A stretch of DNA of 64,000 nt from Antedon bifida (lineage: Eukaryota > Echinodermata > Crinoidea > Comatulida > Antedonidae): the NCBI GenBank assembly GCA_963402885.1, contig OY727097.1:25165401-25229400 (forward strand). Reading direction: 5' to 3'. This document shows positions 1 through 64,000 of this stretch, one piece after another. The notes under the pieces were generated by a model. That model was given only the letters and a program-made list of their open reading frames with translations, was not told the DNA's origin and did not search any database. The position numbers were made by a program, and so were the translations under genes. Every line of letters starts with the position of its first letter. Within the stretch, counting starts at the first letter, position 1.

Positions 1-7
1 TTGACAT

Positions 8-1720
8 CTATAGTACTTTGAAAACTTTAATGTATTGCCTGTTCGCGACAATAACATGCCTACCGTTAACTGCAACAAATTGTTGTACAATTGGCTCAGA
101 TGCAATGTTATGATCAAATTCTTTCTCAAGGAATTTCCCATTCTCATTGTACAGTACGACTTTTCTGTCTGTAAGTCCTACGATCATGCCAGAAGGAGCA
201 ATTGTAAAATCCCGGATGTTTGTCAGATGGAGCGTTCTTTCGCGTTGACCTTGAATAGTGTACTTCTCTATGACACCCCTGTATGACCATGAGTTTACAT
301 AGATGTGGTCTTTGTGAATTTTAAGAGTTGGATTTGCCTGTTTTGCAATGAATCCTGGAGAAGTAAACAACTCTTGTAGGAGTGTACCGTCAGGATCATA
401 TTTTACACAGAACCATTCATATTTATCTTCTCTCAATGGTTGCCCGGGCAGTTCATCTGAAATGTTTAATACGCTTCTCTTTCGGTGAAACTTGGCTGAG
501 AATAGTGACAGTAATTTTTGCCGACACATGGCATATATGTTGCCTTGTGAATCAATTGCGATTGATGAAACGTATTGCTGAGACTTTGACCCGCTGTTGT
601 CTGTTAAGTAGAAACGAACATTCGTATTTGACTTTATTATCTTTGTTGTGCCGTCTTTCTTTCGTTTTGCGGCAATATCTTCTGTACGATTTTGGCTGAA
701 TAAGTTTGCATTGCATATGCTTCGATTGCTTAGATGTTTTTTCGGAGTAAAGCCCGCGCCTGAGAAATTTATTGGTAGTATTTTGACTCGCTTGTGAAAC
801 TTTGTATACGAAATCGCAGTGACAACAAGAAGGAAGTTGCCATTTTGGTTCGTTAATATGGATAAGAGCTTGTTTCCGTAACCAGGTACCTGTTGCATTG
901 TTCTTATATTGGCAATTTCAACGACACGGAAACGTTCTTCTTGTTCTGTAACTTCAAATAGCATATCTCGTACTTGGGTGATAGTTGGACGGTCGTGATA
1001 GTCTTCCTGCCAGCATAGGAAGCCAAGGTTTTTCAATGTGTCTGGCCAGTTTTGTGGTACTGATAACGGAGGACTTGGAACCAGTCTTTCCCTTGCCAGA
1101 TCAAAGTCTGTTTTACCATCAAAATGGCGTGTTCCTGTCATGATCTCCCAGATGACAATCATCAAAGAATATACGTCTGATTTCTTACTGACAAGCGGTG
1201 GATTGTTCAACCTCTCTGCCGCCATGTATCTCATTGTTCCACCCGCTTGCGAAGGTCTTGTCGTTGCTTCCAACGTGCGTGCAATACCGAAGTCGCAAGC
1301 TTTAAGACCATTCGGAAAGACGAGAAAATTAGCTGGTTTGATGTCTTGATGAATTATATTGTTTCCATGAAGATACTCAATGGCAGCCACTGCATCATTT
1401 GACCAGGAATAATTAAGTGGTGCCGGTATCTGGACTCCACTCTGTAGTCGATCAGATAAACTTCCTGATGGCGTATACTCCATCACTATCATATTCCTGT
1501 GCTCTTTTGTGATGGCACCAATAAATTTTACAATATTCGGGTGGCTTAAGGTGGCATGATGTGATAGCTCTGTTTGACAGAAGAACCGGCTGTCTTTAAC
1601 GGCGACTGTACGTCTCTTGTATGTAGCCCTGAATACGATAGTGTTGTTGGTTTCGGCGATGGAAATTAGATTTTCCAGATGCTGGTACGGAATCTCTTTA
1701 AAGGTAGGATTGGATGCCAT
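8..1720 (-). CDS. Intronless TKL-like protein kinase with C-terminal NHL-like propeller
   Basis: 570-aa single-exon ORF, ATG at 1718-1720, stop at 8-10. Residues about 15-260 form a protein kinase fold: VAVK Lys42 (ATP anchor), probable helix-C Glu51, catalytic loop HQDIKPAN with Asp126, Lys128 and Asn131, DFG at 143-145, GTMRYMAAE in place of the usual APE segment, and SDVYSL in the F helix. The pattern resembles the TKL group (TAK1/RIPK/MLK-like). The glycine-rich loop is degenerate: residues 20-33 contain no glycine. HRD is changed to HQD. Residues about 285-570 contain repeated beta-strand units such as SSIAIDSQGNIYAM and FTIAPSGMIVGLTDRK, resembling NHL or six-bladed propeller repeats, which usually bind partners. 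No signal peptide or membrane segment is visible. Activity is plausible because Lys, Asp, Asn and DFG are kept. Ligand and pathway are unknown. It is antisense to NUP98 and may lie inside a NUP98 intron. Confidence 0.8.
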   Translation of the reverse strand: MASNPTFKEIPYQHLENLISIAETNNTIVFRATYKRRTVAVKDSRFFCQTELSHHATLSHPNIVKFIGAITKEHRNMIVMEYTPSGSLSDRLQSGVQIPAPLNYSWSNDAVAAIEYLHGNNIIHQDIKPANFLVFPNGLKACDFGIARTLEATTRPSQAGGTMRYMAAERLNNPPLVSKKSDVYSLMIVIWEIMTGTRHFDGKTDFDLARERLVPSPPLSVPQNWPDTLKNLGFLCWQEDYHDRPTITQVRDMLFEVTEQEERFRVVEIANIRTMQQVPGYGNKLLSILTNQNGNFLLVVTAISYTKFHKRVKILPINFSGAGFTPKKHLSNRSICNANLFSQNRTEDIAAKRKKDGTTKIIKSNTNVRFYLTDNSGSKSQQYVSSIAIDSQGNIYAMCRQKLLSLFSAKFHRKRSVLNISDELPGQPLREDKYEWFCVKYDPDGTLLQELFTSPGFIAKQANPTLKIHKDHIYVNSWSYRGVIEKYTIQGQRERTLHLTNIRDFTIAPSGMIVGLTDRKVVLYNENGKFLEKEFDHNIASEPIVQQFVAVNGRHVIVANRQYIKVFKVL

Positions 1721-4019
1721 GATGCGTTTCTAAACGTCAGTCAAATCATTGTGTTTTAGCCTACAAGCTGAAATGAGAAAATGAAAGCTCTGATGTACTT
1801 GGTTGACTGATATTATTTATTATTATTTCACCTGTTCACTGAACTGTGAAAATTCTTTGACCTCTGTCAGACTCTGTTAATGTTTTAGTTTGCATGTCAG
1901 AATACTAGAATTAAGAATACCTTATAAAGCATTAATTATGTAAATAAAATAATACAATCAACCTTTGGGTTTATGTACAGTTTTACAATTACTTGTAGTT
2001 TGTTTTCTTGCTCTACCCAAATACATAGTGATTTGTAGTTTTCAATTTATAGTTTTTTTTCAATAGTTTTTGTATGTTTTAGTGCCCACCCTCTGATTTG
2101 TATTGTAATTTCCTAAACTGCCAATTATTTAGATTAACCACAAAAAAAGACTGTCTTTTTTTGTATGGGATTTATGTAATAGTCTGCCTATATATTATTA
2201 TTTTACAGTACTTACCAAAAATGCCACTCGCCGTCTAGGGTGGGAGGAAAAACGTGTGGTAAATATCTTTAGTTGAGACATACGTCTTTATCTAATGGAC
2301 GATATCCGCTTTCTGCAAACAACTATTCTTTATATCACCCTTTTAGATATGCTTGGGTGCTTCTTGTCTGTTAGACGAAGCATGTCATCCATGGCACGAA
2401 CAGCCTATTGTATTCATTCTATCTGTGCTCACTCTTATTTGAAAATATATAATACATCCAAATTTTCTATTATATATCCAACGTTCTTTGTCAAAATAAC
2501 TATGTGTATTGTCTTTAGCTGGTTATTTGGATTTACTGTATAGTAATTAGTTTCTATACAGAGGATATCACTTCCAAAATTATAATCACCCCCTCAATAT
2601 TCTATAAATATAATATGATGTAATTGTATGTTACTGAAATTCGTCAAGAATTATCAAGGTTGTCCAGGGTAAAAAATATCCAGGGTTATTATAAATCAGT
2701 CACGTTTAAGTTCTCTTTACCGGTAAATATAGTTTTTACGTAATTAAAAGAAAAAACATATAGTAATTATTTTCATTGATGTATAGATAGAAACCTGGGA
2801 AAATCCAAAGTGGCTCTAGTTTACCCTAGGCAATCTAACAACAGGACTCTGAGCTCGATTTGCCAAGATAAGCTATCGTTTATTTTATTTCACCTTATTT
2901 ATAAAGGGTGACCCTAAACAGTGTATACTGACAATCAAGGGGCTCTCTTGATGAGTGTGACAGTGGCTGTGTGCATACTAGTACACAAGGGTAACCGCCT
3001 ACTCATCTCGAAAGATGTACTAGGTTCTTTAAAGTGCACATGAGCCAGATGTACACTGGACCTACGGTTTATAGTCCTTATCCGAGAAGACTGACTCGTT
3101 CTACCACCATGGAGCGAGTGAGGCTTGAACCCTTGCCGATGTTAATATGGCAAGGTACTATGGTTCCACTGTCTTAACCGCTTGGCCAATCACTCGCTCA
3201 TAACAGACTTTGGTCTGTGGTTAGGCTTCCACGAATTCATACAAGGTCCCATGTGTTTAACAATTTTTGGGTTTTTATTTGTGTTACACAAGCTTGTTGA
3301 AAATGAGCACTTTCTTTTCAGTGGGGGGATAGTTCACATTACACAGTAAGATCTCTTCTTTTGTACATAAATGTTGTAAATAGAGAGGGATTTTTAAAAA
3401 ACTATGAAAAAGAAATGGTGTGGTAAAAAATGTTGATGACTAAATATTGGTAATAATTAACTTTTATGTTTCTGGTATTTTTATTCAACTTCAGAGTTTT
3501 ATTTTCATGCTACAGTATAGCAAAACAATTATCCACCGTATACCCACCATCTTTTTTCAGCTTCTAGGGAGTCACCAGACATGTTATTACATTAGGTTAA
3601 ACAACCTAACTACTGAAAAGAGGTCTTTTTTATAGCAGAATTTTGCCATGTTTTTTCATCGTGATTTCTGTTACACATACTTGATTTATATACAATTAAC
3701 CAGATATTAAATTCATGCCTGTACCTGAGCTTTAACAACTTGGCATATACTGTAAGGTCTTCTTTTGTGTGTGTATATGTAGAAAAAAAAATCCCCAGAT
3801 ATTTTGGGCCAACAAAGGGATCATTTGTCTAAATATTTGTGGTCTTATTTATCAAGGATATCAGATGGAACGTGATTTATTTGCCTTGTTTTGTTAAAGC
3901 CTACTTCTAAGTTGTATTCCCTTATTACAGAGTTTGTTTTTATATAATAAAAGAGAATACCCTCAAAATCAAAATGTAATTGATTACTAATATTAAATTT
4001 GATTTTTATTTATTTATAG
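1721..4019. other. Non-coding span between kinase ORF and first visible NUP98 exon
   Basis: AT-rich, with no ORF that looks like protein. I searched it for FG/GLFG-type coding upstream of NUP98 and saw none. It holds one reverse-oriented SINE-like element (2900-3205). The 3' end is a normal polypyrimidine tract and AG acceptor at 4018-4019. Confidence 0.7.
2900..3205 (-). mobile_element. SINE-like element with tRNA-Ser/Leu-type head
   Basis: On the minus strand the head (about 3205 down to 3115) reads TGGCCAAGCGGTTAAGAC, an A box of type II tRNAs, then GGGTTCAAGCCTC, a B box. The body contains sequence shared with 4566-4755, including AGTCTTCTCGGATAAGGAC and GGTCCAGTGTACA. Related heads occur at 24285 and 63588, so this is a dispersed family and not a tRNA gene. 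Confidence 0.7.
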
Positions 4020-7000
4020 GAGCCAAGAACAAGATGACCCAAATTGCACAATACACCACCTTGGTGTAGGAACTTCTAGAAACAACAACAACCAAACAGC
4101 AGATCAAAGTTTACTCTCCGACCTCGACCAATCATCATTCCTCGCTGCGCAAGAAGAAGATGAAAATACCCCACCGCCACACCCAGCCGGCATCGTTTTA
4201 CGACGCCCAGGCTATTACTGTATTCCTCCTTTGGATCAGCTTGCGGACATCTTTGAAGAAACTGGTGAATGCTTGGTGGAGGACTTGACCATCGGTAGAG
4301 AGGGCTATGGTAGTGTGTTCTTCCCTGGTACTACCAATGCTCAAGGCTTGAATTTAGATGAGATAGGTAAATATCATAGCTTAAGGATACAACAGATAAT
4401 GAAGATAATGCCTATACCTTATAACACCTGTATTCATTTAATTGGTTGATTTAGTATCATACGCCATGCATTATTTTCTCCCACAATGACTGGAGGTACT
4501 ATTGCATTTATTTGAATGAAGCATTAGGCTGGTAAACGTAATTACTTTACATCGAAAAGGATTAGAGGCTCACTCGCTCTCTGGTGGTAGAACAAGTCTT
4601 CTCGGATAAGGACTATAATCCATAGGTCCAGTGTACACATCTAGCTCATCTTTCGAGACGAGTAGGGGATACCCCGGTGTACTAGTAGTACACACACAGC
4701 CACTAATCATAACTGGGCCCTCTGGGAGACCAGTCTTTGACTGAAGAGGTTATAAATAAATAACAAATAAAAAAAAATTTGTATATAGAGGAAAAAAATT
4801 AATTATTCAATATATAACCGCCATGGTGCTGATATATATATAACCAAAGCTTCACCATCTTTTTACTCTTTAGTTCATTTTCGCCGTAAGGAGATTGTTA
4901 TCTACCCTGATGACACCAAAAAACCACCTGTGGGAGAGGAATTAAATAAAAAGGCAGAAGTTACGCTTGATCGCACCTGGCCTACTGACAAGACAACAAG
5001 GCAACCAATTAATGTAATAGAAGTTTGTATATGTTACATTTTGAAATAAGAATATTGGGAATATTTTTAAATGTAGTGTTTCTTTATGGGCAAAACCATT
5101 TAATTATCATTAAACGTACAGGCCACAACAAAATATGTAAGCCTAGATATTGGTTATTATTTCAAAACAGTAAAGCTGTTGCTTGGTAGTTAATATTCTT
5201 CACAGGGTTCAATCCTGACCTAATGCCAGAGTTGTAACTTACTGTCAACTGTTTCTACTCCATTCCCTAAGTCTCGAATGAGAATTATACCCTTTTCACA
5301 TCTGCAAAAAATAACTCAAGTTTGTACTGCGCATATGTGCTTTGCTCTGGTATTTAGCCATTTCTATTTTCCTCTCTAAGCCTCAAATGAGACTTATCCT
5401 TTTCACACCTGCGAAAAGTAAGATGCCTGTTCTGAGTTTGTACTACGCATATGTGCTTTGTCCTAGTATTTAACTGACCAATCACAGTATCTGAGCATGA
5501 CCTTTTTATTGATTTTGAAAGTTGAGCTAATAATAATACTCAAATTATGCCCCCAACTCCTCTCTTAATAAATAAAATAAATATTTTTCAGGATCCTGAG
5601 AGGCTCGTAGCTATTGGCTTTGAAGAGAAGTTGGAAAAGGCCACATTCAAACTAGGAGCCAAGTTTATAGAATACAGACCTGATACAGGTTCCTGGGTAT
5701 TTCAGGTAATATATTATCCAATAGTTGATAATAATAATAATACTGCCCATTCTAACCATAGGGAAAATTTCTTTTGTTTCAAAATTTGCTGTCTCACTGC
5801 TGTAATTTCTCAATAAAGGCCAATTTAAACAGAAGAGCAGTAACGGTAAGCAGAAACCGCGTAGCTTGTCCCACATGGAAAATATGTATCTATCCTTAAT
5901 GGAAACTGCCGTCCGCTCAACGTTGTGTGTAAATGGTCGTAAGAAATCAAATAGATTCTATATTTTTATTACCGTTATCGCTTGTCTGTGGCCTTAACTT
6001 CCACTGATGAAAAAGACTAAATAAATGGTTAAATCTAACTAAAAACCCATTGTCAGACAAAGGACTTCCGGTTGACTTTCTTCCCCTTAAATTAGGGGGT
6101 TTTTTAGGTAAAGAATTTTTTTGGGATAAAATTTTTGGTCAAATAAATTATTATTATTTTATAACATGGCATATTCAACAAAAATTGTTTAACTATTTTT
6201 ATAAATAATAAAATGAATCATTTTTTTGTGATAGGTACAACATTTTTCGAAGTATGGATTGTCAGACAGTGATGAGGAAGAGGACAGTACAGCTACTGTG
6301 AAGGATCAAAAGAAATTAAAAACAATTCCAAAAAAACCAGCAACAAAACAGGTAAATTTAGCATGTAATTAATACAATATATATTTTATGGTCCTCAAAA
6401 GCTTTGACTTTGACTGAACTTCATATTATATTATGTTGGATCTCGAAGGTATCCCTTTAACAGGGGTTCAACTTAATGTACTGTCCCCCAAAAACATGAA
6501 AAATTAAGATTAATAAAAAAGACCATTTAGCAGTTTTAATAATGTTAATCACTTCCATAGAAAAAAAACTAAAAGAAATAATTAAATTAATCACTTATAA
6601 AAAGACAAAATAAAATTCAACCAAAAACCCATTGACTTCTAGTCAATTTGACTGTTAAGTACAGTTTTTTCAGTTTGTTTTCGATCTAATTTTTTGTTAA
6701 AGCATGGAGGAAAAAAATAAAAAGAGATCTCTCAAACCTCCATGGTTAAAATAAATAACTCCTATGTGATGTCAAAATGGCATATTCAACAAAAACATTT
6801 GAAAAAACTATTTTTTTCATGGGGATAATATATCTTTAAACTGTATTATTTGTTTTCTAAAGTTTGCTAAGAGGAGTGTACCACTCAAACAGCAGCCTAA
6901 ACAACAGACCAGTCAACAGCCAGCTCTTAATGGACAACAGGCTGTCGAGGAGGAAGAGATGCCTATTGATCAGGACATGGACGTGCCATTCCAGGGGAGC

Positions 7001-10000
7001 AATGGATATTTTAGGGGTCTAGGTGGTGATGACCTTACAAATGACCGCCAACTTTTTAGTGGTAAGTTTTTTTTAAATTCTAAAACTAATATTTCATCTA
7101 TCTAACGCAATTCAAACTCAATTAACACATTTTGTTTTTCAATCTTATATTTCAATAATACATTATAAAAAATAAAAAACAAAAAATTACAATACAATTA
7201 GAGACTAATACAAAAATGAATAATCAAATCATAGCCAAACATACAGATTATAAAGAGTGATACAGGTATTTAATTACAGTATCTATATGATGAAATAGCA
7301 AAAAAATACAGATTATAAAGAGTGATACAGGTACTTGATTACAGTATCTATATGATGAAATAGCAAAACATACAGATTATAAAGATTATAAAGAAAAAAA
7401 TAATTAATTACAAGAAAAAGAATGTAAAACTTGCAACTATAACTTATATCCTGAGAAGAACGTAACCCACTTTAAATAGCTAAAAGATATTAAAGTAAGA
7501 TAGAAAAACATATACAGTATAGTACATTTTGTTTTGGATAGATTCTAAATTTCGGAACATAAAAAAATCACATTTTAAAATTAGTGTAAAATATTTTCTC
7601 AAATTCTTACAGTACCTCGCACTGAAGCTGAAGAAAAAATGGAAGAGAATTTTGAACCTGTGACGACCTCTGACCTAGCCAAGACGTTGGGCATTAGTAC
7701 TCATAGAATGCAAGTGATGAAGGCTTCCTTTTTTGCTATGGATGAGGAAGACAGTTCAGGACCTGGCATGCAGAATGGTGTCAATGGATATGGTGGGTGG
7801 AGACAGTCCTAAAATAATCATTTTATAATTTTTTATATAATTATCATTTTCTTCTTTCTATACTTTGCAGAACATTTGTTTAGTTACCTGTGTGCAGCTT
7901 AACTGTAGCTTGGTGGTTAACATATTTCCTTCCAATCCCAAGGTCCAGAGTTCAATCCTGACCTAGTGTCAGACTCTTTCAATTCCCCAAGCCTCAAATG
8001 AGACTTAGTTTATAAACATGATAAATTATAAAATTGTTAGTTACTCGCTGTTGGATGCGTATGAAAAAAAAAAAAATTGTTGTATTTTTTATATATTCTT
8101 TCATTTCTATGTCTAGATATTCCAAAACCTATTTCATCCAAGACAAATAGCCTCTTTTTGCACTCACCCCTGCCTAAAATGGAACAGTCAATTGATGTTA
8201 ATAATACAGGTAAGGAAATGTTGATTATGAAATAATATAGTATGTACAAATAACAAAAACAAAATAGTCTGCTTAATATGCTTATTTGATGTTTTTTTGT
8301 TTGTAATATTTTAGGCTTTGAATTTCGTTCAAGAAAAATTCGACCCATGCCACCGTCAAGTCCGGCTAAATTCATTCACGATGGCGTAAAAGAGGAAAGC
8401 TACAAACGAGAGTCTTTTATTCCAGGTATGTTAAATTATTAATCTTGTGCAGGAAAGTTTATTTGAACAAATGCAAAGGCTACTCTGTATTTTGCTCTTA
8501 TTAGTAGAAATAACTGTTATTAAAATATAAATATATCTATGTAAAGTTATAATTATATTTTACTTATTTAACCTTCTTAACAGGCCTTTTTGCTACTTCA
8601 AAATACCCAGTTCAGCCATTGTTGCCGCCCCTCCCACAATCCTTGCGTCTTCCTAACAGCTATCAACCAGATGATAAAGGGCCTAGGGTTGTGGGGGCAA
8701 GACGGCAACCAATGCTTGTCCCATTGAAAGAGTCTGTTGTCAACGGCAAGTCACATTACTGTTCAGATGCATCGCTCATGATGGGCCGGTCATTCAGGGC
8801 AAGTTTTGGTCCAAATTGGAAGCTGGTTCATGCAGGGATGCCGTTAGGTCAGAAAGATGAAGGTAAGAGTAACTGTAAAGTGTGATGTGCCCAAATATGG
8901 TAGTGATATGCTCAAATATGATAGTGATATGACATCATCATGTCCTTATATGGGTACATCACATTTTTTTGTCACTAAAAGATAGATAGTTTATACAGAG
9001 CTTTAGACTAATCGTTGATCAAATATTGAGTTAAAATAAAAAAAATAATATTAAAATGTTGGGTGATCTCATGATCAGTAATCCAACGTCCAACAAACTG
9101 CTCCACACGGCCTCACATTATAAATTGATTTTCTCTACAGTTAAAGTAGAACCAGTTGGGTTTGGTTTTCTGCCTTCCATGTCAGAGCAGCCACGAACAA
9201 AGTCTTCACCGTTTCAAGTCACAATCGAACAGCTTCATGTTGGAGAACATTTAAAACCAAATGATAATGTTATGGTATGTATTTACATAGTTTAAATTAA
9301 CTTATAAAAGATAATAAAGCTTGGTTCACACTAGGAGGCAACGCAAAGACGTAAGCACAACGCAAGTAATTTGACCAACCATGACATGAATGATCGTCAT
9401 TCTTTACATTGATTGGTCAAATTACTTGCATCGCGCTTGCATCCCTAGTGGTAACCATGCTTAAATAAGCAGTAGCAATATTGGAAAAAATAATGTTGGT
9501 GCTTATAACTTAACTTGCCATCTTGTTCCAGGGAATAGCTGTCATAAAATCATTTATTTTACATGTTTGTGGATATGTTTTCTTCCCATTTCAAACTAAA
9601 TATATGCAAACTGCTTTTCAGAAAATTGCTATTGTGGCATAAAACTTGCACATACATAAACGAAAATATAATACCCTTTTCACATCTGCATAAATTGTTA
9701 CAACGTGTAACCAGGTTTGATCTCCCGATTTATTGCACGTTTTCATAGATGCATTCCCGGGAAAGCGTAGTTGCATGGTATTTGATTACTATGATTGGTC
9801 AGTTTAATGCCAGGAAAAATAAACGTGCGCGCAGTAAGAACTCGGAACAAAAACAGGCCTCTCACCAATGTGTTCCTCTGTGAAATCTCGTGACATTTTC
9901 CACAAAATTGTGTTCACACTAAGCAAACCTGGTTACAACTTGTTACAAGTTGTTACATTTTGCAGATGTGAAAAGGGTATTAGACAAATTTGAAAGCCTG

Positions 10001-13000
10001 AAAGATCAGATTGTAACTATCAACCGCCTATCAAATTGTATGCTTATTTATTACAGGAATTACATGAAAGGTCTCTATCAGTACAACTCAACAACAGTGT
10101 CTGTTCCACGAATAATTCAACATGTCCAGTATTTGCCCCTCGACCTGGTGTCACAACACTTCATGAATATTCAACAGTTTCCGGAGAGGATGTACGCAAC
10201 AACCTGTCTAAAGATACTGCAGAATTGAAACATACCAAAAGGGTGTGGGACCTGTGCGTCGCCCTCTGGGGCCACTTACCAAATGATGAGGATAATGAAG
10301 AAGGTAGGGTGCATGTTATAATTTATTTATTTTATTGTCGAGATACATTGATATGTTTTTTGTTTTTTTTTTAATTGCACATGGAATTGTCAGTGCTGTA
10401 CATTATTCTTTACTTTAAACTAGAAAAGAATAGGTAATACAAATTTTACCAACAAGATTTTGTACAGTAGGGCATATACTTCACATAACCTGATTTTAAA
10501 TTCCTGTGAATTTCTGTTATTTTTAGTTATTTAATACATAACTAGTGCACTGTATTTTGTTTTCTGTGGATTTTGTAAAAGTTTGTATGTTTATAGGTTT
10601 CTAGCTATATATGTAAACAAAACATTACTACTACAGCTTTAGCTATAGGATCTACATGTTAGGGGGTGGGTCAGGGTTCAAAGGTCATACTGTATTGTTG
10701 ATCTATGTTGCTCGTTTTGCAGGCTTCACATCTGATGAGTATGCAAGGCAGAAGGCCAGAAGGCAGGCTTTGACACAATGGTTGACATCATCAGTTACTG
10801 ATCAAGTTATGAAAGAAGTCCAAGATTATAAATATCAAGTAAGCAGTAGCCAGTAATTATCAAACAGTACTAATAATATTAAGCATTCAAAAATCAATTT
10901 GCCAATATATAGCATGCTTACCAAAAGAATCGCATCCAATTCTGATTCAAATTTGTTTGAATATAATTCTAGGAAAATGGCAATGTGCGAGGTGTCCTAT
11001 CCTTATTAAGTGGTGGTCTGGTTGCAGAGGCTAGCAAGCTGGCTCTGGATTCTGGTGAGCCTAGGCTAGCAATGTTGACATCACAAGCAGAGGGATGTGA
11101 AAGGACCAGGCAGTTGATTACAGAACAACTTCTATATTGGAAACAAGTAAAGGTAGTGTAGTATAGTTTGGTTTTTCATTCATTTGTTGTACGATCGTGA
11201 CTGTTGATGCTATTAAGAAAGGTGAAAACACACAGATCCCTACTTGGCATTGATGATGGTGCTTGTAGCCCAATACAACAGTCTTTATGTTTCTGCTTTT
11301 ACCTTTATTTATTTATCCAGTTGTGATATCACTTTGTTATCAAACCTAGGTGATGTGCCCATATATGGACACTACCATATTTGGGCACTCATACTTTTTT
11401 TTGTCAAACTAGTTTGATATTCTAGGCTAGGCTTTAGAGATAATAGAAACCTTTTTTCAGAGTGGATAGATATTTGTAATTAAAAATGTGATGTGCCCAT
11501 ATATGGACATGATTATGCCCATATCTTATATGGGCACTCGCACTTTTTTTACCAAACTTGTTTGATAGTCTAGACTACTGTAGGCTTTAGAGATAATAGA
11601 AACATATTTTCCAGAGTGGATAGATTTTTTAAATTTATGTTTTGCTTATACTGTATGTGTTTTATGGGTATATGAATGATTTTAGCTCTTTCTGAATGAA
11701 TTATAAGCACAATCTTTGTTTAGGCCTTTAGCTCTGTCTACACTATCAAACTTTATGTGACAAAAAAATGTGAGTGTCAATATATAGACATGATGATGTT
11801 ATATCACTACCATATTTGGGCATATCACTACCATATTTGGGCATCACATTTTTTTTGTCAAAAATAGTTTGATACAATGATAGTGTAGACAGAGGTTTAA
11901 AATGTGTGAATTGGGTATAAGTAATTGATTTTATTTCACTACTTACAGGCCGACTGTTACATCAGTAAAGAACATCTGTGCGTGTATGCTCTTCTAGGTG
12001 GTCAACTTGTATGGCCTTCATCAATTGGTAACATAAACACTTGTGAGGAGATGGACTGGAAAAGAGCATTAGCTATTCACCTTTGGTACGTTAAAGCCCT
12101 AATAATATAATTTTTCCCAATAAACAGAACAGATGTAAATAAATCACTTGAATAAAAGATATTTGTAAACTGTTTTGGTCAACTACTGCATTGATACACT
12201 GGTTCTCGTCAGATTACGGAAGTTAAGCAACTTTGGGGCCGGTTGTGTTCTGGTGGGAGACCATCTGGGAATAGCAGCAGGTTCTGTATATACCGTAGAG
12301 TGATCGTGTAATGATAATATTGGAATAATATGTGATAGGCATGGGGTTGAGGCTATCTGTACCATACTAATTGCATCCTTAGGCAAGATGCTTTACTCTC
12401 ATTGCCTCGACCTTTCGGATGGGATGTAAAGCTGTTGGTCCAATGTACATATAGTGCAATTTAAAGACTTGGTACACTATTTGAAAAAAATAGGGATCGT
12501 CTCCCGATGTACTTAGCTGATGTGTGTCCGTGGAGGGCCTAATCCTATTTCCTCAGTTTCCAGTTAAGCTTGAAGAAGGTCTGTGCCCCGCTGTGTGTAA
12601 ACTCCAGAGTTTAGCTAAGCAATTTGAAAGATGTATAGTTACTAATATTTTATATTGTATTTTTGGATGTTGTTTTCAAGTAAAAACAAGTTGAAAGTTG
12701 ACATACCTGTTATTTTTTATTGTAGGTATTTTTGTCCACCTACTGCATCTATATCAGAAGCGTTGTCAGAATATGAAAAAGGAGCTATGGTAAATGGTTT
12801 TTTTGCTGTAAAAAAGTGTATTAAGAGGTTTAATATACAGTGTAAACCCATTAAGGGATGTATACTTATGCTAAATGGGTGTCTCAAAAGAGGGGTGTCC
12901 CAAAAAATGGGGTGTCCCAGAAGATGGGTGTCCCAAAAGAGGAGGGGTCTCCCAGAAGAGAGGTTTCCCAAAAAAAGGGCTGTCCCAGAGGATGGGTGTC

Positions 13001-16000
13001 ACAAAAGAGGGGTGTGTCCCAGAAAGGGGGTGTCCCAAAAGAGGGGGGTGTCCCAGAAGAGTACAGTATCTAAAAAAAGGGGTGTACTGTATGTATGTGT
13101 AATCCTTAAGCTCTATACTATACTTTTTTGCAGGGCAAGAGTGACCTTGGACACTACTGCAATCCCCCACGCCCCTCGTACATTGAAGACGAAAAATCAT
13201 TTGTAGTTGATGAGACCGAGGATTGTGAAGACGATGTGACAGACACGTGTTATCATTTATTAAAAATCTATAGTATAAAATCGCACCGATTGGACAGTAC
13301 ACTAGCGCCAACTACACACACATGCTACCCTATGGACTATAGGTTGAGGTGAGTTTATGTTAGGATACTAAGAGGAACTTATTATTGTAGAGCCCTCATT
13401 TATTACTATATTTATTTACTATAGTTCACTATGTCCGGTCCGGTATCACTATGCGTTTTAGCACGCGACTTATGGCTGTTGGCCTTGTTTACAATACCAA
13501 GCAAGTTTTGAAGAGTTAGAATTTAAATTTTGTACATAGCCTTTTTTTACTGTGGGATCCTCTGTTCGTACTGCACCCCTCATAATCTAAATTTTTTTGT
13601 TACGAGAATATCATCAAATTTTGGACAAACGTACACATGATTGCTTTAATTCTGAATGTTAGATAGACAGACGGATATTTATATTATTTTCGATATATTA
13701 TAGATATATACTAGATATTCAATCCACCTATGTGAAATTTGGGGATTGACTAATGCTGGTTTGGCTTGCTCCACACCTCTTCCATAAATATCTTGTCTAG
13801 CATTGCTCTAGCATTTGCAGTACATCTGATAATCAATGTATTTTCAACAAACTATTTAATAATTTATCTCATAACAAGTCTCATTTGAGGCTTAGGTAGT
13901 GGAATTGAAAGGGTCGTGAGTTACAAACCTGGCACTAGGTCAGGATTGAACCCCGGACCATGGGATTGAAAGGCAAGCATGTTAACCACCAAGCTACAGC
14001 TCCACTACAAGAATTGACATGACTGCAAACCTTTACTAATGATGTATGCTGTACATTGAAATATGATATGTCAACTATCTTTAATTCTCAAAACCTGTTT
14101 ATCTATTTGTTGTTCATTACAGTTGGCATTTATCCCAAGTATTGGAGGCTCTACACTACTCACACATATCAGAACAGGCAATGTGTACGTTACACACAAG
14201 CTATGCTGCTCAATTAGAAGCACTAGGACTGTGGCACTGGGCTGTCTTTGTTCTTTTACATATTCCAAACAATAAACGGTACGTATTGAACACAAAGATG
14301 GCTGCTAGAATGCATAAGTATAACAATTTATTGAAAGAAATATCCTTGCCATTTGATTGGTTGATTACGTATCACACACCATGCTTGTGGCAGAACACAT
14401 AAATATAAAGATTTATTGAAAAAAATAAAAATTAACCAATTTTTATATTCATAGACGTGAATTATCTGTGAAAAAGTTGTTGTGTCGTCAGTGCAGCTTA
14501 AAACGAACCGAAGAAACTTGCAATAAAGAAACATTTTTACTTGAAGAGCTACAAATACCAGCAAAATGGATACATGAAGCAAAGGTATAAAATATAAATG
14601 CAATATTCAAACAATATTGTTTACCTTTATTTATATATTTATTTATTCTGGTTCGTAGATTGATACCAGGTTTTCCCCATTTTGAATTTTTGAACACGGA
14701 AAGACAATTAATGAAGCAACTAGACAACTTCAGGCAAGGCCTATAACTAGCGTATGATGTTCGTACGTTACTGCTGTTACCAGCTAGGCCTACAAAACTA
14801 TGCCTAGCTAGGTCAAGCCTAAAAACTGTTCACGAGAGGACATTCGATGCGAGCTACTTAGGTAGTGCATTGTTTCTCTCTTTTTATCATAATTTACCAT
14901 AAAATAAGACCAGGAATGACCTGGTTTAATGGTTTGTAGGGAATGGGTCTTTAACCTTTAACATTATTTTTGTCTTGTTCTGTAGTCATTACGAGCAAAA
15001 TATGAAGGGCGCCACAGTGACCAGGCATACCATTTGTTGAAGGCTGGTGTTTGGAACGAGTGCCATAAGATAGTTTTACGTGAACTAGCTGCAGATTCCT
15101 TCATTAATGGTAAGGCTATACTTTTAAATATATATTTAAATCCAAAGGCAAATTACTGAAAATAATGACAATGCTGTGGGTATCAGTGGCTGGATCTCAA
15201 TGGAGATACAAAATAAAATAAGCAAAAGGCTAAATCAAAACGATAAAGTAAAACAGCCAAAAAATGAGCAGAACCCTTCATATTTAAATATATATTTATA
15301 TACTGTACATAATATTGTTAAAACATTGTTGAAATTGTATTTGTATTTTTGTGTGTGCACGACCCCAGGGAAGAACAACCATGTGTTGATCTGGGCGTCT
15401 GTGGTTAAATAAAGTTCAATTGAATGTTTTATTAATGAAATCCTCGAATGAAACCTACTTCATTCATTTAATATTAATGTTGATTATTTATGCTTTGGCT
15501 GTAACTAGTAGCGACCAGCTCGTAATTGTAATTATGCATATTATTCATTAAAAAGAAATTGTTTATAATGCTTTTTGGCATGAACCTATTCAAAAAGTTG
15601 TACAATCGATATGTTTTGTTTTTATAATGTGTACAATATATAATACAATACAATAGATACGTTTCACTTTATATAATGTGTACAATATATAAGTTGTACA
15701 AGAGATAAGTTTACTTTATATAATGTGTGTACAATATATAAGTTGTACAGTAGATAAGTTTACTTTATATAATGTGTGTCCAATTTATAAGTTGTACAGT
15801 AGATAAGTTTACTTTATATATTGTGTACAATATATAAGTTGTACAGTAGATAAGTTTTACTTTATATAATGTGTACAATATATAAGTTGTACAATAAATA
15901 AGTTTACTTTATATAATGTGTACAATATAAGTTGTACAGTAGATAAGTTTTACTTTATATAATGTGTACAATATATAAGTTGTACAAGAGATAAGTTTAT

Positions 16001-17391
16001 TTATATAATGTGTGTCCAATTTATAAGTTGTACAGTAGATACGTTTTACTTTATATAATGTGTACAATATATAAGTTGTACAAGAGATAAGTTTTACTTT
16101 ATATAATGTGTACATTATATAAGTTGTACAATAAGTTTCACTTTATATATTGTGTACAATATATAAGTTGTACAAGAGATACATCTTTCTTTATATAATG
16201 TGTACATTATATTTAAGTTGTACAATAAGCTTTACTTTATATATTGTGTACAATATATAAGTTGTAAAATAAGTTTTACTTTATATAATGTTTACAATAT
16301 ATATGTTGTACAATAGATAAGTTTTACGTTATACCTGTATAATGTGTACAATACATAATTTGTACAATAGATATTGTTGTACAATATTTAAGTTGTATTG
16401 ATATACTCTGTTTATTAATCAACAGAAAAGTACTCATACTTAAAAGAGTTTTTGAGTGAACTTTCGTTTGATGATCGCTGCAGTTTCATCCAAGACTGGA
16501 GTACAAATGGTATGGTATTTCTGGACTTCATTCACATTCTAGAAAAACTTGAAGAGCTGCAACGAGGCATCGGTAATGCGTTTGATCTAGAGAAGCTGCA
16601 CCCGCAGCTTGCGTCTCTTTGCAACCGTGTTCGAAGCCTACAATGTAGAACTGCTAAGGACAGACTGTGCCAGTCGGAAATGTCGAAAAAGCTTGCCAAT
16701 ATGATGAAGGCGGTTATTCGTTTACAGGTATGATTCTATCTTATCCTATATGGTATAATGTATTGAAACTTAAGCTCTGTCTACACTATCAAACAAGTTT
16801 GACAAAAAAAATGTTATGCCCAAATGTGGTAGTGATATGACATGTATCATATATGGGCACATAGCATTTCTTTGTCACATAAACTTTGATATTGTAGGCA
16901 GAGCGCAACAGTTATCTAAAGCATGAATTTAGCTTATGCTTGAAAGTTGGGTATGTAGCAGTGTGTCGACTAAGCGGTGTAGTCAAATATGCAGGGTGAA
17001 CCTGGCCAACATCTACAGGAACTAACGTTGACAAGCAGATTTGATTTCAGGCAGGCAGGGGCAAACACAATTATTTGAAGAGCATTTTCTTACATTGCAT
17101 AGGTTGCGTCGCTAGTTCACTTAACTTTGTGAAGTAGAATCCCATCACTGTATAAAGCACAGTACAAATACGAATCCATTACCCATTATTATAATAACTA
17201 TATGCTGTAACAAAATACTACGCAGCAGTTAACTATGTCAATAACTACTTTGATTACAGAATGTTGAAGACAGTAGAATCCCATCTATACAGCTCACCCA
17301 TCATGTTGGCAAGCTGCCAATGCCCGAGGATTATGGGTTAGAAGAGATGAGAATGCTGACGCGGAGTTACATGTTGGAAATAACTGCATAA
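4020..17391 (+). CDS. NUP98: NUP98-NUP96 nucleoporin precursor, 3' 21 exons (5' partial)
   Basis: Precursor of two nuclear pore proteins: Nup98 (C-terminal autoproteolytic domain here) and Nup96, a scaffold component of the Y complex. Exons: 4020-4366, 4874-5013, 5592-5705, 6235-6351, 6863-7061, 7613-7792, 8117-8209, 8315-8425, 8584-8862, 9141-9274, 10057-10303, 10723-10838, 10973-11146, 11949-12085, 12726-12789, 13134-13348, 14123-14278, 14455-14584, 14986-15109, 16426-16727, 17260-17391. They join in frame to 1169 codons plus TAA. Family landmarks: [34 protein letters not shown] and [10 protein letters not shown] in the autoproteolytic domain; self-cleavage site HFS with Ser codon at 6247-6249; an acidic stretch after it; then Nup96 helical blocks [32 protein letters not shown] and C-terminal [14 protein letters not shown]. 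The exon at 7613 uses a weak GTGGGT donor. The FG/GLEBS half is missing, so the gene starts outside the window. Introns carry many repeats, listed separately. Confidence 0.95.
4566..4755 (+). mobile_element. 5'-truncated SINE-like copy
   Basis: In NUP98 intron 1. Begins with GGCTCACTCGCTCTCTGGTGGTAGAACAAGTC-type sequence just after where the B box would be, and continues with the same body as the element at 2900-3205 in the opposite orientation. The tRNA-like head is absent. Confidence 0.55.
5185..5545. repeat. Degenerate SINE tail plus TTTTCACAYCTGC foldback fragments
   Basis: NUP98 intron 2. GGTTCAATCCTGACCTA near 5210 matches the second tRNA-derived family (see 7905-8008). Two direct copies of CCTTTTCACATCTGC-like sequence with downstream GTGCTTTG (about 5288-5345 and 5398-5462) resemble the terminal repeat of the foldback element at 9670-9982. 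Confidence 0.4.
6473..6840. mobile_element. Foldback MITE family B copy (TGTATTGTCCCCC ends)
   Basis: NUP98 intron 4. Left end contains TGTACTGTCCCCCAAAAAC and right end GGGGATAATATATCTTTAA, an imperfect inverted pair. The interior has AACCAAAAACCCATTGAC and AAATGGCATATTCAACAAAA blocks shared with copies at 44108, 52830, 55005 and 57741. Confidence 0.65.
7234..7386 (+). repeat. Two-copy direct repeat, unit about 76 bp
   Basis: NUP98 intron 5. The block ACAGATTATAAAGAGTGATA followed by an ATGATGAAATAGCAAAA segment occurs twice in direct succession, with the start of a third copy. No coding potential. Confidence 0.65.
7905..8008 (+). mobile_element. SINE-like fragment, second tRNA-derived family
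   Basis: NUP98 intron 6. TAGCTTGGTGGTTAACAT (A-box-like) and GAGTTCAATCCTGACCTAGT (B-box-like), then CCTCAAATGAGACTTA. The same modules occur at 13870-14012 (reverse), 45725-45835 and elsewhere, which marks a dispersed family. Confidence 0.6.
8881..9005. mobile_element. Foldback MITE family A, partial
   Basis: NUP98 intron 9. Core GATGTGCCCAAATATGGTAG is followed by its inverted counterpart near TATATGGGTACATCACAT, ending in a decayed TACAGAGCTTTA terminus. The left terminal sequence is missing. Confidence 0.6.
9321..9463. mobile_element. Foldback MITE family D
   Basis: NUP98 intron 10. Ends GCTTGGTTCACACTAGG and CCTAGTGGTAACCATGCTTA form an inverted pair; the interior has CAACGCAAGTAATTTGACCA inverted against TGGTCAAATTACTTGC. 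Related copies lie near 21345, 23831 and 48152. Confidence 0.7.
9670..9982. mobile_element. Foldback MITE family C
   Basis: NUP98 intron 10. Left arm begins ATACCCTTTTCACATCTGC and the right arm ends GCAGATGTGAAAAGGGTAT. Inside, TTACAACGTGTAACCAGGTT is inverted against AACCTGGTTACAACTTG. A second copy lies at 36526-36782. Confidence 0.75.
11347..11600. repeat. Tandemly duplicated MITE family A remnants
   Basis: NUP98 intron 13. Two partial family A copies (about 11347-11440 and 11488-11585) share the core GATGTGCCCATATATGGACA and the same following flank, GCTTTAGAGATAATAGAAAC then CAGAGTGGATAGAT. Shared flank indicates local duplication, not two independent insertions. Confidence 0.6.
11727..11903. 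mobile_element. Foldback MITE family A, both ends present
   Basis: NUP98 intron 13. Left end AGCTCTGTCTACACTATCAA and right end GATAGTGTAGACAGAGG are an inverted pair. The palindromic interior contains CATATCACTACCATATTTGG twice in tandem. Confidence 0.75.
12183..12600 (+). mobile_element. 5S rRNA-derived SINE (SINE3-like)
   Basis: NUP98 intron 14. The head (12190-12285) aligns by eye to 5S rRNA: GGTTCTCGTCAGATTACGGA, GAAGTTAAGCAAC, GGGGCCGGTTGTG and GGGAGACCATCTGGGAATA keep the order and spacing of the 5S internal promoter. The 3' body contains CTTAGGCAAGATGCTTTACT and GGATGGGATGTAAAGCTGTT, resembling a conserved module of deuterostome SINEs. Truncated and diverged 5S similarity plus the body argue for a SINE, not a functional 5S gene. 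Confidence 0.75.
12837..13090 (+). repeat. GTCCCAAAAGAG minisatellite inside a probable MITE E copy
   Basis: NUP98 intron 15. About a dozen units near 16 bp vary around GGGTGTCCCAAAAGAG and GGGTGTCCCAGAAGAT. The flanks read ACAGTGTAAACCC on the left and GGGGTGTACTGT on the right, resembling the ends of the short element at 30928-31025. The array looks like an expansion of that element's terminal segment. Confidence 0.65.
13870..14012 (-). mobile_element. SINE-like copy, second tRNA-derived family
   Basis: NUP98 intron 16. The minus strand has GTAGCTTGGTGGTTAACATG, GGTTCAATCCTGACCTAGTG and CTAAGCCTCAAATGAGACTT in order, the best-preserved copy of the family in this window. Confidence 0.65.
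15330..15425 (+). mobile_element. 3' end of a non-LTR retrotransposon (inferred)
   Basis: NUP98 intron 19. GTGTGCACGACCCCAGGGAA leads to GTGGTTAAATAAAGTTCAAT, the AATAAAG-plus-short-repeat end typical of 5'-truncated L2/CR1-like copies. No reverse transcriptase coding remains. Confidence 0.45.
15600..16400 (+). repeat. AT-rich minisatellite, unit about 45-50 bp
   Basis: NUP98 intron 19, ending about 25 bp before the exon at 16426. Roughly 14-15 units share TTTACTTTATATAATGTGTA, CAATATATAAGTTGTAC and a variable AGTAGATAAG linker. Some variants have TGTGTGTCCAATTTATAAG. The reverse strand stays open for 68 codons by chance. Confidence 0.85.
16771..16905. mobile_element. Foldback MITE family A
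   Basis: NUP98 intron 20. TAAGCTCTGTCTACACTATC at the left is inverted against TTTGATATTGTAGGCAGAGC at the right; core GCCCAAATGTGGTAGTGATA. Confidence 0.75.
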
Positions 17392-17660
17392 AGAACAGTC
17401 AAGAAATGTCAGTCTTGCATGCTCATGTCAATGCCTCATATGTCTGTCTCGCATGCTCATGTCAATGATCATATGTCTGTCTCTCATGCTCATGTCAATA
17501 CATCATATGTCTGTCTCTCATGCTCATGTCAATGCATCATATGTCTGTCTCTCATGCTCATGTCAATACATCATATGTCTGTCTCTCATGCTCATGTCAA
17601 TGCATCATATGTCTGTCTCGCATGCTCATGTCAATGCCTCATATGTCTGTCTATCATGAA
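17392..17660 (+). repeat. 34-bp minisatellite directly after NUP98 stop
   Basis: About seven units of 34 bp (variants 33), each with CATGCTCATGTCAATGC then ATCATATGTCTGTCTC, starting near 17418, only 27 bp after the NUP98 stop codon. It probably lies in the NUP98 3' UTR. ORFs through it are repeat artefacts. Confidence 0.85.
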
Positions 17661-17926
17661 CGTATGTATGCTCGTAATAACTGATATGTTCATGTTGTTA
17701 TCTCGCGTACTCATGTGGTTCTCACATATGTCTGTCACTTGTTTTGTCTTCGATAGTTGTCTGACTGTATCACTTGTAATGCCTTGCGTGGCTATCTTTG
17801 TCATGTTAGTTGCCTTTTATAGCAATCTCCCATATGAATTTATATAATGTGTTTTCACAGTTTGATGGCACTGTATCATGTGGTAATACCAGATATTCAT
17901 AAGTGCATATGTTCATGTGTGGACCT

Positions 17927-18360
17927 TGCATGTTCATGTGAGGTGAGAGTCTCACATGTTCATGTGAGGATCTCACATGTTCATGTGAGGATCTCACATG
18001 TTCATGTGAGGATCTCACATGTTCATGTGAGGATCTCACATGTTCATGTGAGGATCTCACATGTTCATGTGAGGATCTCACATGTTCATGTGAGGATCTC
18101 ACATGTTTATGTGAGGTGAGAGTCTCACATGTTCATGTGAGGATCTCACATGTTCATATGGGATCTCAAGTTTATGTGAGGATCTCACATGTTCATGTGA
18201 AGATCTCGCATGTATCATGTGAGTTTCTTACATTTTCATTGAAGAATCTTCATGTGAGGTGAGAGTCTTGCATGTTCATGTGAGGATCTCGCATGTTCAT
18301 GTGAGGATCCCACATATTTATGTGAGGATCTCACATTTTCATGTAGAATCTCATATGATC
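17927..18360 (+). repeat. 21-bp CATGTTCATGTGAGGATCT minisatellite
   Basis: About 18 units, near-identical between 17955 and 18105, then diverging. The unit contains ACATGTTCATGT. Because 21 is a multiple of 3 and the unit has no stop codon in several frames, both strands show long artefactual ORFs. It shares the CATG-TCATGT core with the 34-bp array 270 bp upstream. Confidence 0.85.
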
Positions 18361-20056
18361 TATTTGCACAGTTTTATTGTATCATGGGGTAATACCATCC
18401 AGATATCCACATGTCCATATCTCACATGTGTGAGTCTCGTATTTCTCTCCATATGAGTTGTTACTTACAATGTTGCCTTATGTAAGACTACCTCGCGTAT
18501 GCATATGACTTCTCACAATTCATGTCATCTCGAATATGTAAATAATTACCTTCTCACATTGTCTCACATTCAATTAATCTTGCATTCTCATAAGATGATG
18601 TTATGCAACCATTCTTCCTGAAATTGCGAGAATAGTTTTTTTTTATAAATTAAATTATAGATGTTTGTCCAGACTCTTGTAAAAAAAACTAATTATGTAA
18701 ATGTTGAACAAGAAAATGAAAATGGTGTACATAGTTTGAAACACAGAACAGAATCATTTTATTATTAAATTTGAAAAGGTTTTTCATCTACAATATAATA
18801 TGTTATTTAGTCACACTCCATTTCCTACTCAAAATGAGTCAAATTGTATACATGTTCTTATCCTTCATCATATGGATATTATTATCACTATATTTTCATT
18901 TCTGTATCTGCAATATTTTATTATGTTAGTGAACTCTATGGTTTTTCAATAATTGAGTGAAAACATATTTTATTACGCTTAGTACTTTCAGTACTGTTCT
19001 TGTAATAAATAATACATAAACAATCAGTCCTCCATTGCTATTCCGTACTACTTACTCCCTCTGTTTTAGCAAACAACCGTACTTACTCCCTCTCTGGTTT
19101 TGGGACTAAATAGTTTGTTGGTATAACTTTTCTTAAATCGGTGTAATGTTTATGTAATTAATAATTTGATTGAATAAACAAATACTTTTTTAAATTTTGT
19201 TTAAAACATTTTTATAAGACCATGTGTCATTTTCATTTTATTCCACTGAAGTTGAGCTGTCAAATATTAGATTTTCAAAAGGGAAAGTTTTTAGGTTTTA
19301 AGTTAAAAAAACAAAATTATTATTTCTTTAAAAGTAGTAAATGTTCCAGCTATATAACATGAAATTTTATTTAAAAATGCATTTTTAAGCTCTGTATACA
19401 CTATCAAACTTGATGTGATGTGCTCATATATGGACACGATGACATGGCATATCACTACCTTATTTGGGCACATCACACTTTTTTTGTCAAACAATGATAG
19501 TGTAGACAGAGCTTAAGTCAGTTGCGGATATTTGTTTCGACACAATTAAATATTTATGTTATTTACAGTATCGGCAATCAAGTTCATGTTTTGATATTTT
19601 CTCTCGCGCATGTTTCGTTTTGAAAACACGTCTACAAAATGTTCATATGTCTGCGTTGGAGAGTTTTCATATTCGTTACGGATTGTGAGGTTAAGTTGTC
19701 CGCCCCAAGTCGCCTGTTCTCTCGTAATTCACGTTCCATAGTTCGAGAAACATTCTGTATAGTTGAGACTGAGTGATATAATATGATAATATGATATAAT
19801 ATGTCCATTAGTGAGTATCTATCGCAACGTGCTAGTAGTTCTTCCTGACACATGTTTATGTTTTGTCGATTGTGCTCACAATTTGTGTTAATTATCACAG
19901 TCCTTGCGTTCTCATAGAGAGAGCGAGAACAAAACATTGTTACATGAAATAATGTACATGTTGTGGCATGCCGCTCGAACCGAGATTCGAATCGATTCGG
20001 CTCTTTCATATACAGGCTAGCTATTAACATTCTCGTTATTTGTACAGATAAAAAAA
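18361..20056. other. Non-coding span between NUP98 and GPCR cluster
   Basis: AT-rich, no supported gene. AATAAA motifs near 19003 and 19172 are possible NUP98 polyadenylation signals if the 3' UTR runs through the arrays. One MITE A copy sits at 19386-19515. Confidence 0.6.
19386..19515. mobile_element. Foldback MITE family A
   Basis: Left TAAGCTCTGTATACACTATC and right GATAGTGTAGACAGAGCTTA are near-perfect inverted ends. Core GATGTGCTCATATATGGACA. Confidence 0.8.
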
Positions 20057-21265
20057 TCACCTTTTGCGTCTAAATTTGTCAAAAGCTTTTATCACTTCTG
20101 TCCGGAAGGAATGATGAAATACCCATACTAGTATAGGAGTGATGAACGAATCTATTGATATTAATATGTGTGACATGTACCACAGTCTATTAATATGTCT
20201 CGTGCCGTTAGCTGCTTTCGTGCCATTATTCGTGCCGTTAGCTGCTTTCGTGCCGTTAGCTGCTTTCGTGCCGTTAGCTGCTCTTGTGCCGTTAGCTGCT
20301 ATCATGCCGTTAGCTGCTCTTGTGCCGTTAGCTGCTATCATGCCGTTATCTGCTATCGTGCCGTTAGCTGCTATCATGCCGTTATCTGCTATCATGCCGT
20401 TATCTGCTATTGTGCCGTTAACTGCTGTTGTGTCGTTGGCTGCTAATGTGCCGTTAGCTGCTAATGTGCTGTTAGCTGCTATCATGCCGTTATCTGCTAT
20501 TGTGCCGTTAACTGCTGTTGTGTCGTTGGCTGCTAATGTGCCGTTAGCTGCTAATGTGCTGTTAGCTGCTATCATGCCGTTATCTGCTATTGTGCCGTTA
20601 GCTGTTGTTATGCCACTAACAACAACCAATGCTATAAACCATAATGTTAATATAGTATTTCTTGTAAGCGTAAATAAAGCGATCCGGTAACTGAGTTGAA
20701 ACGTGCGATTCCTTTGTCCAGAAGTCCTAAAATAGCTTGACCTTATACCGCGTACAATTTTAACTCCAAATGTGTAATTAGCAAGTACAATTAAAAGATA
20801 CACGCAGTGAATAAAAATATTTTTATAACTTTTATAAATATTTATTGTTACAACTAAACAATATTCAATTGAGGCCATAGCAGCGCTCACAATCCAAATA
20901 CTCACTATTATTTTCGAGTACAACTTTTTCGTGTATATTACTTTGTATTGTGTCGGGGCTTTAACAACCGCTATGTATCTCTCTATTGAAATGTTTAGAA
21001 TAGTTAGTAATGTTGATATGAACATAAGATTAAAATAAAGCACCAGTTCTTTATGAAATTTCCTATTGTTGCTTATATCCCTCATTAAAATATTCAAGAG
21101 GAACCCCAAACACCGTAATACTTCGGATACGGTTAGGTGACAAAGTAATATGTTGTTCTTCCGCAAGTTCCTCAGGAGAATGATCGCACCAGCAACCAAA
21201 CCGTTGGTCAGTATGTCGACAGACAATAAGCACTTCAAAGACACCTTAGCTTCTAGAGGAAGCAT
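20057..21265 (-). CDS. Orphan class A GPCR 1 with giant sequon-repeat extracellular loop 3
   Basis: 402-aa intronless receptor. Approximate helices: TM1 10-32, TM2 39-61, TM3 74-101 ending in ERY (95-97), TM4 117-139 with the conserved Trp in SIWIVS, TM5 149-172, TM6 196-218, TM7 362-383, then an amphipathic helix-8-like HHSFRTEVIKAFDKF. Between TM6 and TM7, residues about 219-355 are tandem hexapeptides of the AANGTK/IADNGM type. I count 17 NXS/T sequons. By standard topology this loop faces outside. Non-canonical points: Glu48 where TM2 normally has Asp, no CWxP in TM6, and TPILVW instead of NPxxY in TM7. The start is shared with GPCR 2 (MLPLEAKVSL). Three paralogs follow upstream on the same strand. 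Ligand and G protein are unknown; I cannot assign a named subfamily. Confidence 0.85.
   Translation of the reverse strand: MLPLEAKVSLKCLLSVDILTNGLVAGAIILLRNLRKNNILLCHLTVSEVLRCLGFLLNILMRDISNNRKFHKELVLYFNLMFISTLLTILNISIERYIAVVKAPTQYKVIYTKKLYSKIIVSIWIVSAAMASIEYCLVVTINIYKSYKNIFIHCVYLLIVLANYTFGVKIVRGIRSSYFRTSGQRNRTFQLSYRIALFTLTRNTILTLWFIALVVVSGITTANGTIADNGMIAANSTLAANGTLAANDTTAVNGTIADNGMIAANSTLAANGTLAANDTTAVNGTIADNGMIADNGMIAANGTIADNGMIAANGTRAANGMIAANGTRAANGTKAANGTKAANGTNNGTKAANGTRHINRLWYMSHILISIDSFITPILVWVFHHSFRTEVIKAFDKFRRKR
20203..20613 (-). repeat. 18-bp coding minisatellite in GPCR 1 loop 3
   Basis: About 23 units of 18 bp on the coding strand, each giving six residues around A-A-N-G-T-K/R/I/L. 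A higher-order 90-bp block (five units; plus-strand 20401-20490) is repeated almost exactly at 20491-20580. One short unit (NNGT) breaks the periodicity without changing frame. No reading frame of the array contains a stop. Confidence 0.9.
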
Positions 21266-22780
21266 AGTGTTAATCCTTGGTTAAATCTATTACTGTAATA
21301 GTTCGTTTAATGCGATTTAAGCTACTAGTGAGTGATGCGTTCTAAAGCTTGGTTCCCACTAGAAAAAAACTACAACGCAACGCGCAACTCAAGAAAATAC
21401 TCTTAATGAGAAGTTAAATCATCACTGTTGCGACGTACGACAAACAAACCCCGCAAAAAACGTTGGCGAGTATACGTCTGCGGCACCGTGGTTACGTCGT
21501 CGGCTCCCACTTTTAACACGCAATGTTATGTTTGGAACGTTGCGTCTACGTCCTTGCGTTGCGTCCTAGCCAGGCTTAAAAGATATCAAAGAGTTGAACG
21601 CAATGTTAACTTATTTCCAGAGGTTTCTTCGTAGGCCTACTTTGCACTTGGCTGTCAATTGGTTGCACAATGTGCTACTCTATATAGCAGTATTACATAC
21701 CATAATCGCCGTTGATGCTCGGTGATGTTGCTAAACAGTAATTGTGTCACGCTTAATATCGTCTTTGTTAAAAAAAAAATATATATATATATTAGTACTG
21801 TATATCTTTTATAATATAAGAGAATATTTAAAAATGAGAGAATATTAACCACCACTACTGGTGCACGTTTCCAGCGGTAGTCTAAGTCATCTGATGTCGT
21901 TAAAGTAAGTTGATGTTACACTGCGTTATCGCTATCGGCTACCGGTACCTAAATTAATAAATTTGTCTTTCCGGACCTCGTACATTTTTAATGATAATAT
22001 CAATAACAGTGTGCAGTTGGTAATATACTTATGGAAGGTTAGATATTCGTTAGGTACTACTTTATGCGACGCTGAAAATGCGCAACCAGTCAGAACGGCT
22101 TATAAGCCTATTGCCAATGATCTTTTTTCAAGTTCAATGTATTCAGCCAAAATTAAAATTAAATACAAAAGTACAATATTATATGAATTAGGATTACGTC
22201 ATTTTTAACATTTTTTGCTCGAACTGCGACCGTTTGTCAATGCAATTCAACTTTATTTCGTCCACATAGGAAAATATTTTGCAGGCGTTAGTCTTGTCGA
22301 TTATTGTTGATCAAAATCTTCATGATGGATAGAGCTAGAAGTTAAATATGAGAACATTTGTGCAAGGAAATATGTAGATTAAAGTATAAAGTATTGTGAC
22401 CCACTCATACTAGTGCACACTACTAGAAATCGCAAAGTGCGAGTGAGTGCTGCGAGCAGATCTAACGTAGTTTTGATGATAGGGCCAAGCCCTCCTATAT
22501 ACAAACAACCCGAATGTCTATATTATAACTCTTCTCATTGGATAACAAATGTAGTGTATCGTCGCCTGCAATAAATGATTTCACCCGCCAAGAGCCGTAA
22601 ACATGCCTAGCTCGTCTTAGGCCAATGTTTTGTAGTCAAACAATGAACTTTCGGATCTGAAAGCAATGAAGCGTGACGGGGTGTCAAATTACTGTGAACA
22701 TGAATAGCTGCTCTTGATGTTCTCGTTAGTCGTTTGTAGACCTACAGAAAAGTATCACCATGTAAGAATGAAAGTACAAT
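21266..22780. other. Spacer between GPCR 1 and GPCR 2
   Basis: No supported gene. The first about 150 bp (5' flank of GPCR 1), including GCTACTAGTGAGTGATGCGT and a family D MITE end at 21345, is repeated in the 5' flank of GPCR 2 (23771-23920). TTTCCGGACCTCGTACATTT at 21967 is also repeated near 24037. These are traces of segmental duplication. Confidence 0.65.
21345..21580. mobile_element. MITE family D copy in GPCR 1 upstream flank
   Basis: Starts AGCTTGGTTCCCACTAGAAA and ends with TTGCGTTGCGTCCTAGCC and GGCTTAAA. The interior ACAACGCAACGCGCAACTCA is shared with the duplicated flank at 23831-23888, where the right half is lost. Confidence 0.55.
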
Positions 22781-23755
22781 CTAATTTCGCTCTATCCTGG
22801 TCTTTCTAAATTTGTGAAAAGCTTTTATCACTTCTCTCCGGAAGGAATGGTGAAAGGTCCATACTAATATAGGAGTGATGAACGAATCTATTGATATTAA
22901 TATATGCATCATGTGATGACTGATCCACCATTCTGTCTTGTCGTTTGCTGCTGATACCGTGCCGTTTGTTAATACCGTGCCGTTTGCTGATACCGTGCCG
23001 TTTGCTGCTACCGTGCCGTTTGCTGCTGCCGTGCCGTTAGATGCTATCGTACCATTAGACATGGGTTCATAATCAGCATAATGTGGGTCAATTACTGCAG
23101 GGACAACAAACAATACGATAAACGATAATGTTAATAAAGTATTTCTTGTCAGCGTAAATAAAGCAATTCGGTAACTAAGTTGAAACGTGCGATTCCTTTG
23201 TCCAGAAGTTCTAAAATAGCTTGACCTTATACCACGAACAATTTTAACTCCAAATGTATAATTAGCAAGTATAATCAAAATATACATACTGTGAATAAAA
23301 ATATCTCCATCTGGATAACAAAACTTGACAGCTAGACAATAGTCAAGTAAGATAATAGAAGTGCTCACAATCCAAATGCCCACTATTATTTTCGAGTACA
23401 ACTTTTTCGTGTATATTACTTTGTATTGGGTCGGGGCTTTAACAACCGCTATGTATCTTTCTATTGAAATGTTCAGAATAGTTAGTAAAGTCGATATGAA
23501 CATGAAGTTTTTAAAACAAAAGATTACCGGTGTATGACAGTCACTGTCGCCGCTGTGCATACCGTTGTCATTGGACACAGAATATAGAAGAAACCCAAAA
23601 CATCGTATTACTTCGGATACGGTTAGGTGACAAAGTAGTATGTTGTTCTTCCGCAAGTTCCTAAGGAGAATGATCGCACCAGCAACCAAACCGTTGGTCA
23701 GTATGTCGACAGACAATAAGAACACCAAAGACACCTTAGCTTCTAGAGGTAGCAT
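22781..23755 (-). CDS. Orphan class A GPCR 2 with short sequon-repeat loop 3
   Basis: 324-aa intronless paralog of GPCR 1. The two share long identical stretches in TM1-ICL1 (NGLVAGAIILLRNLRKNNIL), TM3-ICL2 (LTILNISIERYIAVVKAPTQ) and ICL3. ERY is at 99-101. The TM2-TM3 loop differs from GPCR 1, with SNDNGMHSGDSDCH. Loop 3 (about 233-268) has six NGT sequons in hexapeptide units (ASNGTA, AANGTV and similar), against 17 in GPCR 1. TM7 has SIDSFITPILVW and the tail is basic. Membrane receptor by family; ligand unknown. Confidence 0.85.
   Translation of the reverse strand: MLPLEAKVSLVFLLSVDILTNGLVAGAIILLRNLRKNNILLCHLTVSEVIRCFGFLLYSVSNDNGMHSGDSDCHTPVIFCFKNFMFISTLLTILNISIERYIAVVKAPTQYKVIYTKKLYSKIIVGIWIVSTSIILLDYCLAVKFCYPDGDIFIHSMYILIILANYTFGVKIVRGIRSSYFRTSGQRNRTFQLSYRIALFTLTRNTLLTLSFIVLFVVPAVIDPHYADYEPMSNGTIASNGTAAANGTVAANGTVSANGTVLTNGTVSAANDKTEWWISHHMMHILISIDSFITPILVWTFHHSFRREVIKAFHKFRKTRIERN
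22951..23058 (-). repeat. 18-bp coding minisatellite in GPCR 2 loop 3
   Basis: Six units of the GCCGTTTGCTGCTACCGT type (plus strand), each encoding an NGT sequon. Same unit length and register as the GPCR 1 array. Confidence 0.85.
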
Positions 23756-24859
23756 AGTGTTAATCCTGAGCTATTTTATGTATTGTTCGTTTAATGTGAT
23801 TATTAAGCTACTAGTGAGTGATGCGTTCTAAAGCTTGATTCCCACTAGAAAAAAACTACAACGCAACGCGCAACTCAAGAAAATACTCTTCCAACAATTG
23901 TACATCCCCCCTCTTAATGAGAAGTGGATTAATCATTGGTTAAATATATAACTGTAATGAGATATTGATATTGATGATATATTAATTTTTCGTTTTAGTG
24001 CATTATGGCTGTGGGTCACTGAAATTGAATTAAATTTTCCGGACATCGTACATTTTTAATGATAATGTTATTAACAGACTTTACTGTTGGTAATCATATA
24101 CTTTTAGTTGGTCTATTAAGCGCAACCAATCAGATCTCAGAAATGTTCGTTACGTGCGAATTAAAAAAAATGCTTATGGCAGTAAGTGTATAAAGTTCAA
24201 TTTATTCAGCCAAAATTATAATATACAAAAGCATAATATTTTTAATTAAGATGACGTCATAGTTAACGTTTTAGCACCTGAGTGAGTGGCCGAGCGGTTA
24301 AGACAGTGGAACCGTACGTAGCCATAACATCGGCAAGGGTTCAAGGCTCACTCACTCCATTTTGTTTTCGTGGTAGAACGTGACTTCTCCGATAAGGACT
24401 ATAAACCGTAGTGGGAGATTTGGAATATGAATACGGTTATGACAATAAGTGTATTAAAGTTCAATTCATTCAGAAAAAATTATAATATACAAAAGCACAA
24501 TATATATATTTAATTAAGATGACATCATTTTAAAAGTGTTAGCTCCTGAGTGCATGCGTATAAGCTGCCGCTTTAGATTCGCACGAACAAATTCGCCAGT
24601 GGAAAATCAACTTAAGAAAACACTTTCCAGAGAAACAAACGAAACGAAATATATTAAAACCACGGCCAATTCCTCTTCAGGAAACACCCCTTTTAAGGGG
24701 ACAATCTGTTCGAGTGCCAAAGGCGTCCCAATACAGGCGGTTCTACTGCAAATAAGTTGGCAACTGAGACTTGAACTCGCTGTATTGTGCCCCATTATAC
24801 AGACTTGTTCACATCGTATGTTCTTTGCGTTTCACACTAGTTACTAGTACAGAAAAAAA
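23756..24859. other. Spacer between GPCR 2 and GPCR 3
   Basis: No supported gene. It holds the duplicated flank of GPCR 2 and a SINE head at 24285-24415. ATTCAATTTATTCAGCCAAA (about 24197) and a similar TTCAATTCATTCAG (about 24460) flank the SINE as direct repeats with shared downstream sequence. Confidence 0.6.
24285..24415 (+). mobile_element. SINE head, tRNA-Ser/Leu type
   Basis: GAGTGAGTGGCCGAGCGGTT (A box) and ATCGGCAAGGGTTCAAGGCT (B box), then GAACGTGACTTCTCCGATAA. Same family as 2900-3205 but truncated after about 130 bp. Confidence 0.7.
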
Positions 24860-25756
24860 TTACATAAAGTTGCGTCTACATCTGTAAAAAGCCTGTATTA
24901 CTTCTCTCCTGAAGGAATGATGAAACGCCCATACTAATATAGGAGTGATGAACGAATCTATTGATATTAATATGTGTGACATGTACCTAATCGGTGGTTT
25001 CCGAGCATCTGGTAATGTGCCGTTAGCTGTGTCAGGACAATTATGACCACCAGGACTGACTTTTGTTAGTTTAACAGCAAGCAATGCTATGAACGCCAAT
25101 GTTAATATAGTATTTCTTGTCAGGGTAAATAAAGAAATTCGGTAACTGAGTTGAAACGTGCGATTCCTTTGTCCAGAAGTTCTAAAATAGCTTGATCTTA
25201 TACCGCGTACAATTTTAACTCCAAATGTGTAATTAGCAAGTACAATTAAAAGATACACGCAGTGAATAAAAATATGTTGTAAACTGTTTGTTACAACTAA
25301 ACAATATTCAATTGAGGCCATAGCAGCGCTCACAATCCAAATGCCCACTATTATTTTCAAGTACAACTTTTTCGTGTATATTACTTTGTATTGTGTCGGG
25401 GCTTTAACAACAGCTATGTATCTCTCTATTGAAATGTTCAGAATAGTTAGTAAAGTCGATATAAACACAATGTTTTTAAAGCAAAACAGTGACACGAATG
25501 GCTTATCATGACAACCTTTAGGCAGATTATCTTTTCTCTTCTTCATGAATATTAAATGTACAAAAAACCCAAAACACCGTATTACTTCGGATACGGTTAG
25601 GTGACAAAGTAATATGTTGTTCTTCCGCAAGTTCCTAAGGAGAATGATCGCACCAGCAACCAAACCGTTGGTCAGCATGTCGACAGACATTAAGCACATT
25701 AAAGACACGACCATCTCATCAGCTTTTGATGTAATGTTAACGTTTGATGGGCTCAT
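24860..25756 (-). CDS. Orphan class A GPCR 3
   Basis: 298-aa intronless paralog with ERY at 111-113 and the same TM1-ICL1, ICL2 and ICL3 signatures as GPCR 1 and 2. The N-terminus is longer and different (MSPSNVNITSKADEM), with a possible sequon at Asn7. Loop 3 is short and contains a single TANGT sequon, matching one unit of the arrays in GPCR 1 and 2. TM4-TM5 is almost identical to GPCR 1 (AAMASIEYCLVVT), while the loop before TM3 is unique. No stop or frameshift is seen, so it is probably functional. Ligand unknown. Confidence 0.85.
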   Translation of the reverse strand: MSPSNVNITSKADEMVVSLMCLMSVDMLTNGLVAGAIILLRNLRKNNILLCHLTVSEVIRCFGFFVHLIFMKKRKDNLPKGCHDKPFVSLFCFKNIVFISTLLTILNISIERYIAVVKAPTQYKVIYTKKLYLKIIVGIWIVSAAMASIEYCLVVTNSLQHIFIHCVYLLIVLANYTFGVKIVRGIRSSYFRTSGQRNRTFQLSYRISLFTLTRNTILTLAFIALLAVKLTKVSPGGHNCPDTANGTLPDARKPPIRYMSHILISIDSFITPILVWAFHHSFRREVIQAFYRCRRNFM

Positions 25757-27088
25757 ATTGTATATATATTATATAAAAGATGTTAACAAAATGTTCCTTT
25801 AACAAGTTCAAGTTCAACTCTCCTCAAAGGGAGACTTTATCCTGTATATAGGTCAGTGGCCTTAAAACATAAACATTTCTTAGTGTGCCAAATAAAATGT
25901 TTGTTTCTTGACAGCACATACAATAAAATTTGTACTTCAACGTACTATACAATCGGTGACTTCTTCGCTTAATATCGTTTATCATGCATAAAAAAGCATG
26001 AAAACAAATACTACATTTGCATAACCTAAATGAAACCGATAATATAATAAGAGAATACGGTATCCAAAAATCCGAGCGTATTTACCAGTAAGAACTTGTG
26101 TCTATGTTGTTTCACAGCTTGGTGTGTGGTATATTTAAATGAATATAAAATACAATATCCAAAATCCGAGCGAGTTAATCAGTGTCAAAGCTGTGTATGT
26201 TTACAGCGTTGTATACGAAGCCATAATGATGGCGTTGAAATAAGTTTTAATAAGTGCATTATCACCATTGGTTACCTAAATTAAATGTATTCACCAGACC
26301 TCGTACATGTTTAATAATTATATGAATTAATAAATACTAATAATAACACAGTCTGTTGTACTTTGTACGAAGTGAGAAATTCGAGATTACCTAGGCCTAC
26401 TTCTGACCAATGATCTTAAGTTTTTTTCTACAAAACAATTCAGGCGAATCGAGATCGTCGGTTTTGCGCATGGGTATTACTATCTTGCAGCATCTTGTTT
26501 GGCGACGCGAAAAATGCGCTACCAAGAGCTAAGAATGGAAAATGGAAACAAACAATACTAATACCATAAAGATTCAATTTATTTTGTCAAAATATAAAAT
26601 GGAAAATAGTACCTAAAAGCAGGCATGCATTAACAATTTAATTAATTCTATAGCATTTAAACGTATTCTTTAGAAACAGTAAAAAAGATAAGGTTAAAAA
26701 TATATAAATACAAACAAATAGAATGCTGAATTTACAAATGTAGATGTAGGCTTATATTAAAAGATTAAAGCTTATGTTAAATTATTTACAAATTCTTGTA
26801 TCATCATTGAGCAACCTGATCAAATAGGGAACAACAGATCCTGCCTTTTTTATCTTCCTGAGATCATGGAGGAGGAATTATTTAGGTAAATAATTCCTTC
26901 ATGCTGAGATAACGATGTTGATAAGATCAAAGACTCAAATTTTATTCTCATCCATTTCTGGAAATTCCATTGCTTGCAATTAAAAATTACAAAATAACAA
27001 TTGAAACTACATTACAATAAACATACTGCATTTGATATATATAAAAACAATAAAAAGCATTAAATATTTACAGTATATTAAAATAAAC
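25757..27088. other. Spacer between GPCR 3 and GPCR 4
   Basis: AT-rich with no supported gene. A diverged two-copy direct repeat around ATCCAAAAATCCGAGCG (26060 and 26156) is visible. CCAGACCTCGTACATGTTTA near 26290 is a weaker third copy of a motif found in the other two GPCR spacers. Confidence 0.55.
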
Positions 27089-27973
27089 TCAGTTTTTAGA
27101 AAAGGCGTTCTTAATTTCTTTTTTAAAGAATGGGTGAAAATTCCAAACCAGTATTGGAGTTAAGAACGAATCTATTGACATAACAATGTTCATTACGATA
27201 AGAAATGGAAATTCCCCCAGATTAGGTTCGATGTTTGGTTTGAAATTTGAATACGGTGACGGTTGCCGGACGGGGCCATTTGCTTTTTTGGGGAGTTTTT
27301 CTTTGTATAATGAAATACTATCAATAATATACAGTGTTATTAACACAGATATAAATATAGCGCTTCTTATCATGGCAAATAAAGCAATTCGGTAACTAAG
27401 TTTAAAAGTGCGATTCCTTTTACCAGATGTTCTAAAATAGCTTGACCTTATACCGCGTACAATTTTAACACCAAGTACAAAGTTTACAAACACAATTAAA
27501 CAACAAAGGGTGAAATTCACATGTCGGAATTCGAATCTACAAGTTGTAAATAACAGTTCAAGTGACGTCGCAGAAGCGCTTACAACCCAAATACCCACTA
27601 TTATTTTCGTGTATAATTTGTTCGTGTATATTACTTTGTATTGCGCCGGTGCTTTGATGACAGCTACGTATCTCTCTATCGAAATGTTGAGAATAGTAAG
27701 TGATGTTGACATAAGCATGAACAATTTAAAGTAATACAATGTTGCAATATTAGTTGGTATTGTCTTTGCATTACTACAATCGTCACACAAGATAATAAAA
27801 ACAATAAGTCCAGAACATCTTAATATATCGGATACGGTGACGTGCCAAAGGAGTATGTTATTTCGTCTCCGCAAACCTCGTACAAGAATGATGGCAAAGG
27901 CAACCAGAGCGTTTAACAATATGACAATAGAGGCAAAGCACGTCAGGCATATCTTGGTCGTTAGAGTGTACAT
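27089..27973 (-). CDS. Orphan class A GPCR 4, diverged cluster member
   Basis: 294-aa intronless receptor, clearly homologous to GPCR 1-3 (LTILNISIERYVAVIKAP, GVKIVRGIRSSYFRTSG, SIDSFLTPILVW) but more diverged. ERY is at 100-102. It keeps Asp at the TM2 position (HVTVSD, Asp49) where the other three have Glu, so it is closer to the general class A pattern. Loop 3 (KLPKKANGPVRQ and following) is proline- and asparagine-rich without repeats. ANGP there resembles the repeat unit but is not a glycosylation sequon because Pro follows Gly. Ligand unknown. Confidence 0.85.
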   Translation of the reverse strand: MYTLTTKICLTCFASIVILLNALVAFAIILVRGLRRRNNILLWHVTVSDILRCSGLIVFIILCDDCSNAKTIPTNIATLYYFKLFMLMSTSLTILNISIERYVAVIKAPAQYKVIYTNKLYTKIIVGIWVVSASATSLELLFTTCRFEFRHVNFTLCCLIVFVNFVLGVKIVRGIRSSYFRTSGKRNRTFKLSYRIALFAMIRSAIFISVLITLYIIDSISLYKEKLPKKANGPVRQPSPYSNFKPNIEPNLGEFPFLIVMNIVMSIDSFLTPILVWNFHPFFKKEIKNAFSKN

Positions 27974-28139
27974 AGTTCGCTACAAGTCCAATTGTTCTTT
28001 TTGTGTTTCTTTCTTTGCTTTAATTTCCCAAACGTTCGAGAAAATCTACTTCCTGAAAAATGCTTCTGCTGCTTTGCCTTCTCTATCTCAATTTAGCGGT
28101 AAAACAATCCCGACTAATCTGTATTTTTTAGGGAGATGT

Positions 28140-29040
28140 TCCTACCTTAGTCTTAGTTCTCCTTTTGTTTAATTGAATATCTTAATTCAGCAAAATATTA
28201 TATATTCTGATTAAATTATATTTCTGAGAGATCGTCGAAGTTCTTACAAATTTACCGTCAAGTCTTACTTCTCTCTATGTTTCATTGAATATCTAAATTA
28301 AGTAAAAAAAACAAAATATCCTCAGTAAAGTATATTTCTGAGAGAGATCGTCGAAGTTCTTACAAATTTACCGTCAAGACTTACTTCTTTCGGTGTTTCA
28401 TTGAATATCTCAATTAAGCAACACAAACAATATCCTCAGTAAACTAGTTATATTTCTGAGAGAGATCTTTGAAGTTCTTACACTTTACATTCAAGTCTTA
28501 CTTCTCTCTATGTTTCATTGAATATTTCAATTAAGTAACAAAAACAAAATATCCTTAGTAAAACTATATTTCTGAGAGAGATCGTCGAAGTTCTTACACT
28601 TTATCTTCAAGTTTTACTTTTCTCTGTGTTTCATTGAATATCTCAATTTAGCAACAAAAACAATATCCTCAGTAAACTATATTTCTGAGAGAGAACGTCG
28701 AAGTTTTAGCTTTACCTTCGAGTTTTGCAGTTCTGAGAACTAGAGCGACTCTCTACCTTTCATTGACTATCTCGAGTAATTTCTTAGAGAGATCCTCCGA
28801 AGTTCCTACTTTCCTTCGGGTCTTGTTCTCTCTACGTTTAATAGAATATCTCAATTGAGCAACAAACTACTATCTCAATTAAGTGACAACATCACGAGTA
28901 AAGTATATTTCTTAGAGATATCCTCCGAGGTGCCTATTTTACCTTCGAGTCTTGTTCTCTATACGTTTAATTGAATATCTCAATTTAGCAACAGCAACCC
29001 AATCTGAGTAACAGTCAAGTGAGATCTTCGAAGTCCTATT
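28140..29040 (+). repeat. Tandem array, unit about 117 bp, upstream of GPCR 4
   Basis: About seven or eight units, each with TTTCATTGAATATCTCAATT, a variable ACAAAAACAATATCCTCAGT segment, TATATTTCTGAGAGAGATCG and a TCGAAGTTCTTAC block. The first four or five are similar; units after about 28700 diverge and shorten. It begins about 165 bp upstream of the GPCR 4 start codon, where its promoter would be. No coding potential. Confidence 0.8.
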
Positions 29041-30074
29041 TATCGTGCCAGTAATCTATACCTATTAGAACTTGAGGATAAAGAAGTTCTCATTTCGGTG
29101 ATGATGACGTAGAGTCTTCTAGTCATGTGACGTGTAGATTGTGTAGTTTGACGATGATAAACTTGCAATGATGATGTTTTTATTGTCTTTGGCTCACTTT
29201 ATCTGTTTTGTCCTGTGGTTTGATCGTTTACTGAAAACTCAGTGCGTTAAGACGTTTGTTTACAACGAAGTTAATACAATAATTTATCAAACAGCAGGTG
29301 GGTAGGCCTAACTTATTGTCTGAAATTGTGTTCGTTGCTGCTTGATTAATGATTCAAATCTACGGTGCCCTGTTTTCTGAATTGTGTAAAATATTTAATA
29401 GTAATTGTAGTAACACGTATCATCTAATGATTATATCAATCTCTTATCAAATATTTAGTACAATATAAGTATTTATAATTTATGAAACCAATCACCACTT
29501 TGATCCGTAAGACATTCTTAACAGTTACGCCACGACCAGATTGACCCTTTACATTGTTTATTGGTGAATGCATAGAAGGGCTTTTCAAAGACTAGACCAT
29601 TCCATTGAGTGAATTTGGAGCATAAATGACTTATTTTCATTCAAATGTCAAAAAGTCTTTTTTTTTTCTTTTTTCTTTACACCGTTTTTCTATTCGCTAC
29701 AACATAATTATTCATAGTCTATACAATATTTGACGCAGAAAAAACAATCATCATTTATTTCAGAAATTTAACTTTAACTGGTAAAACAAAACAAACAAAA
29801 CTTTGCTGATTGGTGGGCCGAATGGTAACTATTAACCAATCACACATTGAGTTTAGTCGACGTCATCGGAATCTCGTTTTGTTGGCGCGGCATGGTTTTT
29901 GCAAGCAATGCACGTGTTGTGGTGCGCAGATAGGAAGCCTAGAGGCAAGATCATGTCGTACTTAATTACTATTTTAACAATCATAGAGGGTTAGTAATAA
30001 CAGGAAATTTGATGTGCACCGTTTGTCTAATTTATCATGATGTTAAAACGTGTATTTAATGATGTGAGACAAAA

Positions 30075-30115
30075 ATGAACAGTACTTGCCGAGTCAACCA
30101 AGAAGATGAATCAAG
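30075..30115 (+). CDS. Candidate first coding exon of an unidentified gene
   Basis: ATG at 30075 opens a 13-codon stretch (MNSTCRVNQEDES) ending in AAG|GTAAGT, a consensus donor at 30116. The 200 bp upstream hold promoter-like motifs (CACGTG, GACGTCA, CCAAT). I found no matching downstream exon on the plus strand, so this may be a non-coding RNA exon, part of a gene with a very long intron, or chance. Confidence 0.25.
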
Positions 30116-30489
30116 GTAAGTAAGGTACAAAGTAGGCTAGGCCAGGGTCAAGATAGTGACTAGGCGGCGGCCTAGCTGGCATAGACAAGCATTTTCATGG
30201 CATAGAGTCGCTAATGCCCGATGCCCTAATGTAGGCCCACTGTAGGGATTGGAAACCAGGCTTTTTAAACTGTCTTTGTGTTTTTAGCCTTTACCTACCT
30301 GGCTTAGCAAATAAAACTACTAGGGCCTAGCCTAACAGTAGTGATATGGACTGCTGTACTACGCCAGGGTAAGCAGCTACTGTTTGGAGGGAAATACATG
30401 CCTGGGATTCTTCAAAAGTGCATGAGCCAAATGTGTATAATAAGTGGATAAGCAAGCCTGCAAGCTACAGCGATTTTAATTGCTTTTGC

Positions 30490-30597
30490 TTATCCTTGCC
30501 TCCTTAGATTTCCACCTGTCTTGTTTTTGTTACCTTGTTTTAAATGTATTTCGATTTTAAAGGGCTAAATAAAGAATGAATGAATGAATGTAAACAG
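30490..30597 (+). mobile_element. 3' end of a non-LTR retrotransposon (inferred)
   Basis: TTTAAAGGGCTAAATAAAGA followed by (ATGA)n-type repeats is the usual 3' terminus of L2/CR1-like elements. The copy is heavily 5'-truncated. Confidence 0.5.
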
Positions 30598-30927
30598 GAC
30601 CTCCAGTTTTAAGCATTTATCTGAAAAGACTACCACCAGAACTTAAGGTTAAGCAGAGCCTTGAAGCTGTGGAAATTTCACATGACTATGATTTGTGATG
30701 CTCCTATCTTAACCATAACGAAATTATTTGACCCAAAAAAAAAACACCAACCAAAATTAACACTTTGAACAAGCACTTTCATTTATTATTATTACTGTAT
30801 TGTTGTTATTATTGTTATATAGATATTATATAATGTACTATCTGTATGTTTAAAAAATGGGTTTAAACTAGGGTTATTCTCAACAGTTTCCTAGTGATGT
30901 AGACCTGAATGTAATTTCACAAATATA

Positions 30928-31025
30928 CACAGTAGAACCCTTATTAAATGGATATTTTCGACACCCAAACAAATTGTCCAATGTCCCCTTAACAGGGGTG
31001 TCCCAAAAGAGGGGTTCTACTGTAA
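30928..31025. mobile_element. Short MITE family E (CAGTAGAACCC ends)
   Basis: About 98 bp with inverted ends ACAGTAGAACCC and GGGGTTCTACTGT. The inner right part contains AGGGGTGTCCCAAAAGAGGG, the unit that is tandemly expanded at 12837-13090. Confidence 0.7.
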
Positions 31026-32738
31026 TCTAAATATAGCATAGCATCACTGATGGGGTACAAGGTGGGAGAATCCCTTATATGGTCATGGATTTTAAGGACA
31101 TTAACCCATTTTTTTTAAAGCAGTGACTCTTAAGGACCACCATATGAAATGCATGTTGGGCTGCCTGTTGAAACCCAAAATTTAAACTCTAAGTCTACAA
31201 TGGCAAAGAGTGCCATTTCACAGGATAGAAAAATATAATTTAATTTTTACTAAATTTGAAAAAACACAATTACAATTAATACAATTACAATTAATAAAAA
31301 AACTGAAAACTTATTAAGATGATCATAATTGTAAGTCCTTAAAATAGCACATCACAAATAAAATGTAGCAATCTTTAAAATACTTTGGTTATTAAAAATT
31401 GGTAAAATATATATTTTACTGTTAAACTATTTACACAAATAAGCAATTATTATATCACTTTACCTGACATTATGGTGGTGGTTAATGTCCTCAAATTAAG
31501 AGTTCAGCCAGAATATACATAAACAATCAGAAACATACATTAAAATGTTACATTAGATTTACAAAAATGTATTATTTACTTATTTTATAGGTATTATTAT
31601 CATTTTATTATAGAAACATCAATATTTTTTGGTTAGAATATTTTTTTTATAAAATACTAAAATATTTAAAAGTAACATTTATATTTTAGTTGTACTGTTA
31701 ATTAAGTTAAGTTGTTAATTAAGATGCCATAGCAATCGTCTCAAGATATGTTCAACAACAACTTTACGTGTCTAATAATTTTATACCCTTACTTTTGGGT
31801 AATTAGGTCATCTGACACCCAATGTTGTAAAATTTCAATTAAAATACAAGTTTTCATATTTTATATATCATCAATTAACCATATTTGGCCAGGGGAAATT
31901 GGATTATAAACAAGCTTCTCGTCAATTCAGTGCATGATTTTGGTAAAATTTTCATCACCAGATTTTAATGGCATGTTCAAACATGTTTCATCCACAGAAT
32001 TATTCAAGCCTATCCCAGTCCTAGACCAAGTTAGGCCTACACTTTTTGTAATTTTGTGTGAAATATATAACCAGAAGAGAATGAATTATGTTGCCATATT
32101 TCTTCAACTATCTTGACGTAAGCCGAATTGACGAGAACCATATAATCCATTTCCTTTGGCCTTTATGCGGTTGTATCACACACAGCATACTAGGAATGTG
32201 TTAAGATGTGCAGAGATATGAAAGATTATTACCAGCTGAAGCAGTGACGTAATGCAGAGACCTGGGCCTAGGGACACTAAGCCTGCTGTTGTTAGACTTT
32301 GTCGACATATTTTAATGCCTGTTTTCTTCCTCTGGCCCCTTGATTTAGCCTGTGAGCAATCAGAGCCATTACGCCAGTGAGCTGAAGCTAAATAAGGAAA
32401 ATCACTTGGTACAACTGGCTAACTAGTGCATCATTATAACAGCCTCTAAAATTCTATGAATGCTAATTAAAATATGAATTGATACAAAACCATAATTATT
32501 TGTAGGTTTGAACATACCCACTATTTATATAGTCGATTGTCAGTGTTGTATGTATGTTTGTCCAGTATCATGGGCAAATCCTGTAATACAGTATCATATA
32601 TATCACATATGATGCTTGTATCACAGGCCATAATAGCCTAACTTCATGGTACAGAATTTGCCTATGAAAATGGACAAATTATGCCATATGTGGAGAAACC
32701 GTACAAAGAATTGGGTGATTGATATATCACTTACTCTT

Positions 32739-35700
32739 TCATGGTTCCAACGGACATTTGATGTCACATTGTGAAGGCCTTGCAGGGGTTTCAATTATCT
32801 GTTGTATCGACACTATAGTGCCTATCAGAAACCCAATAAAACCTATAATTGCAATTATCAAATTCTTGGTTAATCTTAACTTTGTCCTCCCTGATGCATA
32901 GCCGAGGTCAGCGTAGTTTAACTCTTCTAAGACTGGTGGCAAGATAAGTGCCAAGAAGCTGCTGGCGAATGATCCAACTAGTGAAATAACTAGAGCTAGC
33001 TTTGGTATTGCTATAGCTATAAGTACTGCAAAAAATAAAGACAAATTATGATGACATCTTTAGAATAAATGTATTATACATTTTTGGGAGATGACATTTT
33101 AGGATGTTGGTAGTGCATAAATGGAGCTAGGGTCCCATTAGGCATTTGAAATCAGCACTGCTTGCTCTTATGGCAGCCCCTGCATCTAGTATCTGCCTCA
33201 AACGTATTGGCCCATGCCTTTTCTCTGGTCAAGGTTGGCACTGGACGAGAGAAGCTCTTGATCAATGTTAGGACCAATCATCCATCCATTTCATCCATCA
33301 TTCAGATGAATGTAAAACTAATTGACATTGTCGTTCACGACAAACGTCTGACATAAAAAAAAAGAAGTGCATAAATGCAGTCATTTTATTAGCTCCAATT
33401 GCCATAACTTATTTTTGGCATAAATCATGTTGAGTCGATGAGTGTTTAAAGCAGGGACAACCAATAGTCATCAAATAGGCACAGGTTCAATGCATTGTCA
33501 ACCATGTAGATCTGGTGTTAGATAAGGATTAAAAACTGCAGGTAGAGTGTAAACTTGTTGCTCATATTTTAAAGAACCCAGTTTATTGATTGGATGGGGT
33601 CGAGGGAATGCTCTAGCTCTCTCTATCTATTTTTACAATTTCTTGTTTAAAAAAAAAAGATATAATGATACTTACATGTAATAAATACTAGTACAGTCCT
33701 GAAAACATACTCCCATGTAGTGTTCTGAAGATTGAACCTTTTTTTGACTGGTGGGTAGAGAATTTGAATAGGAACATAGAACTGAAGGCCATATGTTACA
33801 AAAATAGCAGCAATGAACAACAACTTTACGACGATGTAAAACCTGTATAAAAAAAACAGTTATTCATGTTTGTCTGTTATATGACATTCTACAGGTTAGT
33901 TCTTTTTTTTTAGTGGCATATAGCGCACCCGGCTAAACTGACAGTAGTCTCTGTGTTCTGTGCTGAACCATAAAATACCAAATGTTTCCTTTGGTCCACG
34001 GTTCAAATCCCATCACCGCTTTCCGTGTGTTCCAACTGGCGGGTTGGAATACATATAGATAGCACATGACGCATATGCACGTTAAAGAACACAGTACACA
34101 TTATCAATAAAGAGTAGCGGATCATCTCCTGGTGTACAGCACAAATCACCACCAGATGGATGGAAAGAAGTCTAAGAACTTAGTGGGCTATCCTTAAGCT
34201 CTGTCTAAACTATCAAACTTTATGTGACAACAAAAATGTGATGTACCCATATGATGTCATATCATTACCATATTTGAGCATATCACTTCCATATTTGGGC
34301 ACATCACACTAGTTTGATAGTGTAGACAGAGCTTTATACAAATACTGTAATAGCAAACAGATTTGTGCCCAAATGTTTTGTATGTTCTGTGCCTCTGATT
34401 CGCAAAGGCCAGAATCCTGTTGTCGTTAATACAATTTAAAAAGAAAAATTGAAATTAACCCTAACTTTGTTTGAATGTTTTCTTACCCATCTTGTGGTAT
34501 ATCTAGAGTAATCGTATCTTGTAAACACTCTCCAAATGTCAGATATCCAAAGGTTCCCATCATAAGATACATAAGCCCTACAAAGGACATACCACCAAAC
34601 AAAACCTTCTTAAAGTCCTGAGGGTTCCTCATCTGGTTTTCAAGAGGTAGAACCTAATAATAATAATAAGTTAATAGACATTACTTGCAAGATATTATAT
34701 TGTTTGAAGGTTTGCATGGCGAAATCAAATTTTGATGTATAAGGTTTGCGGTACATCACATATATTTAGTTCTCAAAAGAACTGTTGGGTTTCTCTTGCA
34801 AGATATTGATATTAAAGAAGGTTTAGATTTTACGACAACATGGACTTATTGACACCATGAACAGTCCTATTAGTGTGCATGTGAGGATTTTGGTTGATGT
34901 TTTTTCCTGAGCAATTGGACTAAATGTTGTCAAATCTAGGTCTGATGCAATGATTTAGGAATTCTTAAAATGTGAGTGTTGTGTTTTGTTGTGTGTTTCA
35001 ACATACGCATTGTACAGTATTGGAAATCATCTGCGTAATTAAACTCGTCTTCTTTTTATTAAAAAAATTAATTGTCTGGTTTGACCTGAGCCTCATTTTT
35101 ATTATGTTTGTCATAAAAGTTAAAAGTGTGTTCTATATCCTGGAGATTTGGTCTGATCTACTATCTATATGTGAGTTATCAATACCAAATTTTATGAAAC
35201 TTGCTTTATACTAAAACTAAATCATGTTTAAGTTATTTTAATTTGCTTTTATTTAATAGTCTCATTTTATTCCATGTTTGACTAATTCATGGACAGGAAT
35301 ATTGAGAAAGTTAATAATGTGACTTACCACTCCAATGCCTTCAAACGCGTAGATAGCAGTCCCAAAAAAAATAGGCCATTGAGAAACATCCGCAACCAGA
35401 GGTAGGTCACGCACGGGTTGACATTCGCCAAGATGTGTGAACATGTACTAGACAAAAACAAATTTAAAATCATTATAATTACTTGCACTATCATATCCTC
35501 TTTCTTTTTGGTTGTTTGATTGTTGCTTATAGTTTGTCTATTTCAAATCTCATTTATTTTTGTTTTTATATATTTAGGCAAATTTTCATGGATAACCATA
35601 AGCAAATTCACTATCCTTCTTAAAAGTGGCAATCCCGTTCACATGACAAACATATACACAAGATGCTCTACATAAACAAAGTCAAAGTCTTTGTTCTGAC

Positions 35701-38700
35701 ATATGACAGGACTTGAACCCAGGACCCTTAGATTGGTAGCCAAGCATCATAACCACCAATACACAACTCTACACTTTGAACGAACATATTATACATATCA
35801 TAACATAATATTCACTACATAGAAGAGTTACAAACTGAATAGTAGCTAGTTGTAGCATTGATTTCATTTGTTTGGTTCAAAACATGAACAACATTACACA
35901 CAATAAAAACGAAACTAATTGAACCAGGATAACCAAAGAAAGTTTTAAGTCATATAAAACTTATTTCCGTTTGGAAATTGAATATGATTATTAGGAAAAC
36001 ATTTGTACCTCATATATGATAGCTATCCCTGCAATTAGTAAAACGTTTGCAATCATAGAAAAGATGGCAAGGTCATCTAATTCACGGATGTAGCAGTAGA
36101 TTACGACTGGTAGAAATAGCATTGCAATAAACACTTTGATGTCTGGTACGCCATCCACTCCATAGTAATGCTGGTAGATCTAAAAATAGAACACAAAATA
36201 GAAAGTTACTGTAAAATGAACATGTGCTAGTAGAAGTATCATTTGTTTTATGTGTCTGTAGTGATTAGTCTATGTCGTTTGTTTGTTTGTGGCACCATGG
36301 CCGTACAATAATAAAAAACTGTTTCTAGTAGAATGAATACAATTTTTATTATTTAATTTTAGTGTTTAATTTTACATACCTGCATGATGTTATCTCCCAT
36401 AAAGAGGAAGTATGCACAACAAAATCCAAACTGCGTTATTATTAGAAAAAAATTTACTGCATACCTGAAATAAATGAGTTAAACAACAATATAGCATTAC
36501 AAAGACAGTATAGTTAGACTTATACCCTTTTCACATAGCTGCAAAATGTAACAACTTGTAACCAGGTTTGCATAGTGTGAATAAACCACAGGGGTGAAAT
36601 CAATGAAAGGCCTGTTATTGCCCTGGTATTAAACTGAACAATCATAGTAATCAAATAGAGCGCAACTATGCTTTCTCCCAAGATTTCACAAAGTTCTTGT
36701 ACTGTATGCACATGTAAAAATGTGTATGAAATGAAACCTGTTACAAGTTTAAACAACTTATATAGATGTGAAAAGGTATTAGATACAGCACTTTGGCATC
36801 TATTCACACAGTGCCTATTATGGAATTACTTGACTCTTGATCAAAGAAATTAAGAGACAAGATTGAAATAGAGAAAGACACTGAAAGTTAATGTATGTAG
36901 TAAGTTTAAAGAACATGAATTTTTCTCTGCTTAATTTCATTTTTGAATATTTTGTTAGGGTATTATAGCCATTTTGGCCACCATTAAATTATTTCTACTA
37001 ATATTTATATAATTTTATTGGCACTTGTTGTTTGCACATCTTTTCCTGTTAGAAGTATATGACTTCCTATTTCATTCGGCAATGTAACAGGGCCTACATA
37101 ATTGCTAACATTACCATTACATACACAGTTTTATATATCAGGGAAATTCCAAATTCATAGATATGTCTATGTAACTGTCCCTGTAACATTTTTTTAAATA
37201 TGGTTTGATTTGGCAAACATTATTATTAAATATATTGATATCAAATGCCAAATGCTGAAAAAATTATTTTTATTAAAATTAAAATACAATTTCTGTGATA
37301 ATACATACTTTCCGAGCTTGCAATATTTTTGGAAGAACGAGAATTTGGAATACTGAAAGCTGTACTCTGCAACCTGACCATAGGATAACGATACAGCATC
37401 AACTCTGTAAAAAATAAAACAATTTTGGTTTCTGTGAAAACAATTCTGGTTTCAGTATATACTGTATGTGGCATGGGCGTGTGGCACATTGTGTTGCATG
37501 TTAGACAACTGATTGTGAGATCGTGGGTTCCAATCCAAAGAAATTGTTTTGAAAGTAGGTTTATAGACTTGCATTATAAAAAACTGCTATGTACCTAAAG
37601 TTGTAATTAACTATAAGAACTAAAACATAAAAACAGAAAAACTACTTTTGTAACAAATAGTCGTTATCATAGGCTAGGCATAGGCAATTATTTTGGTTTC
37701 TGTTTGTTAATTGTTTTGTTTAAATTAATCTGGAAAAGCTAATTAACCAATGACTACACAGGATAAGAACTGAAACAATGAACTCTAAATAAATTCTTTC
37801 TATGTGAAACTATTGAAACCTTTATTACTTTTGCAATAGATTGGAGGCAACTTAAATATTTAATCCAAATAAGGAAACACAAAAATTGAGTGTACTATTC
37901 TATTAATAACAATAATTTTTTTGGAATATTGAATATGGATGGATTTTTGGATATGGTGAAAAAATAATGGTGTCCAATTGTTTATTTGTTGAAATTGTGC
38001 AAAAATGGAGTGGTCTTCAAGATTCAATTTATTGTCACATAATATAACATACATGATAGTTGTTTTCCTGGGCTTAGAAACATAGACAATACAATTTAAA
38101 ACACAATATAAAAACGTAATACCATAACTAATTATCTTTAAAAATGTACATTATATAGATAACAAGCATATGGGAAAAAAGAGTCTCTAAAACGGTTGGT
38201 TTTAACTTTGCATTGCCGAATTTTACCAGATCTATTAAAATGTATGTGGTTCCTTATTGGAGTCTTAATAATTATAAAGACTTTAAAAGTATATACTTAT
38301 TGGACTGCAGATAATGGCTACACTCCACCAGCACAGACATACAATGAGTTGCTACCACCGCCATGATACTGATGGCAAGAGGCCCAAGCTGTTAAGACAA
38401 AAATATTCACATAATACTGTTTTTGTTAACGTGTGTTTGAGAATACAAATCTAAGGGCCTGTTATTCTGCGAATCCCGGTTTTAGAACATATTGCCTTGC
38501 AGCTAAAAATTGCTCAAAGAAACAATTTCTTGAACCGGTATTTGATGATAGAGACCAGAATCAATTAAGGTTTTAAAACCGTATTTAACAATAATCAGAG
38601 ATCTTCTATGTAAACATTGAAATGTTAACGATTTACAGAAAAAGGTACTCACTATTTTTATCTGTATATATAATACATTGTAAATAATAAAACTTACGAG

Positions 38701-39430
38701 AATTCCAGCATGTTTCACTGCTACTGCTAAACCAAGCAAACCCGTTCCTATATTGCCCTTTATAAGATGAGCAAGTGTCTGGAAATTACTGCAAGGAAAA
38801 ATAAATATTTCAATTTCAAGAACATTTATTTATTTCATATTAAAAATACTGTATAAAATTTAATGATTGTTATCATGTAATGTCATTGGAAAATTACATT
38901 TTTCATAAAAAAAAAGAATATGAAAATAAAAAGAGCAAATAATTAAGAAAATGTATTGTATAATATATTGCATGCAGCTTCAAAATTTGATGAGGAAAGG
39001 ACATTTGTCCGAATTTAAGACCTAAAAACTATTCATTTATTAGACAAAAGGTGCCTGTACTTTACTGTTATTATTATTATTATATAACACTATTAGATAT
39101 TAGATTATGAATAATAAAAAGATTTGAAGAAACGAGGGTAGTAGTATAAATATCAGTAAATATATAGTAATGTCAGTAAATTAGTTAAATTTCAGTACGT
39201 CTTTACCTAGTAGAGTGCTCAATGTTTTGCCGTGACTCTGATGAGACTGAAAATCCCCGTATCCGTATATCATCATCGTCACTGCTGCTCTCGGGCTCCT
39301 TTGATGTGATACTCGTAAGCCTACCTGGACGTATCACAGTGTTTATAACCGGTTTCTCTTGACCAATGTCATTGTCATCGGATGAACTGTTTACACGTGG
39401 ATCTTCACTAAGCAATGGATCCTTTTCCAT
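32739..39430 (-). CDS. SLC36A: SLC36 (PAT) proton-coupled amino acid transporter, complete
   Basis: Ten coding exons on the minus strand: 39207-39430, 38698-38788, 38297-38388, 37309-37404, 36380-36464, 36009-36179, 35328-35447, 34487-34653, 33676-33842, 32739-33025. They join in frame to 499 aa plus TGA. Family landmarks: [20 protein letters not shown] in the first helix, [33 protein letters not shown] and [11 protein letters not shown]. The product should carry small neutral amino acids with protons across lysosomal or plasma membranes through 11 helices. The cytosolic N-tail has EKDPLL (residues 2-7), fitting an acidic dileucine sorting signal, and two Ser-Asp runs (SSSDDND, SSSDDDD) fitting CK2 sites; lysosomal targeting is inferred. 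A 5' UTR intron is likely because an acceptor AG lies 6 bp before the ATG. Which SLC36A paralog this is cannot be decided here. Confidence 0.93.
33915..34185 (+). mobile_element. SINE-like element with third type of tRNA head
   Basis: SLC36 intron. GCATATAGCGCACCCGGCTA (A-box region) and GGTTCAAATCCCATCACCGC (B box), then a body with GCACGTTAAAGAACACAGTA. It differs from the other two tRNA-derived families here. Confidence 0.55.
34194..34335. mobile_element. Foldback MITE family A
   Basis: SLC36 intron. Left TTAAGCTCTGTCTAAACTAT and right GATAGTGTAGACAGAGCTTT are inverted. GAGCATATCACTTCCATATT and the neighbouring TTGGGCACATCAC show the same internal duplication as the copy at 11727. Confidence 0.8.
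35695..35775 (-). mobile_element. tRNA-like SINE fragment
   Basis: SLC36 intron. The minus strand reads GTGGTTATGATGCTTGGCTA and GGGTCCTGGGTTCAAGTCC, matching the plus-strand fragment at 46575-46650. Both have A- and B-box-like motifs. Confidence 0.5.
36526..36782. mobile_element. Foldback MITE family C
   Basis: SLC36 intron. Left TACCCTTTTCACATAGCTGC with TAACAACTTGTAACCAGGTT is inverted against right AAACCTGTTACAAGTTTAAA and GATGTGAAAAGGTATTA. Same family as 9670-9982. Confidence 0.7.
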
Positions 39431-39903
39431 GTTTATCTAAAAAAAAACCAGATTTATATCCTATATAATTAATATTATAATAATATATATAGGCCCTAGG
39501 CATAGACATCATTTATTTATTGGCACAAATTAAATTATTTTAATTTAATTTATTTCAATGCCAATTTTTATTTTTAAAGACAAGTTTTGTGAAGATCACA
39601 TTAAACATCAATATATATGGACTCTAATAAAATGTACTTTTACACCTACTTAGACTATGAATGAGCCACGTAATACCAAAACAATAGGTAATACGCCATT
39701 TTACGGCAATCGGTTAGGCCTAGCTTTAGCTGACACCGATTTAACCTTGAATGAAATTGACAGCAAACACAACCCGTTGTGGGCGGTGGTGAACGATCGC
39801 GACGATCAGGCTAATCCACATGCCTAAATTCAAACTGGGCTTACTTCTCAACTAACCTACCGATTTCCTTAATTTAAAGACAAAATGATTCCAATATACT
39901 TAC

Positions 39904-39990
39904 TTTAATTGTCCTTAACAAACGGTAATTCAGATATACATAAAACTATAAATATTTTGATTATAAACAACCATTGTTCTGTCCCGTTTT
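39904..39990 (-). promoter_or_regulatory. Candidate SLC36 non-coding first exon and promoter
   Basis: On the minus strand a strong donor GTAAGTATATT starts right below 39904, and the coding exon at 39430 is preceded by an AG acceptor 6 bp before ATG. This fits a non-coding 5' exon somewhere above 39904. The upper end given is a guess, since no TATA box or transcription start can be fixed by eye. Confidence 0.4.
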
Positions 39991-40489
39991 GCGGATTAAA
40001 TGTTGTTATCCGTCATGGGTCAACGATTACAAAATCCACGTACAGTACTTGGTTTGAGGGCGCTTTATCATTTTTTTGTAAGGCTGTAAGTTTTCAACGA
40101 ACCAATCAGATAAATAATAGTCCATCAATAATCAAGTGACGTGCGCGTGATCAATCAGTAAGCGTTCAATAACACAAATTTTCCTTTCTGGGTAAAAATT
40201 ATCGCATTTATTCATCATTCAACTCATGGCATTATTTTTTTTTCTTTTATTACTAAAAATATATATTCATTTTAATTGATTGTTTCCGGAACGATAACCT
40301 CCAGGAAAAAATGTATAAATTAATAAAAACGATACAGAACTTCTGACCAATGAGAAAACACCCTCACTAACTGTACTTCTCACACGTCCCCTGCCCACGC
40401 CACCAGTCGTCGACGATCGATAGGTCATACCAAATCTAGCATAATTATGCCGTCTGTCATAACTTTGACCCATCTGGTATCTTCATGCT

Positions 40490-40760
40490 AGGAATAATTT
40501 TAGAAAATCAGCATAATCTGGCATAATCTGAAAAACCAATTTTAAAGGTTGTTTCCCATGATCTATCATATTTTCTAGCATTAAAAAAAAAAAATCTAGC
40601 ATAGGCCTAATTGTAACAAAATCTAGCATAATTTGGCCAAAAAACACGATAACCATTATTTTCGTTTTGTTCACCATGTTTTGGTGACATTTTGCTAAAT
40701 GTACGCCTTTTATAATCTGGCATAATTTTGTGCTGCCATCTAGTATAATTTTGTTTTCAT
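40490..40760. repeat. Interspersed TCTAGCATAATTT motif cluster
   Basis: TCTGGCATAAT, TCTAGCATA and close variants recur seven or more times in both spacing classes. The minus-strand 125-codon ORF here is produced by this low-complexity motif and has no recognisable domain. Confidence 0.45.
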
Positions 40761-40775
40761 CGCTGGCCATAGGAT

Positions 40776-41300
40776 TTAGTTTAGCACTATACCCATTTTG
40801 GTTGTACTTCTTGCGCACATAATAAATAGGATTTAGTATCCGATAACTGATAAAATACACAGTCGTATTTTCACACTTGTCCGTTCATTGAATTATTGTT
40901 TTACGTTTTGTTTATTAATTGGATATTTTTGATGGATTTGGATATTTTCATTTAAGTATAATAATGTATTGTATAATTCAACTAATTCAATTCAAAAGTT
41001 GCAATAAAAGTATTTTATCAGTTATCAGTTACTAAATCCTATTTATTATGTGCGCAAGTAGGCCTACAACCCAAATGGGTATAGTAGCGCACATTGCAAA
41101 AATAAATCATATGTATTATCACTGTGTGACGTGCAAGTACAACCACAATGGTGCACTGCAGTGGTAAACTAAATTCTATTTATATTACTGTGCGCAAGTA
41201 CAACCAAAATGGGTATAGTAGAGCACAGTGCTGATCTAAATCCTATTTATTTTCACTGTGCGCAAGTACAACCAAACTCGCGCACAGTGGTAAAATAAAT
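40776..41300. repeat. Inverted plus tandem repeat around GTGCGCAAGTACAACC
   Basis: Upstream of RPL31. A block of about 75 bp at 40784-40859 (ATACCCATTTTGG, TGCGCACATAATAAATAGGA, ACTGATAAAATAC) returns inverted at 41015-41091. The second arm starts a direct series of about 65-bp units at 41033, 41100, 41171 and 41237 with AAATCCTATTTAT, GTGCGCAAGTACAACCAAA and TAGTAGCGCACAGTG. The arms are separated by about 155 bp. Confidence 0.7.
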
Positions 41301-41435
41301 TTGACGCATACTTATAGGCCTATACTAATTCTTTTCAGAGCCATTTATAGCAGCTAGCTCTGATGGATACCTTTTCAGTCATAGCCCCCTCTATAATAAT
41401 CCAAGTCTTGCCTTCCTTCCCATCATACCTTTAAA

Positions 41436-41463
41436 CTTCCTTTTTGTAATTTTCTTCGTGAAT
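41436..41463 (+). promoter_or_regulatory. Probable RPL31 TOP-type non-coding first exon
   Basis: CTTCCTTTTTG begins a pyrimidine tract at 41436, followed at 41464 by a consensus donor (AAT|GTAAGT). The coding exon at 42122 begins at its ATG right after a TTTTTCAG acceptor, so an upstream non-coding exon is required. Ribosomal protein mRNAs start with C plus pyrimidines (TOP), and this is the best candidate seen. Confidence 0.5.
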
Positions 41464-42121
41464 GTAAGTGTTGTTTTGTATACCTAAAATAAATCCATAA
41501 AAATCACAATAATTCTATTCGAATGTGCAAATAAAATTATTGGAATTTGCTTATGAAATATTTAAACACTAACAAATGCAGATTTTGTAATACAATACAG
41601 TTTTACAGCCCCTTAACTGAACTGAAATATTGCACTCTCTTTCTGTAACACACACAGTGGGTTTGGGGAGGCTAGTTTAGTGCTACCAACTCTAGCTAGC
41701 TATGATTTGGTTTAGGATTTTGATCTTTGATTCTGAGTTAGTTCTGTTTTTTCAGTTCATTATTAATCGGCCTTGTATAATGCCTATGCCATGGTGATGG
41801 ACGTGTGCCCCCCGAGTCCCTGCCTGCCTGATTGTTGGAACTTGGGATGTTTTTAAAAACTCGATGCCTGGCTGGTCACTTCGTCCCTGCCCTGGTGTCT
41901 TGGGCCTACTGACTCCCAGTCGTGGTTTTCTCAAATAATCAAAGAACGGTTGATGTGTGGAGAGAATGCCATTAATTAATTACTGACTCGGAGACCTAGA
42001 TAGCTATCGGAGTTGTTTATAGTTATGTAGACTTCCTCCCTGTCCTAAAAAAATAAAATTTTGGTTCAGAAATTTGTAAAAATTGTGTGTGGTGTTTACA
42101 CAATACTTCCTTGTTTTTCAG

Positions 42122-45083
42122 ATGGCTAAAAAGGGTGAGAAAAAGAGCCGCTCGGCTTTGAACGAGGTGGTAACTCGGGAGTACACCATCCATCTTCACA
42201 AGAGAATCCACGGCGTGTAAGTGCAGTTCAGGAATACTTTTATTATATTATTGTGTGGTAGAAGGTATCTGACCACATAAAATAAAATTTGCTCAATATC
42301 AACATATGCCTAAACTAGAGAAACATAGAAACTGTTAACCTGACTATTTGACAATATTTATCTTACAATACTAACCAAGTCTTTGTACTGTATGTATAAT
42401 TTCTGTAATACACAGTACAGGGAAAAATTTAATTTTAAAATTTTGTTTAGCAAACTGATTTTTGAGTCAAGAAATATAGTTTTGTATTTTATTTTTTGCT
42501 ACATAATTTTAGAAATGTGTAGCAATAAGGTTGTTTTGTATGCTTTTTGCTATGCTACACTGCCAAAATTATTCTCAGTCACATAAGCCGAACCTTAGCA
42601 AAATACAGGCACCACATAGGATACATAAAACTATTACAGAATTTGCCAATGATACTCCGAACAGCATCTGTTAATGATATCACCAAGTTAACCCACTGGA
42701 CCAAACTGGAGCGATATGTGATACAGTACAGCGATTCAGAATCTGGTGATAATACACTGTTGACATTTATTGACAACATTCATATTTATGATAATTGGGC
42801 ATTAGTCCAGCAGCAATGAGTAACACTTATTTCATCTCAAAATTATCTCAAAATGACACTAATTGATTTCATTTTTTTGTATCCTTTATTACAGCTCCTT
42901 CAAACGAAAGGCCCCTCGTGCCATTAAAGAGATTAAAACATTTGCCACCAAGATGATGGGGACAACCGATGTAAGGATAGACACAAGACTAAACAAACAC
43001 ATCTGGTCATGTGGTGTCAGGTTAGTTTGTTAATTCATATACAAATAATGAATGCTTATGAGTGCAATGGTACGAATAATTAATTTAATGAATGAAATTA
43101 TTTGTTCTATTGCTCAAATAGAGAAATCAGTTCTTAATTATTGTTACCATTTAAGATATTTTGTAAATGTCACCTACTTTTAATAAGAGGCCAAAACCTA
43201 AACATTCAAGAAGCCAGCAATCCAATTTTGGACACACTTTTATTAGAAACAATTTTCAAACTTGATCAGTCGAAAGCCTAGTGTCACATGTGGTTGTTCA
43301 TTGTAATGAAAGTACACTTGCATATAACAAAATTGCACTTGCATATTATAACAAAATTGTACTTGCATATTATAACAAAATTGTACTTGCATATTATAAC
43401 AAAATTGCACTGGCATATTATAACAAAATTGAACTCTCCTATAGCAAATTGCACTTGCATATAACAAAATTACACTCGCATATAACAAAATTGCACTCGC
43501 ATATAGCAAATTGCACTTGCATATAACAAAATTACACTCGCATATAACAAAATTGCACTCGCATATAACAAAATTGCACTCTCATAACGAAATTGCACTC
43601 TCATAACAATTGCACTCTCATAACAATTGCACTCTCATATAACAAAATTTCCACTCGCATATAAAAAAAATGCACTTGCATATAACAAAATTGCACTCGC
43701 ATATAACAAAATTGCACTCGCATATAACAAAATTGCACTCGCATACAACAAAATTGCACTCGTATATTCACTACTCACAAATTAAAGCCTCTTGATGGAC
43801 AGATTATAAAGATTTTGTGTGCACATGATTGATTATTTATCTAATTTTGTTCATCCGTACAGGAGCGTTCCTTTCAGGGTACGTGTAAGACTTGCAAGAA
43901 AACGAAACGAAGATGAAGATTCTGCCAACAAGTTGTACACACTCGTCACGCATGTACCAGTCACCGGATTCAAAGGTACAATATCGTCCTTGTGTTATTG
44001 GCTATACTGATGGTACCCTTTGACCTTAGCCACAACGTCATATATAATCAGCCTAGATAACTCTTTCTTAGCATTTCATTGTTTACAGCTATCTAGCAGA
44101 GAACATATTAAAGATGTATTGTCCCCAAAAACATGGAAAATGAAGATTAATTAAATAAGACTTTGAATATGTATTTTGTAGTCTTAATAAAGTTGACCAC
44201 TTCAGTAGAAAAAAAAACAGAAAAAAGTTTAACCCTTGTGCACGTACCGATACTTTAAAATATTCGTCTATCAACAATTTTCCTGTTATATGGTCATCAC
44301 TACCCCACCCCACCCCCACCCCCTCATAATCAAAGATCAAGCAGTTACTCTTCCTTTGAAAAATTTTCTGTCGAAATTGAAAAAATATCTGCTTGATAAA
44401 CGCTAACTTTATTTTAATTGTATAGGTGTATTCAAAATTGTGTAACACTGTAATATAAATTAATTAAATTTTTTAAATATTCTGTTGTTTACATTTTTAC
44501 CTTGTATTATGTTGTATGTTACAGGGGTTGCGGACACAAATGTGTTATGGCGCTCTGTTGCTGTCGCAACCCCTGGACCGCTTGTTGTCGAATAAAGAAA
44601 TGAAATGAAATGAAACAATGTTTTCATTTATAAAATGCCAAAATAAATCGTTAAATTCAACCAAAAACCCATTGACTGGCAGCCAATTTGACTACTTTTT
44701 CCTTGAATTACAGTTTTTGCAGATAAATAAATTTCTTTTAGATCCAATTTTTGGTCAAAATGGATAACTATTATGTGACATTAAAATGGCATATTCAACC
44801 AAAAATGTTGAAAAAAATGTTTTTTTTTCAAGCGGACAATACAGATCTTTAAACATTTTTGATTAGCCACATCTCCTGATTACTATGCATTTTACAATTA
44901 AGAAATTGCGGTTTTTTTGCTATGCCAATAAATATATTCACTGACGATAAATGTTCCTTATCTAGACAAACTCTTTGCATTTCAAACTGTCCAATTAAAA
45001 AAGTATAACAAATTTAATTATGTTTTTTTTTTGCTTTTTATCTTGCAGGACTCCAAACTGTCAATGTTGACAACGAAGACTAG
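42122..45083 (+). CDS. RPL31: 60S ribosomal protein L31 (eL31), complete
   Basis: Four coding exons: 42122-42216, 42895-43020, 43863-43975, 45049-45083, giving 122 aa plus TAG, close to the usual 125. The protein is a component of the large ribosomal subunit near the tunnel exit. Signatures: [55 protein letters not shown] and C-terminal [10 protein letters not shown]. Exon 2 uses a GTTAGT donor. The start is fixed by homology and sits directly after the splice acceptor, so the leader must be spliced on. A polyadenylation signal AATAAA is at 45118-45123, 35 bp after the stop. Intron 2 contains a minisatellite and intron 3 a MITE interrupted by a retrotransposon end. Confidence 0.96.
43310..43785 (+). 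repeat. 20-22 bp ATATAACAAAATTGCACT minisatellite in RPL31 intron 2
   Basis: About 22 units of GCATATAACAAAATTGCACT with CTTGC or CTCGC linkers; early units carry an extra TAT. It ends about 80 bp before exon 3. Confidence 0.85.
44108..44862. mobile_element. MITE family B interrupted by a non-LTR retrotransposon 3' end
   Basis: RPL31 intron 3. MITE B left part at 44108-44230 (AAGATGTATTGTCCCCAAAA) and right part at 44635-44862 (ACTGGCAGCCAATTTGAC through AAGCGGACAATACAGATCTT) are separated by about 400 bp. The insert encodes the end of a reverse-transcriptase-type ORF ([18 protein letters not shown] then TAA at 44404-44406), a 3' UTR with the inverted pair GGGGTTGCGGACA and TGTCGCAACCCCT, and an AATAAAGAAATGAAATGAAA tail. 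The RT family is inferred as L2/CR1-like. Confidence 0.65.
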
Positions 45084-45117
45084 AGGTACTGGTTGATTAT
45101 TTGACGCATTGTTATTA

Positions 45118-45123
45118 AATAAA
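45118..45123 (+). terminator. RPL31 polyadenylation signal AATAAA
   Basis: Canonical hexamer 35 bp after the RPL31 stop codon, the expected position for a short ribosomal protein 3' UTR. Confidence 0.75.
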
Positions 45124-45302
45124 AACATATGATGTACAGAAACTATAAGGTCTCTTGTTTCATATTTTTCAGCATTTGTAGAAAATGTAGTCCTTGTATA
45201 AATAGTAGGGACTTTACGAAACACAACGGTTAGGGGAGGAAGACAAATATCCTGTGTTCGCTAGAGCGTAAAATCATATACAGTTAACAGCCGTTTTATT
45301 AG

Positions 45303-45470
45303 TTACGCACCTTTCTTGCGCGAAGACGACGACCGGCAGTGTATCTCTCCAATCCCTCTCGTGGCGCGGGACCCTTCTGAATTACTTGACTCTGGTGATA
45401 CAGCATAGACCTTTCTAGCTAGGGCCTCGTGTTCAAACGCAGCTTCAACGCGCCGCTTTAACACAGCCAT
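45303..45470 (-). CDS. Small unidentified ORF (55 aa), convergent with RPL31
   Basis: ATG at 45468-45470, stop at 45303-45305. The segment is GC-richer than its surroundings, and the product is basic and Ser-rich: MAVLKRRVEAAFEHEALA near the start and RSSSSRKKGA at the end. A polyadenylation signal AATAAA (45295-45300, minus strand) lies 2 bp after the stop. Alternatively AAAG|GTGCGT at 45305-45312 is a splice donor and this is the first coding exon of a longer gene. Upstream (45590-45660) a YY1-like AAAATGGC and a CCGCCC box suggest a promoter. I do not recognise the protein. Confidence 0.45.
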   Translation of the reverse strand: MAVLKRRVEAAFEHEALARKVYAVSPESSNSEGSRATRGIGEIHCRSSSSRKKGA

Positions 45471-45724
45471 TTTAACTCAATAAAAATGTTATTTCATTAA
45501 ACAATTAAATTAAAAGTTCAAATATTGTGTAAAAAAATAGTGTAATTTTAATTGATTAAGGTTATATATACCTTAATTCTAGTCGTTCTCTGTAAACGGG
45601 AAAATGGCAACTTTATCGTCATCAAAACGTTTCATACTAAGCTCCGCCCACTTTGTTTAAGCTCATGCATAAATTATTCATGAGCACCGTCCTGTGGCTT
45701 CCCGTCGTGTTTCGTAAAGAACCT

Positions 45725-45835
45725 AATGACACGCTAGCTTGGTGGTTAACATGTTAATCCTGACCTAGTGCCAGGGTTGTGACTCACGACTCCCTAAGTC
45801 TTATTTGAGGCTTAGGGAGTGGCCAATAAGCTGTG
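45725..45835 (+). mobile_element. SINE-like fragment, second tRNA-derived family
   Basis: TAGCTTGGTGGTTAACATGT joined directly to TAATCCTGACCTAGTGCCAG, so the middle of the tRNA-like head is deleted. Ends near TTTGAGGCTTAGGGAGTGG. Confidence 0.55.
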
Positions 45836-46574
45836 TACAGTAAAATGTGCCAAATGCTAAGAACGAGTTATCTTGGCTGAGGCTGATTATACTTGATGTA
45901 GCTGAGGTCAAAGTGTACCATCAGCGTAACCAATAACATATGGACGATATTGTACCTTAGAATCCGGTGACTGGTACATGCATGACGAGCGTGTTTGTAA
46001 GCGCAATCAATTATAAAAATGGTTTATCCATTCTTAATTGGCTAGTTGTTCGCTGTTGGATGCGTATGAAATTTTAAAAAATAGAAAAAAAAAACTCGGA
46101 ACTAAAAGAATACAGTCGCCTGCACGGTAATGCGTTTACACACAAAAATCTTCGCAGGTGTGATAAAATACAAATGATCAGCAAGTGCTGGATGGATCAC
46201 CTTCATTAAATATGGTAAAAAAAAAATATAAAAAAAACATCGGACCAATCACCAAGCTCCTTCATGCAAAGGTACTTCACAGTGGTTATGTTATAAATTA
46301 TTAGAACAAGTCTTCTTGGATAAGCACTCGAGCTCCATTGGCCATATCCAATTTGTCTGTACCAAAATAACCCATTGCATCTTTTGGAAAGAGTAGGGGT
46401 TACTTTGGTAATATTCTGGTACATTTCAGCCCAAGTCAGTTGAGTCCATTTCATTTTTTTTACCCTTGATAAGTTAGTTCTTAGTTAGCTCCAAAGTTAT
46501 TGTGCAGATAAAAGCACCTTTGTTTCAGGACCCAAAAACCGCTCTATATCCCAAGGAGATGCTACTATTGTATA

Positions 46575-46650
46575 TTGGAGTTGTGGTTTGGTGGTTATGA
46601 TGCTTGGCTACCACTCAAGGGTCCTGGGTTTAAGTCCCGTCACATGTCTG
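46575..46650 (+). mobile_element. tRNA-like SINE fragment
   Basis: GAGTTGTGGTTTGGTGGTTA (A-box-like) and GGGTCCTGGGTTTAAGTCC (B-box-like). Followed by a tail ending ATGGATCACCCTCATTAAAT, which is also present at 46190-46212, so the family's body flanks both. Confidence 0.5.
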
Positions 46651-47705
46651 GATTTTTTCTAAGGACAAAACTTACAACCCCACTCCCATCTTGTGTATAA
46701 TGTTTGTCTTGTGAACCTCTGAGAGTCCCTAATAATCAGCAATTGCTGGATGGATCACCCTCATTAAATATGGTATTAAAATGATACTACTTCCTATCCT
46801 CATGTTCCCATTCACGCTCATAGTGAGTGTACACTATGTTAGTTCAGTACTTTACACATGTGTCCTTGGTAAGACACAACATTACCAACTGACCAAACTG
46901 GAAAAATATTATTTTCTGCTTATTATTATTATGTTCGAAAATGAAGGTTTAATACTGTACTATTATTTGGCGTTCCATCAACATTGTCGGAATATCAACC
47001 ATTTTAAATTGCATAAGCGGATTTGGTTTGGACAGATGTGGAGGCCTTTTAGGAGCGTTTACAGTTAGATTAGTTTAGGTTAGATATTATATACTGTAGT
47101 TGTATATGGGGTGAAAACCCTTTGATACTACAACAGTACAGTATGTGTGAAATCGTGTATGCATCCAAAAATTCAATTTCATCATACAAATTGAATGACG
47201 TTTTGTATGTGGAGGAAATTATACTAAACTTGAGAGAGTTTGTTTGTGTGGCGGTTCCCAGGCTCTCGTCCTCCAATAAAGTAGTACAGTATATAACTTG
47301 TGACACATTTAATTTACATTAATGTCTATCATAATTGGTTTTTGCAATGTTTAATGGGGTCAGTTTTTCCGGATATCGAATTAGACATGTTTGTTGGTGG
47401 TTAGGCTCGTATTAATGTGATGCGAGTGTATACAGCTGTAAGCTTAAGTAGATGCGTCTGAAATTGCGTTTAAAGTCTTAATTTTGTGTTAACATTCCAA
47501 CCGTAATAATTTACATAAACCGTTATGTAGGAACTGGACAGTTGCCTTTTATATCAGTTGATTCGATGTAGAGTTGGCATTTGATGAGGATTGTGGGTCA
47601 CATGATATAAATAAATGCATTATTAATTACGTCATCGAGAGTGCGATGTTATATGAAATTTCGTTTTGCTTTCATATTTTCTAAGCTTTTCAAAAGCTTA
47701 AAAAT

Positions 47706-47838
47706 AGTCTACACTTATCAAACTAGTTTGACAGAAAAGTGTGATGTGCCCAAATATGGTAGTGATATTTCATCGTATCCATATATGGGGCAGATCACAT
47801 TTTGTTGTCGCATGAAGTTTGATAGTGTAGACAGAGCA
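47706..47838. mobile_element. Foldback MITE family A
   Basis: Left AGTCTACACTTATCAAACTA and right TTTGATAGTGTAGACAGAGC are inverted; core GATGTGCCCAAATATGGTAG. Confidence 0.75.
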
Positions 47839-48151
47839 TGATAAAGTTTCCATTAAGAGTTTCCTTCCTTCGTATTAACATGGATCACGTTGACTCATGG
47901 ATGCTAGTACAAATGCATAAACCTCATATTTTGGTCAATTTTATTGGCTTAGATGACACTGTTAATGGATTAGATGGTACCGATGATTTATAATTCGGTC
48001 GTTTAGTTTGAACGACGAACAAAAATGTCGAATCAGTTCCGTACAGTGCTGCAACGCACGCCACCGCCACAGTCATTCGTCGTAGCTGTCCGTCAACAAA
48101 TCAACACAGCTTGCTTCGCACTAGCATAAGTTAGTGGCCAGTGGCATCATA

Positions 48152-48283
48152 AAGCTTGGTTCCCACTAGGACGTAACGCAAGTGAGTTGGCCAATGAACA
48201 AGCAACACGTCGAATAATTCATCGTTTGTGATTTGTCAAACCCCTTAAGTTGCGTTACGTCTCTAGTGGGAACCAATCTTAAT
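48152..48283. mobile_element. Foldback MITE family D, well preserved
   Basis: AAGCTTGGTTCCCACTAGGA at the left and CTAGTGGGAACCAATCTTA at the right are inverted. Interior ACGTAACGCAAGTGAGTTGG is inverted against CTTAAGTTGCGTTACGTC. Confidence 0.8.
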
Positions 48284-48983
48284 CGGATTGTATGTGCACA
48301 CGCATCGCTACTTTGATTGAACTAACCATATTGAAAAAAAACACAAAAGTAAGAATGAAGTTCTTTATTTTCTGGATTATATACAAAAACAAATACAACG
48401 GTTTATCGATAATTTGCAAGTTTTTACATTAATTTTTAAATCATTATTTTAACAGAATACATTGTTCCCGGGTTCCACAAAATAAATAGCAACAGTTATA
48501 AGCCTACGTGTCGCGGGTAAGTGTCAGATATGTTTAAAAAAAAAGGTAATTTAATTATTAATTCCTGTTGAGTCTGGCTATTTGGTTCCGAGTATTACAA
48601 GATACGCGTCTTGTATGAAATGACGTCAATAATGTGTTGCTGCTGCTGGTGTACGTCGAGTTGAAAATCATTTAAAGATTTCATGACGTAATACGACTTG
48701 TCAATCTATATGAAAACAATGCAAAGTATTACTGTCGTGTATAGTAGTTCAGTTTCATGTTGCGTTTCAACATAAATACGCAGGCCTTGGCATCAGGCCA
48801 ACAAAGTGCGATCAATTACAGAGAAAAAAAAACTAATTTCATAAAACACTAACATCCTGTTGTAACTATCAAACTGAGCATATGGTTATGTATTTTGGCA
48901 CTTATTTTGTTATTTACAATTAACTCCCATGAGGAAAAAAAGTGTAGGCCTAGTCATAATATTATGATTCACAGCTTACCGGT

Positions 48984-50330
48984 CTAATTGCAACATGCGC
49001 ATCCAGCAGGGCACTTGCAGTCTGGCCCACACTTGCAGTCGGATCCTGTAGTAAAACATATAAATACGGTATTTAAATAACGGTAGTAGTAAGACTTGTG
49101 GAGCTTATGTTTCAATTAGGATGTATACGTGTAACGCAAGTAATTTGACCAATAACAAGCGAGAAGTCGGATGTTCGATCTCTATAGGATGTGTCCGAAT
49201 TATTGCGGAAAACGCCTTAAAAATAGGCGTGGTTTATGTATGACGTAGGCTGTAGCCGACGGTACGACGACCATCGGTTAGTTTAGTGTGGCGATTATTT
49301 TTAATAAAGGGAAAATTGTCGCCGTTTCCTCCTCTCTGATAATTCGTTTAGTAGAGTAGAAATAAGGTTGTACTGTATAGTTGGGTGTTTCAGGAAAGGA
49401 TGCCACCCTGAAACATTCAATATGAACTGTTGGGTTTTAAAAGGGACGATGTTGTAGGCCTACCTACATTACATCATCAGCGGCTATTTATAGACAACCT
49501 ACCTGCACAACAATCTGCTGTACTTTTGCAGGAACATGATCCACCTTCAGAACATTTACAGGATGGTCCACACTGACAGTTGCTGCATGAATCTGGACAC
49601 GTTTGACCAGCACAGGTACAGTTACCGGCTAAACAGAGAAAATAACAAAAAGGCGAGGTGTAATTCAAAGGAAGTTTGCCCAGGCTACCAATATCATAGA
49701 CCATGATGCATAGACCTTATTGTTAGCAGAGGATGTGGTTAATGTATTGGATCAGAGGAGAGCGAGTAGGCCTACCATTAAGATAAGGTTTACCATTCGA
49801 TCAATTAATTTTATTTCTTTGAAACGTAGTCAATCGTACCATGGATTCATGATCATACGGTATGGTGGCCTGAATGTGTATTTCTCCATAAATGGAAGGA
49901 GGCCTAAAATTAAGCTTATAATAAAAATAGGATATACTGTATACATTTATTTTATACACTAAACGGCCTAATATAATAATATTGTATTCTACAGTCAAAT
50001 CATAAGAAATGAGGGGTTAGTTAGGCCTCGTCACTCTAAAACTCGAGATAAATCGCGGAAACGAAAACGGCAATAAACACGGCAGTTGCATGCTTAGCCT
50101 ACTGATCGTACACTTGGAATACCACCTGAAAAATACAGAGCTTACTATGATATTTCACCATACCACTTGTATATTGTTATCAATTTGTACCTCCCCCATG
50201 GAATTGAACTGCCATAGATAAGTGGCTACTGGTGGTAGTAATATTAATGATCACACTGCCGACTAAGGATTCTTAAACTAAAATGAATTATTATGTACTT
50301 ACTTGTCTTGCATTCACATGGGTTCGGCAT
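48984..50330 (-). CDS. MT: Metallothionein, three exons, complete
   Basis: Exons on the minus strand: 50303-50330 (ATG), 49503-49628, 48984-49045 (TAG). They join in frame to 71 aa with 21 cysteines, no aromatic residues and no histidine. Cys-X-Cys and Cys-Cys pairs such as SCKCSEGGSCSCKS and SDCKCGPDCKCPAGCACCN form two probable metal-thiolate clusters split by the second intron. The role by family is binding Zn, Cu or Cd in the cytosol. MPNPCECKT resembles the start of vertebrate and molluscan metallothioneins. The three-exon layout matches many animal MT genes. GC-AG or other odd sites are not needed; all junctions are GT-AG. Promoter elements upstream support inducible expression. Confidence 0.92.
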
Positions 50331-50443
50331 CTTGAATATTTGGTAGAAATGCACTTCGTAATAATAACAGAATGTTTTAGCAGCTACCGTTTGTATCAAT
50401 CACTTATGTGGCTATATTGTTTTGTACGTTGTTTATATCCTAA

Positions 50444-50561
50444 TTTTATATGTAGCGCGTGTGAAAAACCTGACGTCATTCCATTCATGTGTCAAGTAAT
50501 GTGTGTAAATACTACGGATCGTGCGCAAAATAATGCGGCTCGTGTGTAAGAATGGAGTGCA
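50444..50561 (-). promoter_or_regulatory. Metallothionein promoter: TATA, CRE, two MREs
   Basis: Reading upstream of the MT ATG on the minus strand: TATAAAA (50444-50450), palindromic CRE TGACGTCA (50471-50478), MRE core TGCGCAC (50521-50527) and second MRE core TGCACTC (50555-50561). Both fit TGCRCNC, the site bound by the zinc-sensing factor MTF-1. Order and spacing are those of a compact inducible MT promoter. Function is inferred. Confidence 0.65.
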
Positions 50562-52829
50562 AAAAGACAAGCGTACTGTGTTGTTTGCAGCCGAATTTAA
50601 ATACTGTACAAGGTTAGGAAATACAAACTAAAGGAATGTGCAAACTTATTGATTTCCAGAACTTTCGCTTTACATTTTTCAAAAGTAAAGTATACTGATT
50701 ATTAGAACTTTAAGAAAATAAAAAGATCACATTTCACCAAAAATATACGGCAAATGATTCTCCCTCCTACTATGTTAAATCCCAAGAGTCCTTGCATTTT
50801 TTTGTATTGGCGCTATTTCGAACCTTCTGACTGACAATACGGTAAATTATTACGCATCTCAATAATTCATTTAGAGGTTCATCATGTTCTCAGTCTCACT
50901 GGTCGGTCTCTCACTGAGATTCGCGTAGGCCGTCCATATACTGTACTAAAATTAAAAAGAAAATTGGAAAAGAAACAAACAAACTTCAACAATTTGACAT
51001 TAGGGCTATAGCCTACCCTCCTGGTTGGGCCGGGTGTATAATCATCCGCCCAACCCCCAACCCTAACACCTTATACTCGGTTCAGCACAGCCCCCTCACA
51101 TATTCAATGACTAGTTGACAATGGTCAGGCAAGCGTCTTATACAACAATTTTATGTTGATAATTATCTATATCGTACACGATTTCGTACAGTTTTATCTA
51201 CATTTCTAAAATAAGAAAATTCCTTAAGAAACATTCATCATTTATGTTCTAAAAAACAACAATTGGGGTCTAAATAGATAGGCTAACTGTTTAAAAGTCC
51301 TGATTTCGTGGTTGTTTTTTTCTAAATGCCCGTCCTATTTCATTTCTGGTTCAAGTTCAAATTTTGGTTTCATAACAATTTTATTTACAGACTCTGAGAT
51401 AATAAAGTACAATGCAATAACATAATGAAAGAAGGTCAGAGTTTGAAGCAGGCAATATATTGTGGTTTCCTTTTTATGATTCTTAGAAAAAAAAAATATC
51501 GCATCGCGTGCAAAATATTCGGATCAATGCAATTATTTTATTTCGTCAAGCACTCTGGCTTGAACACATTTTCTTGTAGCAAATACACAATCAAAGGTTA
51601 AAACAAAAATATCATACAAATGTAGAGAACATTGTCATATGAAAATTGAAAAAAAAAATGGGATAAAAAGTATGTTCACCCTCAAGCCTCAAAGCTTTCA
51701 TGGGAGAAAACATTTCGTTTCGTCATCCATTTCACGATAACAACATTTGATTACCATTTTTTACAAAAAGCATGTCTATACTAAAATGTATATCCTCCCG
51801 GTAGAAACGTGTTATTTATTTATTTTTAAAAATCATGTATTTCAGAAATTTGTAAATACAAAATACACTTGGTATGATTCTTTATATATGGTTTTAAGAA
51901 TCATAATTGATTTAAAATGGCGTATTTATTATTGTTTAAACGAGATAAAAAAAAACCTGATCCACTGTAACGCTACGCCCATTTTACCTACCTAGGGATG
52001 GTAGTGGTTATGTCAAATCATCCAAATGCCTGAACTACTGTCCATATTGTATTTATATGTAATTTTATGTATTAAAAAATTATAAGTTTAATATTATGTC
52101 ATTCTGTATTATTATGTTATATAGTGTGGAAATAAATTGAAATTAAAATAATGATGTTGTAAACGACATTCTAACAGACATAATACAACAAATTGAAACA
52201 GGATTTTGTTCAATATAATATTGATTAAACGACGAGAGGGGAAGCCATTTTGGACAAATGTTATGGAAACCTTAAGGCCGCTCCGCTTGCAGCCTCCGAT
52301 AACAACACCCTTTGTTTCTTACCTAGTTACAGACAACAATTGAAACAAAAGAAACCAATTAGCATATAGTTATCTGTAAGTGGTCTAACAATACTGTTGA
52401 CAACTGCCTGGATGCCTCAAAAGCCTAGATCTACATCTATAGATTTTTCAAGTGCATTTAAATCAATCCAGCCCAACATTTTAATCAATAAGCTTTTAAC
52501 TATGAATGTTTTTACTGTGTTATGTATGTAACTGTTTTTATGAGCTCTGTTTTTAAAGTATTTTGATGTGTTATGCCATGGCTTAAGGAAAGTAAATTTC
52601 CAAAATTCTGTGGACGAATATATTATATATCTCAATGGATTCCAGTCTCGTTTTTAGCCGCAAAACACTATCTTTTTTTAAAAATGATTATAAAACTGTT
52701 CAGAAAAGCGTTCGTTTGTAACCTTTCAGTCCTGCTAGACACGTACCCTTTTGGCAACAAGTCTGCTGTTTATGACTGCTTTACAATAACATTACTAATG
52801 AGTATTTGGAAAAAAATTATATTCCATTT

Positions 52830-53164
52830 AAAGATGTATTGTCCCCCAAAAACATGAAAAATGAAGATTAATTAAATCAGACTTTGAATATGTTATTTTA
52901 TAGTTTTAATAAAGTTAATCACTTCCATAGAAAAAAAAATCTTTTCACTTATAAAATGACAAAATAAATTCAACCAAAATTCATTGGCTGGCAGCCAATT
53001 TGACCATTTTTTGCTTTAAATTACATTTTTTTCAAGTAAATACATATTTTTTCGATCTAATTTTTGGTTAAAGTGGATAACTATTATGTTACATTAAAAT
53101 GGAATATTTAAAAAAAAATGTTTTAAGAATTATTTTTTCAGGGGGACAATACATCTTTAAAAAA
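52830..53164. mobile_element. Foldback MITE family B, most intact
   Basis: Left AAAGATGTATTGTCCCCCAA and right GGGGGACAATACATCTTTAA are a near-perfect inverted pair about 335 bp apart. Interior GGCTGGCAGCCAATTTGACC and AAAATGGAATATTTAAA blocks match the other copies. Confidence 0.85.
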
Positions 53165-53304
53165 TGTAATTCATTTTGAAATAAAATGTCACTATCGAGT
53201 ATAATTACATTGTAAAATATTAATTAATTGGTTTAAAAATAGAAATTACTAATTGTAAAATAACAAATTCCGTAAACGAGGGCATATACGCGTAAAGGGT
53301 AGAC

Positions 53305-53440
53305 ACAGAGGGCGACATTATAATAAGCTTGTTTTCATACGGTATCGACAGAGGGCGACATTATAATTAGCTTGTTTTTATACTGTATCGATAGAGGGCG
53401 ACATTATAATTAGATTGTTTTCATACGGTAAAATGTATCG
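53305..53440 (+). repeat. Three-copy direct repeat, unit about 43-45 bp
   Basis: GAGGGCGACATTATAAT, then a TTGTTTTCATACGGTA block and a TATCGA linker, three times in direct order. Confidence 0.75.
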
Positions 53441-53657
53441 ATAACTGATCTGAACTTTATCACGGTCACTTGATCATTATTGATTTATGAAATTGTTTTT
53501 CTCATTTTGGATTCAAACACAAGTTGCTGTAAGGTCTCTCTAGATAGGCCTAATGGCAATTATAATTATGTAACATGTTATATATAAGCCTATTTTAGAC
53601 CTAGAGAAATTTTCAAATCGTAAACTACAGCAATATATCGAATTATTATACTGATAT

Positions 53658-53691
53658 CATGGAGCTATAAATTAGAATGTATAGCTCCATG
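53658..53691. repeat. Perfect 12-bp inverted repeat with 10-nt spacer
   Basis: CATGGAGCTATA (53658-53669) and TATAGCTCCATG (53680-53691) are exact reverse complements. It lies 30 bp left of the MITE at 53722. Confidence 0.75.
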
Positions 53692-53721
53692 CTAATATTA
53701 ATATGCATGCTTAGCTACATG

Positions 53722-54114
53722 CACTGTAAAAATAATGTTTTCCACACATTAGCCTTAAACATATTTAGATATGAAACATGTTTAGGTTCTAAACACATTC
53801 TAAACATGTATTCTGTATCCAACTCAACACATTAGTGACGTGTTAATTGTTAAACATGTGGAGCAATATAAGGACACGTTTAGGTTTTAAACGTGTTTAA
53901 TTTGCCACGTGTGGAGCTCATGTGTGGATCTTTTTTCCGCCACGCCACATTAAAATCGTATGCACGCAACGCTAAACACGTACCTAAACATGTTGACTGA
54001 ACATAATAGTGACAATGTTGACTGCTAAACGAGCGGAGAAAAACAACATGTAGCTATAAACACGTTTAGGTTTTAAACACGCTAAACGAGCTCCACACCA
54101 CTGTTTTTACAGTG
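53722..54114. mobile_element. Foldback element with CACTGTAAAAA ends
   Basis: About 393 bp. Left CACTGTAAAAATAATG and right CCACTGTTTTTACAGTG are inverted. The interior is built from repeated AACACGTTTAGGTTTTAAAC palindromic blocks. Non-autonomous; no transposase coding. The superfamily cannot be fixed without target-site duplications. Confidence 0.65.
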
Positions 54115-55004
54115 ATACCATATTATGTAAGCCTATTGTAGAAACATTAATAATATCGAATTATTATACTATTATGCATACGTAGCGACTGCCTTAACAC
54201 ATGGCTTATGGCCTAACGACAGGAAACTGAGCTCGCCTTGCCAAGATAGGAACTCATTTGAATTTGATCTTATGTCTGACTGCGACAAATACCAACAGTG
54301 CTGTACGCTGCGTACATATTCTCCAACGGCGCGCGTCTGAATAGGGCGTGAAACAGATCGTTTCGCAGCCACAGATACCTACCATTGATCTTCGGAGCTC
54401 AGCATCCTTTTGTTAGATTGCCTTGTTAATTATATAAGCCTATTTTTATTAAAATGATTAGATTCCCTTACAATGCAATGCCTCATTAGGCCTCGAAACT
54501 TTGAAGTTGAAATTTGTGTTGATTATAAATAATCCTATTTTGGAAACGTTTCTTTTCGAGGTTTTCCGGTAAATTTGTATTTTCAGGTTTTTGAAAGTTG
54601 AGTTAGACATGATTTTTCTTTTTTAGGATTTAGGTAGTCGGGGCTGTTGTTACTTAATATTGTTTTAAATTGTACATTTCTAAACAGGTAAACATAAACG
54701 TAGCTTTACACACAGTATATTTTCTAATTTAAACGTAATGAGGAAATCTGTGCAAAAAAAAACCCCGCCCCAACCGAGATTTAAACTTAGAACCGTTCAC
54801 TTGATATATGCTAGTCTGGCCAGACGGAGGGTTGACGTAATTTAGTAAAAATATACATATTTTGGCCCATATGGCGTTTCATACGTATACTACTTGAGCT
54901 TGTATTTTAAGACAAAAATCGAAACGTTGACTGGTGGAATAACATAAAAAAGACAATAAATACAGACTTGGGGCAAGTCTAGATATATGCAGATGTAATC
55001 ATTA

Positions 55005-55293
55005 AAGATGTTAAAGAAAGAAAGAAAGTCAATCACTTTCGTAGGAAAAAAAAATGCAAAAAATAATGTTTTCACCTACAAAAAGACAAAAGCAACGGTT
55101 AAATTTAACAAAAACCCAATTGGCTGGCAGCCAATTTGACTATTGTTTGCTTTAAATGTTAGTTTTTTTAAGGTACATTTTTTTTTTCGATCCTATTTTC
55201 TGGTAAAAGTAAATAAACTATTATATTATAATGTAACATAAAATTGCATATTTTACAAAATTATTTTTCAGGGGGACAATACATCTTTATGTT
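55005..55293. mobile_element. MITE family B, left end degraded
   Basis: TTGGCTGGCAGCCAATTTGA and right end GGGGGACAATACATCTTTAT are present. The left terminus is replaced by AAGATGTTAAAGAAAGAAAG. Confidence 0.6.
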
Positions 55294-55837
55294 CATTAGG
55301 CCTATAATTAAAATATGTTAATTAATGTAGCAATGATGAACAGCGATCAAACGCCCATCACGATGTCGTGTGGTTGTATAACAGTTTTATTGTGTAAGAT
55401 ATTAACAAACATAACGGAAGACTTCTTCATTAAGATGTTATTCATGAATTTCAATTTACGTCATAAAATCAGTATAATCCGTTAGTAAACAGGAATTCTG
55501 CTTTCTGAAATAGTCTTGTTTTTAACAGAGAGATGTATACATCTCCCTGGTAACAAGATAAATAAATATTTTATTTTTAGAATTGAATTGTTAGAGACGC
55601 AGTTATAACAGTTCCCTGGTTTGATATTCATATAAACCTGTTAGATTTTTACTGTTTAAGTTACTTTAAGCAAATATTTTATATCATGTTTTTGCTATCA
55701 ATCTTTTGTTAATCTTGTTCTGACGGTCTTGTGTTATTGAAATTGATTTTGACCAATGAATGAATGGAAATGAGTGAATTATGATTATTATAACAAAGTT
55801 AATATTTAATATATAACTTTTGTTGTTGAAACATCAG

Positions 55838-55990
55838 CTCTGTCACTACTATCAAACTAGACAAAAAAAGTTTGGTGTCCCCAATATGGTAGTGATATGC
55901 CCAAATATGGTAGTGATATGACATCATCATGTCTATATATGATCACATCACATTTTTAAACATAAAGATTGATAGTGTAGATTGAGCGTT
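55838..55990. mobile_element. Foldback MITE family A
   Basis: Left AGCTCTGTCACTACTATCAA and right GATTGATAGTGTAGATTGAG are inverted. AATATGGTAGTGATATGCCC is duplicated in the core, as in copies at 11727 and 62897. Confidence 0.7.
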
Positions 55991-56099
55991 ACTCGTTGGG
56001 TCTATTTTATTTCCGAAACATAGCACATATTAAAACATAGTACTGCAGAGTAATGTTTTCCCTTTGCTTTGTGTAAATAAGCTATTGAAGACTTAATTA

Positions 56100-56690
56100 T
56101 TACCTCCGCCAAGGAGGTTATGTTTTCACCCCTGTATGTTTGTGTGTTTGTGTGTGTGTTTGTGTGTGTGTTTGTGTGTCTGTGAACAGCCTGGAGGCCA
56201 CAGTTTTTATCCGATTCTCACCAAATTTGGCAACAATGATCTATGCCCCAAAAGCTCGGACGAGTTCGAATTTGAGGGGAAAAGGTCATAGGTCAAGGTC
56301 ACAACTAACAAAAAACTATTTTACTGCCTAGTTTTTATCCGATTCTCACCAAACTTAGCCACAATGATCAATGACACATCATATAATTGTGGTTAAATTT
56401 TGAAGGGTCAGGGTCAAAGATCAAGGTCCACAAAAAACTAAAAAAAAAGAAATAAAAAAATAATTAAAAAAAAAAACCTCAGTGGGACTTAAACCAGCGA
56501 TCTCAACTGTGAGAGGCTGGATACATAACCATTACACCATACTGTCATCCACAACTTTGTAGTGTGCAGTTAACATATTTACATAATTACACAATAAAAA
56601 AAAATGTAAAAAAAAAATATTCAGGGGGCATTTTATGTAGGGGAATTTTACAGTAGGCGGAGGTTTGTACTCTCGGAGTACCCTCTAGTT
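56100..56690. mobile_element. Element bounded by TACCTCCGCC / GGCGGAGGT sequences
   Basis: Begins TTACCTCCGCCAAGGAGGTT and ends GGCGGAGGTTTGTACTCTCG plus GAGTACCCTCTAGTT. Two tandem internal segments share TTTTTATCCGATTCTCACCA. This sequence class is familiar to me from many marine invertebrate genomes as a dispersed non-coding element, but I cannot name it. Internal (GT)n and A-rich tracts are present. Confidence 0.6.
56478..56555 (-). mobile_element. tRNA-like sequence inside the CCTCCGCC element
   Basis: The minus strand reads AGTATGGTGTAATGGTTATG (A box) and GATCGCTGGTTTAAGTCCCA (B box) at tRNA-like spacing of about 72 bp. It resembles Glu/Asp/Val-type tRNAs but the acceptor arm does not pair well, so I call it a SINE or pseudogene. 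Confidence 0.45.
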
Positions 56691-57740
56691 GTATATATTG
56701 TGTGCATTTAATAAGAGACACATTTTACCTGTTAGATTGAGAAGAAATTCGTTTAGTCTATAAAATGGTCAACAAACATTATTGATTCTCTGTGTTTTTT
56801 TAAAACGTCGTCTTTTTCCATTTCCTGAATAGCAATGACACGTGCTAGTATAGTGTACGATAATAATGCGATATTTGAAATTAATAATCCTGATAATCAT
56901 CTGACCAGTGTTTTTCCATTGATGTAGGCCTTACGGGTTATTGGTATTTAATTATTCATTCGTGAAGTTTATCGGTTGTTCATGATTACAAAATTGTAAA
57001 AAGTGTGGAAAATGGAATAAAAATAGAGGCTACCCGCATGAGGAGATCGAGTATGATTGATTTATCAGCCATTGTACATCATTTTGATAGATTTGCCCCA
57101 AAAGTCTGTAGTTATTTCGAGGCTTTTCGAGGTTTGTCTGAAATACAAGCTCAAGTAGTATACATATGAAACGCCATATGTGCCAAAATATTTATCATTT
57201 TCTAATGCTAAGTCAAAACTTCGATGATAATCGAATTGTTATGCTATCCGCTCTCCGATTCGAGAAACGATGGTGAGTGTGAGTGACTAGGATTGAACCA
57301 TGAGGAGTTAGACCTGTGACAGGATTGAACCATGGACTTCGGGATTGAAAGCATGCCCTGATAAAGATTAGGATACCCATGTCGTTATTAAATCATTCCT
57401 TCATCATCCATGATGCATTTCCATTTACAAGGTTTTAATATAGGATAATTAGAATTATAAGTTAAATGTTGGCAGTGCTTTTTTATTTTCCCTTTTTTCT
57501 CCATCGAGAACTATATTACAGCATTTTTTAGTTAGCTTCTGCAGTGTAATATTGTTTCTAAATTCTCATTGAATAATTTGCATTTATTGTGTGTTCTTCT
57601 CGTGATGGGTAAGCGTACAATTGACACTTCAGCGATCGGATATTAAGTTTGAAGTATGGTAACTTCCCAGCTTGTCGGGACGTAGGCCTACAGGCTACTT
57701 AGGCCCACTAGCGGCCTATTTAGTTTAACGTTTAACTTAA

Positions 57741-58045
57741 AGATATATTGTCCCACTGAAAAACAATATGTTTTAATGTTTTTGTTGAATACGCCATTTT
57801 AATGCCACATAATAGTTTTCACTTCGACCAAAAGTTATTAAAAAAATGTATTTACCTGAAAAACCAATGAGTTTTTGGTGGAATCATGAACCTATTATAG
57901 GTCCATGGTTGAATGTAACCGTTTATTTTGCTGCTACTTTTTTTTTTTATAACGGAAGTGATTAACTTTATGAAACTGCGAGGCATATTCAAAGTCTTTC
58001 AATGATCTTCATTGTTCATGTTTTTGAGGGCTATACATCTTCAAC
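57741..58045. mobile_element. MITE family B, opposite orientation
   Basis: Left AAAGATATATTGTCCCACTG and GAATACGCCATTTTAATGCC read as the reverse of the other copies. Right end decayed near GGGCTATACATCTTCAA. Confidence 0.6.
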
Positions 58046-58482
58046 TAACTTAGTGAATGCATATTTTCTCTTTGTGATGGAAGAGGGGATGCGGGTGGTT
58101 TTATTATAAACTGTTTAGTCTACTACATCCAATATAATATACCCTTCAAGCGACCTCTAATATAATCTAATTAATAAAACCCATGTTTTGGGACACACTG
58201 CTATCAGGATTGAAAAACGAATTGGAAATGTATAATGTTAACACTAACCCTATTCAAAGGACATCCAAATGTGTTGTGTCCAAAATGGGTTCATACTGAT
58301 ATTATAATATAATAGTAATAGTCAGTATATTTTGATTATCGCATGGAAATAAATCTTCCCCAATTTAAAATGGAATAGCCCAGATATTACAATATCCCCA
58401 CATGACAATGAGCACACGCGACGAAACGAATACAGTATTCATATACTGTAGTGTGAACGGAAGATTAGTGTTAGTACGACGT

Positions 58483-58514
58483 GTATTACCAAATTGCGTC
58501 CTATTTGGTAATAC
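58483..58514 (+). promoter_or_regulatory. Perfect hairpin just upstream of PAR-bZIP start codon
   Basis: GTATTACCAAA (58483-58493) and TTTGGTAATAC (58504-58514) are exact reverse complements around a 10-nt loop TTGCGTCCTA, ending 12 bp before the ATG at 58527. In the RNA it would form an 11-bp stem in the leader; as DNA it is a dyad that a dimeric factor could bind. Confidence 0.5.
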
Positions 58515-58526
58515 TGTGCCTTTAGG

Positions 58527-61500
58527 ATGGCTGAATCCATTCACAGTAGTGACACTTTGACGCTAAAGTACCTCCTTGAAAGCCAGAGCCTGCTAAACAA
58601 CCAGCCTCCTCTCTGTGAAGGTAAGTCGAGTGCACTGTACATGTATAAAATTGCAGCAAAAACAAGCTAGCAGAGCCTAATCTCTCTCTATCATATTATT
58701 GAAGGTTGAAAAGTGTGTTGACCGTAGAAGTTAGTGACGTCACAGTGTCAATTGGTAGTGGGGTTGTTTTGCTACTAATATAATAATATGTTATGATCGT
58801 GAATATTATTTGTAAGTACTGCAGATAATGATTCGTATCCAGGGATAGAGAGGTGGGTAGGCTGGGGGTTGTTGATATACGATTGTCAGAGGAGTATTAT
58901 TAGGTATATTTTTCATTGTATGTATTGCATGTGAAGGTATTTATGCCATATCAAAGTATATCAAATCACGTGAAAAATATGATTATTCGATACGAATGAC
59001 TGTGCATATAATTTGTTATTGTTAATCGGTAATAATAAGTTCAAACACAAAGATACATAATATAGTATGGATGTATTGTATTCTGCAAGTTATACCTCCG
59101 TATTTGAATGATGACGAGCCGTACTCTAGCATATAATACGTTTCCTTGGTAACTAAATCTATCGTGAAATTCATCTCTATTGTACATCGTAAGATAATAA
59201 CCTAAAATGGCACTTGTTTGTAGCTAATTACAAAAGCAACGAGAGACGATTTATTTTGTACGACAAAACTGAGAAAAAAAAAGACAATGAAAAACCATTA
59301 TGTTTAGCCTATATCTTCATCATGAATTATTCATTATTCAGGAATTTCATAACGATTTTAGTACGCATCTGACATTTATTTATCGATATGTACCTAATCG
59401 ATAAAGTATTTGTATCATATTATTTCCGACCACATAACCACCTTTACATAAATGAGTGTTATTATGTTGATACCATGAAGGCTGGGTGATGTTAGTTTGT
59501 TCATGAAGAAAGGTATGTTAGGTGGTTGCGGCGTTTGATAAGCCGCACAACAGTCAGTATGCATTTAGTGCATGGCTAGGCCTACTTAAAATGCAAATGA
59601 AGTAATAAGTCTGGGAGTAGAACCACTCCTATAGGATGTCCCAATTCAGGGGACACTTGCTTGTGCATAAGACATAGGAAAACTAGAACAACAAATATAT
59701 ATACAGATATAAAATATAAATATGAACGGACCGAGGGGAAATATTTGTTTTATCACCACTAACGGGCTAACCGCTATTCAGGGGACACGTCGGAAACTTT
59801 GTTGGTTCCCGAACCACATGTCCCTTTCATAAATATGGGTTATATAGACCTAATCTGTGTATCTATTATAATCATACGGTGGCTGATCTTTCCCGACGGT
59901 GCGAGAGGAGTGGGCTTTGTGGAACCATATTTTTGGGATGATATTACGGTAATAGGCCTATACAGCCTGATATTTGAGAACGACAATGACACTTATTCTA
60001 ACCAAATACAGAGTATGGCCACTGAGTGTTGATACGATAGAATAGGAAGTGGTAATTAGGGGGCCTACGGTGACCTTGGTAAAATACAGAGAAAAGAACA
60101 GTTTTCGTGTGTGTCGAGGTGTGGTAAATTTACTTCAGAAAAAGAAAACATTGACATAAATAATATGTACATTTGATCCAAGAGGTTTTAAAGATCTATT
60201 TCATAAATGTTTGAATATAACTGTATTACTGTTATTACGGTTCTAAACTAATTTTATGAATATACATATTGACCTTTGTGTTATCAATTTGTATAGGACC
60301 TAAAGGTTATTTTTTATTTACCCTTTTCATATCAAAACTGTATTTTGTGAAAGTCAAGACGCAATCGCTGTTCAAGGATTAATTATTAATTCGTATTTAG
60401 TAATTACAGTATTATATATATTAGTTAGCTTCGGGAAATAATTAGCTAAAGGACGTATCGATGTAATTACTCTATCCATTTTCCATTTCTTATATGAGGT
60501 TTAACTTGTTTACGATGTGTTTTCAGTAGAGAGCGGCTAAGGTTGATTTTAGAGAACAATCTTACAAAAATCAAATGTTTTAGCCGCAAGTTCTCGAAAT
60601 TCAATATGGCCGCCATCTGAAAAAGATGATTATATGAAACTCGCTGGTTGAAAACAAGTCTGTGAATCATGGCTAATTTGGCAAAAAAAGACATTGGCTA
60701 GTAAAACTGTATATTTGGCAGCAATTTTGTATTTAAAGATGATAGCCACATTATGTTTTGGGCTCTATGATTTTAGGCGTCAATAATTGAGAACTAACTT
60801 CATCATAAAACGTATGCCACTGAAAACATAGCAGAGAGTACCGAACGAGGGGCAATACTATTTTATGGCCATCCATTTCCATGAGGTGTAGCTTCCAATA
60901 GTAAATGACTATTATACTGTAAAGGGTCGTCCCTAATAATGCTGACCCTCGTCACTCTTGCCCAAGCTCAGCGGTAGCCAGGCCAGTGGATTCTCGTCAC
61001 TATAAAACAGTGGTTAGAGGTGTGTCGAGCTATTTGCTCGACAAAATCAACAGAGAAAGTTTATGGCCCTGCTAAAACATTGTTTTTACGGTCGAATAAC
61101 TGTCGTTAAAAACAAGATGGCATATATATACTTACCGTATATACAAATTTGAGATTTTAACAACTGAACTGTTAGGGCCAACAGTTGTTATAGAGATCAC
61201 AAGTTTGCTTGTGCAGTTTGTCCTTAGAAAAAAACTAGGTTTATAATATACGGTATTTATCAGTCCCATCAGTTTATGTAAACATTTTTACGTAATAATA
61301 AATCAACACTTGAACTTAAAACTAAATTAATTATATAACATGAAAAGTATGCACAATGACACCATAAAACGTCACCAATTTATACGGTATGTCTTTTGTA
61401 CGCGCGCGCTTACCTTGCGTTATCATGAACTCGATGGAGAAGGGAAAGAGAGTGGTCAAGCTAAAACAATAACACAGCTTTGGAAAAGTAGCGGATTCTC

Positions 61501-64000
61501 AATTGATCCATAATTTCCATAAGTGTCAGACAAATTCTGTATTGCCGAATAACCTGTCCTTCACTTTCACAACCGTCATAGGCCATGTCTAACCAAGGCT
61601 GTACCTTGGTCTAACCTATTACTGTTTAACAGGCGCTTTTGTGACTATGTAACTACATCATTTGCATGCGCATATAATGCGGAAGTACAGAGAAGGATGT
61701 CATGAAAAGTCATTAGACTTCATCACCCCACCCCCACCCAAACAACAAGCTCTCTCCACCCAAACAACAAGCTCTCTCCCCCAAACAACGCCCTCTCCCC
61801 ACTGTCGAGTTTGTGATAACACAAGGTAGGTACGCTCGCCAAGTTAGTGGTGTCGTGATCATGATGTATAAAATAATATTTTTGTTATGAAATTAATGTG
61901 TAAAGGATTTCAAATTTACGTTACAAAAATAGAAATATAATAACAAATATGTAAAAGAAAGGTTTATATTTTCACTTGCCACTTGTAGAATTATTTATTA
62001 TCATTTTTTTAAGAAGTATCAATCAACATTTTTGTAATACGTGTCGGTATACTTCCGAAATCAGACGACAGTCGTAAATTTACATAAATTGTTATGATGA
62101 CGCTAATCCTCTGCGCGCGCTCTCTCTCCCGATTGTATTAGTTGTAATTCCCAATTTACGATATCAATAAATTCAACCGAATAATTTATGATGTCTGATT
62201 TTGAAAACCAAATAATGCTAATCTTTGTATATATTCTACGTTGTTACATCAACAAGACAAATGTTATTACAGAAAAATAATCAAATTCGCAATGCTTTCA
62301 CAGATTGTGCTAAAAATACTGGAATTGAAGAGATAATTTATTTGGATAAGTCGTTGTCTCTTCTAAAGCTCTGTCTACACTATCAAACATTATGTGTAAA
62401 AAAAATGTGATGTGCCCATGGATATGTCATATCACTACCACATTTTGGCATGTCACTACAATAATTGGGCAAATACCACTTTTTTGTCAAACTAGGTATA
62501 TAGTGTATAGATACACTCTGTAACCATCGTCAATTATTCGTTTTCATTTTAATTTATTTGTTTTGACTAAATGAAAAATGACATGTCAGGAAAAATAAAA
62601 GCCCCTTATGACTAAGTGCGTCAGCAATTCCTTCAAATAATTTTTTTTTTATAATAAAATAACATTTGGTACTACTGTATTTATAAAAAAAAAGGCACAA
62701 TTTACATTGCAATGAATAAGATCCAATTAATACAGTATATACAACATTTAAATTCAGGTTAAAATAATATAAAGATCAAAAGGCCTTACACGTCGTCGTA
62801 GAGCACAGGGCCTATTACCATGCTAAAATAAGGGTCATGAAAACGTATCCGTGATTTTAAATTCAATTTACAGTCGAAGGTGACAATCCTCTCTTAACAC
62901 CACCAAATATGGTAGTGATATTCCCAAATATGGTAGTGATATCATCATATCCATATATGGGCACATCACGATTTTTGTCACATAAAGTTTGATTGAGTGT
63001 GGACAGAGCTTTAAAGAAATGTAGATGAGCAGGACGCGATTTTGTTTTCGTACATAAGTTGGGGATCCGCAAGAAAAAAAAATCATATGCGTTTGTTTCA
63101 CTTTCAGAAACGAATCCAGACAAAGCAGGGAAATGTGGTGACTTCAACCAAGATGTCTGGGTTGGGCCAAACGGCGTGTCTGCAGATATGGCTGCGGCAT
63201 TCCTGGGCCCAACACTTTGGGATCGCACTCTACCCTACAATGATCTGAAACTGGAATATATGGATATGAACAAATTTCTCCTTGAGAACGGAATTCCGAA
63301 TTTTTCCGAGGCGGAACTAACGGAAAATATCAACTCATCACCACCACGAATGGAAGAGAGTCCACAGTTAAGTCAGCGTGATCAGATCTCACCAGTTCAA
63401 CAGACAAATACGTCACAAGTGAATCTGAATGATTCAAATGATGCCACATCGAATTCTTTCCAACCAGTAGAAGATAGTAAGTTACAGAGTTTATCAATTA
63501 TGGCTTTTCAGTTTTAAATATAATAACACTGTGAGTGTAGCCTAAATAGAATGTTCCATCTTTTCTCTAAAAAAAATTATGTTATGTCGAGTCGAGTGGC
63601 CGAGCGGTTAAGAGAGTGGCCCCGCAAAACCGTAGCCACAAAGTCGGCACAGGTCCAAGCCTCTCCTCAACATCTAATGATAGAACACGTCTTCTGTAGG
63701 TCCAGTGTACAGACACTGGCTTATATGCATTTAAAGAATATCTAGCATATTGTCCGACAGCCTTGGTGTTGCTCCTGTCATAGAAAAGAGTTAGCTTATT
63801 TCTCCATGTATACTGGTACGTGTACTGGTCCATCTCAACCCCTGTCGTTCGTTAAAGTAGCTATGTGTTGTACACATTAATTAATTAATTATAGGTATTA
63901 CTACCAATGGTTATCCGCATCTAAACCTATTTTGATTGTCAAGAAAATAATAATTGTCGTGAATTTTCTTTTTCTTAGCCTCCGCCGTCAATAGTCCACC
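58527..64000 (+). CDS. PAR-bZIP transcription factor (HLF/TEF/DBP family), 3' partial
   Basis: Exons seen: 58527-58620 (ATG), 63108-63476, and the start of a third at 63979 running off the window. Phases match (1 and 1). The protein so far starts MAESIHSSDTLTLKYLLESQ. Exon 2 carries the family's conserved block: AFLGPTLWDRTLPYNDLKLE then YMDMNKFLLENGIP, the activation region shared by HLF, TEF and DBP. A Ser/Gln/Asn-rich linker follows. The proline- and acidic-rich PAR segment, basic region and zipper must lie beyond 64000. Members bind TTAYGTAA D-boxes as dimers and act in circadian and metabolic control. Intron 1 is 4.5 kb and holds two family A MITEs. Whether it is HLF- or TEF-like cannot be decided. 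Confidence 0.9.
59610..59790. repeat. Possible MITE E relative
   Basis: PAR-bZIP intron 1. GGAGTAGAACCACTCCTATA, then TTCAGGGGACACTTGC and, 130 bp later, ATTCAGGGGACACGTCGG. This resembles the AGTAGAACCC and GGGGTGTCCC motifs of family E but the right end is not clear. Confidence 0.35.
62367..62522. mobile_element. Foldback MITE family A
   Basis: PAR-bZIP intron 1. AAAGCTCTGTCTACACTATC at the left; the right end is decayed (ATAGTGTATAGATACACTCT). Core GATGTGCCCATGGATATGTC. Confidence 0.7.
62897..63013. mobile_element. Foldback MITE family A, left end missing
   Basis: PAR-bZIP intron 1, ending 95 bp before exon 2. AATATGGTAGTGATATTCCC is duplicated; the right end is GAGTGTGGACAGAGCTTTA. Confidence 0.7.
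63588..63760 (+). mobile_element. SINE, tRNA-Ser/Leu type
   Basis: PAR-bZIP intron 2. GAGTGGCCGAGCGGTTAAGA (A box) and CGGCACAGGTCCAAGCCTCT (decayed B box), then AGAACACGTCTTCTGTAGGT and GTCCAGTGTACAGACACTGG as in 2900-3205. Confidence 0.7.

Follow-up and report, generated by a model that had tools for sequence, protein, structure and literature searches.

Neighbouring copies of lineage-specific Rhodopsin GPCRs occur in the sponge Amphimedon queenslandica, where 2 to 8 genes lie together, share 51-74% identity and cannot be assigned to known subfamilies (PMC4302439). The extracellular loop between TM6 and TM7 (ECL3) has been studied in other receptors of this kind. In odorant receptors ECL3 contributes to ligand recognition (PMC9604345). 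In the Y1 receptor, Nanoluc was placed in ECL3; saturable tracer binding was kept and the peptide agonist pNPY no longer displaced the tracer (PMC9667534), which indicates that ECL3 can accommodate a large insert and that such an insert can act as a gate.

Here we describe a receptor gene of the crinoid Antedon bifida whose ECL3 is occupied by a tandem repeat array. It lies in a stretch of 64,000 nucleotides (contig OY727097.1, positions 25,165,401 to 25,229,400), the whole of which is referred to below as the window. The locus resembles the Amphimedon queenslandica clusters in that its receptors stand in tandem, share 49-76% identity (A or B versus the others) and are unassignable to a subfamily. 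Loop arrays set it apart, since the main text of the sponge paper uses the terms loop, tandem, intron and glycosylation 0 times and loop arrays are therefore not described there.

Receptor A and its relatives

Receptor A stands in a tandem row of four sister genes (A, B, C and D) on the minus strand; the first-pass annotation of this DNA described A and left its sisters unmentioned. The genes and the landmarks of A are as follows.

20057..21265, minus strand: receptor A, an intronless divergent class A-like GPCR of 402 aa (open frame, Pfam 7tm_1, hydropathy)
20117..20173, minus strand: TM7 hydropathy core of A, residues 365-383, with the motif DSFITPILVW (hydropathy)
20600..20656, minus strand: TM6 hydropathy core of A, residues 204-222 (hydropathy)
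20975..20983, minus strand: ERY motif at the TM3 end of A (sequence alignment)
21266..21404, minus strand: 5' flank of A common with B, a possible promoter or leader (141-column alignment, 89.4% identity)
22781..23755, minus strand: receptor B, a tandem sister of 324 aa (open frame, Pfam, alignment)
24860..25756, minus strand: receptor C, a sister of 298 aa with an ECL3 of ~25 residues (open frame, hydropathy)
27089..27973, minus strand: receptor D, a sister of 294 aa with an ECL3 of ~43 residues that reads NGP and has no sequon there (open frame, hydropathy)

The frame of A begins with an ATG at 21265 and continues for 402 uninterrupted codons to a stop codon at 20057-20059; re-reading it from ATG to stop returned the coordinates, frame and sequon count of the first-pass annotation. 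Against Pfam 7tm_1 (PF00001) A scores 32.9 bits (6.1e-08), with its best stretch at residues 21-139 only. B, C and D score 40.1, 40.9 and 48.0 bits, and three further relatives, E, F and G, score 34.1, 37.3 and 45.0, so that all seven exceed the gathering cut-off of 30.5. E, F and G lie at G000:C10:25068720-25073158, ~112 kb from A on the opposite strand, and came to light when the genome was queried with B and with one of its relatives. Beyond A-G, the other receptor matches listed, among the best candidates scored, are at most 32% identical. One scan each of bacterial/archaeal and viral contig collections confirmed no relatives. A search for the GFP family yielded no match, a result that is not evidence of its absence. 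The protein of A is 72% identical to B, 76% to C and 50% to D. The 5' flank shared by A and B has no counterpart within the 300-bp flank of either C or D, and no matches occur among the four 3' flanks.

Seven hydropathy peaks occur in each of the seven family proteins, as drawn by our own script, which keeps at most seven peaks and places helix ends approximately. ERY, at the E/DRY position ending TM3, is common to A-D and to E, F and G, and the TM4 tryptophan is kept in all seven. Together, the peaks, ERY and the Pfam score above cut-off agree with the initial description of A as a class A-like GPCR. CWxP and NPxxY are typical of class A receptors, not obligatory. Motif inspection finds no CWxP in TM6 of A-D and no NPxxY in TM7, which reads DSFITPILVW or DSFLTPILVW and keeps the P but not the N or Y; for want of these two motifs we treat the family as a divergent class A group. 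Residues 52-136 of A contain no cysteine, which precludes the usual TM3-ECL2 disulfide, and the pocket of A may differ from that of an ordinary class A receptor. In B and C, cysteines are present close to the upper end of TM3, and their disulfide pairing is putative.

Other features of the window include a protein kinase (PF00069; 8-1729, minus strand) and a Nup98 autopeptidase exon (PF04096; 4003-4449, plus strand). A 5S rRNA match at 12173-12289 (plus strand; 38.8 versus a gathering score of 38 bits) is possibly a 5S-derived element. A dispersed 21-bp motif, CCCAAATATGGTAGTGATATG, has 15 matches in the window at up to 3 mismatches versus none in 100 shuffles; it often occurs in adjacent pairs, at places such as 8890, 11800, 34258, 55879 and 62902.

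The repeat array in ECL3

Three of the four sisters encode N-X-T sequons in ECL3, in arrays or as a single copy.

20201..20599, minus strand: ECL3 array of A, 23 units with 17 N-X-T sequons and 6 NGM units (TRF, unit reading)
22958..23056, minus strand: ECL3 array of B, six NGT sequons on an 18-bp unit related to that of A (TRF, unit reading)
25016..25024, minus strand: single NGT in ECL3 of C, a seed or remnant (loop DNA alignment)

The array of A is translated as 133 residues of hexapeptide units, from N223 to T355. TRF reports a period of 18 bp at 20227-20604 (20.9 copies, 84% matches) and a second period of 90 bp at 20227-20608 (4.2 copies). The 22 full units have 11 distinct sequences, and the sole unit of odd length is 12 bp, a multiple of three that keeps the frame. 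Units 1-5 equal units 6-10 letter for letter, an exact 90-bp duplication of the sort that slippage or unequal exchange leaves when entire blocks are involved. The array is thus a head-to-tail, in-frame coding minisatellite with higher-order duplication. The strand opposite the array (20118-20690, plus strand) is also open, for 190 aa with VPLAA-type repeats, most simply because the 18-bp unit is stop-free.

Between its hydropathy cores the TM6-TM7 loop of A measures 142 residues, or 138 with two other helix-end choices, and the length of 137 first proposed was a fair estimate beside this range of 138-142 from three choices. TRF, unit reading and hydropathy also agree with the first-pass annotation on an 18-bp in-frame repeat, 17 sequons and a position in ECL3. 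Its proposal that the loop changes by whole in-frame units is in keeping with the sisters, which hold 17, 6, 1 and 0 ECL3 sequons, and its view of the length as abnormal stands against the baseline below. By hydropathy, ECL3 has 142 residues in A, 58 in B, 25 in C and 43 in D, with those sequon counts in the same order, and 1, 13 and 4 residues without sequons in E, F and G. The near absence of ECL3 in E, F and G makes the short-loop state the likely ancestral one. Counted between the anchors SYRI and DSF, the stretches are 180 (A), 96 (B), 63 (C) and 75 (D) residues, each in one open frame.

Compared with about 140 residues in A, ECL3 has 5-16 residues in the 54 other class A receptors of this genome that could be parsed, and holds a sequon in 3 of them. 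For this baseline, 60 receptors were fetched from a listing of at least 150 class A matches, strong canonical ones among them (890 candidates, of which 147 were scored), as the 40 best stop-free matches and 20 picked by hand, partly for long spans. Parsing needed a TM6 proline and NPxxY and worked for 54 of the 60, leaving out L061 and L072 (wrong proline taken) and L064, L066, L067 and L069 (no NPxxY parsed at the match end); two pairs of identical loops are included (L033 = L034; L047 = L054). Where parsed receptors had long matches, as in L025 (540 residues), the surplus length lay outside ECL3. Among the matches listed, 15 class A receptor matches form a tight cluster at G000:C7:6263997-6335140.

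The 17 sequons compare with 1.3 expected per 137 residues, a figure based on the residue composition of all seven proteins of the family, including the array. A fairer chance unit is one repeat rather than the number of residues, and among random stop-free 18-mers of the window read in tandem, 4.2% hold a sequon. Of the 8 distinct arrays of the window with a period divisible by three and at least 3 copies, 2 hold sequons in a stop-free frame, both of them in the A and B receptor genes. In composition the array of A has 35 A, 24 N, 19 G and 19 T per 134 residues and no cysteine. Such a stretch would suit a disordered spacer or adhesion tether, with the hexapeptide acting by length or peptide contacts and any glycans incidental; we consider this improbable, because the only invariant residue is the N of the sequon. 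Of the adhesion and self-recognition roles raised in the first-pass annotation, no sign was seen.

At the DNA level, the loops of A and C have in common a 24-nt stretch, 22/24 matching and beginning ACAGCTAACGGCACA, which is the start of the array in A and is single in C. The A-C and A-B loop alignments were each reached by 0 of 300 shuffles; the weaker B-C alignment was reached by 5 of 300. That the ANGP of D is the same motif is not supported, since 297, 81 and 267 shuffles out of 300 did as well as the alignments of D with A, B and C. The 24-nt match and the single copy in C suggest that the array either expanded from a motif common to A, B and C that encodes a sequon or contracted to it in C. 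A dispersed satellite landing in the gene was rejected: a genome DNA search with the A array matched only itself, a result that rules out close copies only, as the search skips very common words and missed even the related B array. The array may instead be an intron read as coding, a reading opposed by the fact that each of the four sisters has a single frame running uninterrupted through the loop.

Topology, sequons and constraint

Lysine and arginine are concentrated in the predicted inside loops, where they make up 24 of 87 residues in A versus 15 of 182 outside. The corresponding counts are 25/93 versus 3/98 in B, 21/86 versus 10/79 in C and 21/78 versus 10/83 in D. The position of ERY at the TM3 end of A fits the cytoplasmic side. 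Charge distribution and motif position put the array outside, a cytosolic array being judged unlikely on the same grounds, and on this topology N-glycosylation of the array is likely. The N-X-S/T sequons of A lie away from the membrane on the predicted lumenal side, a side assigned by charge and motif position only. With any of the three helix-end choices, fourteen of the 17 are separated from either helix by 14 residues or more. A separation of 14 residues is clear of the distance to a helix at which oligosaccharyltransferase fails. An NRT sequon in the predicted ICL3 (residue 186 of A), common to A-D, should be unused if the topology is right.

The units' N recurs at an unbroken six-residue spacing, over residues 223-343 in A and 234-264 in B; the pattern used to pick units requires N, and the unbroken spacing leaves no place for a skipped unit. 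The second unit residue in A is never P but always G, S or D. Six of the 23 units have M in place of T, a sequon loss that was copied by duplication. Among kinds of change in the sequon codons, 4 keep the sequon and 1 loses it, versus about 14 to 13 expected; this difference is not significant (P ~0.21, by hand) and gives no support for sequon-specific selection.

Repeats elsewhere in the genome may also encode sequons. Stop-free frames with 32, 26 and 6 putative sequons occur in 3 of 8 other repeat loci read, which were found with the A array as the query and are no fair sample. One (L079, G000:C10:21790597-21791706) has an open frame of 438 aa whose repeats hold 32 sequons, and another (L086, C7:29675296) one of 213 aa whose repeats hold 26; both are putative genes. 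At L011:4138-5322 (minus strand, G000 C16 ~8.073 Mb) a Galactose-3-O-sulfotransferase frame (PF06990) is followed in the next open frame by six LNGTI(P/V) repeats and a basic tail, an NGT repeat near a probable gene. A role of the array as a sugar-coated lid is plausible. The 6 sequon losses in 23 units, the non-significant selection and the other genomic sequon arrays count against a strict glycan role.

Constraint differs between the two faces of the receptor, which were split roughly at mid-membrane. In pairs among A, B and C, the inner halves have dS 0.19-0.22, dN 0.03-0.04 and dN/dS 0.14-0.19, and the outer halves dS 0.43-0.63, dN 0.34-0.46 and dN/dS 0.67-0.79. In pairs with D, dN/dS is 0.24-0.27 inside versus 0.64-0.74 outside, and in E, F and G it is 0.27-0.34 versus 0.56-0.66. 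An outer-half ratio below one is no proof of positive selection. The lower inner-half dS suggests gene conversion besides selection among A, B and C, a difference to which uncertain outer-half alignment may add. In one TM4-ECL2 block A equals C in 17/17 codons, and A and B share 6/20. The region 20057-25756 is accordingly a mosaic in which this block is identical in A and C while the N-terminus is common to A and B, suggesting gene conversion among the sisters.

Over the 153 inner-half codons, A has 9 synonymous and 2 non-synonymous private changes, as expected of a gene still in use. With its inner half constrained and its outer half loose, A has the appearance of a functioning gene whose outer face changes fast. 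That A is instead a pseudogene, an unexpressed copy or an assembly artefact is very improbable: its 7tm_1 score is weak (32.9 bits against 30.5, over residues 21-139) and some class A motifs are missing, but it retains an open frame, the 9-to-2 pattern of private changes and a 5' flank common with B. Eleven distinct unit sequences are likewise not the product of a simple assembly error, and the exact duplication of units 1-5 as 6-10 is the part needing confirmation.

A stronger rival to a functional array is a tolerated minisatellite, which would have grown by chance in a permissive loop of a weakly constrained outer face and, perhaps glycosylated, would have no role of its own. The outer-half dN/dS of 0.67-0.79 fits this account, non-synonymous changes predominate among the kinds seen in the array (I, L, R, K or T at codon 4), and the sequon is lost in 6 of 23 units. 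Repeats at 3 of the 8 other loci also read as sequon arrays, and the 4.2% of random stop-free 18-mers that hold a sequon would suffice to start one. The same account leaves aside that N is kept in every unit with its six-residue spacing unbroken in A and B, that the one copy in C likewise encodes a sequon, and that an ECL3 of 140 residues might disturb a receptor otherwise strongly constrained. We place its probability somewhat short of an even chance.

Proposed function and comparison with known systems

The explanation we put forward, with about as much belief as doubt, is that A is a working receptor whose slippage-grown, sugar-coated ECL3 acts sterically on ligand access. Its basis is observed, namely the gene frame, the array, the graded sisters and the inner-half constraint. 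A would belong to a small, tandemly duplicated branch of chemoreceptor-like class A receptors. A short ECL3 motif already coding one sequon (ANGT) would have been amplified by slippage and unequal exchange, in 18-bp units and 90-bp blocks that always kept the frame. The loop would face the ER lumen and then the outside, so that most of the 17 sequons could receive N-glycans. The result would be a flexible, alanine-rich, sugar-coated tether from TM6 to TM7 above the ligand entrance. Its likeliest effect would be steric, limiting the ligands or partners that reach the pocket while the G-protein-facing cytoplasmic half stays constant. If the array has any function, a steric filter is the most economical one.

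A further step would be a hypermutable ECL3 N-glycan array that serves as an adjustable lid, with sisters and alleles carrying 0 to 17 or more glycans as steric filters over a constant signalling half; we regard this as unlikely. Access to the receptor would then be subject to contingency tuning, with a coding minisatellite as its means, about which we are equally doubtful. If the array is glycosylated, A would be a natural receptor whose TM6-TM7 loop is a long sugar-bearing stretch, and the sisters (17, 6, 1 and 0 sequons) would offer a ready length series for the gating of ligands by ECL3 size and glycans. It would also provide a case of a coding minisatellite that changes a receptor in whole steps. 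If the array is neutral, it still shows how much insertion ECL3 tolerates in a constrained gene. Among open-licence papers, preprints apart, the titles and abstract starts of the top matches revealed no repeat-bearing or sequon-array ECL3.

By sequence, the best PDB match of receptor B alone is CCR7, and those of an A-D profile are the cholecystokinin A receptor, GPR61 and GPR119, in alignments that, as shown, cover TM1-TM4. The family is like class A GPCRs in its seven hydropathy peaks, the TM1 N, the TM3 ERY, the TM4 W and the TM7 P. It is unlike them in having no CWxP and TPILV in place of NPxxY, and A in having no TM3 cysteine and an ECL3 of ~140 residues. Mucin repeats are mainly O-glycosylated. 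In yeast flocculins (PMC3995336) and in mucins such as MUC7 (PMC4997351), as in A, repeats are in frame and the number of units alters an extracellular stretch. Those repeats sit outside GPCR loops, whereas the array of A places N-sequons between two helices. The closest parallel in position is the Y1 receptor with luciferase in ECL3, which likewise carries a large extra stretch in this loop (PMC9667534); that insert is an engineered folded domain, whereas the array of A is a natural repeat.
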